A stretch of DNA of 64,000 bases, taken from assembly GCA_016235555.1 (NCBI GenBank), contig JACRKC010000088.1, positions 62,001 to 126,000 of the forward strand, in the 5' to 3' direction. The notes below the pieces were generated by a model. It did not search any database and was not told the origin of the DNA. It saw only the letters and a list, made by a program, of their open reading frames with translations. Source of the DNA: Verrucomicrobiota bacterium (GTDB taxonomy: Bacteria; Verrucomicrobiota; Verrucomicrobiia; Opitutales; Opitutaceae). This document shows, in pieces, positions 1-64,000 of this stretch; position 1 is the first letter of the stretch, and the number at the start of each line of letters is the position of its first letter. The position numbers and the translations under genes are program-made.

Positions 1-413
1 GCGAAAAACTGATTCCAGTGGCGCCGGAGTATTTTCGCGCGGTGATGCTGTTGTGCCAGCCCAAGGTCAAGGGCCTGGAGGAGCTGCCGGCCTACACGGC
101 GTATTTCTTCACCGACGATTTCGTCATCGATCAAAAGGTGCGCGACAAGGTCATGGCCAAGGGCGAGCCGAAAGCGCGGCTGGCGGAGCTCGTCGAGTTG
201 GCGAAAAGCGCCGACTTCACGAGTGAGGCCACCATGACCGAGGCGCTGAAGAAACTCGCCGAGAGCAAAGGTCTCGGTTTCGGCGACTATCAGGCGGTCG
301 CGCGCCTCGCGGTCACGGGCACCAACGTCGGCCCGAGCATCACGGGTATCTTCCATGTGCTCGGCCGCGAACGCACGGTGCGGCGGCTGGAGACGTGTCT
401 CACCGGCTTCTGA
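1..413 (+). CDS. gltX: Glutamyl-tRNA synthetase, C-terminal part
   Basis: The reading frame is open at the window edge (first full codon at base 3), so only the last ~137 residues are visible. They resemble the alpha-helical anticodon-binding end of class I GluRS: the [19 protein letters not shown] segment, then YFFTDDF, and a closing helical part with the pattern [18 protein letters not shown] seen at the C-terminus of GltX. The enzyme charges tRNA-Glu with glutamate in the cytoplasm. The catalytic HIGH/KMSKS half lies outside the window. The frame ends about 120 bases before rpsP; no terminator was seen between them. Confidence 0.9.
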
Positions 414-459
414 TTCCAGCTTGCGATCAAGTTGAGACTGATCCCGGCGGACATGGGGC

Positions 460-488
460 TTGACAGTGCCGGTGCGAGCCGGTCTTTT
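460..488 (+). promoter_or_regulatory. Possible promoter ahead of rpsP
   Basis: A perfect TTGACA lies at 460-465, about 70 bases before the rpsP start. The hexamer 17 bases downstream (483-488, TCTTTT) is a poor -10, so only the -35 box is convincing. The position in the gltX-rpsP gap suits a ribosomal-operon promoter. This rests on motif resemblance alone. Confidence 0.3.
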
Positions 489-531
489 TCTCAGCTTTTC
501 CAAAGAAAGAATCGTTCCGAAAACTTCCGAC

Positions 532-795
532 ATGGCTCTCAAAATCCGTCTTACCAAGGTTGGTTCCGTGCATCAGCCGCTCTATCGTGTGGTTGTCGCC
601 GAAGCGCGCTCGCGCCGCGACGGCGCCCCGGTCGAGCAACTCGGCACCTATACGCCCAAGACCAAGGGCAGCCCGATCAACCTGAAGCTCGACCGCGTCG
701 ACTACTGGCTGAGCAAGGGTGCCCTGCCTACCGACACGATGAACGCCATGATCAAGAAGGCGCGCCGTTCGGCTGCCGCTGCGGCCTCTGCTTAA
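532..795 (+). CDS. rpsP: 30S ribosomal protein S16
   Basis: An 87-residue basic protein starting MALKIRLTKVGS, the conserved N-terminus of bacterial S16, followed by YRVVVAEARSRRDG and the LGTYTPKTKG segment typical of the family. S16 binds 16S rRNA and is needed for 30S assembly. The frame is open upstream to 460, but the family start fixes ATG at 532. The C-terminus is alanine-rich. It is the first gene of an rpsP-trmD-rplS group. The usual rimM gene between S16 and TrmD is absent here. Confidence 0.96.
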   Translation: MALKIRLTKVGSVHQPLYRVVVAEARSRRDGAPVEQLGTYTPKTKGSPINLKLDRVDYWLSKGALPTDTMNAMIKKARRSAAAAASA

Positions 796-823
796 GCGTC
801 CGACTGCGAGAAACTTTTCCAGC

Positions 824-858
824 AATCGCCCCGCCGTTTCCGGTCGGGCGATTTTTTT
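824..858 (+). terminator. Hairpin with T-run between rpsP and trmD
   Basis: ATCGCCCCGCC (825-835 approx.) pairs imperfectly with GGTCGGGCGAT (842-852) and is followed directly by seven T. It is placed after rpsP and before trmD, so it may attenuate transcription into trmD-rplS and lower their level relative to S16. Confidence 0.6.
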
Positions 859-876
859 GTCCGCAAACCGCGCGCC

Positions 877-1551
877 ATGCCGCTCAAAATCGATGTCCTG
901 ACGCTGTTTCCCCGGATGTTGGACGGATTTCTGGCGGAGAGCATTCTCGGCAAAGGTATCGCGGCCGGGCATCTCGCGGTCAGTGTTCACGATCTGCGCC
1001 AATGGACGACCGACAAGCATCGCACCGCCGATGACCGGCCTTTCGGGGGAGGGGCGGGCATGGTGATGAAACCCGAACCGGTCTTCGCGGCGGTCGAGCA
1101 ACTGCAAACGCCCGGTTGCCGGCGCATTTACCTCACGCCGGACGGCGTGCCGCTCTCGCCGGCGCTCGCCCACGGGCTCTCACAGCAGTCGCACCTTGTC
1201 CTGTTGAGCGGACACTACGAAGGCATCGACCAGCGCATCCGCGATCGCGTCATCGACCAGGAGGTTTCGATTGGTGATTACGTGCTGACCAACGGCACGC
1301 TGGCCGCGGCGGTTTTGATCGATGCGCTGGCTCGTTTCATCCCCGGTGTGCTCGGGGAGGAAAAGTCATTGACGCACGAATCTTTCACCAACAAGTTGCT
1401 CGACTTTCCTCAATACACGCGTCCCGCCGAATTCCGGGGCATGTCCGTTCCGGAGGTTCTCCTCTCGGGAAATCATGCCGAAATCGAGAAATGGCGGCGC
1501 GCGCGACAGGAGGAAAAAACCCGTCAGGTCCGACCCGATTTACTCAAATAA
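877..1551 (+). CDS. trmD: tRNA (guanine-37-N1)-methyltransferase
   Basis: A 224-residue SPOUT-class methyltransferase that makes m1G37 in tRNAs with G36, preventing +1 frameshifting. Family landmarks: KIDVLTLFPRML at the N-terminus, DRPFGGGAGMVMKPEP, GHYEGIDQR, the knot segment SIGDYVLTNG, the arginine in DALARFIPGVLG, and PQYTRPAEFRG with VPEVLLSGNHAEI near the end. Compared with E. coli TrmD the knot has NGT where GGE is usual. The general-base aspartate of the DSF motif is replaced by glutamate (HESF). The sequence is otherwise intact and sits in the expected operon nine bases before rplS, so it is probably functional. Confidence 0.95.
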   Translation: MPLKIDVLTLFPRMLDGFLAESILGKGIAAGHLAVSVHDLRQWTTDKHRTADDRPFGGGAGMVMKPEPVFAAVEQLQTPGCRRIYLTPDGVPLSPALAHGLSQQSHLVLLSGHYEGIDQRIRDRVIDQEVSIGDYVLTNGTLAAAVLIDALARFIPGVLGEEKSLTHESFTNKLLDFPQYTRPAEFRGMSVPEVLLSGNHAEIEKWRRARQEEKTRQVRPDLLK

Positions 1552-1560
1552 CTCATCGCC

Positions 1561-1995
1561 ATGAACCCGATCATCAAAGAAATCACCGCCGTCCAGGTGA
1601 AGAAAGACGTCACGCCCTTCAAAGTCGGCGATGGCGTGAAAGTGCACACCAAGGTGCGTGAAGGCGACAAGGAGCGCGTGCAGATCTACTCCGGCATCGT
1701 GATTTCCCGCAAAGGTTCCGGCATCCACGAGATGTTCACGGTCCGCCGCATCAGCTACGGCGAGGGTGTCGAGCGCGTGTTCCCGGTCAATTCACCGAAC
1801 ATCGAAAAGATCGAGGTCGAGCGCGTGTCGGAGCCGATGAAGGCCCGCCTCTTTTACCTCCGCCGCCGCCTCGGCAAAGCCGCCGTCGCCATCAAGGAAA
1901 AGGATCGCGCGGCCGAGATTCATGCGGAAAAGGTCGCCGCTGCGGCCACCGCGGCCACCGCGGCCGCCCCCGCCGCTGCGCCGGCCGCGAGCTGA
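1561..1995 (+). CDS. rplS: 50S ribosomal protein L19
   Basis: 144 residues. The core matches L19: DGVKVHTKVREGDKERVQ, FSGIVI-like YSGIVISRKGSG, FTVRRISYGEGVERVFPVNS and the closing RAKLYYLR-like ARLFYLRRRLGKAAV. L19 sits at the 30S-50S interface. The protein runs about 30 residues beyond the ordinary C-terminus with a low-complexity Ala/Pro tail rich in AAATAATAAAP-type sequence. It is last in the rpsP-trmD-rplS group and is followed by a strong terminator. Confidence 0.96.
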   Translation: MNPIIKEITAVQVKKDVTPFKVGDGVKVHTKVREGDKERVQIYSGIVISRKGSGIHEMFTVRRISYGEGVERVFPVNSPNIEKIEVERVSEPMKARLFYLRRRLGKAAVAIKEKDRAAEIHAEKVAAAATAATAAAPAAAPAAS

Positions 1996-2022
1996 ACCAC
2001 GCTTCGCGGATTTCTTTGCCAA

Positions 2023-2051
2023 AGCGAGCCTTGCACGGGCTCGCTTTTTTG
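2023..2051 (+). terminator. Rho-independent terminator after rplS
   Basis: AGCGAGCC (2023-2030) pairs perfectly with GGCTCGCT (2038-2045) across a 7-base loop and runs into six or more T. This is a canonical intrinsic terminator closing the ribosomal operon. Confidence 0.85.
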
Positions 2052-2169
2052 TTGGACGTTCTGCGACGGGCCCCGCCCATGACTCGCAATGACACTTTGG
2101 GCGGACGCACCGGCTGAAAATCTGCTTCCCGTTACGATACCGTTCGCTACTGCTAAACGGTTTTTCGCC

Positions 2170-4158
2170 ATGACGCTGCAAACCATCCTTCTCGCCAAAG
2201 CTGCCAACCAAGCCCGCGGGCTTGCCATCGATGCCGTCCACGCCTGCTCCTCGGGCCACCTCGGCCTCCCGCTCGGTTGCGCGGAAATCGGCGCCGTCCT
2301 CTACGGTCACGCCCTTTCGCACAATCCCGAACGCCCGCGGTGGCTGAATCGCGACCGCTTCGTGCTCTCCGGCGGCCACGGCTCGATGTTCCTCTACGGC
2401 TGGCTCCACCTGAGCGGCTACGACCTGCCGATCGAGGAGGTCAAAAAATTCCGCGTCCTCCACAGCAAGACGCCCGGGCACCCCGAGTTTCACGAGACGC
2501 CCGGCGTCGAGGCCACCACCGGCCCGCTCGGTCAGGGCATCGGCAACGCCGTCGGCTACGCCCTCGCCGGTAAGATGGCGGCGGCCCGTTTCAACACCGC
2601 CGAGCACGAAATCTTCAACTACCATGTCATCGCCCTCGCGGGCGACGGTTGCATGCAGGAAGGCGTCGCGATGGAGGCCGCCGCCTTCGCCGGCCACCAG
2701 CAGCTCGACAACCTGATCCTCATCTACGACGCCAACGACGTCACCCTCGACGCGATGGCGAACAAGACGCAGAGCGAAAACGCCTCCGCGCGCTTCAAAT
2801 CCATCGGCTGGGACGTGCAAACGATCGACGGCCACGACATGGCCGCCTTCCTGAAGGCCTTCAACAAGGCGAAGAAAACCAAGAGCGGCAAACCGCAACT
2901 CATCATCGCCAGGACGATCATCGGCAAGGGCATCGCCGAAGTGCAAGGCACCGCGAAAGGCCACGGCGAGGGTGGGGCGAAATTCTCCGAGACCGCTCGC
3001 GCTTCGCTCGGTCTCCCCGCCGACCAGCACTTCTTCGTGAGCGACGACGTGCGCGCCTATTTTGCCGGCCACAAGCAGCGGCTCATCCGCGCTTGCAACA
3101 AGTGGCACAAGACTTTCAAGGCTTGGGCGGCGGCGAATCCCGAGAAGGCCGCGCTCCTCGAGTCGCGCGACACCGCGCCGAGCGCCGCCGCGCTCCTGGA
3201 GAAAATCCCGAGCTTCCCGACCGACGCCAAGCTCGCGACGCGCGCATCCGGCCGCGACGTGCTCCAGCCGATCGCCGCCGCGCTCCCACTTGTGTTCGGC
3301 GGCAGCGCCGACCTCTACGGCTCCACGCTCAACTACATCGCCGCGGACAAGGACTTCGAGCCCGCCCACCGCGCCGGCCGCAACATCCGCTTCGGCATCC
3401 GTGAACACGGCATGGCCGCGATCGCCAACGGCGTCGCTTACGACGGCCTCTTCCGTCCGAGCATCGCGACGTTCCTCGTGTTCGCCGACTACTCGCGCCC
3501 GTCGATGCGCCTCGCCGCGCTCGCGAAGCTCCCCGTCGTTTACATCTACACGCACGATTCCGTCGGCGTCGGCGAAGACGGCCCCACGCACCAGCCGGTG
3601 GAAACCGTTTCCGGCCTCCGCGTGATCCCCGGCCTCGACGTCATCCGCCCCGCCGATCCGGAGGAGACCGCGGGTGCGTTTGCCGCCGCCTTCGCGCGCG
3701 TCGATGGCCCCACGCTCCTCGCGCTCACGCGCCAGGCGCTCCCGAATCTCAACGACATCCCCGTGCAACTCCGCCGTGAAGGCGTGCTCAAGGGCGCTTA
3801 CATCGCGGTAAAGGAAACCGCCGCGCTTGAGCGCATCCTGATCGCGACGGGCAGCGAGGTCCAATACGCCGTCGCCGCCGCGAAGCAGCTCGGCGCCGGC
3901 ACGCGCGTCGTCTCGATGCCCTGCACCTCGCGCTTCGATCGCCAGAGCGCCGAGTATCGCGAGAGCGTCCTCCCGGCGTCATGCCGCAAGCGCGTCGCGA
4001 TCGAGGCCGGCGTGACGATCCTCTGGCACAAATATGTCGGCCTCGACGGCAAGGTGGTCGGCATCGATCGCTTCGGCCTGAGCGCCCCCGCCCCCATCGC
4101 GTTCAAGGAACTCGGCCTCACCACCGAGGCCCTCGTCGCCGCCGCGCAGGCGCTCTGA
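2170..4158 (+). CDS. tkt: Transketolase
   Basis: 662 residues, the normal length for bacterial transketolase, which moves two-carbon units between sugar phosphates in the pentose phosphate pathway using thiamine diphosphate. Visible features: [10 protein letters not shown] near residue 30 (the family has SGHPG), [10 protein letters not shown], the TPP/Mg motif beginning GDG at residue 158 and ending DANDVTLD, the catalytic glutamate in [13 protein letters not shown], and [18 protein letters not shown] in the pyrimidine-binding domain. The frame stays open upstream to 2089, but the start at ATG 2170 matches the family N-terminus. It appears monocistronic. Confidence 0.95.
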
Positions 4159-4328
4159 ACGGGTCCGCGCCGGCGGAGTTGATTCAGTGTGATGGACGTC
4201 GGCGTGAGCGCCGCGTCGCGGGAGGTCGCTGCGTTGACTGCGGCGCACCGGCGCCGCCCGGTCCCGGCGTGCAGGCCGCCGCGCGTGAGCATCGCTGGCT
4301 GCGCCCCATTAGGCGCAGGCGTGATCCG

Positions 4329-4394
4329 ATTAGCGGAAAGACTGCATCGCTAATAGGTGGTCTGGCCGCTTGCTATTCTGGTTAGCCTCCTAAC
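4329..4394 (+). promoter_or_regulatory. Two inverted repeats upstream of the MarR gene, candidate operators
   Basis: ATTAGCG (4329-4335) and CGCTAAT (4348-4354) form one inverted repeat. GTTAGCCTCCTAAC (4381-4394) forms a second, with arms GTTAG/CTAAC. Both contain TTAG half-sites and lie within 95 bases of the regulator's start codon, as expected for an autoregulated MarR-type repressor controlling the efflux operon behind it. No clear promoter hexamers were found. The rest of the 4159-4420 gap shows nothing else. Confidence 0.4.
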
Positions 4395-4420
4395 TATCCG
4401 CCGCCTTACTTTTTTCGACC

Positions 4421-4978
4421 ATGCCGCTGTTGATGATCAAAGACCTCCCTCGCTACGAGTGCCTGCTCGAGGCGGCGAAGGAATTTCCCGACCTCGATCC
4501 TTCGGCGACGGAGGTTTTTCTCCACCTGCTGCGCACCGGGGACGAAGCGTTTCGGGTCGTCGAGGCGCATCTCGCGTCGCACGACATCACGCAGGGTGGC
4601 TTCGGCGTTCTCATGGCGTTGTGGGGCAATTGCCGGCGCGGTGGCGGTGCGGCGCTCAGCCCGGCCGAGCTGGCCGGCCGCACGGGCGTGACCCGGGCGA
4701 CGATGACGGGGCTGGTTGACACCCTGGAGCGGGCCGGGCTGGTCCTGCGAGCGCCCGATCCGCACGACCGGCGGATGATGACGGTCAGCATCACACCGCG
4801 GGGCGAAAAACGCCTCCGGAACATCCTCCCCGATCATTTCCGCCAGATGGCCTGGCTGATGGCGCCACTCTCGGAGAACGAGCGCCGGACGCTCGTGCGC
4901 CTCTTCAGCAAACTGCTCCGCCGCACCGCGGAGGACGGCGGCCGGTCCGCGTCAGAAGCGGTGGCCGCCGCCCGTTGA
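4421..4978 (+). CDS. MarR-family transcriptional regulator
   Basis: 185 residues with the MarR winged-helix fold: a helix-rich dimerisation N-terminus, the recognition helix in LAGRTGVTRATMTGLVDTLERAGLV (centred near residue 95), and the wing signature PDPHDRRMMTVSITPRGEKRL. Such proteins are usually repressors released by small lipophilic ligands. It is 65 bases ahead of a membrane-fusion protein, RND pump and outer-membrane factor on the same strand, so it very probably controls that efflux operon. Inverted repeats just upstream could be its operators. The ligand is unknown. Confidence 0.9.
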   Translation: MPLLMIKDLPRYECLLEAAKEFPDLDPSATEVFLHLLRTGDEAFRVVEAHLASHDITQGGFGVLMALWGNCRRGGGAALSPAELAGRTGVTRATMTGLVDTLERAGLVLRAPDPHDRRMMTVSITPRGEKRLRNILPDHFRQMAWLMAPLSENERRTLVRLFSKLLRRTAEDGGRSASEAVAAAR

Positions 4979-5043
4979 CCGGTCGTCTTCCATTTTCCGC
5001 CGCTTCAACCGTCGTTCCCATCCACCCTCCATCCACTGCCGTT

Positions 5044-6186
5044 ATGCTCCGAAAAATTGCCCTCTTTGTGGCCGGTATCGCCGGCTGCGCGCTGCTCATC
5101 GTGGGACCGCTCTATTTGGCGAAGACCTCCCAGTTCAAGGCCATGGGTGCCGCCGGTGCCGCCATGGTGATGCCGCCGACCACGGTCACCGCCGCCGGGG
5201 CGGTGAAGCAGACCTGGCCCAACACGCTTTCGGCCACCGGGTCGATCGCGCCCGTGCAAGGTGTGACCGTCGCGGCCGAGCTCCCGGGCAAGGTCGCGAA
5301 GATCGCGTTCGAACCCGGCGCCACCGTCGCCGCGGGCGACCTCCTCGTGCAACTCGACACTTCCACCGAGGAGGCGCAGCTCCGCGCCGCCGAGGCCGCG
5401 GCCGTGCTCGCGAACCTCAACCTCAACCGGGCCCGCGAACTCCGCCAGAACGGCACCAACTCTCCCGCCGATCTCGACGCCGCCGATGCCCAGGCCAAGG
5501 CCGCGGTCGCGCAGGCCGACAACATCCGCGCGGTCATCGCCAAGAAAACCATCCGCGCGCCCTTCGCCGGCCGGCTCGGCCTGCGGCTCGTCAACCTCGG
5601 CCAGATCCTCCGCGACGGCGAGGCCATCGCGACACTCCAGACCCTCGATCCCGTGTTCGTGAATTTCTCCCTCCCGCAGCAGCGGCTCGCGCAGCTCGCC
5701 CGCGGCACCAGAGTGCGCGTCACCACCGACGCCGCACCGGGCGAGACGTTCGACGGCGAGATCAACGCCATCAATCCCGAGGTGGACATGGCCACGCGCA
5801 ACCTGCGCGTGCAGGCCACCGCGCCCAACAAGGGGGAGAAGCTCCGCGCCGGCATGTTCGCCAACGTCGAGGTGGTCCTCCCGACCGAGACCCCCGTGCT
5901 CGCGATCCCGGTCACGGCCGTGCTCTACGCGCCGTATGGCGATTCCGTTTTCATCATCGACGAGAAGAAGGACGAAAAGAGCGGCAAGACCCAGCAGGTG
6001 CTCCGCCAGCAGTTCGTGCGCCTTGGCGGCGCCCGCGGCGACTTCGTCAATGTGCTCGAGGGTCTCCAGCCCGGCGAGCAAGTGGTGACCGCCGGCGTCT
6101 TCAAGCTCCGTCCCGGCATGTCCGTGACGATCGACAACAAACTCGCGCTGCCCGCGCAGCTCGCACCCAAGCCGAAGAACGCCTGA
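5044..6186 (+). CDS. RND efflux periplasmic adaptor (membrane-fusion protein)
   Basis: 380 residues from ATG 5044; an in-frame upstream ATG at 4975 adds an unlikely leader. An N-terminal anchor (LFVAGIAGCALLIVGPLYLA) is followed by the biotinyl-lipoyl half EPGATVAAGDLLVQLD, an alpha-helical hairpin with alternating Ala/Gln/Asn heptads, the second lipoyl half KKTIRAPFAGRLGLRLVNLG, a beta-barrel, and the membrane-proximal domain ending GEQVVTAGVFKLRPGMSV. It bridges inner-membrane pump and outer-membrane channel. The gene order adaptor-pump-channel is complete here. Confidence 0.93.
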   Translation: MLRKIALFVAGIAGCALLIVGPLYLAKTSQFKAMGAAGAAMVMPPTTVTAAGAVKQTWPNTLSATGSIAPVQGVTVAAELPGKVAKIAFEPGATVAAGDLLVQLDTSTEEAQLRAAEAAAVLANLNLNRARELRQNGTNSPADLDAADAQAKAAVAQADNIRAVIAKKTIRAPFAGRLGLRLVNLGQILRDGEAIATLQTLDPVFVNFSLPQQRLAQLARGTRVRVTTDAAPGETFDGEINAINPEVDMATRNLRVQATAPNKGEKLRAGMFANVEVVLPTETPVLAIPVTAVLYAPYGDSVFIIDEKKDEKSGKTQQVLRQQFVRLGGARGDFVNVLEGLQPGEQVVTAGVFKLRPGMSVTIDNKLALPAQLAPKPKNA

Positions 6187-6205
6187 GCGCCCCGGCTGGA
6201 GATGC

Positions 6206-6242
6206 GGCGCCCTCGCCGCGACTCGACGCGGGCGAGGGCGCC
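6206..6242. repeat. Intergenic palindrome between adaptor and RND pump
   Basis: GGCGCCCTCGCC (6206-6217) and GGCGAGGGCGCC (6231-6242) are perfect 12-base inverted arms around a 13-base loop, in the 79-base gap inside the efflux operon. There is no T-run, so it is not an ordinary terminator. It belongs to the set of intergenic palindromes found throughout the window. Confidence 0.7.
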
Positions 6243-6265
6243 CGCGCTCCGGCAGACCACCGGCC

Positions 6266-9200
6266 ATGAAAAACTCTTCCTTCACCGACCTCTTCATCCG
6301 CAAGCCCGTCGTCGCGATCGTGATCAACTTCCTGATCATCATCGCGGGCGTGCAGGCCTGGCGTTCGCTCTCGGTCCGGCAGTATCCCCGCAGCGAAAAC
6401 TCCTCGATCACGATCGCCACCGTGTATGTCGGCGCGAGCGCCGAACTCGTGCGCGGCTTTGTCACCACGCCGGTCGAGCGGGCCGTCGCCGCCGCCGATG
6501 GCATCGATTACATCCAGTCGAAAAGCCTCCAGGGCTATTCGAGCGTCACGGTGCGGTTGAAACTGAACTACGACACGACCAAGGCGCTGACCGACATCCA
6601 GACGCGGGTGAACCAGATCCGCAACGAGCTGCCGCCGGAGGCGGAGATCCCGGCGATCAGCCTCCAGTCGGCCGACTCGATGATGCCGGCGGCCTGGCTC
6701 AGCTTCACCGCCCCGATGCTCTCGCAGAGTGAGATCACCGATTACCTGGTCCGCGTCATCCAGCCGCGGCTCGCGGCGGTGCAGGGCATGCAACGCGCGG
6801 AGATCTTCGGCGCGCGCACGTTCGCCATGCGCGTCTGGCTCAAGCCGGACAAGATGGCCGCGCTCAACATCAGCCCGGCGCAGGTGCGCCAGGCACTCGC
6901 GGCCAACAACTACCTCGCCGCCGTCGGCACGACCAAGGGCGCGCTTGTGCAGGTCAATCTCACGGCCAACACCGACCTGCATTCCGCCGAGGAATTCAAG
7001 CGGCTCGTCATCCGCCAGCAGAACGACGCGATCGTGCGGCTCGAGGACATCGCCGACGTCGTGCTCGGGGCCGAGGATTACGACACCGAGGTGCGCCAGA
7101 GCGGGCAGACCGCCGTGTTCATGGGCCTGTTTCCGCTGCCCAACGCGAACACCATCGACGTGGTCACGCGCGCCCGGACGGAACTCGATCTCATCAAGAA
7201 GGATTTGCCGGCGGGGTTCGTCGCGAACATCGGCTACGACGCCTCCGAATACATCGGCAACGCGATCCGCGAGGTCACGCACACGCTGATCGACACGTTG
7301 CTCATCGTCGTCGTCGTGATCTTTCTTTTCCTCGGCTCGTTCCGCTCCGTGCTCGTGCCGGTCATGGCCATCCCGGTGTCGCTCATCGGCGGCATCTTTC
7401 TGATGCAGATTTTCGGCTTCACGCTGAACCTGCTCACGCTGCTGGCGATCGTGCTCTCGGTGGGCCTCGTGGTGGACGACGCCATCGTGATGGTGGAAAA
7501 CGTCGAGCGCCACCTGCGCGAGGGCCGCACGCCGCGCGAGGCCGCGCTGCTCGGCGCCCGCGAACTCGCCGGCCCCGTCATCGCGATGACGATCACGCTC
7601 GCCGCCGTCTACACGCCGATCGGTCTGCAGGGCGGTCTCACCGGCGCGTTGTTCCGTGAGTTCGCGCTCACGCTGGCGGGTGCGGTGACGATTTCCGGCA
7701 TCGTGGCGCTCACCCTTTCGCCGATGATGGCGTCGCGGTTGCTGCGCAGCGCCGATGAGGAGGAGCGGGGCTTCACCGGCTGGGTGAACCACCGTTTCGA
7801 CCGGCTGCGCGTCGCCTACGGCCGCATGCTGGACAGGACGCTGAAGGTGCGCCCGGTGGTCTACGCAGTGTGGATCATCGTGAGCCTGTGCACGATTCCG
7901 ATGTATATGTTTTCGCCGCCGGACCTGGCGCCGCCGGAGGACCAGAGCGTCATTTTCTCGGCGATTTTTGCGCCAGCCAACGCCACCGCCGATCAAAAAA
8001 GCCACTACGGCAAGGCCGTGGACGACGCGTTCCTCAGCACCGCGGAACGCGAGGCCACGTTTCAGATCCTGTTTGCGCCGGCCTTCAGCGCGATGTTCGG
8101 CACCGACGGCTTCGGCGGCATGGTCGTGAAACCGTGGGACAAGCGGAAGCGCAGCGTCTTCGAGATGGTGCCGGAGGTGCAGGGCAAGCTGTCGCGGATC
8201 ACCGGCGTCGAGACCTACGCCGCGACCCCGCCCGCCCTGCCGGGCGGCAACACGTTCCCGGTTGAGTTCATCATCGCCTCGACGGCGGAGGCGCCGCAGT
8301 TGCTCGAATTTGCAAAGCAGATCATCGCCAAGACGATGACGCCCGAGGCGCAGGGGCTGTTCTATTTCCCGCCCTTCGTGGATGTGAAGATCGACCAGCC
8401 GCAGGCCGAGGTCGTCATCGACCGCGAGAAGGTGGCCGCGCTCGGCCTCAATCTCGCGCAGGTCGGCGCGGACCTCGCGTCGGCGCTCGGCGGCAATTAC
8501 GTCAACCGCTTCAACATCGCCGGGCGCAGCTACAAGGTCATCCCGCAGATCGAACGCGGCGACCGGCTGAACCCGGAGCAGTTGCGCGACATCTACATCA
8601 CCGGCCCCAACGGCGCGCTCATCCCCGTGAGCTCGATCGCGCACCTCGAGCACAAGACGGTGCCGCGTTCGCTCAATCGTTTCCAGCAGCTCAACGCCGT
8701 CACCATCACCGGCAACACCGGCCAGCTGGACGCCGCGCTGAAGTTCCTCGAGAAATCCGCCCGCGAAATCCTGCCCGCCGGCTACACTATCGACTACACG
8801 GGCGAGTCGCGGCAGTTCAAACACGAGGGCAACAAGTTCCTGCCCGCCTTCCTGCTCGCGATCGTGCTGATCTTCCTCGCGCTCGCGGTGCAGTTCAATT
8901 CGTTCCGCGACCCCGTGGTCATCCTGCTCGGCTCGGTGCCGCTCGCGATGTTCGGCGCGCTGCTGTTCACCTTCCTCCGCATCCCCGATCCGAACACCCC
9001 GTTCTGGACCACCGGCTGGACCACGACGATGAACATCTACGCGCAGGTCGGGCTCGTGACCCTCGTCGGCCTGATCGCGAAAAACGGCATCCTCGTGGTC
9101 GAGTTCGCCAACAAACTCCAGGAGGAGGGCCGCTCGAAAATCGAAGCCGTGCATGAGGCCGCGCTCACGCGCCTGCGCCCCGTGCTCATGACCAGCGTGG

Positions 9201-9427
9201 CGACGATCGCGGGCCACTTTCCGCTGACGCTCGTCGACGGTCCCGGCGCGGCGGCCCGCAACGCCATCGGCCTGGTGCTCGTCGGCGGCATGGCGATCGG
9301 TTCGGTCTTCACGCTGTTCGTGCTGCCGGCCGTTTACGTGCTGCTGGCCAAGGATCACTCCAAGGACCGCGTGCGCGCCGCCGCGCTCGAACCGGCGGTC
9401 GCCGCTGAAGCCATCCCCGCCAAATAA
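6266..9427 (+). CDS. RND-family multidrug efflux permease
   Basis: 1053 residues, the normal length for hydrophobe/amphiphile efflux RND pumps. N-terminal FIRKPVVAIVINFLIIIAG, porter-domain motifs (DIQTRVNQIRNELPPE, AEIFGARTFAMRVWLKPDKM), proton-relay aspartates in GLVVDDAIVMVEN (about residues 404-405) and the conserved lysine in LVGLIAKNGILVVEFAN (near 938) are all present, so the pump should be active. Two repeated halves each carry a large periplasmic loop between TM1 and TM2. It forms a tripartite exporter with the flanking adaptor and TolC-like genes; the substrate cannot be told from sequence. Confidence 0.95.
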   Translation: MKNSSFTDLFIRKPVVAIVINFLIIIAGVQAWRSLSVRQYPRSENSSITIATVYVGASAELVRGFVTTPVERAVAAADGIDYIQSKSLQGYSSVTVRLKLNYDTTKALTDIQTRVNQIRNELPPEAEIPAISLQSADSMMPAAWLSFTAPMLSQSEITDYLVRVIQPRLAAVQGMQRAEIFGARTFAMRVWLKPDKMAALNISPAQVRQALAANNYLAAVGTTKGALVQVNLTANTDLHSAEEFKRLVIRQQNDAIVRLEDIADVVLGAEDYDTEVRQSGQTAVFMGLFPLPNANTIDVVTRARTELDLIKKDLPAGFVANIGYDASEYIGNAIREVTHTLIDTLLIVVVVIFLFLGSFRSVLVPVMAIPVSLIGGIFLMQIFGFTLNLLTLLAIVLSVGLVVDDAIVMVENVERHLREGRTPREAALLGARELAGPVIAMTITLAAVYTPIGLQGGLTGALFREFALTLAGAVTISGIVALTLSPMMASRLLRSADEEERGFTGWVNHRFDRLRVAYGRMLDRTLKVRPVVYAVWIIVSLCTIPMYMFSPPDLAPPEDQSVIFSAIFAPANATADQKSHYGKAVDDAFLSTAEREATFQILFAPAFSAMFGTDGFGGMVVKPWDKRKRSVFEMVPEVQGKLSRITGVETYAATPPALPGGNTFPVEFIIASTAEAPQLLEFAKQIIAKTMTPEAQGLFYFPPFVDVKIDQPQAEVVIDREKVAALGLNLAQVGADLASALGGNYVNRFNIAGRSYKVIPQIERGDRLNPEQLRDIYITGPNGALIPVSSIAHLEHKTVPRSLNRFQQLNAVTITGNTGQLDAALKFLEKSAREILPAGYTIDYTGESRQFKHEGNKFLPAFLLAIVLIFLALAVQFNSFRDPVVILLGSVPLAMFGALLFTFLRIPDPNTPFWTTGWTTTMNIYAQVGLVTLVGLIAKNGILVVEFANKLQEEGRSKIEAVHEAALTRLRPVLMTSVATIAGHFPLTLVDGPGAAARNAIGLVLVGGMAIGSVFTLFVLPAVYVLLAKDHSKDRVRAAALEPAVAAEAIPAK

Positions 9428-9434
9428 TTTCGCC

Positions 9435-10811
9435 ATGAAATTCGCCCGCCCCGTCCCCGTCCTCGCGGTCCTCGGCCTGCAGCTGGTCGCGTTCACCTGG
9501 GTGCTGCCAGCCCAGCCACCCTCCGAGCCATTCCGGCCCGACGGCCAGCCCGATCCGCAGTATGCCGTGCCGGATGCGCTCACGCTCGATTACGCGCTGG
9601 CCTTCGCCCTCGACAATAATTTCGCGATCCGCCAGGCGCGCGAGCGCATCAAGCAGCAGGACGGCGTCGTCGTCGAAGTGTCGTCCCGCACCGTGCCCAA
9701 CGTCGCCGCGACCGGCAGCTACCAGCTCAACGATCGGGACATCTCCGGCGCGTTCCCCGCGAGCGATCGCTCGTGGGCGATCGGGCTCACGGCGTCGCAG
9801 TTGCTCTACGCGGGCGGCGGCGTGCGCGCCGGCGTCAGGGGCGCGACGCTCGCCCGGGAGGCCGCGTTGTTCGAGCTCGAGGCGGTGATCAACGAGGCGC
9901 TGCTCGGGGTGCGCATCGCCTTCTACCATGTGCTCCTCACGCGCGAGAAAATCACGGTGCAGGAAAAGAACCTGAAGTTGCTGCAGGAACAGTTGAAGAC
10001 CGTGACCGACCGCTTCCAGGCCGGCACGCTGTCGAGTTTCGAGAAACTTCGCGCCGAGGTCGCGGTGGCCAATGCCAAGGTGCCGCTCATCGGCGCCCAG
10101 AACGACCACCGCCTCGCCATCGAGACGCTGCGACAGATGCTCGGATTCGCCACCAACAAGCCCGACTCGTTGCGGAAGATCCCCGAGTTCGTCGGCACGC
10201 TCGACTACTCGCCGGCGCGATTCGAATTGCAGGCGGCGTTCGAGGCCGCGCACGCCCACCGCCCCGACCTCCGTCGCCTCGCCAAACTGGCGAATGCGGG
10301 CGAACAGAATGTCGTGGCCGCGCGTTCGGGCAACCGGCCCACCGTGTCGGCGGTCGGCGGCTGGCAACTTTACAAGGGACCGGGCAACGCGTTCCGGGAT
10401 TCACGCGAAGGCTGGCTCGTCGGGGTGCAGTCGCAGTGGCCGATTTTCGATGGCCGCGCGACCGCCGGCCGCGTTTCACAGGCCCGGTCGGTGCTCGAGC
10501 AGACCAAGCTTGCGCTCACCGAGGCGCAGCTTGCGGCCGAGGTCGAGGTGCGCCGGGCCTTCCTGCAGTGGCAGCAGGCGGCCGAACTCGCCGACGCGAC
10601 GAAGAAAGTCACCGAGCAGGCCGACGAGGCCGTGCGTCTCGCCCATGCGCGCTACAACGCCGGCACCGCCACGCAGCTCGATGTGCTCCAGGCCCAGACC
10701 GACCTCACCACCGCGCGCACCAACGAACTGCAAGCCTACTACACGCACAACGTCGCCGTCGCCAGTCTCCGCAAGGCGATGGGTCAGGCGGACGATTTTG
10801 TGCGGAAGTAG
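9435..10811 (+). CDS. TolC-family outer-membrane efflux protein
   Basis: 458 residues with a signal peptide (LAVLGLQLVAFTWVLPAQ), starting seven bases after the pump. Two OEP repeats are visible: long coiled-coil helices such as REKITVQEKNLKLLQEQLKTV followed by TDRFQAGTLSSFEKLRAEVAVANAK, and in the second half ARYNAGTATQLDVLQAQTDLTTARTN, both typical of TolC/OprM proteins. It supplies the outer-membrane duct of the RND exporter and is the last gene of the operon. The 180 bases behind it hold no recognisable element. Confidence 0.93.
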   Translation: MKFARPVPVLAVLGLQLVAFTWVLPAQPPSEPFRPDGQPDPQYAVPDALTLDYALAFALDNNFAIRQARERIKQQDGVVVEVSSRTVPNVAATGSYQLNDRDISGAFPASDRSWAIGLTASQLLYAGGGVRAGVRGATLAREAALFELEAVINEALLGVRIAFYHVLLTREKITVQEKNLKLLQEQLKTVTDRFQAGTLSSFEKLRAEVAVANAKVPLIGAQNDHRLAIETLRQMLGFATNKPDSLRKIPEFVGTLDYSPARFELQAAFEAAHAHRPDLRRLAKLANAGEQNVVAARSGNRPTVSAVGGWQLYKGPGNAFRDSREGWLVGVQSQWPIFDGRATAGRVSQARSVLEQTKLALTEAQLAAEVEVRRAFLQWQQAAELADATKKVTEQADEAVRLAHARYNAGTATQLDVLQAQTDLTTARTNELQAYYTHNVAVASLRKAMGQADDFVRK

Positions 10812-10991
10812 GAGGCGGCAACCGCGCGTGGCAGCCGGGGTGACGAGGCGGCGACTGGGGCGGTGCGGTCGCTCTGTGCCTCCTCACGTCGGCCGCTGCG
10901 ATGCGGCGCGCTCTTCGCGTTCGCGTTCAAAAATATTCCTCCTAACATTTCGTAACCCAGCGCGTTCCACCGTGTCATCCCCGTAGATTCA

Positions 10992-13900
10992 ATGAAGAAA
11001 CCGGTCCGGCTTCTCCTCGTCACCGCCACGGCGTTGCTCGTGGTGCTGGCGATCGCCGGCGGTCTGGTGCTGAACACGGGAGTGCAGACGTGGGCCGCAC
11101 GGCGCGTGCTTGCGGCGCAGCCCGGTCTTGGCGCAAACCTCGACCAGCTGTCGGCCGGCTTTCAAACGGTCCGGCTCAAGGGCCTGCGCCTGGAGCGCGA
11201 CGGCGCGATCCTGCTGCTGCCGTCGCTCGAGGCGGAGCTTTCCGTGATCGAGGCGGGGCTGAACCGGAAGGTCGCGATCCGGCGGCTGGTCGCCAAAGGG
11301 TGGACGTTGGATTTGCGCGGCTTCCGCTTCCCCGCCAACCCGAAGCGGACCGTCCTTCAGCCGGCCGGCGGCGCGCGCTCGTTGTCGCTCCTCACCTCGG
11401 CCTACGCCGCCGACCCGGCGGTGGGTTTGCCGGCGGTTGGACCACTCTTCGAAGGCGTGTTCGGACCATCGGCCCTCCCGTTCGATCTGGCGCTCGATGG
11501 GATCGAACTCGCCGGCGACCTGCTCCTGCCGCCGGCGCCGGGGGTCGAGGCGGGGCGCGCCCAAGTGGTGCTCGCTGGCGGCGGTTTCGGCGGCGGGCGG
11601 GAAGGGGCGCTGTCGTTCAAAGTGACGGTGACGGTGGCGGGTGGCAACGCGCCGGTCAGTTCGCTCGACATTGCGGGGCGGCTGGCGGCGACGATGGATA
11701 CGCCGCGGACGTTTGTGCGGCTTGGCACCAAGGCGGACGCCGCGGCTACGGGACCACAGTTTCCCACGGGGGTGAAGCTTGCGGCCGACATCTCCGCGGT
11801 CCGCGACCCGGCGGGTGAAAACTATGCGTTGGTCCTGACGGGCGATAGCCGCCAGCTGGCCTCGTTCCACGCGACCTTTCCCAAGGCCACGCGGAAATTG
11901 GCCGGCACCTGGCGGCTCGACATGCGCGATGCCGACCTTTCGCCGTTCACGCTGGGACGACCGTTGCCCAGTTTCGCGGCCACCGGTGAGGGGCGTTTCG
12001 ACACGGACCCGGCGTTTGGTGAAGTCCGCGCGACGGGAAAAATCGACGCGGCGGCCGATCGCCTCAACGTGGTTCAGGCCGAGCTGGCGGCACTGGGCGC
12101 GGTGCAATTGCGGGCGGAATTCGATCTCGCGCAACGCGGCGATGCCCTGCGGGTGGAACGCCTTTCCGCCGGATTGGCGGCGCCGCAGCCGGTGGCGCGC
12201 GTGCAGGCGTTGCAGACGTTTGAGTTCAATCTGAAGACGCGCCAGCTGAAGGTGGCCGACCCCACCAAGGAGTTGCTCGGGTTGGTGCTCGACGGGCTGC
12301 CACTCGCGTGGATCAAGCCGTGGGCGAAGGACATGACGGTCTCGGGGGGGGACTTGCGGGGTGAGTTTGCGGCCACGGCGCGCAATGACGGACTGACGCT
12401 GCGAGCCAAGGCGCCGCTGCGGGCCACGGGCGTGTCCTTCGCCCGGGCCGGCCAGCCCGTGCTCAGTGGCGTGGATGTGTCGGTGCTCGCGACAGCCGAC
12501 TATGCACCGCAAGGCTGGCAGGCGGAAGTGTCGCCGCTGGTGCTGAGGATCGGGGACGCGGGCCTGCTGACTGTCGATGCGCGCGTGGGGCAGCTGGCCG
12601 GCGGGGACCAGCCGCTCAAAGCGGCGGGCCGGTTCACGGCCGCGTTGCCGGCGCTGTGTGCCCAGCCGCTGGCGCAAGGCGCCGTGACGCTTTCGGGCGG
12701 TGAGGTGTCGGGGACCTTTGCCACGGAGACGCTCGGCCAACGTCACGCGGTGCATGCCACTGTGGCGGTGACGGCGTTGGCGGCGCCGCCGACGCTGACG
12801 ACTGAAAAACTCCCCAGCCTGAGTGCCGAGATCCGCGCCGATGTGGCGGCCGGCGGTCTGACCACGATCAACCTGCCTCTGGTGATCGAGCGAGAAGGGC
12901 GAAAGTCCGACCTGACGCTCGCCGGCACGCTCACGCCGCGAAAGGACGGACTGGCGCTCAACGCGCAGGTGTCGAGTGCGTCGCTCGTCGTCGATGACGC
13001 CAGGATCCTTGCGGCCCCATTTGCGTCTCCGGGCCAACCGAAAACTCCCGGTCCGCCGGCGGGCCCGACGGCAGCGTCGGCCACGCCGCCTTGGGTCGGT
13101 CTCAGTGGTCAGCTGACGCTGGTCCTGAAGAAAGTCGTCTACGCCGGCACGATGCAGGCCACCGACGTCGCCGGCACGATCCGGATCGATGCCGGCACGT
13201 TCAAAGTGGTCAATGGCCGGGCCGGACTGGGTGGCGGGAGCGATGCGAAAATTTCCGGCGGGGTCTCGTTCGATGCCAGGTCGTCCACACCGTTCTCGCT
13301 CGAAGCCGAGGTGGCGGTGAGCGAGTTCGATCCGACGCCGCTCTTCCTGACCCTTAATCCGACGCAGCCGGCGACCGTGGAGGGACGGTTCAATGTCGCG
13401 AGCAAGATTGCCGGCCGCGCGGCGTCGATCGGCGAGCTCGCGGAACAGTCGCATGGCGACTTTCAGCTGACGAGCAAAGGCGGCATGTTCCGCGGTCTCC
13501 CGGTGAGCTACGCGGCCAAGGCTGAGTCGACGGGCAAGATCGCGGCCGGCGTGGCGTTGCTGGGCAGCGCCCTCGGGGCCGTCACCGGCAAGAAGGACTA
13601 CACCGAAATCGCGAGCCGGGCCCAGGCCGTGTCGGAGATCACCAAACTCCTGGCGTCGATTCATTACGATCAGTTGAGTGTGGTGCTGGCGCGCGATGCA
13701 TCGCTCAACACGGTCGTGAAAGATTTCACGCTGATCTCCCCGGAGCTGCGCCTGATCGGTGCCGGGCAGGCCACGCATCGCGCGGGTGGCAGTCTGTTGG
13801 ATGACGCCATCGCGCTGGAGTTCAAGTTGCGCGCCCGCGGCCACGCGGCGGAGCTGTTGAAGTATCTGGGCAAGCTCGATCCACAGACCGATGAACTCGG

Positions 13901-14051
13901 CTACGCCGCCTGCACGTTGCCGCTGAAGGTGGGTGGCACGCTGGCGAAGGTCGACCCGTCCGAACTCAACAGCGCGCTGGCCACACTCGCCGTGGAGAAA
14001 TCCGGCGCGCGGGATCTGTTCAACAAATTGATTCCGGGCAGCGGCAAGTGA
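10992..14051 (+). CDS. Large AsmA-like envelope protein
   Basis: 1019 residues with one N-terminal membrane anchor (LLLVTATALLVVLAIAGGLVL) and the rest predicted periplasmic, beta-strand rich and repetitive, with an AsmA-type C-terminal part (VEGRFNVASKIAGRA, then QSHGDFQLTSKGGMFRGLPV, then TLPLKVGGTLAKVDPSELNSAL). AsmA/TamB-like proteins are thought to move phospholipids between membranes or to influence outer-membrane assembly. No catalytic motif is visible. It stands alone between the efflux operon and the polyamine transporter on the same strand. Family-level assignment is fairly secure; the exact role is not. Confidence 0.75.
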   Translation: MKKPVRLLLVTATALLVVLAIAGGLVLNTGVQTWAARRVLAAQPGLGANLDQLSAGFQTVRLKGLRLERDGAILLLPSLEAELSVIEAGLNRKVAIRRLVAKGWTLDLRGFRFPANPKRTVLQPAGGARSLSLLTSAYAADPAVGLPAVGPLFEGVFGPSALPFDLALDGIELAGDLLLPPAPGVEAGRAQVVLAGGGFGGGREGALSFKVTVTVAGGNAPVSSLDIAGRLAATMDTPRTFVRLGTKADAAATGPQFPTGVKLAADISAVRDPAGENYALVLTGDSRQLASFHATFPKATRKLAGTWRLDMRDADLSPFTLGRPLPSFAATGEGRFDTDPAFGEVRATGKIDAAADRLNVVQAELAALGAVQLRAEFDLAQRGDALRVERLSAGLAAPQPVARVQALQTFEFNLKTRQLKVADPTKELLGLVLDGLPLAWIKPWAKDMTVSGGDLRGEFAATARNDGLTLRAKAPLRATGVSFARAGQPVLSGVDVSVLATADYAPQGWQAEVSPLVLRIGDAGLLTVDARVGQLAGGDQPLKAAGRFTAALPALCAQPLAQGAVTLSGGEVSGTFATETLGQRHAVHATVAVTALAAPPTLTTEKLPSLSAEIRADVAAGGLTTINLPLVIEREGRKSDLTLAGTLTPRKDGLALNAQVSSASLVVDDARILAAPFASPGQPKTPGPPAGPTAASATPPWVGLSGQLTLVLKKVVYAGTMQATDVAGTIRIDAGTFKVVNGRAGLGGGSDAKISGGVSFDARSSTPFSLEAEVAVSEFDPTPLFLTLNPTQPATVEGRFNVASKIAGRAASIGELAEQSHGDFQLTSKGGMFRGLPVSYAAKAESTGKIAAGVALLGSALGAVTGKKDYTEIASRAQAVSEITKLLASIHYDQLSVVLARDASLNTVVKDFTLISPELRLIGAGQATHRAGGSLLDDAIALEFKLRARGHAAELLKYLGKLDPQTDELGYAACTLPLKVGGTLAKVDPSELNSALATLAVEKSGARDLFNKLIPGSGK

Positions 14052-14078
14052 ACGAGCGCGAGTCTTCGACTGGCGCCC

Positions 14079-14100
14079 GCCGGTCAGAGACCGGCGTTAC
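14079..14100. repeat. Single-unit palindrome before potC
   Basis: GCCGGTC-AGA-GACCGGC followed by GTTAC. Compared with the unit at 16075-16098 (GGCGGTC-ATA-GACCGCC then GCTAC) the second stem pair is changed on both sides (G-C to C-G), so pairing is kept. It lies in the gap between the AsmA-like gene and potC. Confidence 0.6.
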
Positions 14101-14157
14101 TCCGCTGCGGCCTTGCACAACCTGCGCGGCTCGCACAAATCGTGCTTACCCCTCGCC

Positions 14158-14973
14158 ATGCCGTCCACTGCCGCCCCGCGTCTTCGTCCGCCCTCCGGCC
14201 TGCGGTTGTTGCAATTCGGCCTCGGCGGTTGGACCGCGCTCGTGCTGCTGTTCTTCTACCTGCCGATCGTCGTGCTGGTGGCCTATTCGTTCAATGCCTC
14301 GCGGCTCAACGTCGTGTGGGAGGGATTCACATTCGAGTGGTATCGGAGCGTCTGGGCGAATGGGCCGTTGCTGCAGGCGGCCCGCAACAGCCTCGTGATC
14401 GCGTGCGCGACGACCGTGCTGGCGGTGGTGCTCGGCACCTTGGGCGCGTGGCTGCTGCATCGCTACCGGTTCCGGGCGGGGCGCAGCATCGAGACCCTCG
14501 CGGCCATCCCGATGGTCATGCCGGAAATTCTCATGGGCATCAGTCTGCTCGTGTTTTTCGCCACGATCAGCCTGCCGCTCGGCTTCGGCACCGTGATCAT
14601 CGGGCACGTGACGTTCAGTTTTCCCTTCGTGCTGATCGCCGTGCAGGCGCGCCTGCGCGGCCTCGATCCGGCGCTCGAGGAAGCGGCGCTCGACCTCGGC
14701 GCGACGCCGGCGCAGGCGTTCTGGCTCGTGACCATCCCATGCCTGCGTCCGGCGATTGTGGCGGGCGCGCTGATGGCGTTCACCCTGTCGTGGGACGAGT
14801 TGATCGTGACATTTTTCACGGCCGATGCCGCTTCGGCCACGCTGCCGTTGCGCGTCTTCGGCATGGCCAAGGTCGGTCTCAATCCCACGCTGAACGCCCT
14901 GTCGGCCATCTTCGTCGTCGCGACGGCCGCGCTGGTCGCGTTCGCGGCCTACGTGCGCCGGCTCAACCGCTGA
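14158..14973 (+). CDS. potC: Spermidine/putrescine ABC transporter permease PotC
   Basis: 271 residues from ATG 14158 (an upstream in-frame ATG at 14113 would prepend a non-hydrophobic leader). It has six membrane segments and the coupling-helix EAA motif EEAALDLGATPAQAFWLVTIPCLRPAI. The N-terminal LPIVVLVAYSFNASR and TFEWYRSVW patterns match PotC. With PotB it forms the inner-membrane channel of the polyamine importer. It is first in the order potC-potD-potB-potA, unlike the classical A-B-C-D. Confidence 0.9.
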   Translation: MPSTAAPRLRPPSGLRLLQFGLGGWTALVLLFFYLPIVVLVAYSFNASRLNVVWEGFTFEWYRSVWANGPLLQAARNSLVIACATTVLAVVLGTLGAWLLHRYRFRAGRSIETLAAIPMVMPEILMGISLLVFFATISLPLGFGTVIIGHVTFSFPFVLIAVQARLRGLDPALEEAALDLGATPAQAFWLVTIPCLRPAIVAGALMAFTLSWDELIVTFFTADAASATLPLRVFGMAKVGLNPTLNALSAIFVVATAALVAFAAYVRRLNR

Positions 14974-14985
14974 TCGATTCTTCCC

Positions 14986-16017
14986 ATGAGCTACTCCACC
15001 CAACTCCGCTTCGTTGCCGGCGCGTTGCTCGCGCTGGCCGCCCCGGTCGCCGCGCGCGCGGCCGGCGACCTCAACCTGTTTGGCTGGTCGGAATACGTCC
15101 CGCAGACGGTCATCGACGGCTTCACCAAGGCGACCGGCATCAAGGTCAACTTCGAGACCTATTCCTCGAACGAGGAACTCATCTCCAAACTCGTCGCCGG
15201 TGGCGGTCGCTACGACCTCGTGCAGCCCTCCGATTATGCCGCCGAGGTGATGATCCGCCAGAAGTTGCTCGCGCCACTCGACAAGACGAAGCTCGCGAAT
15301 CTCAAGAATCTCAGCGCCGATTTCACCGGCCGGCCGCATGACCCCGCGGGGGCATTCACCGTGCCTTACATGGCCGGCTCCGTCGGCATCGTGGTGAACA
15401 CCGAGAAGGTCAAGGTGCCGGTCACCAGCTACCGGGAGGTGTTTCAGGCGCAGTTCCAAAACCGCATCGTCGTCCTGAACGACAATCGCGAGATCGTGTC
15501 GTGGGCGCTCAAGTCGCTCGGCCTTCCGATCAACACCATCACCGCCGACAGTCTGGCGAAGGCGCGTCCCGTGGTCGCGAACTGGGTGAAGCTCGTGAAA
15601 GTCTTCGACTCCGACAGCCCCAAGACCGCACTGCTCAACGGCGACGTCGACCTCGGCATCGTGTGGAGCGGTGAGGCCGCGATTCTCTGGAATCAGCACA
15701 AGAAGTTCAGATATGTGATCCCCGCCGAAGGCGCGCACCAGTTCATCGACGTGCTCGCGATCCCGGCCAATGCGAAGAACAAGGCCGCGGCGCACCAGTT
15801 CATCAACTACATCCTCCGTCCCGAGGTCTCGAAGCTGATCTCGGCGGCGTTTCCCTACACGAATCCCAACGCGGAGGCGCGCAAACTCCTGCGCGCCGAC
15901 GAACTCGCCAACCCCGCGAGCTATCCCAAAGAGGGCAAACTCGAGACGTTCCGCGACATCGGCCGGATGGCGTCCGACATCGACCGGCTCGTGACCGATC
16001 TCAAAAGCGCGAAGTGA
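14986..16017 (+). CDS. potD: Spermidine/putrescine-binding periplasmic protein PotD
   Basis: 343 residues: signal peptide ending near ARAA, then GDLNLFGWSEYVPQTVIDGF, the canonical N-terminus of mature PotD-like binding proteins. SSNEELISKLVAGGGRYDLVQPSDY and the LNGDVDLGIVWSGEA segment also fit the bacterial polyamine-binding family. It captures polyamines in the periplasm and hands them to PotB/PotC. It starts 12 bases after potC. It is separated from potB by a perfect palindromic element. Confidence 0.9.
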   Translation: MSYSTQLRFVAGALLALAAPVAARAAGDLNLFGWSEYVPQTVIDGFTKATGIKVNFETYSSNEELISKLVAGGGRYDLVQPSDYAAEVMIRQKLLAPLDKTKLANLKNLSADFTGRPHDPAGAFTVPYMAGSVGIVVNTEKVKVPVTSYREVFQAQFQNRIVVLNDNREIVSWALKSLGLPINTITADSLAKARPVVANWVKLVKVFDSDSPKTALLNGDVDLGIVWSGEAAILWNQHKKFRYVIPAEGAHQFIDVLAIPANAKNKAAAHQFINYILRPEVSKLISAAFPYTNPNAEARKLLRADELANPASYPKEGKLETFRDIGRMASDIDRLVTDLKSAK

Positions 16018-16026
16018 AAGCCGTGA

Positions 16027-16098
16027 CTGTAGCGGCGGTCTATGACCGCCGAACGAACGCGGTGAGTTTTCCCCGGCGGTCATAGACCGCCGCTACAG
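16027..16098. repeat. Perfect 24-base inverted-repeat element inside the pot operon
   Basis: The arms 16027-16050 and 16075-16098 are exact reverse complements, bordered by CTGTAG and CTACAG. Each arm also contains its own hairpin (GGCGGTC-TAT-GACCGCC, and its mirror image). It fills the whole potD-potB gap, ending two bases before the potB start. A near-identical copy is the inner part of the element at 30832-30903, and half-copies lie at 14079 and 27896. It could affect RNA stability or expression of potB-potA relative to potC-potD. Confidence 0.85.
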
Positions 16099-16100
16099 CG

Positions 16101-16973
16101 ATGCCGCATTCACTTCCGATCGACCGCCAGCGTCCGGGTTGGCGTGCCTGGCTCCTGCTTGCGCCGATGCTGCTGTGGCTGCTGGCGTTCGTCGTGGTGC
16201 CGTCGGCGATCCTGTTCGTCTACAGTTTCTGCGAGCGCGACGAGCTGGGGCGGGTGGTGTTCAGCTTCACGTGGGAAAACTACCAGCGGGTTTTCGATCC
16301 GATCTACCTGCGGATCTTCGTTCGCTCGATCGGTTACGCGGCACTGACGACGGCCATCTGCATCGTGGCGGGATTTCCGGTGGCGTATTTCATCGGGCGG
16401 GCGGGGGAGGCATGGCGCAACCGGCTGCTGCTGCTCGTGATGGTGCCGTTCTGGACGAGTTTCCTCATCCGCACCTATGCATGGATCACAATCTTGAAAC
16501 AGGAGGGACTGCTCAACGCGGTGCTCCAGTCGCTGCCGTTCGGGCTCGGGCCGTGGGATTTGCTCTACACGCCGACCGCCGTCGTGATCGGCCTCGTCTA
16601 CGCCTATCTGCCGTTCATGATTCTGCCGATCTACGGCAGCGTGGAAAAACTCGATGGCGCGCTGATCGAGGCGGCGCACGACTTGGGCGCGGGGCCGCTC
16701 CGGGTGTTCCCCGCGGTGATCCTGCCGCTGACGTTGCCGGGCATCGCGGCGGGCACGCTGCTCGTGTTCGTGCCGGCGATCGCGATGTTTGCGATTACAG
16801 ACTTGATGGGCGGCGCACGCGTGCCGCTCATTGGCAACGTGATTCAAAATCAGTTCCTGCAGGCCCGCGACTGGCCGTTCGGCGCGGCGCTCGGCGTGGT
16901 ATTCATGGCGCTGTTTGCGGCGACGTATTGGGCGCTGCTCCGGTTTCGAGCCCGCGAGGATTCGATCGGATGA
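16101..16973 (+). CDS. potB: Spermidine/putrescine ABC transporter permease PotB
   Basis: 290 residues with six membrane segments. PotB features: LLLAPMLLWLLAFVVVPSAILFVYSF, WENYQRVFDPIYLRIFVRS, FWTSFLIRTYAWITIL, and the EAA coupling loop LIEAAHDLGAGPLRVFPAVILPL. It pairs with PotC as the polyamine channel. It overlaps the potA start in an ATGA, so the two are translationally coupled. It begins immediately after the palindrome that separates it from potD. Confidence 0.91.
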   Translation: MPHSLPIDRQRPGWRAWLLLAPMLLWLLAFVVVPSAILFVYSFCERDELGRVVFSFTWENYQRVFDPIYLRIFVRSIGYAALTTAICIVAGFPVAYFIGRAGEAWRNRLLLLVMVPFWTSFLIRTYAWITILKQEGLLNAVLQSLPFGLGPWDLLYTPTAVVIGLVYAYLPFMILPIYGSVEKLDGALIEAAHDLGAGPLRVFPAVILPLTLPGIAAGTLLVFVPAIAMFAITDLMGGARVPLIGNVIQNQFLQARDWPFGAALGVVFMALFAATYWALLRFRAREDSIG

Positions 16974-18052
16974 GCGCGCGGGTGGAGTTGCGCAACGTCA
17001 CCAAGACGTTCGGAACCGTCGACGCCGTGCGCGATGTGTCGCTGGAGATCGCGGCGGGCGAGTTTCTCACGCTGCTCGGGCCGTCGGGCTGCGGGAAGAC
17101 GACGCTGTTGCGCATCATCGCCGGTTTCGAGCAGCCCTCGTCGGGCTCGGTGTGGCTGGGCGGCGTGGAGGTCACACACCTGCCCCCGTATCGCCGGCCG
17201 GTGAACCAGGTTTTCCAGAGCTACGCGCTCTTCCCGCACCTGACGGTGGCGGAGAATGTCGGCTTCGGTCTGCGGATGCAGCGGGTGCCAGCCGCCGAGG
17301 CCGCCGAGCGCGTGCGCGAAGCGCTGGAGCTGGTGTCGCTCACCGGACTCGACGCGCGGAGTCCCGATCAGCTCTCCGGCGGGCAGAAGCAACGCGTGGC
17401 GCTGGCGCGGGCGATTGTGTGCCGGCCGCAGGTGCTGTTGCTCGACGAGCCGTTGTCCGCGCTCGACGCGAAGCTGCGCCACGCGATGCAACTGGAGTTG
17501 AAGCGCCTCCAGCGCCAGCTCGGACTCACCTTCGTCTTTGTCACGCACGACCAGGAGGAGGCGCTCACGATGAGCGACCGGATCGCGATCGTGAATCGCG
17601 GGCGCATCGAACAGCTCGGGACGGCGCACGAAATCTACCACCAGCCGGCGACGCCGTTTGCGGCGGCGTTTGTGGGCGAGGCAAACCTGTTGGAGGCGGA
17701 GCTGCTGGAGTTGGACGCACTCAACGCGCAGGTGTGCGTGAAGGGCGGTTTGCGTCTGGTGCTGCCGGCGACCGCCTGGCCCGAGGGGGCGAAGACGGCG
17801 CTGGTCAGCATCCGGCCCGAAAAAATCCACGTGGCGCGGCAGCCGGTGGTTGCCGCCAACACCTTCGAGGCGCGGGTCGAAGATGAGGTGTTCAAGGGCG
17901 CCACCGATCACCTGCTGCTGGCGACGGCGGCGGGCACGCGGCTGAGCGCCGTCGTCGCCAACGAAAGCGCGCTGGGCGAGATCTTCCACGCCGGCGACCG
18001 GGTGTTCTGCGGGCTGCACGCGGACGACCTTGTGGTTTTGCGCGCGGAGTGA
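16970..18052 (+). CDS. potA: Polyamine ABC transporter ATP-binding protein PotA
   Basis: 360 residues from the ATG that overlaps the potB stop. It has Walker A GPSGCGKTT (37-45), the Q-loop VFQSYALFPH, signature LSGGQ (135-139), Walker B LLLDE (156-160), switch histidine H193 (THDQEEALT), and a C-terminal TOBE-type regulatory domain (about 240-355) with SIRPEKIHV. It powers polyamine import. The frame is open far upstream, but homology begins only at this start. The next gene, an unrelated ABC-type ATPase, starts 12 bases downstream on the same strand. Confidence 0.94.
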   Translation: MSARVELRNVTKTFGTVDAVRDVSLEIAAGEFLTLLGPSGCGKTTLLRIIAGFEQPSSGSVWLGGVEVTHLPPYRRPVNQVFQSYALFPHLTVAENVGFGLRMQRVPAAEAAERVREALELVSLTGLDARSPDQLSGGQKQRVALARAIVCRPQVLLLDEPLSALDAKLRHAMQLELKRLQRQLGLTFVFVTHDQEEALTMSDRIAIVNRGRIEQLGTAHEIYHQPATPFAAAFVGEANLLEAELLELDALNAQVCVKGGLRLVLPATAWPEGAKTALVSIRPEKIHVARQPVVAANTFEARVEDEVFKGATDHLLLATAAGTRLSAVVANESALGEIFHAGDRVFCGLHADDLVVLRAE

Positions 18053-18064
18053 CAGGTTGCGCGC

Positions 18065-19045
18065 GTGATCGCCTCCATCGCATTCCGGAACTTCAAGGCG
18101 CTCCGCAACACCAGCCTGCGGCTCGCGCCGTTCAACCTGCTGATCGGGCCCAACGGCAGCGGAAAAACGAGTCTCATCCAGTCGCTGCTGCATCTGCGCG
18201 GGTTGGCGAAACTACCGGTCGACGAGACGGCGCGCAGCGGCAAGAGCGGCCACCCGGAGATCGTGTTCAAATTCGCGGCACCGCACGACAAGGTCGCGGC
18301 GCGGATGGGCTGCGTCTCGGATTTCGTCTGCGACCTCCTGCAGGTGACTCCAGCCGGCACGGCGCAGTGGAAATCGTTGCGGGACGACTTGGTGCGCACC
18401 CGCAGCTACCTCTTCGACCACTATGCGATGGCGATGCCGGCGGCGCGCGACAGCGGGGCGGTGCTCGCCGGAAACGGCGGGAATCTCGCCGCGGTGCTGG
18501 CGCACATGGAGGCCCGGCACCCGGGCGCGTTTGCGGCGCTCGTGGGCGAGTGCGTGCGCATCCTGCCGGAGTTTGCCGGCATCGAGCTGACGGGCGGACC
18601 GCAAGTGAGCCTCGTGATGCAATTGACCGATGGCGGGCGGGTGCCCGCGGAAAATCTGTCGCAAGGCACCCTCTATGCGCTCGGCGTGCTGGGGCTGGCG
18701 TTTGATCCGATGCCGCCCGGAATCTTGTGCATCGAAGAGATTGATCGGGGAATTCACCCGCGATTGCTGCGCGAAGTGCGCGACGCGCTCTACCGCCTGA
18801 GCTACCCGCAGTCGTTCGGCCTGGCGCAGCGGCCGGTGCAGATCATCGCGACGACGCACTCGCCCTACCTGCTGGACCTGTTCCGCGACCATCCGGAGGA
18901 GATCGTTCTCGCCAACAAGCGCGGCACGGAGGCGCAATTCGAGCGGCTCGCCGACCGGCCGGATATCGCGGAGCTGCTGCGCGAAGGATCGCTCGGCGAC
19001 ATGTGGTTCAGCGGCATTCTCGGCGGCGTGCCCGAAGAGCGATGA
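18065..19045 (+). CDS. ABC/SMC-like AAA ATPase (AAA_21 type)
   Basis: 326 residues: N-terminal MIASIAFRNFKAL as in RecF/OLD-like ATPases, Walker A GPNGSGKTS (28-36), an insert of about 155 residues with no coiled-coil hinge, signature-like LSQGT (199-202), Walker B LCIEE (221-225), the D-loop DRGIHP, and the H-loop TTHSP (H265). It is shorter than OLD or Gabija ATPases and carries no fused Toprim domain. Its stop overlaps the start of the next gene (ATGA), whose product looks Toprim-like, giving a split ATPase-Toprim unit. Defence or DNA-metabolism roles are possible by analogy only. It is probably co-transcribed with potA. Confidence 0.8.
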   Translation: MIASIAFRNFKALRNTSLRLAPFNLLIGPNGSGKTSLIQSLLHLRGLAKLPVDETARSGKSGHPEIVFKFAAPHDKVAARMGCVSDFVCDLLQVTPAGTAQWKSLRDDLVRTRSYLFDHYAMAMPAARDSGAVLAGNGGNLAAVLAHMEARHPGAFAALVGECVRILPEFAGIELTGGPQVSLVMQLTDGGRVPAENLSQGTLYALGVLGLAFDPMPPGILCIEEIDRGIHPRLLREVRDALYRLSYPQSFGLAQRPVQIIATTHSPYLLDLFRDHPEEIVLANKRGTEAQFERLADRPDIAELLREGSLGDMWFSGILGGVPEER

Positions 19046-19683
19046 AGGTCGCGTTGCTCAGCGAGTCGCCGGCGGACGAGGCGGCGTTGCGGGTGCTCGT
19101 CGAGTCGGCGCTCGGCGAACGGCCGCAGTTTGTCGCCGCCGGACTGCGCGCGCGGGGCTGGCCGAACGTGGCGCAGTTGCTGCCCGCCGTGATCCGCCAT
19201 CTGCATTTCCAGACCGATGCGGATGCGCTCGCCGTGGTGGTCGATTCCGACGACTCGGTGGTGCATACCGAGGAGCACGAGCGGCCCGACTATTTTCACC
19301 CGCAGTGCCGGATGTGCGGGTTGCGCGCGGTGTTCCGGCGGACCGTGAAAAAGCTGCCACCGGCCCACGGCCGACAGCGGGTGCTGCGCGGGGTCGGGGT
19401 GGCGGTGCCGGCGGTGGAGGCGTGGTATCTCTGCGGCCGGGATGACGGGGTCACCGAGGGCGCGTGGGTGGAAGGGCAGCGGCGCGGGCGCCTACCCTAT
19501 ACGCGGGCCGAGCTGAAGTGGCGCGTCTACGGGACGGACCGGCCGAGCCTGCCGCACGAGATCCGGTGCGCCCTGCAGGAGGTGGAACGGCATCGCCGCG
19601 ACGCGCGGCGGCTGGAGGCAGACTTTCCCGGTTTCGGGGCCCTCGCGCGCGAGGTGCGGGGATGGCGGCAAGACAATAGTTGA
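19042..19683 (+). CDS. Toprim-like partner protein (DUF4276-like)
   Basis: 213 residues from ATG 19042, overlapping the ATPase stop. The pattern fits a Toprim-type acidic site: E8 in ALLSESPADEAAL, DSDD at 68-71 after a hydrophobic strand (ALAVVVDSDDS), and VPAVEAWYL near residue 122, resembling the EAW segment of DUF4276-like proteins. HPQCRMCG (86-93) adds a histidine and two cysteines. Toprim proteins cut or modify nucleic acids with metal ions. A functional link to the ATPase is inferred from the overlap. The family call is tentative, since strand order was judged by eye. Confidence 0.55.
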   Translation: MKVALLSESPADEAALRVLVESALGERPQFVAAGLRARGWPNVAQLLPAVIRHLHFQTDADALAVVVDSDDSVVHTEEHERPDYFHPQCRMCGLRAVFRRTVKKLPPAHGRQRVLRGVGVAVPAVEAWYLCGRDDGVTEGAWVEGQRRGRLPYTRAELKWRVYGTDRPSLPHEIRCALQEVERHRRDARRLEADFPGFGALAREVRGWRQDNS

Positions 19684-19697
19684 CATATAAACAATAG
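19673..19697 (+). promoter_or_regulatory. AT-rich site with direct repeats before the second MarR gene
   Basis: ACAATAG occurs at 19673-19679 and again at 19691-19697, with TTGACATATAAAC between them, the only clearly AT-rich stretch nearby. It straddles the stop of the Toprim-like gene and precedes the MarR gene at 19716. It may hold the promoter (TTGACA at 19680) and an operator. No good -10 is placed at standard spacing. Confidence 0.35.
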
Positions 19698-19715
19698 AGA
19701 ACACAACGGTCGCCC

Positions 19716-20165
19716 ATGCCCGTGGCCGACGCCTACGAATTCGTCAACGCCCTGCTTTCCGCCGCCGACGCGTTGCTGCGTGAAAGCCAGCGGCTCTTTC
19801 GCCCGCACGGGCTGACCGCCGCGCAGTTCAACGTCCTGAACATCCTCGCCGAGAGCCCCGACGGCCTGAGCCAGCGCGAGCTGAGCGAGCATCTCGTGGT
19901 GGATCGCTCGAATGTCACGGGGCTGCTCGACCGGATGGAGCGGGCCGGCTGGGTGAAGCGCACCGACCATCCGACGGATCGACGCATCTACCAGGTCGTG
20001 CTGACGGCGGACGGACGCCGGCTGTGGTCGGTGGTGGCGCCGCTCTACCTCGAGGCGCTGCGCGATGTCACCCGCGGGCTCAATCCGAAGCGCATGCGGG
20101 AAAGCACGCAGCTCCTGCAATCGCTTGAAGCCGGTGCCGGCCGCTGGTCGGACGCTGCGAGGTAA
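19716..20165 (+). CDS. MarR-family transcriptional regulator
   Basis: 149 residues, normal MarR length. The winged helix is clear: LTAAQFNVLNILAESPDGLSQ, recognition helix LSEHLVVDRSNVTGLLDRMERAGWV, and wing HPTDRRIYQVVLTADGRRLW. It starts 33 bases after the Toprim-like gene and precedes the DUF2157 membrane pair on the same strand. Targets are unknown. Its own upstream AT-rich repeats suggest autoregulation. It shares no close sequence with the MarR protein at 4421 beyond the family core. Confidence 0.88.
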   Translation: MPVADAYEFVNALLSAADALLRESQRLFRPHGLTAAQFNVLNILAESPDGLSQRELSEHLVVDRSNVTGLLDRMERAGWVKRTDHPTDRRIYQVVLTADGRRLWSVVAPLYLEALRDVTRGLNPKRMRESTQLLQSLEAGAGRWSDAAR

Positions 20166-20194
20166 CCCGAGGAGACCCTCATCCCCATTCCCCA

Positions 20195-21403
20195 ATGAAA
20201 TCGTTTGAAGAGCGACTGAGAACTGAGAGCGAGGCGTGGGTGGCCGACGGCCTGCTGGTCGAGGAACAGCGCAGCCGGTTGTTGGCGCGCCACCCGGTGC
20301 GAAGCGGCGGGGCGCAGCGATTCATGAGCATCCTGCTGACGATCGGCGCCGCTTTGTTTGCGATCGGAATCAGCCTGGTGATCAAGTCGAACTGGGAGTC
20401 GATCGGCGACTGGGTGAAACTGGGTGGGCTCGTGGTGCTGCTCGGTGGAGCCTACACCCTGGGCTGGCGGCTCAAGCTGACTCCGGGAAATTTTCCGAAA
20501 ATGGGTGATGCCTGTCTCATGGCCGGCGCGGTGTTCTTCCTGCTGGGCATCGCGCTCGTCAGCCAGATTTTCCATCTGAACAGCCGGCCGGCGAACGGCG
20601 TGCTTCTCTGGTGGGCCGGCGTCGCGGGGCTGCCCTGGCTGACGCGGGCAAAGGGGATGCAATTCGTGAGCCTCGTGGCAGGGCTGACCTGGCTGACGAT
20701 GGAGTTGCACGCAAGTGACTCGTGGCTGCGGCTCGTGGGGGACCGGCCGGGTTGGTGGAATGCGGAGCTCATGCTCTTTGCGGCCACGGGTTTTCTGGTG
20801 GGGTTGACGTTGCTGAACGCCGGGCTCGGCCTGCGGGTGGGAACGCACGCGTATTTCGCCGGCCTGCACGAGAAGGTCGGGCTGTTGCTGGCGAACTGGG
20901 CGCTCTATGTGCTCGGGTTTACGTGGTCGGTGCACCACTGGTCGACGCACGCGATGGCGCCGGCCCGCGTCGAGCCAGGTCTGGCGTTGAGCCTGTTGGC
21001 CGTGGGTGCCGCGGCGTGGGCGGCGAAGAGAAACCGGCCGGATTTGCGGGCGATCGGACTGTATGCGTTGCCGGGCCTCGTGCCGGTGCTGGCATTTTTG
21101 TCCGGCTGGGAATTGCGCGATTCCGGCTGGCTGTGGGGCGGACTCGCGTGTCTGGCGATGTTTGTGCTGAACCTCGGTATGATCCGGGTCGGCCTCGCGA
21201 CGGGGCGCGAGAGTTGGATCAACTTCGGCATGGCGGGCATCGCGTTGAACGTGATCACGCGGTATTTCCTGCTCTTCGGCACCATGCTGGAGGGCGGACT
21301 CTTCTTCATTGTCACGGGGCTGCTGGTGCTCGGGCTCGGCTACTATCTGGAACGCAAGCGCCGTTCGCTCGTGGCGTCGGTGCGGAAGGAGGTGGCGCCA
21401 TGA
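20195..21403 (+). CDS. DUF2157-type multi-pass membrane protein
   Basis: 402 residues. A soluble start (KSFEERLRTESEAWVADGLL) is followed by about ten hydrophobic segments, including ILLTIGAALFAIGISLVI, VFFLLGIALVSQIFHLN and VLALGLGYYLERKRR-type closing residues. The N-terminal pattern with SNWESIGDWVKL fits DUF2157 inner-membrane proteins. Proteins of this family are usually encoded beside a GDYXXLXY protein, as here with an ATGA overlap. The biochemical role is unknown. Confidence 0.8.
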   Translation: MKSFEERLRTESEAWVADGLLVEEQRSRLLARHPVRSGGAQRFMSILLTIGAALFAIGISLVIKSNWESIGDWVKLGGLVVLLGGAYTLGWRLKLTPGNFPKMGDACLMAGAVFFLLGIALVSQIFHLNSRPANGVLLWWAGVAGLPWLTRAKGMQFVSLVAGLTWLTMELHASDSWLRLVGDRPGWWNAELMLFAATGFLVGLTLLNAGLGLRVGTHAYFAGLHEKVGLLLANWALYVLGFTWSVHHWSTHAMAPARVEPGLALSLLAVGAAAWAAKRNRPDLRAIGLYALPGLVPVLAFLSGWELRDSGWLWGGLACLAMFVLNLGMIRVGLATGRESWINFGMAGIALNVITRYFLLFGTMLEGGLFFIVTGLLVLGLGYYLERKRRSLVASVRKEVAP

Positions 21404-21927
21404 ATCGCCGGGAGAAATGGTTCTGGGGGCTCGTGGCGGCGCAGGTGGTCTTCCTGCTCGGCTGGGCGGGGTATCACGAGTGGGTGCGTCAACGCGCCCC
21501 GGTGATCGTGTTGAAGTGCCGGCCGGTCGATCCGCAGGACTTGCTGCGGGGCGACTACATGACGCTGCGCTACGAGATCAGCGATGCAATCGTCACCGGT
21601 TTGGCGGCCAAACAGAAGGAGGGCGCCGGCGTGGGGACCGATGTCTGGGTGCTGCTCGAAAAGCATGAGCGCCACCATGTGGTGGTGCGGGCGAGCCTGG
21701 AGCGGCTCACCCCGACGACCGGACAGATACTCGTGCGCGCCGAAACGGGTCGCGACTGGAGCGGCGCCACGGGCGCCAGCCGGCTCGACTACGGCATCGA
21801 GCGCTATTTCGTGCCGGAGGGGAAGGGCACGCCGCGTTTCAAGCTCATGGAAGTCGAGGCATCAGTCAGTGCGGCCCACCGCCTCCAGATCAAACGCGTC
21901 CTGCTGGATGGGCGGGTCTACCCGTGA
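21400..21927 (+). CDS. GDYXXLXY-domain membrane-anchored protein
   Basis: 175 residues. One N-terminal membrane segment (FWGLVAAQVVFLLGWAGYHEW) is followed by a periplasmic domain with the family signature GDYMTLRYE (about residues 52-60), which contains the GDYxxLxY motif. The stop of DUF2157 overlaps this start, so the two are translationally coupled and probably form one membrane complex. Function is not established for the family. Confidence 0.85.
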   Translation: MNRREKWFWGLVAAQVVFLLGWAGYHEWVRQRAPVIVLKCRPVDPQDLLRGDYMTLRYEISDAIVTGLAAKQKEGAGVGTDVWVLLEKHERHHVVVRASLERLTPTTGQILVRAETGRDWSGATGASRLDYGIERYFVPEGKGTPRFKLMEVEASVSAAHRLQIKRVLLDGRVYP

Positions 21928-21991
21928 GGTGGTCGCTGCAAAAAATGCTTTGAATTCATCCCGCGATGGCCGGCATAACATTCCCGCGCTC

Positions 21992-24223
21992 ATGCCCCTC
22001 CCTGCTTTTCGCCGGCGCTCCCATCTCCCTTTTTTCTTAGAGTTGATTGCCAGCCTCGTCGCCCGGGCGCTTTACCGCGTGCGCACGAGCGGCGCTGAAA
22101 ATCTGCCGGCGAGCGGCGGTGTCCTGCTGATTGCGAACCATATCTCGTATGTCGATGTGGTGGTGCTCCAACTCGCCTGTCCGCGACCGATTCGCTATGT
22201 GGGACATTGGGGGCTCCGGCGCACGCCCTTCTTTGCGTGGTGCTTCAAGGTCAGCGGGGCCATCCCGATTTCCTCCCAACATCCGCTCGACGGGATGCGG
22301 GCCGCGGTGCGTGCGCTCAAAGCGGGTGAAGTGGTGTGTGTCTGCCCTGAAGGGCACATCTCGCGCACGGGCCAGCTGATGGAAATCATGCCCGGGTTCG
22401 AGGCCATGGCGAGGCAGGCCAACGTGCCGGTCATCGCGGCGGCGATCGACGGACTATGGGGCTCGGTGTTTTCGTTTGCGGGCAACAAATACATCTGGAA
22501 GTCGCCGCGATTGATGCCGACGGAGGTGTTCATCGCGTTTGGCCGGCTCACGCCGCCGTCGGAGGTCAGCCCGGTCTGGGCACGCCGGGAGTTGCTGGAC
22601 CTCGGGCGGCTGGCCTTCGATGAGCGACCGGTGCTCCGCCGTCACCTCGGGCGCGAGTGCGTGCGCACGCTCACCAAGCACCCGTGGCGCCTGCTGGTGG
22701 TCGATCGCACGATCGGCCGGCGCGAGCTTCGCTGCGGCCAGCTTTACGCGGCGGTCGCGGTGCTCGCCCGGCGCATCCGGGAGACGGTGCCGCAGGATCG
22801 CGTCGGAGTCGTGTTGCCTCCGGGCATCGGGACCTTCGTCGCCAATCTCGCCATCCTGGCGGCCGGCAAGGTGCCCGTGAACCTCAACTTCACGGCCGGC
22901 CGGGCCGCGCTGGAACTCAGCCTCAAGATCGGCGGAATCGAAACCGTGATCACGGCCGATGCCGTGCGGGCCAAGGTCGCGAATTTTCCCTGGCCCGAGC
23001 ACACCGTGGACTTGAAATCCGAACTCGAGGCCTGCGGCGGCAAACGCGCGCTCGTGCCGTGGCTGCTCGCGGCGTGGTTGTTGCCCAACCAGCTTTGCGC
23101 GAGCCTGCTGCGGTTGCCGCAGATCGGCGACCGGGCGGAGGCGAGCGTGCTTTTTACCAGCGGAAGTTCCGGCGAACCGAAGGGCGTCGTGCTCACCCAC
23201 CGCAACATCTTCGCCAATTGCGCGCAGATTTCGTCGCTCTCGATCCTGCCCGAATCCTGCATCCTGCTGGCGAGCCTGCCGGTGTTTCACAGTTTCGGCT
23301 GCACGGTGACGTTGTGGTATCCGATGTTGCGGGGCTGCCGCGTGGTCACGGTGCCGAGCCCGCTCGACACCCGGAAGATCGTCGAGGCGATCCGGGATGA
23401 GCAGGCCACGGTCATGCTGGGGGCGCCCACGTTCATCCGGCCCATGCTCAAGAAGGCGACGCCGCCCGAGATCAAGTCGCTCGATCTGGTGGTCACCGGA
23501 GCCGAGAAGCTGCCGGACGACCTGCACCGGTCGTTCCTTGCGGCGTTTCACATCGAGATTCTACAGGGCTACGGGCTGACGGAAACTTCGCCCGCCACGA
23601 ACATCAACCAGCCCGATCCGCCGATCGTGACCTCCACCGGCGAGCCGCAGGCGGGCAAGCGGCTGGGCTCCGTGGGCCGCATGATGCCGGGCATGACCGC
23701 GCGCATCGTCGATCCGGAGTCCGGCCGCGATCTGCCGTTCCATGAGACCGGCATCGTGCTGTTTCGCGGCGCAAACGTGTTTGAAGGTTATCTGAACGAT
23801 CCGAAAAAAACCGCGGCGGCGTTTCGGGATGGCTGGTTTGTGACGGGCGATCTCGGCCGGTTCGATGCCGACGGCTTTTTGTTTATCGAGGGGCGGCTCT
23901 CCCGTTTTTCCAAGATCGGGGGCGAAATGGTGCCCCACGGCACGATCGAGCAGAAGGTCGCCGAACTTTTCGACATCGACCAAAACACCGGTTACGCCGT
24001 CGTGGTCACCGGTGTGCCCGACCCGAGCAAAGGCGAGGCGTTGGTGCTGCTGACCACGCGCGAACTTACGGCCGACCAGGTGCGCGAGAGATTGCTCGCT
24101 GCCGGGATGCCGGGTCTGTGGGTGCCGAAGATCATCCGCCGCGTGGAAAAAATTCCGGTGCTCGGATCCGGCAAACTCGACCTGAAGGGGTGCCGGGATC
24201 TGGCGCTCGAGGCGGCGCAATAG
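21992..24223 (+). CDS. Aas-type fusion: acyltransferase plus acyl-AMP ligase
   Basis: 743 residues. The N-terminal third is a PlsC-type acyltransferase with NHISYVD (H50 and D55 of HX4D) and CPEGHISRTG (117-126). The remainder is an AMP-forming ligase: FTSGSSGEPKGVVLTHRN (from about 387), GYGLTETSP, and FVTGDLGRFDADGFLFIEGRL. This is the layout of E. coli Aas, which reacylates lysophosphatidylethanolamine with fatty acids activated on ACP. The MFS lysolipid flippase domain fused in some relatives is absent. The start at 21992 follows acyltransferase homology; the frame is open earlier. It probably acts at the inner membrane. Confidence 0.85.
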   Translation: MPLPAFRRRSHLPFFLELIASLVARALYRVRTSGAENLPASGGVLLIANHISYVDVVVLQLACPRPIRYVGHWGLRRTPFFAWCFKVSGAIPISSQHPLDGMRAAVRALKAGEVVCVCPEGHISRTGQLMEIMPGFEAMARQANVPVIAAAIDGLWGSVFSFAGNKYIWKSPRLMPTEVFIAFGRLTPPSEVSPVWARRELLDLGRLAFDERPVLRRHLGRECVRTLTKHPWRLLVVDRTIGRRELRCGQLYAAVAVLARRIRETVPQDRVGVVLPPGIGTFVANLAILAAGKVPVNLNFTAGRAALELSLKIGGIETVITADAVRAKVANFPWPEHTVDLKSELEACGGKRALVPWLLAAWLLPNQLCASLLRLPQIGDRAEASVLFTSGSSGEPKGVVLTHRNIFANCAQISSLSILPESCILLASLPVFHSFGCTVTLWYPMLRGCRVVTVPSPLDTRKIVEAIRDEQATVMLGAPTFIRPMLKKATPPEIKSLDLVVTGAEKLPDDLHRSFLAAFHIEILQGYGLTETSPATNINQPDPPIVTSTGEPQAGKRLGSVGRMMPGMTARIVDPESGRDLPFHETGIVLFRGANVFEGYLNDPKKTAAAFRDGWFVTGDLGRFDADGFLFIEGRLSRFSKIGGEMVPHGTIEQKVAELFDIDQNTGYAVVVTGVPDPSKGEALVLLTTRELTADQVRERLLAAGMPGLWVPKIIRRVEKIPVLGSGKLDLKGCRDLALEAAQ

Positions 24224-24244
24224 GCGAACGACGAGCCGGGCCGG

Positions 24245-25270
24245 ATGAAGATCGACTGCCATGTTCACGTTGTCGGAAATGGCACGGGCGGCACCGGGTG
24301 CTGGTATCGGCCGCGGGGGGTGACGAAATACGGCGCGCCGTTCATGCTGCGGTGCGTGGGGCTGCCGGCGTCGGCGCTGGCGGGCGACCTGGATGCGATT
24401 TACGCGGCGCAGATCCTGCGGTTCGTGCAGGAATCGTCGCTCGATGCGGCGGTGATCCTGGCGCAGGACGAACCCTATCGCGAGGACGGCACGAGGATCG
24501 AGGGCGCGGGCTCGTTTTATGTGCCGAACGATTTTGTGTTCCGCCTCGCGCGCGAGCATCGCGAGTTCCTGCCGGCGGTGTCGATCCACCCGGCGCGGCC
24601 CGACGCGCTCGACGAACTTGAGCGGTGCCTCGTGGCGGGCGCGGTGATGCTGAAATGCCTGCCGAACTGCCAGAACATCGATTGGAATCTGCCGCGCTAC
24701 ACCCGCTTCCTCGAACGCATGGCGGAGAGCGGCCTCATCCTGCTGGCGCACACCGGCAGCGAGCGCACGCTGCCCGTGCTCGATCCGCGGCTCGCCGATC
24801 CGCGCGTGCTCACGCGGGCGCTCGAAATCGGCGTGACGTGCATCGCCGCGCACAGCGGCACGGGCACGGTGCTGGTCGATCCGGATTATTTCGAAGTGTT
24901 CGTGGAGCTGACGCGGCGCTTCCCGCGGCTCTACGGCGACAACAGCGCGCTGGCGGCGCCGAACTTCCGGTTTCGCCCGTCCGCGTTGCGCCGGATGCTC
25001 GAACCCGACCTGGCCGCACGCATCCTGCACGGCAGCGATGTGCCGGTGCTGGTGACCGGCGCGCTGGCGTGGGGCGCGGGAATGCTGGCGTGGCGCGACT
25101 GGCGGGAGACGGCGCGCATCGAAAATCCCATCGAGCGCGATGCCCGGCTCAAGCGCGCACTCGGTTTCGGCGAGGAGACGTTCACGCGGCTGGCCACGTT
25201 GTTGCGGCGCCGGCCGGAGCCGCCGGCCTCGCGCGGCGTGGAACCGCGCGGCCAGCCCGGCTTACGTTGA
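24245..25270 (+). CDS. Amidohydrolase (amidohydrolase-2, TIM-barrel metal hydrolase)
   Basis: 341 residues starting MKIDCHVHV, with the metal-binding HxH (H6, H8). Further barrel motifs are LPAVSIHPARPD, ILLAHTGSE, CIAAHSGTG and ILHGSDVPV with the last metal aspartate. This resembles ACMSD/amidohydrolase-2 proteins, which decarboxylate or hydrolyse C-C and C-N bonds. It starts 21 bases after the Aas-type gene and may be co-transcribed. The substrate is unknown. The C-terminal ~20 residues are low complexity. Confidence 0.8.
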   Translation: MKIDCHVHVVGNGTGGTGCWYRPRGVTKYGAPFMLRCVGLPASALAGDLDAIYAAQILRFVQESSLDAAVILAQDEPYREDGTRIEGAGSFYVPNDFVFRLAREHREFLPAVSIHPARPDALDELERCLVAGAVMLKCLPNCQNIDWNLPRYTRFLERMAESGLILLAHTGSERTLPVLDPRLADPRVLTRALEIGVTCIAAHSGTGTVLVDPDYFEVFVELTRRFPRLYGDNSALAAPNFRFRPSALRRMLEPDLAARILHGSDVPVLVTGALAWGAGMLAWRDWRETARIENPIERDARLKRALGFGEETFTRLATLLRRRPEPPASRGVEPRGQPGLR

Positions 25271-25290
25271 AATGGAGCCGCGAGCGGGGT

Positions 25291-25337
25291 GTAGGTCGGG
25301 CTTTACGCCCGACGTGTCGGGGAAAAAGCCCGACCTG
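25291..25337. repeat. Paired hairpin element
   Basis: GTCGGGC-TTTAC-GCCCGAC (25295-25313, preceded by GTAG) and GTCGGGG-AAAAA-GCCCGAC (25316-25334). Two hairpins with the same stem lie between convergent genes. GTAG at the left border matches the border of other elements here. Confidence 0.7.
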
Positions 25338-25367
25338 TGCAAACGGCTCCGGAAGATTGAAACCGCG

Positions 25368-25661
25368 CTAGTCGCCGGGTGCGACGCGGTGGCGCCGGCC
25401 GGAGTGCGCGCCGGGGCCTTCGTTGGCGGCGAGCGCCTTGATCTCGTCGAACTGCTTCTGGGAGATGAGGCGGCGGGGGACGCGTTTTTCCGCCTCGTAG
25501 ATCAGACGCTCGCGATCGTCGTCGGTGGGGGTGTGCGGTTTCCACGGGGTGTGGTGGCCCTGCTTGCGCGTCCACGCGATGTTGCCGCCGTGCACCGACA
25601 CGTTGACCTGATATTTGCCCTGCTCAGGGTCTTTGTTCCACCAGCCGAAATCGATCGCCAT
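25368..25661 (-). CDS. Small conserved-looking hypothetical protein
   Basis: 97 residues, not recognised as a known family. It starts MAIDFGWWNKDPEQGKYQV, then VHGGNIAWTRKQGHH, and a charged helical end (ERLIYEAEKRVPRRLISQKQFDEIKAL). It has no signal peptide, membrane segment or cysteine, and is rich in Trp and His near the N-terminus. It probably folds as a small beta sheet plus one helix. Amino-acid use looks like a real cytoplasmic protein. It lies 51 bases downstream of the metallophosphoesterase on the same strand and may share its transcript. Confidence 0.65.
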   Translation of the reverse strand: MAIDFGWWNKDPEQGKYQVNVSVHGGNIAWTRKQGHHTPWKPHTPTDDDRERLIYEAEKRVPRRLISQKQFDEIKALAANEGPGAHSGRRHRVAPGD

Positions 25662-25712
25662 GTTTTTTGGAGTGGTGGATTGCGGCGCCGCTGCGCCGCG
25701 CGCAATGCCAAA

Positions 25713-26522
25713 CTATACGAGAGAAAATTCGGCGACGATGCCGCCCGGGTGAAACGCCCCGGCGCGTTCCGCCACCCGGCGGACGGTGATGCGCCCCGGA
25801 GCCAGGTCGACGGCGAACGCGCCGAAGGGCGGGCAGAAGGTGCCGGTGTTGATGACGGTGACGCCGCCGGCCCGGCGGATGGCGGGGCGGTGGGTGTGGC
25901 CGAGCAGGACGAATTTCGCGGCGGGGCGGTGCCGCCGCACCCAGGCGGCGGCACGGTGCGGCTCGACGCGCCAGGACTGGAGCACGCGAAAGATGCGCAG
26001 GGGCGGCCAGACGGTGTCGGCGATGAAGCCGGCGGCGTATCTGGGGCCGCGGGGCTCGGCCTGGTGGCGCTGGGGAATCTGCGCGGCGACGCGGCGCCAG
26101 ATCGCGAAGCGGGACTCGAAGCCCTGCCGCTCGTGGGCGGCGAGCGCGCCAAGCTCGGCGGCGATGAGGCGGGCGATGAGCGGGGCGTCGCGACCCCACG
26201 GCACGATGTTGTCGAAGAGAACGTCGCCGTGCGTCGCGAAGATCTGCCCGTCGGCGAGATCGCGCGAGTGGCACGACGAGAGGTCGGGATCGTGGTTGCC
26301 GGTGAGAAGCGTGACGGCTGCGCGTTGCGAGCCGGCAAACGCGCGGAGTTGCGCCTGGCAGGCGGCGGTGTGTTCGGGGCGGCGGCCCGGCCGGGTGTCG
26401 AGCGTGTCGCCGTTGAGCACGACTTCGTCGGCGCCGTCGAAGAGCGGCTGCAACTGGTCCAGGTGGCGGACCTTGGTCGCCGGATCGCCGAAATGGATGT
26501 CTGAGAAAACGCGCGTCAGCAC
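25713..26522 (-). CDS. Calcineurin-like metallophosphoesterase
   Basis: 269 residues with all metal-site motifs: FSDIHFG (D8, H10), NGDTLD (D39), TGNHDPD (N76, H77) and LLGHTHRP. The overall pattern is like UDP-2,3-diacylglucosamine hydrolase (LpxH) and related phosphoesterases, but without enough detail to choose one. The start is GTG at 26520-26522 directly before the first motif. It is divergent from the gene at 26576, with only about 53 bases between starts. Confidence 0.83.
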   Translation of the reverse strand: MLTRVFSDIHFGDPATKVRHLDQLQPLFDGADEVVLNGDTLDTRPGRRPEHTAACQAQLRAFAGSQRAAVTLLTGNHDPDLSSCHSRDLADGQIFATHGDVLFDNIVPWGRDAPLIARLIAAELGALAAHERQGFESRFAIWRRVAAQIPQRHQAEPRGPRYAAGFIADTVWPPLRIFRVLQSWRVEPHRAAAWVRRHRPAAKFVLLGHTHRPAIRRAGGVTVINTGTFCPPFGAFAVDLAPGRITVRRVAERAGAFHPGGIVAEFSLV

Positions 26523-26575
26523 GCGGGAGAATGAAGATTGCCGCGCGGCGAATGTCGATTGACGATCGGCGGACG

Positions 26576-27331
26576 ATGATGCGCGTTTCCGTTGTGAGAG
26601 GGCTGCTGATGGGGGTCGCGATGTGCGCGACGGCGATGGTCCGGGCCGACCAGGCGGCGGACATTGCGCGAATTCATCTCGAGGCGATCGGCGGAGCGGA
26701 GCGCATCGCGGCGTTGAAGGCGCTGCGCATGACCGGCCTCGTCGCGGTGGCGGACAAGCGCATGCGCTTCACAATGGTGGCGGCGCGTCCGGACCGGGTC
26801 CGGCTCGAAACCGAATCGGGCGGGCGCACACTGGTGCATGCCAGCGATGGGGTGGAGCCACCGTGGGAATTCGACACCGGGACGTGGCCGCCGCAGTTCA
26901 AGACCATGGGCGAGAGCGCGGCCAAGGCCTTCGTGGCCGATGCGGAGTTCGACGATCCGCTGGTCGCGGGGCCGGCGCGCGGGTTCACCCTCGACTATGC
27001 GGGCGAAGTGCCGGTGGGGGAGCGCAAACTCCTGCGCGTGCTGGTGACGAAGGCGCTGAAGGAGCAGTTCTCGCTGCTGATCGACCCGGAGACCTACTTC
27101 ATCGTGATGCGCGTGGACGAACGACTGGGCGCGGGCGGGCGCAAGCGGCAGGTGGTGACGCGCTACGACGATTTCCGGCCGGTCGACGGCGTGTTGCTGC
27201 CGCACCGGGTGACGCTGCTGACCGACAATCGCATCGAGCAGCAGATGCTCATGGAGCGGATCGAAACGAATCCGGCGTTGAAGCCGGAATTGTTCACGCG
27301 GCCGAAGGCGGCCACGGGCGAGAAGAAGTAA
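26576..27331 (+). CDS. Exported LolA-like (outer-membrane lipoprotein-sorting-like) protein
   Basis: About 251 residues from ATG 26576; a longer frame begins at 26531, but a start at 26576 or 26579 gives a clean signal peptide (VVRGLLMGVAMCATAMVRA). The mature part starts DQAADIARIHLEAIGGAERIAALKALRMTG and continues as LolA/LppX-like half-barrel strands, for example FSLLIDPETYFIVMRVDE and YDDFRPVDGVLLPHRV. Such proteins bind lipid acyl chains in the periplasm. There is no lipobox cysteine. Specific function is unknown. Confidence 0.72.
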   Translation: MMRVSVVRGLLMGVAMCATAMVRADQAADIARIHLEAIGGAERIAALKALRMTGLVAVADKRMRFTMVAARPDRVRLETESGGRTLVHASDGVEPPWEFDTGTWPPQFKTMGESAAKAFVADAEFDDPLVAGPARGFTLDYAGEVPVGERKLLRVLVTKALKEQFSLLIDPETYFIVMRVDERLGAGGRKRQVVTRYDDFRPVDGVLLPHRVTLLTDNRIEQQMLMERIETNPALKPELFTRPKAATGEKK

Positions 27332-27386
27332 GGGCGGACGGTTTCACGGCTTGCCAGTGCGGGCCGGCTCGGGTGTTCTCCCGCGC

Positions 27387-27887
27387 ATGGCACTCTACGG
27401 TTCGATCGAAACGGTGCGGGAGCAGGCACCCAAGCAGGGCGGGATCGCGACGGCGTTTGCGTATCTCGACGAACTCATGCAACCGGGCTCCGCCGCGCAC
27501 GCGCGGGTGCGGGCGATCGCACCGGGAGACACGGTGAAGACGGAGCTGGCCGGCGGCGTGTTTGTGATCGAGCAGACTTACGAAACGAGGCTGCGGGCGG
27601 ACGGATTTTTCGAGTCACACCGGAAGTTCATCGATGTGCAGGTGGTCGTGGAGGGCGAGGAGGCGATGGAGATCGCCGATGTCTCGCGGATGACGGTGAA
27701 GCAGCCCTACAACGAAAAGCGCGACCTCATCATCTACGAAGACAACACCGAGGCGTCGCTGCTGCGGGTGCATGCGGGACAAGTGGCGGTGTTTTTCCCG
27801 AACGACGTCCATATGCCGACGCTGCGCGTGCGGGCGGCGGCGGTGAATGTGCGCAAGTGCGTGGTGAAGGTGCCGGTCGGGCAGTGA
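27387..27887 (+). CDS. YhcH/YjgK/YiaL family protein (DUF386)
   Basis: 166 residues from ATG 27387. Family features include FVIEQTYETR, ESHRKFIDVQVVVEGEE, YNEKRDLIIYED and VAVFFPNDVHMP, the strands of a cupin-like barrel with likely metal-binding His and Glu. Relatives are found in sialic-acid and sugar-acid pathways and may be sugar anomerases or isomerases. It starts 55 bases after the LolA-like gene. No sugar genes adjoin it, so its pathway here is open. Confidence 0.83.
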   Translation: MALYGSIETVREQAPKQGGIATAFAYLDELMQPGSAAHARVRAIAPGDTVKTELAGGVFVIEQTYETRLRADGFFESHRKFIDVQVVVEGEEAMEIADVSRMTVKQPYNEKRDLIIYEDNTEASLLRVHAGQVAVFFPNDVHMPTLRVRAAAVNVRKCVVKVPVGQ

Positions 27888-27895
27888 CGGACCCC

Positions 27896-27918
27896 GGCGG
27901 TCATGGACCGCCGCCACA
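27896..27918. repeat. Single-arm copy of the pot-operon palindrome
   Basis: GGCGGTCATGGACCGCCGCC followed by ACA matches the right arm of 16075-16098 at 21 of 23 positions. Only one hairpin unit is present. It lies between the DUF386 gene and rlmJ. Confidence 0.7.
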
Positions 27919-27933
27919 GCAACGGCGGAGCGG

Positions 27934-28803
27934 ATGAACTACCGGCATCAATTTCATGCGGCGAATTTTGCCGACGTGATGAAACACGTCCTGCTGCTGC
28001 GACTGCTGCGGGCGATGCAGAAAAAGGAGAAAGGGTTCCTGTTCCTCGACACCCACGCGGGGCGCGGGGTCTACGATCTGGCGGCGGCCGCGCAGGGGGA
28101 CTCGCTGGCGCGCAAACCCGAGTGGCCGGATGGCATCGGGCGGCTGGCCGGAGACGCGGAGTGGCCGGCGCCCGTGGCGGAGTATCTGGAATTGGTGCGG
28201 GAGTTTCAGGAGCAGCAGGCCGGGGCGGGCGAGGGGAGCAGGTTTTATCCGGGGTCGCCGTGGTTCGCGGCGCGGATGGCGCGCGCGCAGGACCGGCTGG
28301 CGGTGTGCGAGCGGCAGCCGGAGGAATTTCTCGCGCTGGCCGCGGAGTTACGGCGCGTGCCGCGCGCGGCGGTGCATGAGATGGATGGTTACACGGCGGT
28401 GCGGGCGATGCTGCCGCCGCCGGAACGCCGGGCGCTGGTGCTGATCGATCCGCCCTACGAGGCGCAGAACGAATTTGCGCGGATCGTGCGGGCGCTGGCC
28501 GACGGGCTGCGCCGGCTGCCGGCGGGAGTGTTTGCCGTGTGGTATCCGCTCACGCAGCGCGCGCGCCTCGCTGAATTTTTCGGCGAACTGCGGGCGATGA
28601 ACCTGCCGCCGACGGTGGCGCTGGAGCTGATGATCGCGGGCGACGAGTCGCCGATCAAATTGCGCGGTTGCGGCCTGCTGGTGGTGAATCCGCCGTGGCA
28701 GTTTGAGGTCGAGGTGCGGCCGGCGCTGGAATTACTCGCGAAGGTGCTCGCGCAGGGGCCGGGCGACGGGGCGCGGGTGGAGTGGATTGTGGCCGAACGC
28801 TGA
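27934..28803 (+). CDS. rlmJ: 23S rRNA (adenine-2030-N6)-methyltransferase
   Basis: 289 residues beginning MNYRHQFHAANFADVMKHV, the diagnostic N-terminus of RlmJ, with the SAM-binding FLDTHAGRGVYDL and the catalytic IDPPYE (DPPY of N6-adenine methyltransferases) near residue 170. It methylates A2030 of 23S rRNA. The length agrees with the family (about 280). It faces the histidine-kinase gene convergently, with a hairpin between them. Confidence 0.95.
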   Translation: MNYRHQFHAANFADVMKHVLLLRLLRAMQKKEKGFLFLDTHAGRGVYDLAAAAQGDSLARKPEWPDGIGRLAGDAEWPAPVAEYLELVREFQEQQAGAGEGSRFYPGSPWFAARMARAQDRLAVCERQPEEFLALAAELRRVPRAAVHEMDGYTAVRAMLPPPERRALVLIDPPYEAQNEFARIVRALADGLRRLPAGVFAVWYPLTQRARLAEFFGELRAMNLPPTVALELMIAGDESPIKLRGCGLLVVNPPWQFEVEVRPALELLAKVLAQGPGDGARVEWIVAER

Positions 28804-28816
28804 GGCGGGCGGACGA

Positions 28817-28837
28817 AGCGCGTTGAGGCAACGCGCT
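28817..28837. repeat. Hairpin between convergent rlmJ and kinase gene
   Basis: AGCGCGTT (28817-28824) and AACGCGCT (28830-28837) pair perfectly around GAGGC. It could terminate both genes but has no T-run on either side. It resembles the other single-unit palindromes in form. Confidence 0.55.
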
Positions 28838-28842
28838 GCACC

Positions 28843-30717
28843 TCACGCGGGGGGCAGGTGGCGGGAGAGGACGCCGGCGAGCAGTTCGAAGCGGACGGGT
28901 TTGCTGAGGAAATCGTTCATGCCCGCGGCGAGGCAGGATTCGCGCACCGTGGTGCTCGCATTGGCGGTGAGCGCCACGATGGTGAGCGGGCGGCCGGCCA
29001 GTTTCTGGCGGATCTGGCGCGTGGCCTCCATGCCGTCGATGCCGGGGAGCTGGCAATCCATCAGCACGATGTCGAAATCGTCCGGGCTGGCCTTCTCGAT
29101 CGCGACTTCGCCGTCCGGCGCGAACGAGGGCGTGAGGTTCATCTTTTTCAGGAAGAGATCGATGACCTGCTGGTTGACGGAGTCGTCTTCGACCACGAGC
29201 ACGCGGCCCTTGAGCGTGGGCGTGACAAATTTCGGGGCCTCGGCGGGCGCTGCGACGACGGTGATGTCGGGCAGCTGGCACGGCACGATCACGCGGAAGG
29301 TGGAGCCCTTGTTGAGCACGCTCGAAACCTGGAGCGCTCCACCCATGGCCTGGGAGATGCGCTGCGAGATCGCGAGGCCGAGACCGGTGCCGCCGTATTT
29401 GCGGCTCATCGAGCTGTCGGCCTGGGTGAACGGTTTGAACAGCCGCTCCTGTGCGGCGGAGTCGATGCCGATGCCGGTGTCTTTCACCGTGAAGTGCATC
29501 ATGGCCTTCGTCGGGGTGCGTTCGACGCAGTCGACGAACAGCTCCACCTTGCCCTTGTCGGTGAACTTGATCGCGTTGCCGATGAGGTTGACGAGCACCT
29601 GGCGGAGACGGGCGGAGTCGCCGATGATGACGCCGGGCAGGCTGTCGCCGAGGATGAGATCGAGGGCGAGGCCCTTGTCGCGCGCGCGGGCGTGGAGGAG
29701 ATCGATGACGCTGCGGGCCATGGTGGCCGGCGGGAAAGGCGCGGCCTCGAGCTCGAGGCGGCCGGCTTCGATCTTGGAGAAGTCGAGCACGTCGTTGAGC
29801 AGGAGCAGGAGAGCCTCGGCGGAATCGGAGGCGGTCTTGAGGTAGCCGCGCTGCTCGGAGGTGAGGTCGGTGTCGCGCACGACGCGCAACATGCCGAGCA
29901 CGCCGTTCATCGGCGTGCGGATTTCGTGCGAGATGACGGCGAGGAAGTCGCTCTTGGACTTGCTGGCGAGTTCGGCCTTTTCGGTGGCTTCGCGCAGTTC
30001 GACCTCGCGGGCTTCGCGGCGCGCCACCTCGGCGGTCAGTTGCTCGGCCATCGATTCGCGTTCGAAGCTGTGCACCAGGGCATCGGACAGTGTCTGGTGA
30101 TTGCGCTGCGTCGAGTGACCGATGAACAGCCCGAACATCACGACGCACACGCCGGAAATCGCTCCCGTCAGATCGCCGCGGGCGAAACAGTAGAGCGCGA
30201 CCGGAGCGAGGATGGCGGTCAGGTAGATGATGCTGCCCTTGCGCATGGGCAGCAGCAGCCGGGCGGCGCCGGCGGTGATGCCGGCGAGCATCAGCATGTG
30301 CATCGCACCGAGCAGGCTGCCATCGTGGAGCACGGAAAACAGCCACGGGGTCACGCCCCAGAGCAGGCCGCTGATCGAAGTGGCGACGACATACGCGAGC
30401 GCCCAGCGGCGGGTTTCCTCGGGCGAGGGAGTGCGCTGCATGAACGCCCAGGCCAGCCAGAATCGCGCGCCCGCGGCCGCGATCACGAAGCAGAGCCACG
30501 CCCAGACGACCGGCGTGCTGGCTTGGGAGGAAACGATGCCGGCGAAGGCGACCGCAGTCAGGGTGGACGCGACGGTGCCGAAGCGCAGTTCGCGGAAAGC
30601 CATGCGCACCAGTTCGACCCGCGCCTTGATCTGGTTCGGATCGGTGGGCGAGGGCGGCACGGGCGAGGCGGCTGGCGAGGGCGGGAGGCTGGCGGAACTG
30701 GCGACTTCAACGGGCAT
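28843..30717 (-). CDS. Hybrid sensor histidine kinase
   Basis: 624 residues from ATG 30717; a TTG codon 39 bases upstream gives an unlikely longer form. After a Pro/Ser-rich start there are about five to six membrane segments (roughly residues 45-200), then a HisKA domain with FLAVISHEIRTPMNG (H264), an HATPase with N-box NLIGNAIKFTD, G1 DTGIGI and G2 GGTGLGL, and a C-terminal receiver (VVEDDSVNQQV, phospho-acceptor D554 in LMDCQLPG). There is no HPt domain or separate regulator nearby, so its output partner lies elsewhere. The membrane region is not a recognised sensor; the signal is unknown. Confidence 0.92.
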   Translation of the reverse strand: MPVEVASSASLPPSPAASPVPPSPTDPNQIKARVELVRMAFRELRFGTVASTLTAVAFAGIVSSQASTPVVWAWLCFVIAAAGARFWLAWAFMQRTPSPEETRRWALAYVVATSISGLLWGVTPWLFSVLHDGSLLGAMHMLMLAGITAGAARLLLPMRKGSIIYLTAILAPVALYCFARGDLTGAISGVCVVMFGLFIGHSTQRNHQTLSDALVHSFERESMAEQLTAEVARREAREVELREATEKAELASKSKSDFLAVISHEIRTPMNGVLGMLRVVRDTDLTSEQRGYLKTASDSAEALLLLLNDVLDFSKIEAGRLELEAAPFPPATMARSVIDLLHARARDKGLALDLILGDSLPGVIIGDSARLRQVLVNLIGNAIKFTDKGKVELFVDCVERTPTKAMMHFTVKDTGIGIDSAAQERLFKPFTQADSSMSRKYGGTGLGLAISQRISQAMGGALQVSSVLNKGSTFRVIVPCQLPDITVVAAPAEAPKFVTPTLKGRVLVVEDDSVNQQVIDLFLKKMNLTPSFAPDGEVAIEKASPDDFDIVLMDCQLPGIDGMEATRQIRQKLAGRPLTIVALTANASTTVRESCLAAGMNDFLSKPVRFELLAGVLSRHLPPA

Positions 30718-30806
30718 GGAGCGCGAGAGAGAAACGACGGTTGCACTACGTTGCAACCCGCGGATGAGCTTGGCGAGGCGGGAGATTGGGGACGTTCATG
30801 GCGGGG

Positions 30807-30940
30807 TGTGACTCAAACTGATGTCAGTGATTTGTAGCGCGGTCTATGACCGCCGTCGTTGCGCCAAGGGTATTCGTTCGGCGGTCATAGACCGCCGCTA
30901 CAACCGAGGCATTCGAGAACTGACATCAGTTTGAGTTACA
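30807..30940. repeat. Nested double palindrome upstream of the kinase gene
   Basis: Outer arms 30807-30828 and 30919-30940 are reverse complements at 21 of 22 positions (core CAAACTGATGTCAGT). Inside them, arms 30832-30854 and 30880-30903 repeat the pot-operon element with one base missing, again with TTGTAG/CTACAA borders. The two arm pairs have unrelated sequences, so the whole can fold as a two-tier hairpin of about 134 bases. Confidence 0.85.
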
Positions 30941-32011
30941 CCCTTCACGGTGAGGGAACGGCCGCCGGTGTGCGCGGGGCCCGGCCGGCGGGTTCCGACG
31001 ACCGGCAGTCCTTCGGCGGCGGTCCTCCGTCCGCGGAACCGTCGGGCTGCGCCGCGACGCAGTGAGTTCCGTCAGATTTGCGCGGCTTGGTGCTGTGCGG
31101 GATATGGCCTGCGAGGCGGAGCACACAGCGCGCAGACTCGCCCGGAGAGACCTCACGGGAGTGCCGTAATTGCGGCGCGGCCGCCGAACCGATCAGCGCC
31201 CTGGATGGAACGAGGGGATCGCCTCGTAGTAGAAAGCGGTGCCTTCAACCGCCGGAGGATGCACCTCCAGCGGGGGCGCGCGGAACACCGGCCGGTTCCA
31301 CAGCACATCCGCGCGGGTGACGACGCGCACCAGAGCCGGAGGCTCGGTGGCGGCGGACGGACGAACTGTGGGCGGTGGCAGATGCATGGGATCGGAGAAG
31401 ACCGTGATGGCACGCAAAGGTGCCCGAGAATTTCAGCGAGGCAACGGCTCAGGCGGATCGGGTGCGTTTGGACGAAAAATTCACCATGAAGGGGAGATCG
31501 TAATGGATTTGCCGGGGCGTCGGAAGTGTCGGCGGGCGAAACTGCGGCCGGCCCCAAGCGACGTCCGTGCGCAAGGGATGCCCGCTGAATCCCTCGTCCC
31601 GCGGGGCGGCGGCGGGGACGGCGGAGGCGAAGGGCAGGGGCGGCGCGTTCATCGGGTGGCGGTTTCCAAGGGATGGCATCGGCACGTGCGCGGCGGGCTT
31701 GAGCGGATTCGTCGACGGCACGGCTGGCGTGCGCAAGGCGGAAGGCGGCGGCAGGAGGGTGGCCGATCCGGCGCTCCAAGGCAAAAATCCGGCGGTTGGA
31801 AACCGCCGCTCCGACGGCGCGGTGGCGGCGGGAGGGACAGACGGAGGCGTGCGGGTTCAACACGTTTGCAAACTGCGCCCTTGCCGAGCACGGATGCGCC
31901 GCTCAACTTCGGGGCCGCTTGCCCCCATCCCCTGCATCTTCCCGGCGTCGTGCCGTGCGCCGGTCCGTCACTTTTGCTCAGCGATAACCCCCTCCATCCA
32001 CATTCATATCT
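30941..32011. other. About 1 kb without a convincing gene; possible decayed minus-strand gene
   Basis: No frame across this stretch looks like a normal protein. On the minus strand two frames separated by stops and a frame change (31784-31449 and 31417-31193) encode proline-rich segments with a similar motif: TDVAWGRPQFRPPTL and ADVLWNRPVFRAPPL (roughly 9 of 15 identical). This may be a frameshifted remnant of a repeat-containing protein or chance. A single hairpin lies at 31791-31812. No promoter for the MFS gene could be recognised. Confidence 0.35.
31791..31812. repeat. Single-unit palindrome
   Basis: GGCGGTT-GGA-AACCGCC followed by GCTCC. It has the same stem-plus-GCT border layout as the 27896 copy but a different stem end. 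Confidence 0.55.
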
Positions 32012-33598
32012 ATGAGTAACGAACAAGTCAGCAACGAGGCGGCAGCCTCCAACGCCCAGCGCCTGCTCTGGGCCGGATTCATGGCCATTCTGGCCGCGGG
32101 CATGGGCTTCGCCATCCGTGGCGGAATCTTCGACAACTGGCAGCACGACTTCGGTTTCACGGCCACCCAGCTCGGCGCCATTGGCGGGTGGGGGTTCACC
32201 GGGTTCTGCTTCGGCATCATCATCGGCGGCGTGGTCGCGGACAAAATCGGCTACGGTTGGCTGGTGATCGTGGCGTTCGTCTGCCACTTGGTGTCGGCGT
32301 TCATCACCTTTGGCGCGACCAATCCGCAGAACGCCTACTTCATGCTGTCGCTGGGCATGTTCATCTTCGCCTACGCCAACGGCACGCTCGAAGCGGTCGC
32401 CAATCCGCTCGTCGCGACGCTCTTCCCGCATAACCGCACGCACTTCCTGAACATCCTCCATGCGAGCTGGCCCGCCGGCCTCGTGCTCGGCTCGGTGTGC
32501 GGCTGGATTCTCGACGACAAGCTCCAGCTCAACTGGAAGCTCCAACTCGCGATCTACCTCGTGCCGACAGTGATCTACGGCCTGATGTTCATGGGGCAGG
32601 CGATGCCGAAATCGGAAGCCTCCCAGAAGGGCGCCAAGTTGAGCGAGATGTTCCACGATGTCGGCCTGCTCGGTGCCGCGGTCGTGTGCTACCTGCTCGC
32701 GCAGTTCTTCACCAACAGCCTCGGTTTGGATCCGATGGTGGGCTACGTGATCGGCGGCGCGCTCTGGATCGTGGTCGGGGTGATCACCAAGTTCTCGATC
32801 GGCTCGGTGCTGCTCTTCGTGCTCTTCATCACGCACGTCCTGCTCGGCGCCGTCGAACTCGGCACGGACGGCTGGATCCAGAACATCACGGGCAACCTCT
32901 TCACGTCGGAGCAGGGCAAGTGGCTCTTCATCTGGACCTCCGCGATCATGTTCAGCCTGCGGTTCTGCGCACACTGGATTGAGAAGAACCTCAAGCTCTC
33001 GCCGATCGGCCTCCTGCTGGTGTGCGCCGTCCTCGCCGTCGTGGGCCTGCGCCTCGCGAGCGGGATGCAGACCTTCGCGATGGCGCTGATCGCGCTCGGC
33101 ATCTACGCGGTCGGCAAGACCTTCTTCTGGCCCACCATGCTCGCCGTCGCCTCGGATCGGTTCCCGCGCACCGGGGCGGTGGCCATCTCCATCATGGGCG
33201 GCCTTGGCATGCTCTCCGCCGGCATGATCGGCGGCCCGGGTCTCGGCTACGCCAAGGATCGCTTCGCCGCGGAAGAGTTGAAGGCGAAGAACCAGGCCGT
33301 CTACAACGACGTGAAGGCCAAGGATCCGTCGAAATTCTTCTTCCTGGATCCGATCAACGCCATCGATGGCAAGAAGCTCTCGGAGGCGAAGGAAGCGAAG
33401 CAGAAGACACCGGCCCAGACGGCGATGGTGACCGCGGACCAACAGGGCGATCGCGCGACGCTCAAGGCGGACTCGTTCATCCCGCTCACCATGGCGGTGA
33501 TCTACCTCGGCCTGCTCCTCTATTTCAAGACGATCGGCGGCTACAAGGTGCTGAATATCGACGAAGAGATTGCGGCGGAGAAAGCCCGCAACTCATAG
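32012..33598 (+). CDS. MFS transporter, sugar-type
   Basis: 528 residues, 12 or more hydrophobic segments. The MFS loop 2-3 motif is seen as [15 protein letters not shown]; the other half carries a long soluble insert (about residues 415-480, [20 protein letters not shown]) rich in Lys and Glu before the final segments. Overall it resembles MFS sugar permeases common in Planctomycetes and Verrucomicrobia. It ends in a charged tail and a strong terminator. The substrate is not visible; no catabolic genes adjoin it. Confidence 0.82.
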
Positions 33599-33625
33599 GC
33601 GCCGGGCGCAGACTCTGTCCCGGAC

Positions 33626-33662
33626 CGCAGCGGTGGCCTTGAGCCCCCGCTGCGTTTTTTTT
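33626..33662 (+). terminator. Rho-independent terminator after the MFS gene
   Basis: CGCAGCGG (33626-33633) pairs with CCGCTGCG (33647-33654) and is followed by eight T. This is a clear intrinsic terminator 28 bases after the stop codon. Confidence 0.88.
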
Positions 33663-33759
33663 GGAAAACGCAGCGATGCTCACGCGAGCCGCTGACGGCC
33701 GGGACGGAAAAAATTCCCAATCAGGAGAAGCGTTTGGCTTGGCAGGACCGCCGTCTGTC

Positions 33760-33795
33760 GGCGGGCCGCGGCCCGGCCACGAGGGCCGGCCCGCC
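33760..33795. repeat. GC-only palindrome downstream of the Hsp20 gene
   Basis: GGCGGGCC (33760-33767) and GGCCCGCC (33788-33795) with further G/C pairing inside (GGCCCGGCC against GGGCCGGC). It lies between the MFS terminator and the end of the convergent Hsp20 gene. There is no T-run. Confidence 0.5.
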
Positions 33796-33820
33796 GATCC
33801 AAGGTCTGTCGTGATCGGTA

Positions 33821-34213
33821 TTACGCGACGCGCCTGATCCGCGCGGCGGCGGCGGCCCGCTTCGGCAACGCGACGGTGAGCACGCCGTGACGAATCTCGG
33901 CTTGCATCGCCTCGTAAGCGAAGTGGTGGCCCAGCCGCAACCGGAGCTGGTAGTCGCGCTGCGCGGTTTCGAGGTGCAGCGCCTGCCAGTTGACGCGGAC
34001 AAAATGGGATTTGCGGGCCGTGATGGTCAGGTCAGCGCCGCGCGCCTCAATCTCCACACCCGCGGCTTCGACGCCGGGGACGTAGACAGTGAGCTTCATC
34101 GCATCGCGCTGATCTTTGCAGTCGTAGTTCGGCTGGCGGAAGGTCTCCGGGGAAACCGTGGCCGGGCTCGCGGTGCGACTCGTCGGGATCAGGGTGTGGA
34201 TGTTTGATTTCAT
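33821..34213 (-). CDS. Hsp20/alpha-crystallin small heat-shock protein
   Basis: 130 residues. An unstructured start (about 30 residues) is followed by an alpha-crystallin domain: AMKLTVYVPGVEAAGVEIEARGADLTITARK and HGVLTVALPKR at the end, with the beta6 region LRLRLGHHFAYEAMQAEI. It holds unfolded proteins for refolding. The C-terminal IxI motif that usually links dimers is absent (RIRRVA), so oligomer assembly may differ. It is a single gene, convergent with the MFS transporter. Confidence 0.85.
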   Translation of the reverse strand: MKSNIHTLIPTSRTASPATVSPETFRQPNYDCKDQRDAMKLTVYVPGVEAAGVEIEARGADLTITARKSHFVRVNWQALHLETAQRDYQLRLRLGHHFAYEAMQAEIRHGVLTVALPKRAAAAARIRRVA

Positions 34214-34540
34214 GGGAGGAAAAACGAACGAAAGCGTTTCCTCGGTGGTTTGGTGAACCGCCGGGCTTTTCAGAGGCTAAACGCTTCCTTGGTCAGGAGG
34301 TTTAGTGCTGGGTGCCCGGGCCGGTTTTTTTATTCCAAACGGAGACGACAACCGGTCGCACCATGGCACAGCGCTGCTGGCCCGGCGTAAAGCGGGCGCC
34401 AGAGCGGCGGGCGATATGGTGGACGGAGGCGGTCATCGAATCAGGTGCGTCACGCTGCATATTGCAGCCGGCGTGCCAAGCACCGATTTTTTGTGACGCG
34501 GAAGATTGCAGGCCGCTGTGCCGTCCGGCAGCGTGGGCGC
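34214..34540. other. Divergent intergenic region, Hsp20 / MazG-like
   Basis: 327 bases without a gene. AAAGCGTTTCCT (near 34228) and AAACGCTTCCTT (near 34281) are related 12-base words flanking the presumed Hsp20 promoter. No sigma-32-like or CIRCE element was recognised. Confidence 0.3.
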
Positions 34541-34915
34541 ATGGCCGCACTTTCCGACTCCACCACCACCCTGGCCGATTTGAAGGCCCGCATCCTCGCC
34601 TTCGTGCGCGAGCGGGATTGGGAACAATTTCACTCGCCGAAAAACCTCAGCATGGCGCTCGCGGCGGAGAGCGGCGAACTCATGGAGCACTTCCTCTGGG
34701 CGACGCCGGAGCAGTCGGCGGCGATCGCGCGCGATCCGGCGAAGCGCCAGAAAATTGCCGACGAGCTCGCCGATGTGGTGATCTACGCGATGGAATTCGC
34801 CAATATCACGGACCTCGACCTCGCCGCTGCGATCGAGACGAAGATGGCGGCGAACGCAAAAAAGTATCCCGTCGAAAAAGCGAAGGGGCGCTCGGAGAAG
34901 TATACCGAGCTCTGA
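34541..34915 (+). CDS. MazG-like nucleotide pyrophosphohydrolase
   Basis: 124 residues from ATG 34541. It has the all-alpha NTP-PPase motif: WEQFHSPKNLSMALAAESGEL with the metal glutamates, then ADELADVVIYAMEFAN with the ExxD half. Such enzymes hydrolyse nucleoside triphosphates (for example dCTP or damaged dNTPs) to the monophosphate, cleaning the nucleotide pool. The length matches single-domain family members. It is a lone gene followed by a long imperfect inverted repeat. Confidence 0.85.
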   Translation: MAALSDSTTTLADLKARILAFVRERDWEQFHSPKNLSMALAAESGELMEHFLWATPEQSAAIARDPAKRQKIADELADVVIYAMEFANITDLDLAAAIETKMAANAKKYPVEKAKGRSEKYTEL

Positions 34916-34935
34916 ACTCAGAACCGGCAATGGAA

Positions 34936-35070
34936 CCACTGATGGTCACTGATGAACACTGATTCGACGGTGGTTCGCCGGCCGCAACCGCTCACCGAAA
35001 ACGTGAATTACGAATCCCGGACGATTGGTCCGCTTTCTCTGTATCAGTGCCCATTAGTGTTCATCAGTGG
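34936..35070. repeat. Long imperfect inverted repeat
   Basis: Arms 34936-34963 and 35043-35070 (28 bases each) pair at 23 positions, separated by 79 bases. The arms are built of short CACTGATG/ATCAGTG words. The stem sequence is AT-richer than its surroundings and unrelated to the other palindromes. Confidence 0.6.
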
Positions 35071-35097
35071 TTGGTGCTGCTGCCGAATTTTTACTGA

Positions 35098-35126
35098 AAG
35101 AAAAAGGCCCGGCATTTGGCCGGGCC
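35098..35126 (-). terminator. Rho-independent terminator of the DUF5069 gene
   Basis: GGCCCGGC (35106-35113) pairs perfectly with GCCGGGCC (35119-35126). On the minus strand the stem runs into a T-run (A-run 35098-35105 on the plus strand). It lies about 50 bases past the DUF5069 stop. Confidence 0.82.
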
Positions 35127-35177
35127 CGAAGGGCTGAAGAGGAAGTCCGAAGGATCCGGTCGGTGACCGGCCCTGCG

Positions 35178-35624
35178 TCACGCCTTGCCGCCGAAGGTCA
35201 GGTAGTCGTCGAAGTCGAGGATGTCGGCGAACGAGCGGATGTCGTCGCGCGCGGAGTTGTGGCCCTTGATGACGCTGGCGACCCATTCGTGGCCCGGGGC
35301 GCCGCCGGGGCCGAGTTGCTCCAGCCAGGCGGACCACGCGATCACCTCGTGGACGAGCCGCCGGGCCTTGGCGTTGACCCACTCGAGCATCTGGACGTCG
35401 GTCTGGCCGGTTTTGACCTCGGCGAGAAACGCGTCGGCCTCGATGCCGGTGAAGGCAAAGAAGCGCTGGTCGAGGGGGCAGTTGTATTTGTAGTCGCCGT
35501 TTTTGCCGGCGGCGACCGCGCGCGACTTGTCGAGCAGCCGCGCGAGGTGGGCGTAGCCGCCGAGACGCACGCGCACGCTGCGCGGCGGATGTTGGGTGAG
35601 GTCGGGAGTGCTGTAGTTGATCAT
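35178..35624 (-). CDS. DUF5069 family protein
   Basis: 148 residues: TPDLTQHPPRSVRVRLGGYAHLARLLDKSRA at the N-terminus and NCPLDQRFFAFTGI in the middle are characteristic of the DUF5069 family, which is frequent in Verrucomicrobia. It looks like a soluble helical cytoplasmic protein; function is unknown. It lies 25 bases downstream of the FmdB-like gene and both probably form one transcript ending at the terminator near 35100. Confidence 0.8.
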   Translation of the reverse strand: MINYSTPDLTQHPPRSVRVRLGGYAHLARLLDKSRAVAAGKNGDYKYNCPLDQRFFAFTGIEADAFLAEVKTGQTDVQMLEWVNAKARRLVHEVIAWSAWLEQLGPGGAPGHEWVASVIKGHNSARDDIRSFADILDFDDYLTFGGKA

Positions 35625-35649
35625 CGAAGAAATCGGTTCAGGGGCCGGC

Positions 35650-35871
35650 TCAATTCCGGCCGTGGCAGGCGCAATTGCCGCCGCACGGCTGCGGGGGCGG
35701 GGCGGCCTTTTGCGCGACGAAACCGTAGCCGCCGGCGATCACGCGGCGGACCGGTTTGCCGGTTTCGGGATGGCGGGTGAGGGCCGTGTCCTTCATCGAC
35801 TGCCGCACCTCGAAGCGCTGCGGCTGCTCGCCGGTCTTTTGTGGAATGGTTTCGTAAACGTAGGTGGTCAT
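35650..35871 (-). CDS. FmdB-like small protein with displaced cysteines
   Basis: 73 residues. MTTYVYETIPQ and the later GKPVRRVIAGGYGF follow the pattern of FmdB-type regulatory zinc ribbons. The two N-terminal CxxC cysteine pairs usual for that family are not there. Instead CGGNCACH closes the protein, giving three cysteines and one histidine at the C-terminus. It may bind metal differently or have another role. It is first of a two-gene unit with DUF5069. Confidence 0.6.
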   Translation of the reverse strand: MTTYVYETIPQKTGEQPQRFEVRQSMKDTALTRHPETGKPVRRVIAGGYGFVAQKAAPPPQPCGGNCACHGRN

Positions 35872-35931
35872 CGGAAGTAGTTGTGCGGCCTCGTTTGAGT
35901 GTGGAGAGTGCGGCCGAAGTCAAATCACGCC

Positions 35932-36297
35932 GTGAAAAACGCCAACGTTGTCCGCAATTTCTACGTTTTGCCGTGCTGCCTGCTGTTGCTGAACCTCTGC
36001 ATCGAACTCGTCAGCTACAAGGCCAAGGTCATCGACGACGTGCTGCTGCGCACGGCCGCGATCATCGGGATGGTGCTCTTCGGCGGCTCGGTGGTCGCCT
36101 GGATCGCGGCCCCGGCGATCGAGGCTGGCGTAAACTGGATGCACCGCGGGAGCCGGCGGAGTTGGGGCGCGGTGGGGGAAATCCTGTTTCTTCTCGCGCT
36201 CGGGGTCGTGATTTTCTGGCTCTACTATCGCGTCTACATCGCCGGCCCGGAGTCGGTGCTGCCGGCGGAATGGCACAATCCGCCGCACCGAAAGTAA
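35932..36297 (+). CDS. Small multi-pass membrane protein, unknown
   Basis: 121 residues from GTG 35932 (an earlier GTG at 35899 adds 11 basic residues). Three hydrophobic segments are visible: FYVLPCCLLLLNLCIELVS, IIGMVLFGGSVVAWIAAPAI and ILFLLALGVVIFWLYYRVYI. No family was recognised. It is divergent from the FmdB-like gene. Sequence composition looks coding, and the end is followed directly by a block of palindromes. Confidence 0.6.
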   Translation: MKNANVVRNFYVLPCCLLLLNLCIELVSYKAKVIDDVLLRTAAIIGMVLFGGSVVAWIAAPAIEAGVNWMHRGSRRSWGAVGEILFLLALGVVIFWLYYRVYIAGPESVLPAEWHNPPHRK

Positions 36298-36301
36298 ACA
36301 T

Positions 36302-36451
36302 CCCCGGAGCAAGCTCCGGGGCATTTCACCAAGCCCCCCACCATGTCCGCATCACGTTCTCCGAACCTGGTCGCTGCGAGCGTGAGCGAGTGGTTCCGCG
36401 TCCACTCGCTCACGTTCGCGGCGACACCGACCAAGCCGAAGCAAGCTTCGG
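36302..36451. repeat. Three palindromes in tandem
   Basis: First, CCCCGGAGC-AA-GCTCCGGGG (36302-36321). Second, arms 36370-36393 and 36402-36425 pair at 22 of 24 positions and share an 18-base word (GCGAGCGTGAGCGAGTGG) with the element at 52725. Third, CCGAAGC-AA-GCTTCGG (36436-36451). The first and third share the loop AA and the layout NNGC-AA-GCNN with different stems. Confidence 0.75.
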
Positions 36452-36498
36452 GGGATCGGACCCAAAGAAAATGAACCCGGAGCGCGGCGCCGCGAACG

Positions 36499-37785
36499 CT
36501 ATCCGCCGGACCCCGAGCCGCTGCCGCCGCCGCGGGCGGGTTTGTCGATTTTGGCGATGACGGTCGCTTCCTTCAGATAGTCGGGATCGATCTCGAGGCC
36601 CATGCCGGGGGCGGTGGGGACGCGGATCTTGCCGTCGACGACCTTGAAGTCGGGTTTATACCAACTCGGCGTCTGCTGCGGCGCGCGCCAGGGATATTCC
36701 ATGAAAGGCGCGGCGTTTTTCGTGCACGACGCAAACTGCAGGATATTCACGGAGGTCGCGCCGGTCTGGGTGTTGTGCGGCACGATGGTTCGGCCGAGTT
36801 TCCCGGCCATACGCGCGACGCGCTTTGCGCGGATGAGGCCGCCGTTGTAGTTGATGTCGGGCTGCGCGATTTGCATCACGCCGTTGCGCAGCGCCCAGTC
36901 GAACTGCCAGAGACTCGAGTTCTGCTCGCCGTAGGCGATGGGGATGCGGAGCGCCTGGGCGACGGCCTGCGTCTCGGAGAGTTCTTCCCATGGACAGGGC
37001 TCCTCGAAGAAATCGTAGTTCAGCTCTTCGAGCAGCCGGCCGATGCGGATGGCGTTGGGCACGTCGTAGGAACCGTTGGCGTCGGCGCGGAGGACGATTT
37101 GGTCGCCAAGTTTTTCGCGGGCGCGTTTGAGCAGCGTCTCCGTGCGACCGGGGTAGGCATCGAGGTTGCGGCTCATGCGGCCGCCGATCTTGAACTTCAC
37201 CGACTTCGCACCCGTGGCGGGCACCCCGCGTTCGTAAACCGCCACTTCTTCCTCGGCGGAGAGGATGCGGTCGGAACCGGAGAGGTAGACGGGGACTTCG
37301 GTGCGGATGACACCGCCGAGGAGGGCGCCGACGGATTTGCCGGAGATTTTTCCAAGGAGGTCGAGGAGGCTTTGCTCGCAGTAGGCGACAGGACACCAGA
37401 AGGGAATGCCGGCGAGCTTGTAGTTGGCGCGGTAAACGGCGTCGACGAGCGATTCGAGCTGGCGCGCGTCCTTGCCGATGAATTGCGGGGCGACGAGGCG
37501 CTCGAAGATGGAGAGAAAGTCCTCGACCTGTTTGGTGCCGGTGATGCCGATGGCGCCGTTTTTCGCGCGGGTGCGGACGAAGAAGTTGTTGCCGCGTTTC
37601 AGCATCTCAATCGATTCCACGATCACCGGATCCTTGATCTGGCCCGGCAGATCAAACATGGGCTGCTCGGCTTCGCGGATGAGCGGGCGCAGGGCCGGAT
37701 CGGCGGCGGCGAGTGGGTCGGGCAGGGAAGCGGCGAGTGTCGCGCCGCCAGTGAGTTTCAGCCAGTCGCGTCGGGAGAGGTGCAT
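36499..37785 (-). CDS. Enolase-superfamily enzyme (mandelate racemase-like) with export leader
   Basis: 428 residues from ATG 37785 (LSRRDWLKLTGGATLAASLP resembles a Tat leader with the RR motif). The body has the N-terminal capping domain, then the barrel: KFKIGG (KxK base), RADANG (metal Asp), FEEPCPW (metal Glu), and VPHNTQTG (general-base His). These enzymes abstract the alpha-proton of carboxylates, for example sugar-acid dehydratases. It ends in a Gly/Ser-rich tail. It lies 50 bases downstream of the phytase-like gene on the same strand. The specific substrate is not evident. Confidence 0.8.
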   Translation of the reverse strand: MHLSRRDWLKLTGGATLAASLPDPLAAADPALRPLIREAEQPMFDLPGQIKDPVIVESIEMLKRGNNFFVRTRAKNGAIGITGTKQVEDFLSIFERLVAPQFIGKDARQLESLVDAVYRANYKLAGIPFWCPVAYCEQSLLDLLGKISGKSVGALLGGVIRTEVPVYLSGSDRILSAEEEVAVYERGVPATGAKSVKFKIGGRMSRNLDAYPGRTETLLKRAREKLGDQIVLRADANGSYDVPNAIRIGRLLEELNYDFFEEPCPWEELSETQAVAQALRIPIAYGEQNSSLWQFDWALRNGVMQIAQPDINYNGGLIRAKRVARMAGKLGRTIVPHNTQTGATSVNILQFASCTKNAAPFMEYPWRAPQQTPSWYKPDFKVVDGKIRVPTAPGMGLEIDPDYLKEATVIAKIDKPARGGGSGSGSGG

Positions 37786-37835
37786 GGTTTGGGGTAGGGA
37801 GATTGACGGCCAGTCGCCTCCGGGGATACCCCCCG

Positions 37836-40619
37836 TCAAGGCACTTCGTAGACTTCGACGATCGCGTAGCCGCCGGCGCCGACGGGGGTGATTTGCGCGG
37901 TGTAGGGGCCGGGCGGGAGCGTGATGAGGAGGATTGCGTCCTTGCTGGCGAGGTTGGCCACGGCGAAGGCGCCGACGCTGGCGCCGATGGAGCTGAGTTG
38001 CGTGTCGCCGCCCCAGTCGTTGTTGGCGGCGATGGTCTGCTGGGTCCCGTTCAAGAGCGCCAACTGCGGGTCCGCCATGGCGGTCGCGATGTTGAAGGGA
38101 GCGTTCGCGAGGGTGGGGCCGATGGCGCGGAGGAGGACGGTGCGCGCGGTGGTGCCGCCGACGTAGAAGCCGACGGTGAGCGAGCCGCCGGTCGCAATCT
38201 GCTTCAAGACGGAGACGTTGATGAGGCGGGGCGTCGTGGCGGTGACGCTTGCGGCGGAAGTGGCGTCGTAGAGTTCGGCGATGACCGTGCCGGCGGTCGG
38301 GCCGACACCGGAGACCTGGACGGTGTAGTTGCCGGACGCGAGCGCGGGCTGGAGGATGGCGGCGTCGAGCGACGCGGCGGACGAGTAGGCAAAGGCTCCG
38401 ACCTGCGCGAAGGCCGTGCCGAGGGCGGTGGTGCCACCCCAGTTGTCATTGGTGGCAACGGTGACGTTGGGCGAGGCGGTGGTGTTGATGAGCGTCATCG
38501 TGGGGTCGGCGAGAAACCCGGTGACGCCGAGTTGGACGAGTGACGGGCCGGCGGCGCGCGCGAGCAACGCCTTGGTCCCGGAGGTGCCGGTGCCGCCGAC
38601 GACCGTGCCCATGGTCATCGTTTCGCCGGCGACGAGCGGCGTGAGAATCGAGAGGTTGATCAGGCGGCCGAGGTCGGCGGCGGAGACGGCGACGACATTG
38701 AGCGCAGCGGTGCTGGTGGCGGTGCCGGAAGTGTTGGAGGCGATGACGGTGTAGTTGCCAGAGTCGGCGATCTGCGGGCTGGTCAGGACGAGCAGGCGGC
38801 TGGTGGCGCCGGCGATCTCGGTGCCGTCGCGTTGCCAGCGGTAGGTGGTGGCGTTGGTGGCGGTGGCACTGAAGACGACCGTGCTGCCGACGGCGACCGT
38901 CTGCGAGGCGGGCGGTGCGGTGAACGCGGGGGCGTTGGTGCCGTTGACGAAAAGAGTGGCGGTCGTGCTGGTGACCGAGCCGTTGGCGTTGGTCACGACG
39001 ACGGCGTAAGGGCCGGCGTCGGACGGTTGGGCACTGGAGATCGTGAGCGTGGCGCTGGTCGCGCCGCCGATCGCGAGGCCGCCTTTGGTCCATTGGTAGC
39101 CCGGGGTCGGAAAGCCGACGGCGGTGACCGACAGGTTTGCCGGTTGGTTGATCTGGGCGGTGGTGCTGGCGGGAGCAGTGACGATGGCGGGAATCGACTG
39201 CGTGCCCGGGAGGGTCAGCCGGTAGACGAGCACCATCGTGTCGATGTTGGGTGACGCGCTGTAGGACTTGCCGTCCTGGGTGCCGTTGCCGGTGGAGAAG
39301 TCGTTGTCGTTGCCGACGAGGAGAAAGTAGTCGTCGGGAGCAGCGGGATCGAGGGCGGACACGAGGGCGAGACTTTCCCAGCCGGCGGCGAGATTGTCGG
39401 AGCTGTCGTTGCTGCTGTTCTTGAGGCCGAATTTGTCGAGCTGCTGCTCGTCGTTGAGGTTGACGAGCACGGTCGCGGTGGCGGGCGTGATGTCGTTGGC
39501 GAGCACGCCGTTTTGTGCGAGCGGGAATGATGGGCTGTCGTAGCTGCGGCCCGCGATGTTGGTCGCCGTGCCGGTGTCGTAGAGAAGCACGGCGCGGTAG
39601 CCCGACTTGGTGGTGGTGGCGCCGCGGCCATTGCCATCGTGCGCGAGGACGAGAAACCGGCGGGAATCCAGCGTGACGAGTTCGTGGGCCTCGGCGACGT
39701 CCCGCGCGGCCGAGGTGAAGAGCGGCAGCGTCAGCACCCATTCGCCGGTCAGCACGGGCGCGGATGGCGTGGAGATGTCGTAGGCGAGGAGGCGGGTGTA
39801 GCGGTTCTGGCCGGAGCTGGTGTCCTGCCGCGTCGCGGCCTGCATGAGGGCGTAGAGCGTGCGGCTGTCGGCGGAGAGGGTGAGGCCTTCGAGGCCCTTG
39901 TTGTTGGCGCGTCCGGCGACCGGGTCGCTGGGCGAAACAGCGGGCTGACCGGCAGCGGGATTGTCGGAGGAGAAGGAGTCGGCGCCGTTGCGTTTCGGGA
40001 TCAAGGCCTCGGGGGGACGGACGACGCCCGTGAGGATCCCGGTGGCGCTGAAGCGGTGGATATAGGGACCGTATTCATCGCCGACGAAGAAGGTGCCATC
40101 GGGCATCACGGCCAGGCTCTCGGCATCGAGGGACAGGCTGCCGTTGAACGCCTGGGGCAGGCGCGGCGTGATGCCCGCGCGCAGGCCCGCGGTGGTGGCG
40201 CTGGGGTCCAGGCCGGTAAGCGAGCGACCATCGGCTTCCACGAGCAGGGTGGTTTCAGCGATCGATAGCGAAAGCTGATCCTGTTTCGAGGAGCCGTTGG
40301 CGTCCGGTTTGAAACTGAGGGCGAGCCGCTGGCGGCGGGCGCGGTAGTTCGTCGTCACGCCGGACTTGGTGTAGCCGCGGTCCGGCTGGGCATAGAGGGT
40401 GGCCGTGTAGGTGCCGCTGGAATTTTTCCGCCATGTGCCGGGCGCGACGGCGAGTCCCGACATCGAGCCGAATGTCTCGCCCAGCCGGTCCTTCTGATCG
40501 TGGTCGATGCGACCGACGCCGACGAGGCCCTGGTTCGTGGCCGATTGGGCCGGGCCGGAGGTGGCGCCCACCACGGCGGCGACGACGAACGCGAATCCGA
40601 GCGAGGTGACGCGAGACAT
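37836..40619 (-). CDS. Secreted phytase/esterase-like protein with Ig-like and C-terminal modules
   Basis: 927 residues from ATG 40619. A signal peptide (FAFVVAAVVGATSGPAQSA) is followed by an esterase-like-phytase beta-propeller domain (about 25-520; DAESLAVMPDGTFFVGDEYGPYIHRF, GLEGLTLSADSRTLYALMQ). Next come two Ig-like repeats (SYQWTKGG-type GYQWTKGGLAIGG, and YRWQRDGTEIAGATS), then two ~130-residue modules beginning RLINLSILT and RLINVSVLK and ending VEVYEVP. The same modules occur in the CotH and PhoD-like proteins in this window. The propeller may hydrolyse phosphate or carboxyl esters outside the cell; the activity is inferred from family likeness only. Confidence 0.78.
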   Translation of the reverse strand: MSRVTSLGFAFVVAAVVGATSGPAQSATNQGLVGVGRIDHDQKDRLGETFGSMSGLAVAPGTWRKNSSGTYTATLYAQPDRGYTKSGVTTNYRARRQRLALSFKPDANGSSKQDQLSLSIAETTLLVEADGRSLTGLDPSATTAGLRAGITPRLPQAFNGSLSLDAESLAVMPDGTFFVGDEYGPYIHRFSATGILTGVVRPPEALIPKRNGADSFSSDNPAAGQPAVSPSDPVAGRANNKGLEGLTLSADSRTLYALMQAATRQDTSSGQNRYTRLLAYDISTPSAPVLTGEWVLTLPLFTSAARDVAEAHELVTLDSRRFLVLAHDGNGRGATTTKSGYRAVLLYDTGTATNIAGRSYDSPSFPLAQNGVLANDITPATATVLVNLNDEQQLDKFGLKNSSNDSSDNLAAGWESLALVSALDPAAPDDYFLLVGNDNDFSTGNGTQDGKSYSASPNIDTMVLVYRLTLPGTQSIPAIVTAPASTTAQINQPANLSVTAVGFPTPGYQWTKGGLAIGGATSATLTISSAQPSDAGPYAVVVTNANGSVTSTTATLFVNGTNAPAFTAPPASQTVAVGSTVVFSATATNATTYRWQRDGTEIAGATSRLLVLTSPQIADSGNYTVIASNTSGTATSTAALNVVAVSAADLGRLINLSILTPLVAGETMTMGTVVGGTGTSGTKALLARAAGPSLVQLGVTGFLADPTMTLINTTASPNVTVATNDNWGGTTALGTAFAQVGAFAYSSAASLDAAILQPALASGNYTVQVSGVGPTAGTVIAELYDATSAASVTATTPRLINVSVLKQIATGGSLTVGFYVGGTTARTVLLRAIGPTLANAPFNIATAMADPQLALLNGTQQTIAANNDWGGDTQLSSIGASVGAFAVANLASKDAILLITLPPGPYTAQITPVGAGGYAIVEVYEVP

Positions 40620-40725
40620 CGGTGTCAGCTTTCGGGCAGGCCGGCCGGGGAGTCGAACGCAAAGCGTGCCGGGCGGTTTTTTCGGTTGCCTGCGTGGGAG
40701 GGCTTCGCGATGCATAGGGCGCAGG

Positions 40726-41580
40726 ATGCCCCTTGACTCCGCCCAACGCGATCGCCGCGAGATAAAGTATGTCATCAGCGAGCACACGGCCCTCGCGGTG
40801 CGGTCGTTCGTGAATTGCTACATCGAACCGGATGAGTGCGCCTTGGGGAAACTGGACAACTCCTACCCGGTGCACTCGCTCTATCTCGATTCGGACCGCC
40901 TGCACACGTTCTGGGCGGTGGAACTGGGCGAGCGGAACCGATTCAAGCTGCGCATCCGCTACTACGACGACGCGCCGGAGTCCCCGGTGTTTTGTGAGAT
41001 CAAACGCCGGATCAACGACGGCATCGTCAAACAGCGGGCCCGGCTGCGCCGCGACGCGATCGGTCCGCTGCTCGACGGCACGGCGCCCCGGCGCGAACAC
41101 CTCCACAAGTGGAAGCCGCAGGACTGGTCCGACCTGCTCGACTTCTGGGAGTTGGTGGAGCGCTTTCAGGCGGCGCCGCGGCTGCACAATTACTATATGC
41201 GCGAGGCCTATGTGAGCCGCGGCAAGTCCGACGTGCGGGTGACCATCGACCGCAATGTGCAGGTCGAACCGGAATTCGGCTCGGACCTGCTGGCCTCGAT
41301 GAAAAGCCCGCGCCTGATCTTCAACGGTGTCGTGATTCTGGAACTCAAGTATGTCGACCGCATGCCGGCTTGGATGATCGAGATGGTGCGCGGATTTGAT
41401 TTGAAACGTTCAAGCGCCGCCAAATATGTCACGGGCGTGGAAGCCCTGGGACAGAACCAAGTCGCCCGTCGACGCACCGGATTCGAGTGGGGACATGCCG
41501 TCACCAACGCAGCAACGAGCGCGCCGTGGCTCGATGCCTCGATCGATGTCCGCGGCTCGCTTGGTCCCAGCCACCGATGA
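40726..41580 (+). CDS. VTC-domain polyphosphate polymerase-like protein
   Basis: 284 residues from ATG 40726. The residues lining the VTC/triphosphate-tunnel active site are recognisable: RREIKY (E12, K14), LRIRYY (R76, R78), FCEIKRR (E91, K93), QRARL (R104, R106), YMREAY (R159), DVRVTID (R171, D175) and ILELKYVD (E206, K208). VTC enzymes polymerise the gamma-phosphate of ATP into polyphosphate. It is coupled by ATGA to DUF4956, its usual genomic companion. It is divergent from the phytase-like gene, with 106 bases between the starts. Confidence 0.86.
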   Translation: MPLDSAQRDRREIKYVISEHTALAVRSFVNCYIEPDECALGKLDNSYPVHSLYLDSDRLHTFWAVELGERNRFKLRIRYYDDAPESPVFCEIKRRINDGIVKQRARLRRDAIGPLLDGTAPRREHLHKWKPQDWSDLLDFWELVERFQAAPRLHNYYMREAYVSRGKSDVRVTIDRNVQVEPEFGSDLLASMKSPRLIFNGVVILELKYVDRMPAWMIEMVRGFDLKRSSAAKYVTGVEALGQNQVARRRTGFEWGHAVTNAATSAPWLDASIDVRGSLGPSHR

Positions 41581-42260
41581 ATGCCCTGCTAACCGGAGAT
41601 ATTGGCGCCGCCCCCACCAGCTTCCCGCTCGTCGGGTTGTCGCTGTTGCTCGCGTTCCTGTGCGGCCAGCTGTCGGCGTGGATCTACATCTGGACGCACA
41701 CGGGAATCTCCTACTCGCGTTCGTTCGTGGTGTCGCTGGTGGTGCTGCCGGTGCTGGTGGCGCTGGTGTTGTGCGTGATGTCGAACAACATCTTCACGGC
41801 CTTCGGCCTGATCGCCATCTTCGCGGTCGTGCGGTTCCGCAACGTGCTCCGCGACACGCTCGATACCTGCTACATCCTTTCGACGATCATCCTCGGCGCG
41901 GCGTGCGGCACGCAGAAATTCTCGTCGGCGGTGATCGGGCTGCTCGCGCTGTCGGCGTTGTTCCTGTTTTTGTGGATCACGGCCTCGGGCTCGCGGCATC
42001 GCTTCGACCTGATCCTCAATCTCAAATGGGCGCGGCCGGCGTCGGAACTCGGCGTGGTGGATCACGCGCTGGAACGACATTGCCTGCGCGTGCATATCGC
42101 GAACCAGCATTTTGCGCAGGGCGTCGAGGGCGGTGACCTGTCCTACCGGCTCCTGCTGCGCGATCCGAGGCGCGCGAGCGAACTGCTGAACGAACTGGCT
42201 TCGGTGCCCGGGGTGGAACGGGTGTCGAGCGTGCAGGCGGCTGACGAATCGGAGATCTAG
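41577..42260 (+). CDS. DUF4956 membrane protein
   Basis: 227 residues with about four hydrophobic segments (LSLLLAFLCGQLSAWIYIW, VVLPVLVALVLCVM, ILSTIILGAACGT, VIGLLALSALFLFLWI) and a soluble C-terminus with an ACT-like alternating pattern (RLLLRDPRRASELLNELASVPGVERV). RFRNVLRDTLDT after the second segment is characteristic of DUF4956. The family is regularly encoded next to VTC-domain and CotH genes. It probably works with the polymerase at the membrane, for example by guiding polyphosphate across it, but this is inference. Confidence 0.82.
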   Translation: MNALLTGDIGAAPTSFPLVGLSLLLAFLCGQLSAWIYIWTHTGISYSRSFVVSLVVLPVLVALVLCVMSNNIFTAFGLIAIFAVVRFRNVLRDTLDTCYILSTIILGAACGTQKFSSAVIGLLALSALFLFLWITASGSRHRFDLILNLKWARPASELGVVDHALERHCLRVHIANQHFAQGVEGGDLSYRLLLRDPRRASELLNELASVPGVERVSSVQAADESEI

Positions 42261-42263
42261 CCC

Positions 42264-43367
42264 ATGAACGACCCGCGCATTCTCGGCCCCATCCCGACAC
42301 CGCCCGCGCAACGCTGGCGCGAAATCCGGCTGCTGTATGTCCCGCGCGTGGTGTTCGCGGTCGGGGTGATCGTCGCCGCCTGGATGTGGAATCGCTGGGT
42401 GACGCCGGCGACGTTGATCGCCGAGGCCGAGGCGCCCCACGCCGAGGTGCGCACCTCGGCGGCCGGCACATTGACGGCGCTGAAAGTTGCGATCCTGCAG
42501 CCGGTGAAGGCGGGCGAGGTCGTGGCGCTGGTGGCACATGTGAGCCCGCAGGTGGCCGAGGCCACCCTCGCGGTCGTGCGCGCCGAGTTGCAGGAGATGG
42601 CGGCAACGATGGCGGGGGCGACGGACCGCCAGCGGGTGGCGCTGGAATTTGAGCGGCTGCAGATCGATTGGATGATGCGGCGCGTGGAACTGGCGGACTT
42701 GAACGGCAAGCTTCAGCAGACCGAGGCGGATCTGGCCCGCGCGGAGGCGTTGTTCAAACAAGGCCTGGTGACCGAGCAGTCGATCGCGCAATTGCGCGTG
42801 GCGAGGGATTCACTGGTCGCCCAACTGACGGAACAGACCCGGTTGGTGAATCACCTCGAACCGATTGTGCGCAGCCACGCGCCGAAGGATGAAAAGGACA
42901 GCAGCCTTGCGCCTCAAAGCGCGCTGTCGGCGGCCATCGGCGTGGCGGAAGCAAAGCTGAAGCTGGCGGAAGCGCAGTCGTTGCCGCAACCGCTGATCGC
43001 GCCGATCGATGGCGTGGTTTCGGTGGTGAGTCGTCGTCCGGGTGAAAATCTCGCCACGGGCGACAGCATCGTGCGGATCGCGTCGACCAAGCCTGAGCGG
43101 CTCGTCGGTTTCCTGCGCCAGCCGATCGCGATGGACATCAAGCCGGGCATGCCGGCGCAAATCCGGTCGCGCGGGCAAGGCCGTCAGCTCGCCCAGACCA
43201 CGGTTGCGGGTGTGGGCCCCGCGATGGAACCGATTTCGCTGTCGATGCAGGCGGCGCTGCGACTGCCGACCAACGTCGCCCCGGAATCGGGGTTGCGGGT
43301 GCACGTGGTGTTGCCGGCGGGCTTTCAGGTGAAGCCAGGCGAGATTGTCGACGTGGTTCTCCAGTGA
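42264..43367 (+). CDS. HlyD-like membrane-fusion/adaptor protein
   Basis: 367 residues. One membrane anchor (VVFAVGVIVAAWMW, about 29-43), then split lipoyl halves (GTLTALKVAILQPVKAGEVV and PLIAPIDGVVSVVSRRPGENLATGDSIV) around long coiled-coil helices (roughly 90-225). A beta-barrel end follows (FQVKPGEIVDVVL). It starts three bases after DUF4956 and so belongs to the same operon. Normally such adaptors serve a pump; here no pump is present, and it may instead link the VTC/DUF4956 unit to the outer envelope. Confidence 0.8.
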   Translation: MNDPRILGPIPTPPAQRWREIRLLYVPRVVFAVGVIVAAWMWNRWVTPATLIAEAEAPHAEVRTSAAGTLTALKVAILQPVKAGEVVALVAHVSPQVAEATLAVVRAELQEMAATMAGATDRQRVALEFERLQIDWMMRRVELADLNGKLQQTEADLARAEALFKQGLVTEQSIAQLRVARDSLVAQLTEQTRLVNHLEPIVRSHAPKDEKDSSLAPQSALSAAIGVAEAKLKLAEAQSLPQPLIAPIDGVVSVVSRRPGENLATGDSIVRIASTKPERLVGFLRQPIAMDIKPGMPAQIRSRGQGRQLAQTTVAGVGPAMEPISLSMQAALRLPTNVAPESGLRVHVVLPAGFQVKPGEIVDVVLQ

Positions 43368-43453
43368 CGCCGGAGTGCGGCGGGTGACTGGGCAAGGAAA
43401 TGGGTGAGGGCGGCGGGAGTGCGTCTCGCTCTCCTCATGTCGACCGCAGAGCT

Positions 43454-43515
43454 GTAGGAATGGTGGTTTTCAGTCGCCGGGTTCGGGCGGCGGCGCTTGA
43501 AAAGCGCCACTCCTG
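43454..43515. repeat. Imperfect inverted repeat with CTGTAG border
   Basis: GTAGGAATGGTGGTTTTC (from 43454) pairs with GAAAAGCGCCACTCCTGC (ending 43515), with several mismatches. The left border is CTGTAG as in the 16027 element. It lies between the convergent HlyD-like and CotH genes. Confidence 0.5.
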
Positions 43516-43598
43516 CCGCGGCGGCGCAAAGACGGAGATGCACGTGGGCGTGCGGAGATCACCCCCTCCCAGGCGCTGACTGCGGGCGGCGAATGCGC

Positions 43599-46500
43599 TT
43601 ACGGAACTTCGTAAACCTCGACTAAGGCCACGCCGGAACTGCCGCCGACTCCGCCGACTTGCGCGGTGTAGTTTCCCGGTTGGAGCGTGACGAGCAGCGC
43701 CGCGTCGCGGCTGTTGGCCGGCAGCGCAAATGCCCCGACCGCCGCGAATGCGGCGGACAAGGTGGCGCCGCCACCCCAGTCGTCGTTCGAGGCGGTGACA
43801 CTGGAGCCGGAAAACAGATCGATGCGGGGATTGGGCATCGCGCCCGCGACGTTGAATGGCGCGTCGGCCAGGGTGGGGCCGACCGCGCGCACCAGCACTT
43901 GCTTGGCGGCCGTGCCACCGATCACGAATCCCGCGGTGAGCGTCTCATCCGCGTCGATTTGCTTGAGCACCGAGACGTTGATGAGTCGCGGTGTCGTGGA
44001 GTCGAACTCGACGTTGGGGGTGGCATCGTAGAGTTCCGCGATGACCGTGCCGGTGCCGGTGCTGCCGCCCGTGACTTGCACGGTGTAGTTGCCGGCGGGC
44101 GTCCCGGTGCTGAAAATCGCGGCGTCCTTGGAAGAGTTGGCGGCGTAGGCGAACGCGCCGACCTTGGCGAAAGCCGCGGCGAGCGTGGCATCGCCATCCC
44201 AGTCGTTGTTGGAATCGATCGAGGTCTGGCCGCGGAAAAGTTCGAGCCGGGGGTCGGGGAGCGCTCCGGTCACGCCGAGCGCCGCGAGCGACGGCCCGCC
44301 GGCGCGGACGAGCAGGGGTTTCGGTCCGCCGGTGCCCTGGCCGCCGATGACGGTGCCGACGGTGAAGTTGCGCGTCGAACTCGTGATCGAGGTCAGGATG
44401 GAAAGGTTCGCGAGCCGGGCGATGGGGGAGTCGCCGGCGCGGGGGCCGGCCACGCGACCGCTCCAGCGACTGCTGGGCACCACGGTCGGATCGACGCCGG
44501 CGGCATAGCTGCGCGCCTGAAGATTGGTCGTATCGGCGAGGGTGACGCGCGTCGTCGACGTGCGGGCCTTGGGGGAAATCCCGCCGCCGATGAGCCGCGG
44601 GTCGGAGCCGTCGGTGGTGTAAATGAGCTGGGTGCCCGCCGCCGGAGTCAGGCTGAGGGATCCGCCGGCCGAAGTGAGGGTGGGTGGCGCGGTGAACTGC
44701 GCGTCGATCCACGCGGCGCGGGCGGTGAGCCAGGTTTTCATGTTGTTGATTTCGCCCTGCCAGTCGGCGCCGAAGCGGCTCGTGTTGTCCGGCCACCGCA
44801 CCGCGTCCCGCGTGGCGGCGGCGACCCCGATGCGGGAGGCGATGCTGTCAACCAGGGTCGTGAGGCTGGTGGTGGAGAATTCCGTGCTCCGCAGGCTGTG
44901 CCACCGGTCAATCCAAGCCTGCATGAACTCGGGATCGCGCGCCAGCACGGCGAACCAGCCGTCGGCCCAGAAATTCGTCGCGCCATCCGGACCGCTCCAC
45001 ACGTCGGTTCGTTTGGTGCGATAGTCGCCCCCGTCCATCGAGCGATCGTTGTCCCACATCGGGCCGGCGGAGAGGCGGCCCTCGCGTTCCTTGACCATGT
45101 AGGCGCTGCGGAAGAACGCGTCGACGTTGGACGTGAAAGTATTGAGCAGGTGGTGATCGACCCAGCTGCCGCGGTCGATGTAATCGAGGTAGGTGCGCTG
45201 GCTGAACCCGACGTTGTAATCCGCGTAGAGGGCGTTCTCGAAGCCTTGGAAATAGCCCTGGATGTAATCGCGCTGGGCTTTCGGCATCGCGGGGAGTTTG
45301 GGATGGGAGACCGTGATCGCGAACGGCAGGCCGGGCCAGGCGCGGGGCGATTGGAAGCTGAATTCGTCGGAGTCCGGCAAATCGCATTTGACCAGATAGC
45401 CGCCGGTGACGGTGCGCGCGCCCGTGTCACCCGAGCCGATCGCGGTGATGGCGACGCGTTTCGGGTCGACCCGGATCGGGTCCGTGAGGACGTAGATTCC
45501 GGCGTAGTCGGTGTTATCGAGATCGTCGCCGTAGCCGTTGATGAACAGCTCGACGAGCTGGGTGCGAGGAGCCCAGCGGCCGAGGCGGTTGCTCAACTCG
45601 TAGGTGAAGACGTTGTGGATCAGGGTGCGGTCGTAATTCCAGGGGCCGATCAGCGTCCAGTTGTCGAAGGCCGGCAGTCCGTAGAGGGGCTGGGGAATGG
45701 GGGTGCCGGCGGCGTCGGTGAGTTTGATCGAGTAGCTGCGCTTCGGAAAATCCGAGGACGAGGCGCCGCGGACGTTGACCGTGCCGAAGCTGAAAACGGA
45801 CGGGGCGGCCGTCACCGCCGTGCCGCCGGTCGAGGGACGTTCCCAGCAGTAAAACAGGGCGCTCTTTTCGCCGGTTTCCTTGGAGAGGGAGCCGACGCCG
45901 GCGAGGTCGATCATCAGCAACGGCATCTGGCTCGAAAACGTGTCGAGCCGGTCGGCGCCGGTATTGCCGATCCGGAGGTAGGGCACCGTGGTGGGGAAAC
46001 CGCGCTGGCTGCTGTCGGAGGAAAAGACCGTGGCCGTGACCAGCGAAGAGGCGGAGATCGTGACCGGCCCCGTATATTCGGAGGACGCCGCGGCCGGCTC
46101 GACCGGCAACGCTCCGGCCGTGCTGGTCGGGGATACGACATAGCGAATGCGTTGTCCGGCCGAAGCGCCGCTGAGCGTAAGCGTGAAACTCCCGACAAAG
46201 GGGCCCGCGGCGCGGGAGAAAGTCACGCGCTCGGTCGGCATCATCGCGGCGGCGCTGCCGTTTTGAGCTCCGGGTGTCGGCGAGCGAAAATAGCCGTGGC
46301 GGGCGGGTTGGCCGGCGACGGCGGGTTGGGCGAGTCCGTAGGAAATATCCTCGTATTGGACGGGAAATTTCGGCGCGAACTCGCTGGTGACCGTGGTGCC
46401 GTCGGGTTTGACGAGCGCGAGGTATTCACCCTCGGCTTCGATCGAGAAATTGGTGTGCAGCGGTTTCGTCGGGTCGCGGCGGTTCTTGCCCGAGGCGTGG

Positions 46501-46781
46501 ACGACCAGGTAGCCGCCGGCCGGCAGGATGACGGCCGGGAATTTCCAGCGATCCTTGTTGCCGGCGCTGTCCGTGAGATACCAGCCATCGAGGTCAACCG
46601 GCGCGGCATCAGGGTTGTGAATTTCGATCCAGTCGGAGTAGTCGCCGTCGGCATCGGCGAGGTTCTTTTTGTTGGCAGCGAGGAACTCGCTGATGATCGG
46701 GTCGGCGCAGAGCGTCGCCGTCATGCACCAGGTGAGGAAAAGCGCGCAACAACCACGCTGGAAGCGGAGAGTCCGGGTCAT
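43599..46781 (-). CDS. Secreted CotH-kinase protein with lamin-tail and C-terminal modules
   Basis: 1060 residues from ATG 46781 (further in-frame starts at 46814 and 46922 lie outside the signal peptide). Signal peptide FLTWCMTATLCA; lamin-tail domain (ISEFLAANKKNLADADGDYSD, then WIEIHNPDAAPVDLDGWYL); a chitobiase-like beta repeat; then CotH kinase: RGASSSDFPKRSYSIKL, GPWNYDRTLIHNVF, YAGIYVLTDPI and the metal segment GPMWDNDRSMDGGDY. Two C-terminal modules close with VEVYEVP, matching the phytase-like protein. CotH proteins phosphorylate serine or polyglutamate-type targets outside the cytoplasm. The gene faces the VTC operon. Confidence 0.85.
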   Translation of the reverse strand: MTRTLRFQRGCCALFLTWCMTATLCADPIISEFLAANKKNLADADGDYSDWIEIHNPDAAPVDLDGWYLTDSAGNKDRWKFPAVILPAGGYLVVHASGKNRRDPTKPLHTNFSIEAEGEYLALVKPDGTTVTSEFAPKFPVQYEDISYGLAQPAVAGQPARHGYFRSPTPGAQNGSAAAMMPTERVTFSRAAGPFVGSFTLTLSGASAGQRIRYVVSPTSTAGALPVEPAAASSEYTGPVTISASSLVTATVFSSDSSQRGFPTTVPYLRIGNTGADRLDTFSSQMPLLMIDLAGVGSLSKETGEKSALFYCWERPSTGGTAVTAAPSVFSFGTVNVRGASSSDFPKRSYSIKLTDAAGTPIPQPLYGLPAFDNWTLIGPWNYDRTLIHNVFTYELSNRLGRWAPRTQLVELFINGYGDDLDNTDYAGIYVLTDPIRVDPKRVAITAIGSGDTGARTVTGGYLVKCDLPDSDEFSFQSPRAWPGLPFAITVSHPKLPAMPKAQRDYIQGYFQGFENALYADYNVGFSQRTYLDYIDRGSWVDHHLLNTFTSNVDAFFRSAYMVKEREGRLSAGPMWDNDRSMDGGDYRTKRTDVWSGPDGATNFWADGWFAVLARDPEFMQAWIDRWHSLRSTEFSTTSLTTLVDSIASRIGVAAATRDAVRWPDNTSRFGADWQGEINNMKTWLTARAAWIDAQFTAPPTLTSAGGSLSLTPAAGTQLIYTTDGSDPRLIGGGISPKARTSTTRVTLADTTNLQARSYAAGVDPTVVPSSRWSGRVAGPRAGDSPIARLANLSILTSITSSTRNFTVGTVIGGQGTGGPKPLLVRAGGPSLAALGVTGALPDPRLELFRGQTSIDSNNDWDGDATLAAAFAKVGAFAYAANSSKDAAIFSTGTPAGNYTVQVTGGSTGTGTVIAELYDATPNVEFDSTTPRLINVSVLKQIDADETLTAGFVIGGTAAKQVLVRAVGPTLADAPFNVAGAMPNPRIDLFSGSSVTASNDDWGGGATLSAAFAAVGAFALPANSRDAALLVTLQPGNYTAQVGGVGGSSGVALVEVYEVP

Positions 46782-47051
46782 TTGGGCGAGGGGATGACTA
46801 GGGCGATGGACCATAAATGCAATCCTGCGTGCGCCGTCGGGGTGATTTTGGGCGCCGGGCGGGCCGGCGGTTTCCGGGATCACCGGATCAACCGTGCGAC
46901 GAACCGGGCCGGGTCGCACCACGGGCGGTTTCCGGTGTCAAACACCCGGTGCCCTTTTCCTGAGACGACTCGAATGCCAGGGCTGATTTCGCGCCGGACG
47001 GCCGTGGTCTTCGCGCTTGCCTCAGCGACCGGCGTGCCCATCTAAAAGCAA

Positions 47052-48815
47052 ATGTTTTTCTCCTCACATAGCCGCTCGTTTTCGATCTGGCTGTGCGCCT
47101 TGGCGGTCACCGTCGCCGGTGTTCGCGGGCAGGGGACGGTCTCGCCGTTTGTCAGCGGGGCGTGGAGCGGAAACGTCACTTCCAGCAGCGCAACGGTTTG
47201 CGTCCGGCTGGTCGAAGCGGGGCTGCGGGTCCGGCTGGCGGTGTCGGCCAGCGAGCAGCTGACCGCGCCGGTCTTTTCAGTCGGGCAGACGACGGGCGCC
47301 GGGACTGGCAACACCGTCAAACTCGACATCCGGGGGCTCCAGCCATCGACGACTTACTACTACGGCGTCGAGGTCGACGGCGTGGTGCGGACGGAGGCGA
47401 CTTCGCGGGGGCGGTTTCGCACGTTCCCGCTCGGGGCGGGCTCGTTCAAGATCGCCCTCATCGGCGATACGGACTACCGCGAGCCCGAGCATCGCGGCGC
47501 CGAGGCGGTGATCGCGGAACAACCGCTGCTCCTGCTCTACAACGGCGATCTGCACTACAGCGACCTCACGTCGACGACGCCGGAGGATTTCCGGATTCCT
47601 TACGACAACACGCTCAAGCATTCGGTGCTGGGCGCCATGCTGCGCAGTGCGCCGATCGCCTACATGTGGGACGATCACGATTTTGCCGGCGGCAATGATT
47701 CCGATGGCACCGCGGCCGGCTCCCTGGCGACCCGCACGGTATATCGGGAGTATGTGCCCCACTACCCGCTCCAAGTGGGGGACAATACCGTGGGACAAGC
47801 CTTCACGATCGGCCGCGTGCGGGTGATCATGACCGACCTTCGCACGGCCCAGGTGCCGGCGATCCTGCCCGAGTCGGCGACGAAGACCCGCATGGGCGCC
47901 GCGCAGAAGGCGTGGTTCAAACGAGAGCTGATCGATGCCCGCGATACAGGCTATCCGCTCATCCTCTGGGTGTGCACGGTGCCGTGGATTGCCCCGGCGA
48001 CGGTCGGGGACGATACGTGGGGCGGATATGCCACCGAACGCGCGGAGATCGCGGATTTCATCAAGGAGAACCGCATCCGCAATCTGGTCGTCTATGGCGG
48101 TGACATGCACGCGCTGGCTTACGACGACGGCACGCATTCGGACTACGCGACGGGCGGCGGGGCGCCTCTCTACGTGCTCCACGCGGCGCCGCTGGCGCGC
48201 GACTTCAACGTCAAGGGCGGGCCGTATTCGGCGGGACCGTATCTCGCCCGCATGCAATACGGCATCCTGGACATCATCGACAACGGCGGGGCATCGATCG
48301 TGTGCCGCTTCACCGGCAAACGCATCGACGAAGGAGCGAAATTCATGTTCCAGTTCACGGCATCGGCGAATGCGGTCGATCCCCGGATCCAGCCGACGGC
48401 GGAGAACAGCGCGGACCGCGCGCTCATCAATATTTCGGCCCGGTCGCGGCTGGCCACGCCGGGCGACAGCTTCATCATCGGCTTCGTCGTGGGCGGTCGT
48501 TCGCAACGCACGATCCTGCTGCGCTCGGTGGGGCCGTCATTGTCGGCGTTCGGGGTGACGGATGCGCTGGCGCGGCCCTCCATGATTTTGCAGCGGGGTA
48601 ACACGGTCGTGGCGACGAACGACGACTGGGGGCTGAGCGGGGCGGATCGGTTGAACGCCGCCTTCGATCGGGCCGGGGCCTTTCGCTACGCGAGCGCGAC
48701 GAGCCGTGACGCGGCGATTTTCATGCCGCTGGAACCGGGGGCCTACACGCTGCAAACGGTAAGTGCCAACGGCGGCACCGGCATGGTGCTCGTCGAGGTC
48801 TACGAAGTGCCGTGA
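47052..48815 (+). CDS. PhoD-like secreted phosphatase with C-terminal module
   Basis: 587 residues. Signal peptide SIWLCALAVTVAGVRG; N-terminal fibronectin-like strand domain (GLQPSTTYYYGVEVDG); PhoD-like metallophosphatase core with IGDTDYREP, YNGDLHYSDL, MWDDHDFAGGND, and GGDMHALAYDDG as metal-binding segments. One C-terminal module starts near residue 455 (ALINISARSR) and ends VEVYEVP. PhoD enzymes hydrolyse phosphate mono- and diesters in the envelope. It is divergent from the CotH gene. The 270-base gap between the two starts carries no recognised Pho box. Confidence 0.84.
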   Translation: MFFSSHSRSFSIWLCALAVTVAGVRGQGTVSPFVSGAWSGNVTSSSATVCVRLVEAGLRVRLAVSASEQLTAPVFSVGQTTGAGTGNTVKLDIRGLQPSTTYYYGVEVDGVVRTEATSRGRFRTFPLGAGSFKIALIGDTDYREPEHRGAEAVIAEQPLLLLYNGDLHYSDLTSTTPEDFRIPYDNTLKHSVLGAMLRSAPIAYMWDDHDFAGGNDSDGTAAGSLATRTVYREYVPHYPLQVGDNTVGQAFTIGRVRVIMTDLRTAQVPAILPESATKTRMGAAQKAWFKRELIDARDTGYPLILWVCTVPWIAPATVGDDTWGGYATERAEIADFIKENRIRNLVVYGGDMHALAYDDGTHSDYATGGGAPLYVLHAAPLARDFNVKGGPYSAGPYLARMQYGILDIIDNGGASIVCRFTGKRIDEGAKFMFQFTASANAVDPRIQPTAENSADRALINISARSRLATPGDSFIIGFVVGGRSQRTILLRSVGPSLSAFGVTDALARPSMILQRGNTVVATNDDWGLSGADRLNAAFDRAGAFRYASATSRDAAIFMPLEPGAYTLQTVSANGGTGMVLVEVYEVP

Positions 48816-48899
48816 GCGAAGGGCCTCCGTGGACCGCCTCCGGCCCCGGGGAAAATCTCCGGCCCGCTCGTGGTGTCCAGGACTGATCGCCCTTCGCTC
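48814..48899. repeat. Inverted repeat behind the PhoD-like gene
   Basis: GAGCGAAGGGC (48814-48824) and GCCCTTCGCTC (48889-48899) are perfect 11-base arms around 64 bases. It lies in the gap between convergent genes. There is no T-run. Confidence 0.55.
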
Positions 48900-49005
48900 T
48901 TGGGTGGTCGCGCTGGCGCGCGTGGCCGGCCAGGTCGATGCGGGCAGGACCGCAGCCCGCCGGCAAGCGGCGGGTGAGCGGCTCAAATGTTCTTCGTCAT
49001 CGGTA

Positions 49006-50991
49006 TTACCTGGCGGGCGAGAACGTCGTGGTGAACGTCGCGGAGGCAGCGGGCTCGGCGAGCTGGATGTAGAACGTCTCGCGGCGGTGCGGGGGCACGT
49101 CGGGCGTCGAGCCATGGAAGAGCTGGAACCTGCCGGGCGCTTCCAGCACGACGTGCATCGTCGTGGTGCCGTAGGCGACATCGAACTCGGCCCGGTCGGT
49201 GTAGGCGGCGCTGCGGACGTTGCGCCAGTAGCGGAATGGTTCCGGGCTTCCGGTCCCGAAGTCTTTTTCGGCGGCGAAGCTCGCGGGCAGTTTCACTTTA
49301 CCCTGGAGCTGCAGCGCGAAGCCGAGGCCTTTTTTCGCGGCGCCGTTACAGGTGACCGTGGCGACGTCGACGAGGCGGTCGCCGTCGATCTTGAGCGTGC
49401 GCGTGGCGGCGGCGTCTTTGCGATAGTGCGGCTGCGCGACCGAGACGCTCGCGGGCGTGGCGGAAAAATTGATCAACTCGCCGGCGTGCTGCGGCTCCTG
49501 GCCCTCGCCGTTGACGAGCGGGACGTTGTGATTGGCGCCGCGCGCGTAGTAGCCCTTGTAGAGCGGCGAGCCGTAGCCGACGGTGCCTGAATCGTGCGTG
49601 ATATCGGTGGTGCCGAAATAGGCGGAGTAGTTGAGCGCTTCGGCCTGCGCGTGCGATCGGGTGAGCTGACCGTAGTGCACGAAGACCTGCCACGGCCCGG
49701 ACTTCAGGAGGGCCATGCGCGTCGTCTCGAAACTGCGACTCGTGACCTCCGGCAACACCACGGCGCGAGGCGGGGGCGGCCCGTTCGACGAGCTCACGGC
49801 AGGCGGCGGGTCGAGCAGGATGTTCCAGTCGCGCACGCCTGCCACGGCCTCGAGGCCGAGCGTGGTCGGAAACACGCGGTAGGTGTCGGCGAAGACCTCG
49901 CGGTTCGGGGCGGTGCCGATGCTGCCGCTGTCAGCCGGATTGGGCAGCCGCCCGTCGGGAAACCGCAGGTAGGTGGGCGCGATCATGAGATTTTCGGCGG
50001 TGGACATCTCGGCGGCGAGTTCATCGGCGCGGCCCTGGATGCCGGCCGCGGTGAAGAGCGAGAGCACCGCGCGAACCACGAAGTTGTTATAGCCGAGCGA
50101 CTGCTCGTGCCAGAGGTAGTCACTGGTGATGCCGTCGGCCATCTGCCGGCGCAGGCCGAATTTTCCGTCGATCGCCTCGCGCCACATCGCTTCGTCGCCC
50201 AGCAGCAACGCGACCTGCGCGGCGGCGCAACGCTGCCAGGTGGCGATGTTGTGGATCGTCTGCATGTTCTTGTTGATGACGGCGACCTCGGGGCGGAAGA
50301 ACTTGTCAGCCCAACCGGCGCGTTTCGCCGCGGGCACGCGGTCGCCGAGCAGGCGGACCGCCTCGGTGAACTTCACGAGATTCGAGGCTTCGGTGAGCGT
50401 CTGCCAGAACAGCCGCGCGCCCTGTTCGGGTTTCGGTGCTTCCCACTTGAGGTAGTTGTCGGCGTAGAAATCCATCTGCTGCGCAACCCAATCGGCGTAG
50501 CGTGCCTCGCCAGTGAGGCGGAAGAGGCGTGCGGCGCGCTCCATCGTGTCGACGTGGCGACCGCGAAAACTGACGACCCACCAGGCGAACAGCTTTGGCG
50601 TGATCTCGATTTGCGGGTCGGAGGGGCTGCTGAAAAACTGCACCACTTCGCGCGGGATTTTTTCGGTCCACGTGACACGGGAGCCATCCTTGGGGCTGAT
50701 GCCGTCGTGCGACCAGCCGGCGACCCACTCGACGCGGTCGCGGTGCGTCTTCATCCAGGCATCGACGGTGGTGCGCTCGCGCTTGAGCCAGTCGGCCCAC
50801 GCGGGATCGTTGGCGACGCGCTGCCTGGCGCCGGCCCAATCCTCACGCGCGGCGCGCCAGGGGCGGCCCGCCTCGTCGTAGACCTTGAGGTCGGCGAAAG
50901 CGCGATCGGGATTCGGCTTCGGGAAGGAGGCGGCAGACGCGAGGTTCGCGGCGGCGATGGCGAGGAAGAGGGCGACGAAGGCTGAGCGCAT
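49006..50991 (-). CDS. Heparinase II/III-like polysaccharide lyase
   Basis: 661 residues. Signal peptide ending ANLASA; an (alpha/alpha) toroid N-terminal half with TIHNIATWQR (H247, N248) and YLWHEQSLGYNNF (H295, Y301); then the C-terminal beta-sandwich with HYGQLTRSHAQAEALNY (H439, H447) and THDSGTVGYGSPLY plus ANHN (H488), typical of heparinase II/III and alginate-lyase families. These lyases cut uronic-acid polymers by beta-elimination in the periplasm. It is the last gene of the minus-strand polysaccharide locus, next to a sulfatase, which fits a sulfated uronate-containing glycan. Confidence 0.82.
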   Translation of the reverse strand: MRSAFVALFLAIAAANLASAASFPKPNPDRAFADLKVYDEAGRPWRAAREDWAGARQRVANDPAWADWLKRERTTVDAWMKTHRDRVEWVAGWSHDGISPKDGSRVTWTEKIPREVVQFFSSPSDPQIEITPKLFAWWVVSFRGRHVDTMERAARLFRLTGEARYADWVAQQMDFYADNYLKWEAPKPEQGARLFWQTLTEASNLVKFTEAVRLLGDRVPAAKRAGWADKFFRPEVAVINKNMQTIHNIATWQRCAAAQVALLLGDEAMWREAIDGKFGLRRQMADGITSDYLWHEQSLGYNNFVVRAVLSLFTAAGIQGRADELAAEMSTAENLMIAPTYLRFPDGRLPNPADSGSIGTAPNREVFADTYRVFPTTLGLEAVAGVRDWNILLDPPPAVSSSNGPPPPRAVVLPEVTSRSFETTRMALLKSGPWQVFVHYGQLTRSHAQAEALNYSAYFGTTDITHDSGTVGYGSPLYKGYYARGANHNVPLVNGEGQEPQHAGELINFSATPASVSVAQPHYRKDAAATRTLKIDGDRLVDVATVTCNGAAKKGLGFALQLQGKVKLPASFAAEKDFGTGSPEPFRYWRNVRSAAYTDRAEFDVAYGTTTMHVVLEAPGRFQLFHGSTPDVPPHRRETFYIQLAEPAASATFTTTFSPAR

Positions 50992-51056
50992 CGCGAAGCA
51001 AGACGCCGGGCGGGGCGGAGGGTTTCTGGTGCGGGAGCGTGAACGGCACCTCGAAT

Positions 51057-51078
51057 GGCGGGGTGCGGCGACCCCGCC
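51057..51078. repeat. Single-unit palindrome
   Basis: GGCGGGGT (51057-51064) and ACCCCGCC (51071-51078) pair across GCGGCG, followed by CTCC. It lies between the lyase and sulfatase genes. Confidence 0.55.
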
Positions 51079-51093
51079 CTCCTCCTTACACAG

Positions 51094-52524
51094 TCAATGA
51101 TTGCGGAACGGGCCGCGGGGCTCGGCGGCCTCCATCTCGGCCTGCCAGGCGGCGAAACGGGCCTTCACGGCGGCGAGGCGTTCGGGGTGCGCCTTGATGA
51201 GGTTGTTCTTTTCGCCGGGATCGGCGGCGAGGTCGAAGAGTTCCTCGGTCTCGGGGACTTCGCCGCGGCGGCTCCGGGGCGAGTGTGAGATCCATTTCCA
51301 ATTCCCAACCCGCGCCGCTTGGTAGCCGTCGGGCCAGTCCCAGAACATCTCCTGGCGCGGCGACGGTGTTTTGCCCTGGAGCACGGGCAGCATGTCGAAG
51401 CCGTCGAATTTCACGCCGGTGGGCAACCTGGCGCCGCCAGCGGCGGTGAGTGTGGGCAGGATCTCCAATGCAGTGAGAAACTCGTGCGTGGTCCGGCCGG
51501 CGGGCAGGACGCCGGGCCACCACGCGAGCAGTGGCACGCGCAGGCCGCCCTCGAAGCCGGAGCTCTTGCCGCCGCGCAGCCGGACCTCGTCGATGCGGGC
51601 GCCGTTGCGGCCGTTGTCGGCCATGAAGAGCACGAAGGTGTCGCGGTCGAGGCCAAGTTCTCGGAGCGCTGCGAAGAGTTCGCCAATGGCTTCGTCCATC
51701 GCGGTGACCATGCCGGCGTATTTCGTGGCGGGCAGCGCGGGATCGCGGTCGGGATAGTATTTCTTGAGGTAGTGGGCGGGGACCTGGTTGGAGTCTTTCT
51801 CGAGATTCGAGGCGGCGTGCGGGGCGTTGAAGGGCAGGTAGAGAAAGAAAGGCCGATCGCGGTGAGCGCGCACAAACGACACAGCTTCGCGCCGGAACAG
51901 CTCGGTGGCATAGGTGCCCTTGTCGGCGACGGAGAGTTGGTTGCCACGGAACAGCGAAGGCGCGCCGTAGCGTTCGTGCGTGTAGTAATCGATGCCGTTG
52001 TTGCCGTGGCCGACGAAGACATCGAAGCCGCGTTGCAGCGGGAGAAAGCGGCGGGCTTGTCCCATGTCCCACTTGCCGAAACAGGCGTTGCGATAACCGG
52101 ACGTGTGCAGCACATCGCCGAACGTGAGTTCACGCGGGTCGAGGCCGAGCGTCATCTCCGGCGAGATGGCATACTCGGCCTTCGTGTAACGGTGGCCGTA
52201 GTTGACCATGTCGTTGCGGATCATCTCGTAGGTGCCGTTGCGCTGCGGGTAGCGCCCGGTGATGAGGCCGCTGCGGGACGGCGTGCAGACGGAGGCGGTG
52301 ACGTAGAAACTCGTGGCACGCACGCCCTCGGCCGCCATGCGGTCGAGGTGGGGCGTCACGAATTGCTTCGAGCCGTAGCAGGCGAGGTCGAAGCCCTGAT
52401 CGTCGCTGACGATGAGGATGAGGTTGGGCGGGCGCGGCGCGGCGGCGGCGGTCGCGAATGGGGCGAGCGCGGGGCAGAGGGCGAGGCGAAGGAGGACGGA
52501 GTGACGGGAGCGGAAGGCGCGCAT
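51094..52524 (-). CDS. Type I sulfatase
   Basis: 476 residues. Signal peptide, then LILIVSDDQG (metal Asp41, Asp42) and VCTPSRSGLITGRYP, the CxPSR motif (C80) for conversion to formylglycine by an anaerobic or aerobic maturase not seen here. FMADNGRNG supplies further metal ligands; PFFLYLPFNAPHA is a conserved family segment. It removes sulfate esters from a glycan in the periplasm. It sits between a TonB receptor and a polysaccharide lyase on the same strand. The exact ester position cannot be read from sequence. Confidence 0.9.
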   Translation of the reverse strand: MRAFRSRHSVLLRLALCPALAPFATAAAAPRPPNLILIVSDDQGFDLACYGSKQFVTPHLDRMAAEGVRATSFYVTASVCTPSRSGLITGRYPQRNGTYEMIRNDMVNYGHRYTKAEYAISPEMTLGLDPRELTFGDVLHTSGYRNACFGKWDMGQARRFLPLQRGFDVFVGHGNNGIDYYTHERYGAPSLFRGNQLSVADKGTYATELFRREAVSFVRAHRDRPFFLYLPFNAPHAASNLEKDSNQVPAHYLKKYYPDRDPALPATKYAGMVTAMDEAIGELFAALRELGLDRDTFVLFMADNGRNGARIDEVRLRGGKSSGFEGGLRVPLLAWWPGVLPAGRTTHEFLTALEILPTLTAAGGARLPTGVKFDGFDMLPVLQGKTPSPRQEMFWDWPDGYQAARVGNWKWISHSPRSRRGEVPETEELFDLAADPGEKNNLIKAHPERLAAVKARFAAWQAEMEAAEPRGPFRNH

Positions 52525-52539
52525 GGGTGAGAAAAAACC

Positions 52540-52556
52540 TGAGCCGGGACGGCTCA
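52540..52556. repeat. Short hairpin before the sulfatase gene
   Basis: TGAGCC (52540-52545) and GGCTCA (52551-52556) around GGGAC, followed by CCACGAC. The hairpin at 57341 has the same layout and the same CCACGAC tail with a changed but still paired stem (GAGGCG/CGCCTC). Confidence 0.6.
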
Positions 52557-52563
52557 GCCACGA

Positions 52564-52698
52564 CTAGGGAGTGTTTTCAAATCTTGTGGGAGGGGCTTTA
52601 TGCCCCGACGGGCTTCGGTAGGGGCCGCGCGTCGGGGCATCAAGCCCCTCCCACAATTCTGTATCGCGCGGTTTCATGAGTTTGAAATCACTTCCTAG
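52564..52698. repeat. Second nested double palindrome
   Basis: Outer arms 52564-52581 and 52681-52698 pair at 16 of 18 positions. Inner arms 52584-52609 and 52631-52656 pair at 25 of 26 (core GTGGGAGGGGCTT). The two-tier architecture and overall size (about 135 bases) repeat those of 30807-30940 although neither arm pair shares its sequence. Confidence 0.8.
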
Positions 52699-52724
52699 CG
52701 CAGCGACACCGAGATTTCGTGGGG

Positions 52725-52788
52725 TGTAGCCGCGAGCGTGAGCGAGTGGTTTCCGGGCGAGCCACTCGCTCACGCTTATAGCAGCTAC
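52725..52788. repeat. Palindrome sharing a word with 36370-36393
   Basis: AGCGTGAGCGAGTGG near 52735 is exactly mirrored by CCACTCGCTCACGCT near 52762-52776. Outside this the arms pair only partly, but the borders are TGTAG and CTAC. The word GCGAGCGTGAGCGAGTGG is shared with 36376-36393. Confidence 0.65.
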
Positions 52789-52826
52789 CCGGCGTTGCGC
52801 TGTCACGTTTCTTCCGGGGCGCTGCA

Positions 52827-55800
52827 CTAGTTGCGGAGGTTGGCGCCGAAGAGGAATTGGGGGCGCATGAGGTGGGTGGTTTGCGGGCGGCCGTAGCCGA
52901 ACTGGGTTTCGCGATCGGGCTGCGTGAAGACATTGACGACGTCGAGGTAGAGGCTGAGGTGACGGTTAAGGTTGAAGAGAGTCTTCACGTCGACGGTCGG
53001 GCGCGCGGCGAAATAGACGGCGCGGGATTCGTTGGCGTTGAAGGTGCCGAGGTAGCGGTCGCGATAGTTGTAGCTGACGCGCAGGTTGAGTCGGCCGCGG
53101 ATGTAGGAGAGACCGGCATTGGCGATGAAAGGATTGAAGCCGGCGATGCGCGGGTTGGGCGCGAGGGCGATGGCCGTGCCGGAACCGTAGTTGCCCTCGG
53201 CTTGGAGTCGTGTGGCGTTGGCAAACGCACCGAAGCCGTTCCACGGCGCGGGCAGAAATGTGAACTGCTGCATGTAGCCGAACTCGATGCCCTTCACGCG
53301 GGCGGAGCCGCCGTTGTATTGGGTGGTCATGGCGAAGCCGGCATAGTCGCCGTTGAAGCCGTTGTCCGGGCCGGAGCCGACGAGCGTGCCGCCGGCGGTG
53401 TAGATGAATTTCGAGATGTCCTTGCGAAACGCGCCGACGCTGAGCGTGCCGGCCGGCTCGAAATAGAACTCGGCGCTCAGGTCGTAGTTCCTGGCCCACT
53501 GAGGTTCGAGGGAGGGATTGGACGTGGAGAGCGTCTGGTTGTCGTAGTTGACGGTGGTTCGCGGGATGAGCTGGCCGACTCCGGGGCGGCCGATGTTTTC
53601 CGAGTAGCTGAAGCGCGCGAGCAGGTTGCGGGCGAACTGGTATTTGGCGTGGAGGCCGGGAAACACGCTGCGATAGGAGCCGGTGCGGGTCGTGCGGCGG
53701 CCGAATTCCTCCTTCGCGCGGCGGGTGATCTCGGCATCGGTGAGTGGCGCGGTGCCCCACGCGGCGCGTCGGGCGCGCTCCTCGGGCGTGAGCACTTGCA
53801 GGGAGCCGGTGCCTTTCGTGAAGGTGTCCTCGATGCGCACCCCGGAGAGCAGGCTGAGGCGGCCGAACAGCGTCTGGCCCATGAGGTAGCCGGCGCGGAT
53901 CTGTTCGGTGAACTGCTGGTTGTTGGTGTAGGCGGCCTGGAGATCGGTCGCGAGCGAGCGGCGCCAGTGGGTGGGGTTGGCGGCGATGTCGGCGTCGAGA
54001 TCGTCGATGCGGCCGACGGCTTGGAAGGCCGGGAACGGGAGACGCCCGTAGCGGCGCAGCTCGGTGCCGGGGAACGAGCGGTTCATCAGGCCAAACTGGG
54101 CGAGGTTGTCGTCGTTGCGGCCGCCGAGGGCGGCGTTGGGGCCCATCACGCCATCGGGGCCGAGGTAGACGGTGTTGTAAGGAGTGTTGTCGAGGTCGCG
54201 GGTTTGCTCCCGGAAGCGCAAGCCGGCCTTCACGTAAAATGGGCGCGGCGCGATGAACGTTTTCTTCACGTTGAGCGTGGCGCCGAGATAACCATCCCAG
54301 CCGACCATGCGGGCGCTGTTGTAGGCGTTGTCGGTGAAGCTGCCGAGTTGCGTCCAATCCGAGCCGGCGGTCTGCGTGATAGAAGGAAAGAGGCGCGCAT
54401 CCTTCCGGATCGTGAAACCGAGGTTGCGCACCGTGTAGGTGAGCGAGTTGTTGCCGGGATAGTCGGCCTTCGATTGCGAGGAATAGACATCGTAGTCGAT
54501 CGCGAGCGTGGGGTAGCGATGGAAGCCACCGGCGTTGAGCGAGAGTGTTTTTCCCAGCTTGTAGAATGCCTGCGAGGTGAGCGCGAGAGTGCTGGCGACC
54601 ACGGCGCGGACGCGCGTTTCGTAGTCGGTGTAGCCGGGCAAGATGCCGTTGGTGCCGGTGGGATTGCCGGCGGCGTCGAGCGTGGCGACGGCCTGGTTGG
54701 TCTGCCACGTGGCTTGGGCGTGGTCGCTGTGTTCGATGTGTTTGTGGAGTTGGAGATTCGTGAAAAACCGCACGCGGTCGTCCCACTTGAAATCGAGGCG
54801 GAGGCCGCCGCCGAAGCGCGTGCGCACATTGCGAAAATCGAGGGCGGTGAGCAGGTATTGATACGCCGGGCCCTCGACCCCGGCCGCGAGCTGCTGGTGG
54901 CCCTGCGTCGACATATCGATGATCGAGCCGTGCGGGCGGTAGGCGAGATTGAGGTTCACGCCGAGGCGACCGCCGAAGACCTCGGAATAGGAGAAGGAGG
55001 CGTTGGGTCGCGACGGATCACGCGGGTCGGTGGCGCGCCAGATGGCGCCGATCGAGCCGCGCAGCCGGCGCTCCGGCGAACTGTCGAAGGCGGTTTTGGA
55101 AACGAGATTCACCACGCCGCCGATGGAGTCGCCGTCCTGATCGGGCGTGGGCGACTTGGTGACTTCGATGCGCTCGATCGAATCGGAACCGACGGTCTGA
55201 AATTGAAACTCGCGCGTGGCGCCGGCCGAGCCGGCATCGGCGAGGCGGTTGCCGTCCTGTGAGATCGACGAGAGGTTTTGATGCAGACCGCGAATCCGGA
55301 GGTAGCGCATGTCACCGCCGACGGATTCACCCTCGACGCCGGGCAGGCGCATTGCGAGGTCGGCGGGGTTTCCCGCGAGTCCGCCGAAGGCATCGGCCGA
55401 GACGATGCTTTTCACGCCATCGCTGAGGCGCTGGAGTGTGATGGCCTTGGCGTTGCCCTCGCGTTCGGAGCCGACGACGAATTTTTCCAGTTGGTAGATC
55501 GCGGCGGTGAGGCCGACGTTGCGGTGCGTGGTGCCGGCAGCGCCGACGTCGGCGGTGATCGTCGCCGTCGTGAGCCCGGTGTAGGAGACGGTCAGCGAAA
55601 GCCGGCCAGGCGCGACATTCTCGAAACGGAAACTACCGAGGGAATCGGTCACGGCTTCGACATTGCGCTCCGCGATGAAGACGCGCGCGCCTTCGAGGGT
55701 CGCGCCGGTTGCGCTGTTGGTGACGACGCCGGTGAGCGTGGCTTGTGCGAGGGCGGTCGAGGCGAGAAGGAGACCGAGCAAGACACCGGCGGCTCGGCGC

Positions 55801-55859
55801 GCGAAACCGCTCGCGATCGGGCGGAGCTGGAGGGTTGGGTTGGTCAGTGGAATCGGCAT
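52827..55859 (-). CDS. TonB-dependent receptor with carboxypeptidase-like N-terminal domain
   Basis: 1010 residues from ATG 55859. Signal peptide (FARRAAGVLLGLLLASTALA), carboxypeptidase-regulatory-like fold (TLTGVVTNSATGATLEGARVFI, about 27-110), plug domain (VSADAFGGLAGNPADLAMRLPGVEG, RIRGL, GSDSIERIEVTKSPTPD, then VNLVSKTAFD), and a 22-strand barrel ending RPQFLFGANLRN. It imports glycan fragments across the outer membrane using TonB energy. No SusD-like partner adjoins. Upstream (55860-56053) is a 194-base gap with a GC-rich hairpin near 55880; no clear promoter was seen. Confidence 0.92.
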   Translation of the reverse strand: MPIPLTNPTLQLRPIASGFARRAAGVLLGLLLASTALAQATLTGVVTNSATGATLEGARVFIAERNVEAVTDSLGSFRFENVAPGRLSLTVSYTGLTTATITADVGAAGTTHRNVGLTAAIYQLEKFVVGSEREGNAKAITLQRLSDGVKSIVSADAFGGLAGNPADLAMRLPGVEGESVGGDMRYLRIRGLHQNLSSISQDGNRLADAGSAGATREFQFQTVGSDSIERIEVTKSPTPDQDGDSIGGVVNLVSKTAFDSSPERRLRGSIGAIWRATDPRDPSRPNASFSYSEVFGGRLGVNLNLAYRPHGSIIDMSTQGHQQLAAGVEGPAYQYLLTALDFRNVRTRFGGGLRLDFKWDDRVRFFTNLQLHKHIEHSDHAQATWQTNQAVATLDAAGNPTGTNGILPGYTDYETRVRAVVASTLALTSQAFYKLGKTLSLNAGGFHRYPTLAIDYDVYSSQSKADYPGNNSLTYTVRNLGFTIRKDARLFPSITQTAGSDWTQLGSFTDNAYNSARMVGWDGYLGATLNVKKTFIAPRPFYVKAGLRFREQTRDLDNTPYNTVYLGPDGVMGPNAALGGRNDDNLAQFGLMNRSFPGTELRRYGRLPFPAFQAVGRIDDLDADIAANPTHWRRSLATDLQAAYTNNQQFTEQIRAGYLMGQTLFGRLSLLSGVRIEDTFTKGTGSLQVLTPEERARRAAWGTAPLTDAEITRRAKEEFGRRTTRTGSYRSVFPGLHAKYQFARNLLARFSYSENIGRPGVGQLIPRTTVNYDNQTLSTSNPSLEPQWARNYDLSAEFYFEPAGTLSVGAFRKDISKFIYTAGGTLVGSGPDNGFNGDYAGFAMTTQYNGGSARVKGIEFGYMQQFTFLPAPWNGFGAFANATRLQAEGNYGSGTAIALAPNPRIAGFNPFIANAGLSYIRGRLNLRVSYNYRDRYLGTFNANESRAVYFAARPTVDVKTLFNLNRHLSLYLDVVNVFTQPDRETQFGYGRPQTTHLMRPQFLFGANLRN

Positions 55860-56053
55860 ACGCGTGGGCAGCGATGCGCCGCGGCCGAGACAGCCGCGGC
55901 AGGTGGTGGGGCGGGCAGGGAGTGATGCAATCCACCGCGCGGAGCAGTCCGGAGGCAAGGAAACTCTCGGCGGAGCCGTCGAAACGTGGTAGCCGCCGAG
56001 GTAACGAGGCGGGTTGCCGCACTCTTCCCGGGTGAGAGGGCGCTTCCGCGAAT

Positions 56054-57307
56054 TTACTTCGGACTGCGGATCGAGTGATCGGCGGGGAGATTTTCGCCGG
56101 ACCAGACTTTTTGCCACGTGGTTTTCGCGGCGGGCGCGGACCAGAACGGGTCGCCCGCGGGGAGGCCGAGCGGCAGAAACGCCACGCTGCAGAGGTAGAG
56201 GCTGCCGGTGGAAATGTAGGTTTCGCCGAGACCGGGTTGGGCGCCGGCGAGGCCGATGCGGAGCCAACCGTTGGAGTCGAACGTGCCGGGCGCTTCGAGG
56301 GTGCGGCGGATCACGGCGGTGAGGGCGACGCGGGCTTGGGCGGGAGTGACTTCGGGCGGCAGGGCGCGGCGTAGCGCGGCGAGGGCGAGGCCTTGAAACG
56401 CGCCGCAACGATAGGCGATCGAGCGGCCGATGACGGGGTAGGAGCCGTCCGGTGAGATCAGGCGCTCCTGGATGGCGGCCCAGCGAGTGAGGCGATCGCG
56501 GGATTTTTTCTGGAACGTTTTCCACTCGGGCGATTCGTCGCCGACGACGTCGAGGGCTTCGACGAGCATCGGCTGAATGACGAAGGAATTGTAGTAGTCC
56601 CAATGAAACTCCGGGCCATCGCCGTAAAAACCGTCGCCGACATACCAGTCGCGGTGTTTGGCGATGCCGTCGAACAGGCGCGCATCGTCCCGCTTGGCCC
56701 CAGCGCGGTGCATGAAAACCTCGATGGTCGTGGCGAAGAGCTTCCAGTTGTTTTCGCCGGGCTTGATGCCGCGGGAGGAAGCGAGCGCGGCGAGGACGTT
56801 GGCCTGCACGCGTGGGTCGAGTCTTTTCCAGAGTTCGGTCGGAGCGCGCAGCAACGCCTGCGCGAGAAACGCCGAGTCGACGAGCGGCTGCGAGCCCTTG
56901 GAGAAATTGAGAAAATCCGGCGAGGCGGGATCGGTGGCGGCGTCGATCGCGGAGCGGGCGAGGGCGGCGAGGCGGGACCGCTCGCGGCCTTCGGCGGTGT
57001 CGTCGCCGCCGAGTTCGAGCCACGGAGCGAGTCCGGCGAGAAGGCGGCCGATGGCCTCGAGGTGGGTGAACATCGGGCGGTCGCGCGAACTGGGCGCCGA
57101 CTCCACGGGCATCGTGGCCTTGAGACGGCGCGCGGCGAGGGCGCCGAGCACAGGATCAGCGAGGCGGGTGGCGAGGCGGCACCACGTCGCACGATCGTCG
57201 GCGCCGGTGGGCGGCACGGGGCGTGATTCGGCGGCGCGAAGGCGGGTGGCGCTGAGCGCCGTGGCGGCGGCGGTGAGTTCGAGGAAGGCGCGACGGGAGG
57301 TGGACAT
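56054..57307 (-). CDS. DUF2264 family protein
   Basis: 417 residues from ATG 57307. SRRAFLELTAAATALS is a Tat-like leader. The body matches DUF2264 with its characteristic HWDYYNSFVIQPMLVEAL and SYPVIGRSIAYRCGAFQGLALAAL, an alpha/alpha-barrel-like sequence. Members are often found in polysaccharide loci and may act on unsaturated uronic-acid oligosaccharides or sugar chains; the reaction is unproven. It lies between two TonB receptors with only a short hairpin-containing gap upstream. Confidence 0.8.
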   Translation of the reverse strand: MSTSRRAFLELTAAATALSATRLRAAESRPVPPTGADDRATWCRLATRLADPVLGALAARRLKATMPVESAPSSRDRPMFTHLEAIGRLLAGLAPWLELGGDDTAEGRERSRLAALARSAIDAATDPASPDFLNFSKGSQPLVDSAFLAQALLRAPTELWKRLDPRVQANVLAALASSRGIKPGENNWKLFATTIEVFMHRAGAKRDDARLFDGIAKHRDWYVGDGFYGDGPEFHWDYYNSFVIQPMLVEALDVVGDESPEWKTFQKKSRDRLTRWAAIQERLISPDGSYPVIGRSIAYRCGAFQGLALAALRRALPPEVTPAQARVALTAVIRRTLEAPGTFDSNGWLRIGLAGAQPGLGETYISTGSLYLCSVAFLPLGLPAGDPFWSAPAAKTTWQKVWSGENLPADHSIRSPK

Positions 57308-57340
57308 GAGTGGACTGAAGGGTGACGATCGAACAAAGCA

Positions 57341-57357
57341 CGAGGCGAGACGCCTCG
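57341..57357. repeat. Short hairpin in the polysaccharide operon
   Basis: CGAGGCG (57341-57347) and CGCCTCG (57351-57357) around AGA, followed by TCCACGAC, matching the layout at 52540 with a covaried stem. Confidence 0.6.
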
Positions 57358-57366
57358 TCCACGACT

Positions 57367-60105
57367 TCAGAAGCGCACCGTCGCGGAGAGGTCCCATTGG
57401 GTGGGCATCACGTAGACGAGGCGGTAGAGCGTGGTGCCGTTGGCGAGCGTGGTCGTGCCGGTGCGGCGGGTCTGGCCGTTTTCGAGGTCGGCGATGTTGC
57501 GCACACCGAGGCGGAAGCGCACCTGCTGGCTCCAGACTTTTTGGTCGCGCATGACGTAGGCGTTCACGAGGTGCGAGGTGCCGCCGTAGAATTCGCTGCC
57601 GCCGACGATGGCGAGGAGGTAGTTGTCGCGCCAGCTGCCGTTGACGCCGGCACGCACGCCGCGGAGCGGGGCCCAGGCTTCGCGCGAAAAGGCGTAGTCA
57701 AACACCCAACTCGCCGACCAGGGCGAGGCGCGCGCTCCGGTGGGTTTGGTGGAAAAATCGGAGCTGTTGAGCACGTCTTGCGCCTCGGCGATGAGCGCGG
57801 GCGATTCGTTGCCGCGCGCGATGGCGGCCGCGAGGTAGGCCTTGAAGGTGGAAAAGTCGGGCCGCGTGACCACGTCGGCCTTCGCGAGCGTGAAGCGGGT
57901 TTGCAGGCCCTTGAGCGGGCGGAAGAGCAGCGTGGCGTCGAAGCCCTTCGAGGTCTCGGTGGAGAGGATGTCGCGGTATTGGTTCACGTCGTCCCACGGC
58001 TTCAGGTAGCCGGGCGAGCCGGGCGCGAGGTTGTTCGGGTTGAAAAGGTTTTCGACATCGGCGGCGGTGAATGTGGACGGGTTCCAGCGAAACTCGACGT
58101 TGGCGCGGTCGATGTGGAAGGCGCCGAGCGTGAACGTGACCTTGTTGTTGAACATGTCGCCTTTGAGGCCGATTTCCTTCGTGGTGCCGGTGATCGGGCC
58201 GAAGGGCTTGCGGTCGAAGGTGCGCGCGTCCTGGAAGCGGAACGAGTTTGAGTAGACCGCATAGGCGTTGAGGTCGGGCGTGAGACGCACGGTGAGGCCG
58301 CCGGAGTAGCTCTTGTTGGACTGGTCGAGATTCGGGTTGCGCAGGTAATCGCCGGAGGGGGCGTTGCGGGGATGCGCGGGCGGGAGGTCCTCGCCGCGGG
58401 CGTCGCGTTCGGTGCCGACGAAATCGAGAGTCTTGTTCCAATCCCAGCGCACGCCGAACAGCGATTGGATGCGGCCTTTGAAATAGTTGCCGCTCGTGGA
58501 CACGCCGACGGCGGATTGCTGGCGATACTCGGTGGCGTCGGCGGCGCTGGCACCGGCCTGAATGGCGAACATGCCCGGCTGAAACGTCGCCGACTTCGGC
58601 AGGTTCTGCAGGAGAAACTGCTGGAAGAACGCCTTCGAGTAGAAATCGGCGTTGTCGAGGTAGGCGCGGAAGCGGATGCGATCGTTGGTGGTGTTGATGC
58701 GGCCACCTGCGTTGACGGTGGCGAGATTGTAGAGGAACCAGCGGAAGTTGTTCGTGAAATCCTCGCGATAGTCGCCGCTGATGATGACCAGTTGCTTCAT
58801 CCACTTCGTGACCTGCCACGGGTAGGCGACGGTGAAGCGGAACGCGTCCACGTCGTTGCCGAACCGTTTCAGGTCGATGCCGACGGAGTCGGTGTAGGGG
58901 CGGCCGTTCACATCGAAGCTGATCACGTTGGAGAAATAGTTGTCGTTGCGCAGGCCCTCCTGGTTCTGGTGGTTGTAGGCGAACTCGAGGCCGAGGTTGC
59001 CGAAGCGCTGCTCGACCGTGATCGAGTAGGTGTCGAACGGGCGGCCGTAGCCATCCCAGCTGCCGCGGATGTTGTAGTTCTTCGGGTAAGCGTTGAAGCG
59101 CTTGGTGCCGACGACGGCGCCGGCGGCGTTGCGCATGGTGACGTCGAAGAAACCGCCTTCGATCAAGCTAGGGGAGCCGCCAGCGGGATTGTTGGCGGTG
59201 CTGCGGTCGGCGGCGGCGAGCGTGTTCTGCGCGAAGAAATTGTTCGTGTCGTCGGAGGTGACATACCAGCCGGTGCCGGAGAGGGCGAGCGAGCGGGCGG
59301 ATTGCTCGCGGATCTGCACGCCCGCGTAGCCGCGCTGGTTGCGGATGTCGCCCTTCTCGTATTCGACGCGGATCTCGGTGGTAGGCAGCGGGCGGTAGGT
59401 GAAGGTGAGGTGCGCGCCCTTGAAACCGTATTCCGAAAAATCCTGGAAAGTTTTGTCGGCGCGTTTCACGGCGTTGAACCGCACGGCGACCTTCTGGCCG
59501 AGCCGCCGGTTGACATCGAGTTGCACGCGGTAGGCGCGGTTGCTGCCGGTCTGCAGGAGCACGGTGCCGAAATTCTTGAAGAGGGCGCGCTTCGTGAACG
59601 CGGAGCCCTGGCCGCCGGGTTCGACGTCGCCGAAAATGAGCGAGTTGGAGCCCTTGCCGAAATCGATGCGCTCGACGTTGTAGGTGTCGGTCGGGATATA
59701 CCAGCGGAAGTAGTTTCGCGAGATGTTGAAGCGTTGGGAGAGGCCGCGGAACGAGAAGTTGTCGGTGTTGTTGTCATTCTCCATGGCTGGCGCGGCGTAG
59801 ACGCCCGCGACGAAGCGCGTGACGTCGTCCGCGGTGAACACGCCGAGGTCCTCCATGAAATCGGTCGTGATGGCGTCGATGTTGACGGGCACGTCCTTGA
59901 GCGCCTGGCGGGTGCGGGTGCCGGAGAGCGTGTCGTTGGCTGACCAGCCGGTCTCGCGGTCGGTGTCGACGACGAAGGGGGAGAGTTGCACGGTCTCGTC
60001 CGCCGGCGCGGCGGCAGGAGGTTTGGCGGCGGGGGCCTGGGCCCAGACTCCCGGAGCGAGAATCAGGGAGGCGGTGAGGGAAAAAAGGCGGGAGGTGGCG
60101 CGCAT
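57367..60105 (-). CDS. TonB-dependent receptor with LSPFVV N-terminal motif
   Basis: 912 residues. Signal peptide, Ala/Pro linker, then VQLSPFVVDTDRETGWSA, an N-terminal motif I associate with many verrucomicrobial TonB receptors (possibly the TonB box). Plug segments follow: TRQALKDVPVNIDAITTDFM, NVERIDFGKGSNSLIFGDV and PGGQGSAFTKRA. The barrel closes with LSATVRF, an aromatic C-terminal residue as expected for Bam substrates. It is transcribed 10 bases after the GH2-like gene, so the two are in one operon. The substrate is presumably the oligosaccharide released by the neighbouring enzymes. Confidence 0.92.
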   Translation of the reverse strand: MRATSRLFSLTASLILAPGVWAQAPAAKPPAAAPADETVQLSPFVVDTDRETGWSANDTLSGTRTRQALKDVPVNIDAITTDFMEDLGVFTADDVTRFVAGVYAAPAMENDNNTDNFSFRGLSQRFNISRNYFRWYIPTDTYNVERIDFGKGSNSLIFGDVEPGGQGSAFTKRALFKNFGTVLLQTGSNRAYRVQLDVNRRLGQKVAVRFNAVKRADKTFQDFSEYGFKGAHLTFTYRPLPTTEIRVEYEKGDIRNQRGYAGVQIREQSARSLALSGTGWYVTSDDTNNFFAQNTLAAADRSTANNPAGGSPSLIEGGFFDVTMRNAAGAVVGTKRFNAYPKNYNIRGSWDGYGRPFDTYSITVEQRFGNLGLEFAYNHQNQEGLRNDNYFSNVISFDVNGRPYTDSVGIDLKRFGNDVDAFRFTVAYPWQVTKWMKQLVIISGDYREDFTNNFRWFLYNLATVNAGGRINTTNDRIRFRAYLDNADFYSKAFFQQFLLQNLPKSATFQPGMFAIQAGASAADATEYRQQSAVGVSTSGNYFKGRIQSLFGVRWDWNKTLDFVGTERDARGEDLPPAHPRNAPSGDYLRNPNLDQSNKSYSGGLTVRLTPDLNAYAVYSNSFRFQDARTFDRKPFGPITGTTKEIGLKGDMFNNKVTFTLGAFHIDRANVEFRWNPSTFTAADVENLFNPNNLAPGSPGYLKPWDDVNQYRDILSTETSKGFDATLLFRPLKGLQTRFTLAKADVVTRPDFSTFKAYLAAAIARGNESPALIAEAQDVLNSSDFSTKPTGARASPWSASWVFDYAFSREAWAPLRGVRAGVNGSWRDNYLLAIVGGSEFYGGTSHLVNAYVMRDQKVWSQQVRFRLGVRNIADLENGQTRRTGTTTLANGTTLYRLVYVMPTQWDLSATVRF

Positions 60106-60115
60106 GGGGGTTTGA

Positions 60116-63085
60116 TTATTGGAAACTGGTTTCGAGCAAGACGAGCCGGCGGTCGCCGCGGATGCGGGTTTCGACGGTGGTGGTTTCGGCGGCGAGCGGG
60201 ACGGTCACGACGGCGGTCGCACCTGGTGCGAGTTCGGCGGCGACTTCGCGACCGTTGGCGGAGATGCGGACGGTGAGTTTCGCGTCGCTGGGGTTGAAGA
60301 GGCGGTGGTTCGCCTGCGCTTTGCCGGATGGGATGCGACACCAGAAGCGACCCTCGCCTTCGCTGACGCCGAGGTTGGTCAGCGCCTCGGGCTCGTCGTA
60401 GATTGCGTCGGGATTTTTGGCGCGGAGGTTGGCGCCGGTTTTATTTTCGACGTCGGGCGCGGGGGTGCCGCTCCAGCTGCGGTGCGAGTAGGGACCGAAC
60501 GGGCGGCGGCCGAACGGCACGTAGACGATGCCGGGCCGGCTGTTCCAGCCACCGGGGCCGCCGGCGAATTGATGACCCTCGGGGGTGACGGTGACCTTGA
60601 TCGAGTCGCGGTAGCTACCGGTGAGTGCGGGGCGGGAGTTGAGCATGAGGCCGCTGTTGATGCCGGTGAGCACACCGCGCTCGGTCTCGTAGTCGCCCCA
60701 CACGATCGGGGCTTCGATCAACACGTGGCGCTCGTGGCCTTCGCGCTGCGTGGCGTAGGCGACGAGATTGCGCAGCAGGCGGTCGGCGATCGGATCGAGG
60801 CCGGCGCGCGCGACGAGATCGAAGCCGCTGAGCAAGACGGAGCCGTCGCCGTTCGGGGGGAAGAACTCCGCGAGCGCGAGGCCTTCAAGGCCGACGCTGT
60901 AGTTGGCGAGCACGGCGGTGTGGCGGAGGGCGGACTTGTCGGTGAGCACGAAGCCGTCGCTCACGGGGTAAATGCGGGGCAGACCTTTCTTCGTTTCGTC
61001 CCAGCCGGTGTAGTCGGACCACACCTGGAGGCGGCGGCGATCGATGCCGGCGAACAGGGGGTGATCGGGGCGCTCGGGGTTGACGTTGATGCTGTCGCGC
61101 GATGGGCGGGGCGGCGGCGGATAAGCGGGATCGTCGACGCTGGAGGAGGGAAGACGGACGGCGGCGGGGAGCAGTTTGGCGAGCGCGTCGGCGGCGGTGC
61201 TCGGTTGGCGGAGGATCACGAGCCGGCCGCCGCGGCGCGTGAAGTCGACGAGCGCGGCGGACTGGGTGGCGTCGAGTTTCGCCACGGCCTCTTCGCCGAT
61301 GACTATGGGTGCGGCGGGGTCGAGCGGGCTCGTGAAGGAGAGGGAGGCGGCGGCGAGGCCGAGTTGGGTGAACGCGCGCTGGGTCGTGCCGACCGGATCG
61401 ATGAGGCGGACGGCGGTGCGCGGCGCGGCGCCGGCGCGGGCGAAGTCGGACGCGGCGACGAAGAGGTCGATTTGGTTTTCGGAGAGGGTGCGTTCGCCAG
61501 AGGTGAGCCGACCCCAGAGATGGTAAGAGCCGGTCGCGAGCGACGCGGGCAATTTGAGAGTGAGCGGGCGGCGCGCGGTGGCGTAGTAGGCGACGTCGAG
61601 GCCGGTGAGTTTTCCGGCGGCGACGGTGCGCTGCGTCGAGTCGCGCACCTCGAAGTCGAGCGTGGCGCCGCGGAGGTCGGCGGCGGTGTCGGAGTCGTTG
61701 ACGAGGTGCGCGACCGGGTGGAGTTCGGCGCCGGCGTAGACCTGCGGCGTGTAGAGTTCCCAGCTGAGGAGCACGGGCTGGTAGGAGGCGCGGAGTTGAT
61801 CGGCGGCGGGCTTCGGGCTCATCTCGGCGAAGCTCGTGATGTCGTGCCAGCGGTTGAAGAGAATCGTGAAGGGGAAGACGCCGGAGAGCTCGTTGTTGAG
61901 CGGGCGGAGACGGCGGAAGAGTTCGGTGGCCTGGCGGATGGTGAACGACTGGTGGGCGAACCCGAGCGGGCCCTGCTCGGCGGTGGGCGCGTGGCCGAGC
62001 CAGTTGAGTTGCGAGACGGGGTTCTTGTGATTCGGCGTGAGGTTGGTGCGGCCGTCGGGGCCGTTGTAGTTGCCGACGCACTCGGTGAACGTGAGGGGCT
62101 GCACCTTGTCGGGGGCGACGATGCGCTCGTTGTCGCGCAGGTGGAGGAACGTGAACGGTGACTGGTAATACCAGCCCCAGTAGCGGTGCAGATCGTTGAT
62201 CTCGCCGACGCGGCCGTAGCCGTAGCCGGCGTTGGCGATGTAGAGGCGCGTGGGGTCCCACGGTTGCAGGTCGTGGTGGATGGCGCCGAGGAGTTTGTCC
62301 CAGCGCGCGCCCGCGGTGCCTTCGCCGGCGACCTCGTTGGTGAGCGCGTAGACGATCAGGCTCGGATGCTGGACGAACGGGTGAAACTTGGTCTCGCGAA
62401 ACCACTCCGCGGAGGCGGCGGGATCGGCGGTGGAGCCCTTGCCGTTGATGCTGCCGCCGTAGTTGCCGCCGAAGACCAACATGCCGAGTTCGTCGCAGAC
62501 GTCGAACCACGTCTCGTCGTCGGGGATGCGGATGATGTTCACGTGCAGGCCGAGCAGGTAGCGCACATAGTCGACCGCGAATTCGCGGCTGCGCTCGAGT
62601 TTCTCGGGGACGCCACGATTGGGCGGATTGATGGCGAGGCCGCGGAGGAAAAACGGCCGGCCGTTCAAGTGGAGCTGGCCGCCCTGCGTGGTGAACGAGC
62701 GGAAGCCGACGCGCTCCTCGGTGGTTTCGCGGTGGCCGGCGCGATCGGCGAGATCAAGGGCGACGCGGTAGAGCACGGGCGAAATCGGCTCCCAGCGGGT
62801 GACCTTGAGGCCGGCGAGGGAGACGCGAGTGACGCCGTTTTCAGGCCACGGGCGGACGAGCTTGGAGTCGAGCGCGAGGCGTTGCGGCGGCTCGCGTCCG
62901 TCGATGCGCGAGAGCACGAGGGCGCTCGCCGCCCAGTCGGGATCGACGTGGCTGGCGAGGCGCACGTCGACCGTGAGCGTGTCGGTCGTCGTGAAGAACC
63001 AGGTTTTTTCGACGAGTGCGGCGGAGAGGGATGAGGCCAGCGTGGCGCCGAGCGCGACGACGGCATTAAGGCGGAGCGATCTCAT
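60116..63085 (-). CDS. GH2-like glycoside hydrolase with extra C-terminal domains
   Basis: 989 residues with signal peptide. An Ig-like GH2 middle domain (about 25-130) precedes the barrel: FFLRGLAINPP, acid/base in YALTNEVAGE (E251), and the nucleophile candidate E335 in LTFTECVGNYNG. The usual N-terminal jelly-roll of GH2 is missing. The long C-terminal part includes a GATase/ThuA-like region (PIVIGEEAVAKLD, FTRRGGRLVILRQP, about 590-740) followed by a beta-rich end. It probably trims galactosides or uronides in the periplasm. The combination is atypical, so the GH2 label is approximate. Confidence 0.75.
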   Translation of the reverse strand: MRSLRLNAVVALGATLASSLSAALVEKTWFFTTTDTLTVDVRLASHVDPDWAASALVLSRIDGREPPQRLALDSKLVRPWPENGVTRVSLAGLKVTRWEPISPVLYRVALDLADRAGHRETTEERVGFRSFTTQGGQLHLNGRPFFLRGLAINPPNRGVPEKLERSREFAVDYVRYLLGLHVNIIRIPDDETWFDVCDELGMLVFGGNYGGSINGKGSTADPAASAEWFRETKFHPFVQHPSLIVYALTNEVAGEGTAGARWDKLLGAIHHDLQPWDPTRLYIANAGYGYGRVGEINDLHRYWGWYYQSPFTFLHLRDNERIVAPDKVQPLTFTECVGNYNGPDGRTNLTPNHKNPVSQLNWLGHAPTAEQGPLGFAHQSFTIRQATELFRRLRPLNNELSGVFPFTILFNRWHDITSFAEMSPKPAADQLRASYQPVLLSWELYTPQVYAGAELHPVAHLVNDSDTAADLRGATLDFEVRDSTQRTVAAGKLTGLDVAYYATARRPLTLKLPASLATGSYHLWGRLTSGERTLSENQIDLFVAASDFARAGAAPRTAVRLIDPVGTTQRAFTQLGLAAASLSFTSPLDPAAPIVIGEEAVAKLDATQSAALVDFTRRGGRLVILRQPSTAADALAKLLPAAVRLPSSSVDDPAYPPPPRPSRDSINVNPERPDHPLFAGIDRRRLQVWSDYTGWDETKKGLPRIYPVSDGFVLTDKSALRHTAVLANYSVGLEGLALAEFFPPNGDGSVLLSGFDLVARAGLDPIADRLLRNLVAYATQREGHERHVLIEAPIVWGDYETERGVLTGINSGLMLNSRPALTGSYRDSIKVTVTPEGHQFAGGPGGWNSRPGIVYVPFGRRPFGPYSHRSWSGTPAPDVENKTGANLRAKNPDAIYDEPEALTNLGVSEGEGRFWCRIPSGKAQANHRLFNPSDAKLTVRISANGREVAAELAPGATAVVTVPLAAETTTVETRIRGDRRLVLLETSFQ

Positions 63086-63235
63086 GGCGAAGGGATAGAC
63101 GCATACGGTGCAGCGGCGTCACAGACGATGGCGAAGCGGTGGTGAAGCCGTTGCCGGCGGGGCGTGAGGCTGCGGGGAGTGCGGGCCAGGCCGGACCGGT
63201 CCCGTCTCTCACCGGACTGTGTGAAAACTGAATGT

Positions 63236-63307
63236 CTGTAGCGGAAAGCGTGAGCTTTTCGCCCAGACGCGGATCAAATCCCGCGAAAACCTCACGGTTT
63301 CCGCTAC
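63236..63307. repeat. Palindrome with arm-internal covariation
   Basis: The left arm (from CTGTAGCGG, 63236) and right arm (ending CCGCTAC, 63307) pair at 23 of 25 positions. The two differences form a compensated pair within each arm: AAAGC-GTGA-GCTTT in the left, and AAACC-TCAC-GGTTT in the right. It lies in the 488-base gap (63086-63573) that otherwise holds only the next hairpin. Confidence 0.75.
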
Positions 63308-63423
63308 GCTTCGCGCGCGTGGACGGGTCGCGCCTCTTGCGAGGCCCACTGCATTTGCTCGTGGCCCTCGCGGCGGGCGAAGCCTGACAAAACCGCGGGG
63401 CCAAGCGCGAATGGAGGGTTCGA

Positions 63424-63447
63424 GGGCGGGTCACAGACCCGCCCTAC
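63424..63447. repeat. Single-unit palindrome
   Basis: GGGCGGGTC-ACA-GACCCGCCC followed by TAC. It is of the same form as the 14079 unit (stem, three-base loop, GAC, then TAC border). No gene is recognised between 63086 and 63573. Confidence 0.65.
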
Positions 63448-63573
63448 TTTCGCAAACGACGGCCAGTCCATCAGGCGTGGCCCAATAGTTCGAAAACACT
63501 CACTCGACGTGGTCCGTCGGGCCGGGTTTCGCGGGGATTTGCCCACTGGCTTGGTGGGCTGCGGGTGACCAAC

Positions 63574-64000
63574 TCAAGGCGCCGGGCGCAGGAACCACGG
63601 CTTTGCGGTTGGCTCGTTCTTGAGGAACGCGAGCAACAACTCGCCGACTTTGCGGCGACCGGACTCCGAAGGATGCGTGCCGTCGGGACCGCAATCCTCG
63701 CGCGCCCACACAAATCCATCCGCGCGGCCCTTGGTGCCGTCGGTCCATAGATAGGCGCCCCACGCAAGCCAAGGTGCGCGCACGGCGCTTCTCGCGGAGT
63801 CGAAATTCAGCTCGGGCGAGCCGGCGATCTGGTCGGCGATGAGCCACTGCACGGCGAAGGCGGTTTCGTAGGCGTGCGGCTCGGGATTGAGCGGGGTGGA
63901 GGCGTAGCCGCCGTAGGTGCGGCTGGAGAGATAGGCGAGCTTGAGGTTGGGAAACCGGGCGTGGAGGTTGTGCAGCGTTGCGAGCAGGTCGGCCTGGAGT
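63574..64000 (-). CDS. SGNH/GDSL-type hydrolase, C-terminal part
   Basis: About 141 residues; the gene continues beyond the window end. The frame reads LATLHNLHARFPNLKLAYLS and later CGPDGTHPSESGRRKVGELL, the block V DxxH motif (D and H of the catalytic triad) of SGNH esterases. YGGYASTPLNPEPHAYETAF between them is found in related carbohydrate-esterase-like proteins. It could deacetylate the glycan attacked by the rest of the locus. The catalytic serine would lie outside the window. Confidence 0.75.
   Translation of the reverse strand, partial: LQADLLATLHNLHARFPNLKLAYLSSRTYGGYASTPLNPEPHAYETAFAVQWLIADQIAGSPELNFDSARSAVRAPWLAWGAYLWTDGTKGRADGFVWAREDCGPDGTHPSESGRRKVGELLLAFLKNEPTAKPWFLRPAP

Follow-up and report, generated by a model that had tools for sequence, protein, structure and literature searches.

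The window examined here is the whole stretch of 64,000 nucleotides (positions 62,001 to 126,000 of contig JACRKC010000088.1) from a verrucomicrobial genome of the family Opitutaceae. It encodes three proteins with signal peptides, A, B and C, which carry different principal domains and end in copies of one module of about 130 residues. The features of the locus are as follows:

37836-40787, minus strand: protein A, with a signal peptide, a phytase-like domain (PF13449), two Ig domains and a tandem module pair; likely start 40619
37842-38231, minus strand: A module 2, type T2, closing the protein with VEVYEVP (profile E 2.3e-44)
38262-38666, minus strand: A module 1, type T1, ending AELYDA (profile E 8.7e-42, and alignment)
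about 40726-41580: VTC-domain protein
41547-42260: DUF4956
42264-43367: HlyD-like gene, between the genes for A and B
43599-46922, minus strand: protein B, with a signal peptide, a lamin-tail domain, CotH (PF08757) and a tandem module pair; likely start 46814 or 46781
43605-43991, minus strand: B module 2, type T2, closing the protein with VEVYEVP (profile E 3.3e-52); modelled as the single module
44022-44420, minus strand: B module 1, type T1 (profile E 3.5e-45); included in the pair model
47052-48815, plus strand: protein C, with a signal peptide, PhoD_N and PhoD domains (PF16655, PF09423) and one module (Pfam and profile)
48420-48809, plus strand: the single module of C, closing the protein with VEVYEVP (profile E 7.2e-47)

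For A and B, translation probably begins downstream of the listed GTG codons; ATG codons with a signal-peptide-like start lie at 40619 for A and at 46814 or 46781 for B. Between 36499 and 52524 the window has a phosphorus and polymer theme, with phytase-like, CotH, PhoD, heparinase/alginate-lyase-like and sulfatase genes.

The initial annotation described two modules at the end of A and of B and one at the end of C, and profile searches placed all five. It also had VEVYEVP at the exact C-terminus, and in all three proteins the motif directly precedes the stop codon. In A and B, AELYDA closes the first module and VEVYEVP closes the second only. The likeness is not a matter of chance, because a tblastn search with the C module alone recovered the other four, with E values of 2.8e-26 (B module 2), 3.7e-23 (B module 1), 5.2e-24 (A module 2) and 1.5e-19 (A module 1). 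Thirty columns are invariant across the alignment of the five modules, and no Pfam model lies over the module in A, B or C. The terminal module is thus shared by unrelated catalytic domains, phytase-like in A, CotH in B and PhoD-like in C, as had been noted from the sequence at the outset.

These three proteins are a small part of the family within their own genome. The tblastn search with the C module found at least 150 copies there (150 of the 175 candidates scored), and a profile seeded with the five window modules and iterated over the stretches around the tblastn matches located at least 155 modules in 85 ORFs, among them A, B and C. Exactly two modules, spaced by 2–13 residues, were present in 70 of the 85 ORFs, and none of the 85 had three. 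In 60 ORFs a pair ends within 10 residues of the C-terminus, a count that includes L057 (G000:C113:41992-42765), in which an in-frame stop lies inside the second module. A single module ends within the same distance in 14 more, and in one ORF (L018) a single module is followed by 46 residues. The remaining 10 ORFs carry an internal pair, followed by 230–804 residues. Module genes also cluster side by side, for example at 76–116 kb of contig C30 and 61–71 kb of contig C53 in G000.

The search for partner domains reached at most about 1,150 residues ahead of the modules and, where the pair is internal, the same distance behind it; the partners given here come from the 25 commonest Pfam families in each of two batches, out of 50 and 61. 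They include Ig domains, NHL and DUF5122 propellers, CotH, lamin-tail domains, subtilases and pectinesterases, together with PL8 lyase, sulfatase, serpin and DUF1800. The Ig family PF13927 was present in 18 of 45 and 23 of 48 carrier segments in the two batches. Among the internal carriers, the pair lies directly behind the signal peptide in three DUF1800 proteins and upstream of a serpin or a pectate lyase in others; the order pair-CHRD-DUF1800 recurs in G302, a genome of another family (L167). In five large ORFs the pair stands ahead of Ig-like and EF-hand-like parts, as judged by eye and, for L073, by Pfam. Five of the six CotH ORFs of the genome bear a module, and the sixth has no module and, by eye, a signal peptide; two of the four PhoD ORFs bear one. 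At two places in the genome, the window (43599-48815) and contig C60 of G000 (L040), a single-module PhoD gene adjoins a divergent, pair-bearing CotH gene.

A second tandem C-terminal unit, of about 56 residues and EF-hand/dockerin-like, was seen in L068, L071, L073, L074 and L052, with 26 matches in G000 and weak matches to EF-hand and dockerin profiles. In L068, L071 and L073 its sequence, GKLNLAELLRVIELYN...GTEDGFAPGP, runs directly to the stop codon. The longest ORF that holds the unit has 6826 residues, some of these ORFs are cut by contig ends, and five of them also hold an internal module pair.

Within the pair, first and second modules mostly fall into separate groups, with 19 changes on the tree, whereas 200 shuffles needed 46 on average and never fewer than 36. 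The division into T1 and T2 is not clean, since modules 1 and 2 of one protein are as alike (mean identity 44%) as second modules are among themselves (44%; first modules, 41%). Distances among first modules correlate with those among second modules across 68 proteins (r 0.37, versus 0.19 for the best of 999 permutations). Judged from these comparisons, the pair appears mostly to travel as a unit, with some mixing or homogenisation.

The end of the terminal module is itself distinctive. The last residue is proline in 58 of 73 C-terminal carriers (the 74 C-terminal ORFs less L057, whose second module is broken by the stop), compared with 1 of 26 further ORFs in the window and 15 of 163 ORFs of relatives, both chosen mechanically as controls. 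Counted from a conserved tyrosine, proline occupies position Tyr+3 in 56 of 72 terminal modules, but in none of the 10 internal second modules or the 63 first modules. The tyrosine motif is missing from one of the 73 terminal and 7 of the 70 first modules; L018, which is neither C-terminal nor internal, was among 11 non-terminal rows and lacks the motif, leaving 10. Terminal proline is a real positional signature, and its restriction to the end of the protein leaves room for the free C-terminus to have some function. One possibility is that the terminal [VL]P may protect an exposed last strand from carboxypeptidases or tail-specific proteases. Elsewhere the signature is weaker: 11 of 22 carriers from four other genomes end in proline, including 5 of 13 from the two other families among them (22 of 25 rows, with two internal modules and one cut at the end of its stretch left out).

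We also modelled the fold of the module. AlphaFold2 predicted the single module (B module 2) with a pLDDT of 96.8 and a pTM of 0.90, and the pair of B with a pLDDT of 96.3 and a pTM of 0.92. The module model has eight strands and two helices of at least four residues, and in this predicted structure the fold is that of the PPC/CBD β-sandwich. Its matches included the C-terminal part of the subtilase Tk-SP (3afg; VIA Z 10.1, 100 residues, 3.5 Å), the collagen-binding domain of ColG (1nqj; VIA Z 9.5, 91 of 96 residues, 2.6 Å), 5iku (VIA Z 9.2, 91 residues, 2.0 Å) and the PPC domain of a B. anthracis collagenase (5sv5; VIA Z 9.2, 89 residues, 2.1 Å). Because other β-sandwiches reach similar VIA Z scores (PliG 9.6, LipL32 9.3, a GOLD domain 8.9 and an enterotoxin C-terminal domain 8.4), the case for common descent rests on sequence as well. 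For the whole pair the top Foldseek match was tandem ColG s3a-s3b (5iku; E 1.4e-8), but with a TM score of 0.28, and its best VIA Z was 7.6, below that of the single module. Thus, in the models, the individual domains match ColG s3a-s3b and the arrangement of the two does not clearly do so; with rival sandwiches and a lower score for the pair, fold alone settles neither descent nor pair arrangement. Matches of the pair to viral structures in Foldseek had low TM scores and were left unused.

By profile the module shades weakly into the NCBIfam family DVUA0089 (NF038127), which matched 37 of 65 modules at E ≤ 1, the best at 5.6e-8. Its cut-off of 29 bits was passed by three of ten full or partial proteins (L161, 44.6; L187, 34.3; L188, 29.3), all from genomes other than the window's own; in the window, B scored 25 and C 13.2, and A gave no match. 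Pfam PPC (PF04151) matched 4 of the 65 modules of the genome-wide set at E ≤ 1 (best 0.0036), and in A, B and C it gave no match at E ≤ 1 nor one at its gathering score. A search of PDB sequences with the module profile returned nothing credible (best E 0.53). The module is PPC-like by its predicted fold and, by profile, no member of Pfam PPC.

The module is patchily distributed among Opitutaceae, being present in 38 of 61 sampled genomes, including the window's own, at E ≤ 1e-5. Two genomes of one genus in this sample gave 16 matches (G058) and none (G015). Across a sample of the phylum, modules were detected in 14 of 288 genomes at E ≤ 1e-8, 12 of them in the same family and 2 in other families of the same class. 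Copy numbers per genome are lower bounds, with at most 69 matches scored per genome in the family sample and 14 in the phylum sample. The titles of the best 80 of 559 relatives name Opitutaceae, Opitutae, Opitutia, Opitutus and unclassified Verrucomicrobia or Verrucomicrobiota; we did not count their C-termini as evidence, because the search pattern favoured ends of the VEVYEVP type. Plasmids gave no module match, and none of 20 pattern matches in viral contigs was a relative. Three genomes (G040, G227 and G023) have one module protein each at E ≤ 1e-5. In those of G040 and G227 (L190 and L191) the chain runs on from the pair through a Gly/Ser-rich part, the residues APAPW and a hydrophobic segment to a basic end, a tail that looks by eye like a C-terminal anchor; no NCBIfam model of such a kind matched it at E ≤ 0.1.

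Taken together, our preferred reading, to which we give a probability of about 55%, is that the module is a mobile extracellular accessory domain of PPC/CBD type, a lineage-specific branch of that β-sandwich as far as its predicted fold tells, usually deployed as a fixed tandem pair, which binds a common ligand and retains its carriers. Carriers would leave the cell via Sec with an N-terminal signal peptide. The pair would then bind a ligand that all of them share, most likely some polymer belonging to the envelope or matrix of the cell itself, and carriers as unrelated as enzymes, propellers and Ig-repeat proteins would thereby stay close to the cell. The spread of 155 modules over 85 ORFs, with varied partners and with placements that range from directly after the signal peptide to the last residues of the protein, is the behaviour of a mobile accessory domain. 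Of the common surface-anchoring or secretion signal proposed in the initial annotation, the idea of common binding and retention stands as the best inference; that of secretion or sorting is not supported, given the internal pairs and the modules in genomes in which no exosortase was detected.

Precedents for binding come from relatives in fold. In protease E495 both C-terminal PPC domains bind proteins, the form that keeps one PPC domain has higher affinity for and efficiency on proteins, and binding depends on two Asp residues and aromatic residues (PMC3327674). The PPC domain of VhaC binds collagen (PMC8799719), and those of MCP-03 are reported to be dispensable for secretion (PMC3327674). 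A resemblance in predicted fold does not in itself show binding, and the position-specific terminal proline, being more than a plain binding domain needs, counts against our preferred reading.

The precedents for binding also fit a module that binds the external substrate of each enzyme, in CBM or CBD manner, and serves the degradation of outside polymers: collagen and other proteins are ligands of its PPC and CBD relatives (PMC3327674, PMC8799719), and the carriers include pectinesterases, subtilases, a pectate lyase and a PL8 lyase. We consider this unlikely. Many carriers show no clear sign of degrading polymers (CotH, PhoD, phytase-like, serpin, NHL and DUF5122 propellers, DUF1800), and because the carriers act on such different things, we prefer a common self-ligand to a nutrient substrate; the cell's own envelope or matrix is the more likely ligand.

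Rather less likely is a C-terminal sorting or secretion signal with a dedicated machine, in the manner of the T9SS C-terminal domain, to which internal copies would be exceptions. It would account for the module ending within 10 residues of the C-terminus in 74 of 85 ORFs (one broken by a stop), for a single tail common to many unrelated carriers and for the position-specific proline that closes 58 of 73 of them, and the HlyD-like gene between A and B could be read in its favour. However, the proposal of a terminal secretion signal had named internal modules as the finding that would speak against it, and in 10 of 85 ORFs the pair is internal, in some near the N-terminus and in one such order that recurs in another family. 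A dedicated machine also sits poorly with genomes in which only one module protein was seen (G040, G227 and G023), two of which place an apparent anchor-type tail of its own behind the pair, and with a CotH paralogue that has a signal peptide, by eye, and no module. Terminal proline drops to about half or less of the carriers elsewhere (11 of 22 and 5 of 13). SprA_N (PF14349) was found in 0 of 288 genomes, the window's own included, in a search that ran without a working positive control.

Of the linked machinery suggested at the outset, exosortase (PF09721) was detected in 57 of the 61 family genomes, and the four others all have modules: G018, G022, G038 and G054, with 29, 3, 44 and 53 matches, respectively. 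A missed gene is possible in single cases, because these genomes are 96, 86, 94 and 94% complete. Exosortase is evidently not needed, and we rejected exosortase dependence.

Signal-peptide-like starts offer another explanation of export. By a third heuristic, with a looser cleavage motif, they were present in 67 of 84 module ORFs (L010, whose 5' end is cut at the edge of its 20-kb stretch, being omitted) versus 12 of 68 stretches taken from the middle of these ORFs, but also in 13 of 24 other window ORFs. A first heuristic did not discriminate, being positive for 63 of 85 module ORFs but also for 14 of 24 other ORFs of the window, and a stricter second one was positive in 45 of 84 module ORFs. 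Module ORFs therefore have signal-like starts, but not demonstrably more often than their neighbours in a window that is rich in exported and membrane proteins by Pfam.

A variant that asks for neither T9SS nor exosortase, and which we hold to be doubtful, is that the free strand ending [VL]P is itself recognised: some receptor, translocase or processing enzyme in Opitutaceae would read the terminal module and so bring dozens of exported, otherwise unrelated proteins to the cell surface. The confinement of proline to the free end (58 of 73 carriers, and no internal second or first module) would fit it. Carriers with internal pairs would have to reach the surface by other tails, either the EF-hand-like pair ending GFAPGP or a hydrophobic tail. 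Finally, it is very unlikely that the module is an appendage for folding or stability, or that it is cut off after export like a propeptide, as reported for several PPC-bearing proteases. In favour of this, E495 loses one or both PPC domains on maturation, and in MCP-03 the PPC domains affect thermostability (PMC3327674). However, the module also stands between domains and ahead of catalytic domains, where its removal would cut the protein, and proteases are few among the identified partners.

Retention on the cell or in its matrix, if that is what the module does, would account for the way these bacteria hold on to enzymes that handle polymers and phosphorus. With at least 85 ORFs in this genome and 38 of 61 sampled family genomes carrying it, a name for the module would bring annotation to much of an exoproteome that is poorly understood. 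As a sign that something acts on the free C-terminus, the position-specific terminal proline is inexpensive and open to test. In the literature searched, whose hits included PMC3237569 on GlyGly-CTERM, we found no description of the module: the fold is known, but that literature does not describe this branch of it, how extensively it is used, its pairing of two types or its terminal proline.

Several known systems resemble the module in part. One C-terminal tail on many proteins is common to PEP-CTERM/exosortase systems and the module. However, A, B and C end in VEVYEVP with no sorting motif, membrane segment or basic tail, and exosortase was not detected in four of the genomes in which the module occurs. 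The T9SS C-terminal domain is likewise common to many unrelated secreted proteins, but the module need not be terminal, its pair being internal in 10 of 85 ORFs. The model of the T9SS type A C-terminal sorting domain (TIGR04183) matched 1 of 65 modules, at E 0.077. The DVUA0089 family shows weak but broad profile similarity, with the window copies below its cut-off. The closest likeness is to the PPC domain and the clostridial collagenase CBD, in the predicted fold (VIA Z 9.2–10.1) and in the tandem C-terminal use seen in E495 (PMC3327674) and ColG (5iku). In contrast to these, the module is larger, at about 130 residues versus 96–105 in 1nqj and 5sv5, it frequently ends in an exact C-terminal [VL]P, and it is carried by 85 ORFs of a single genome.
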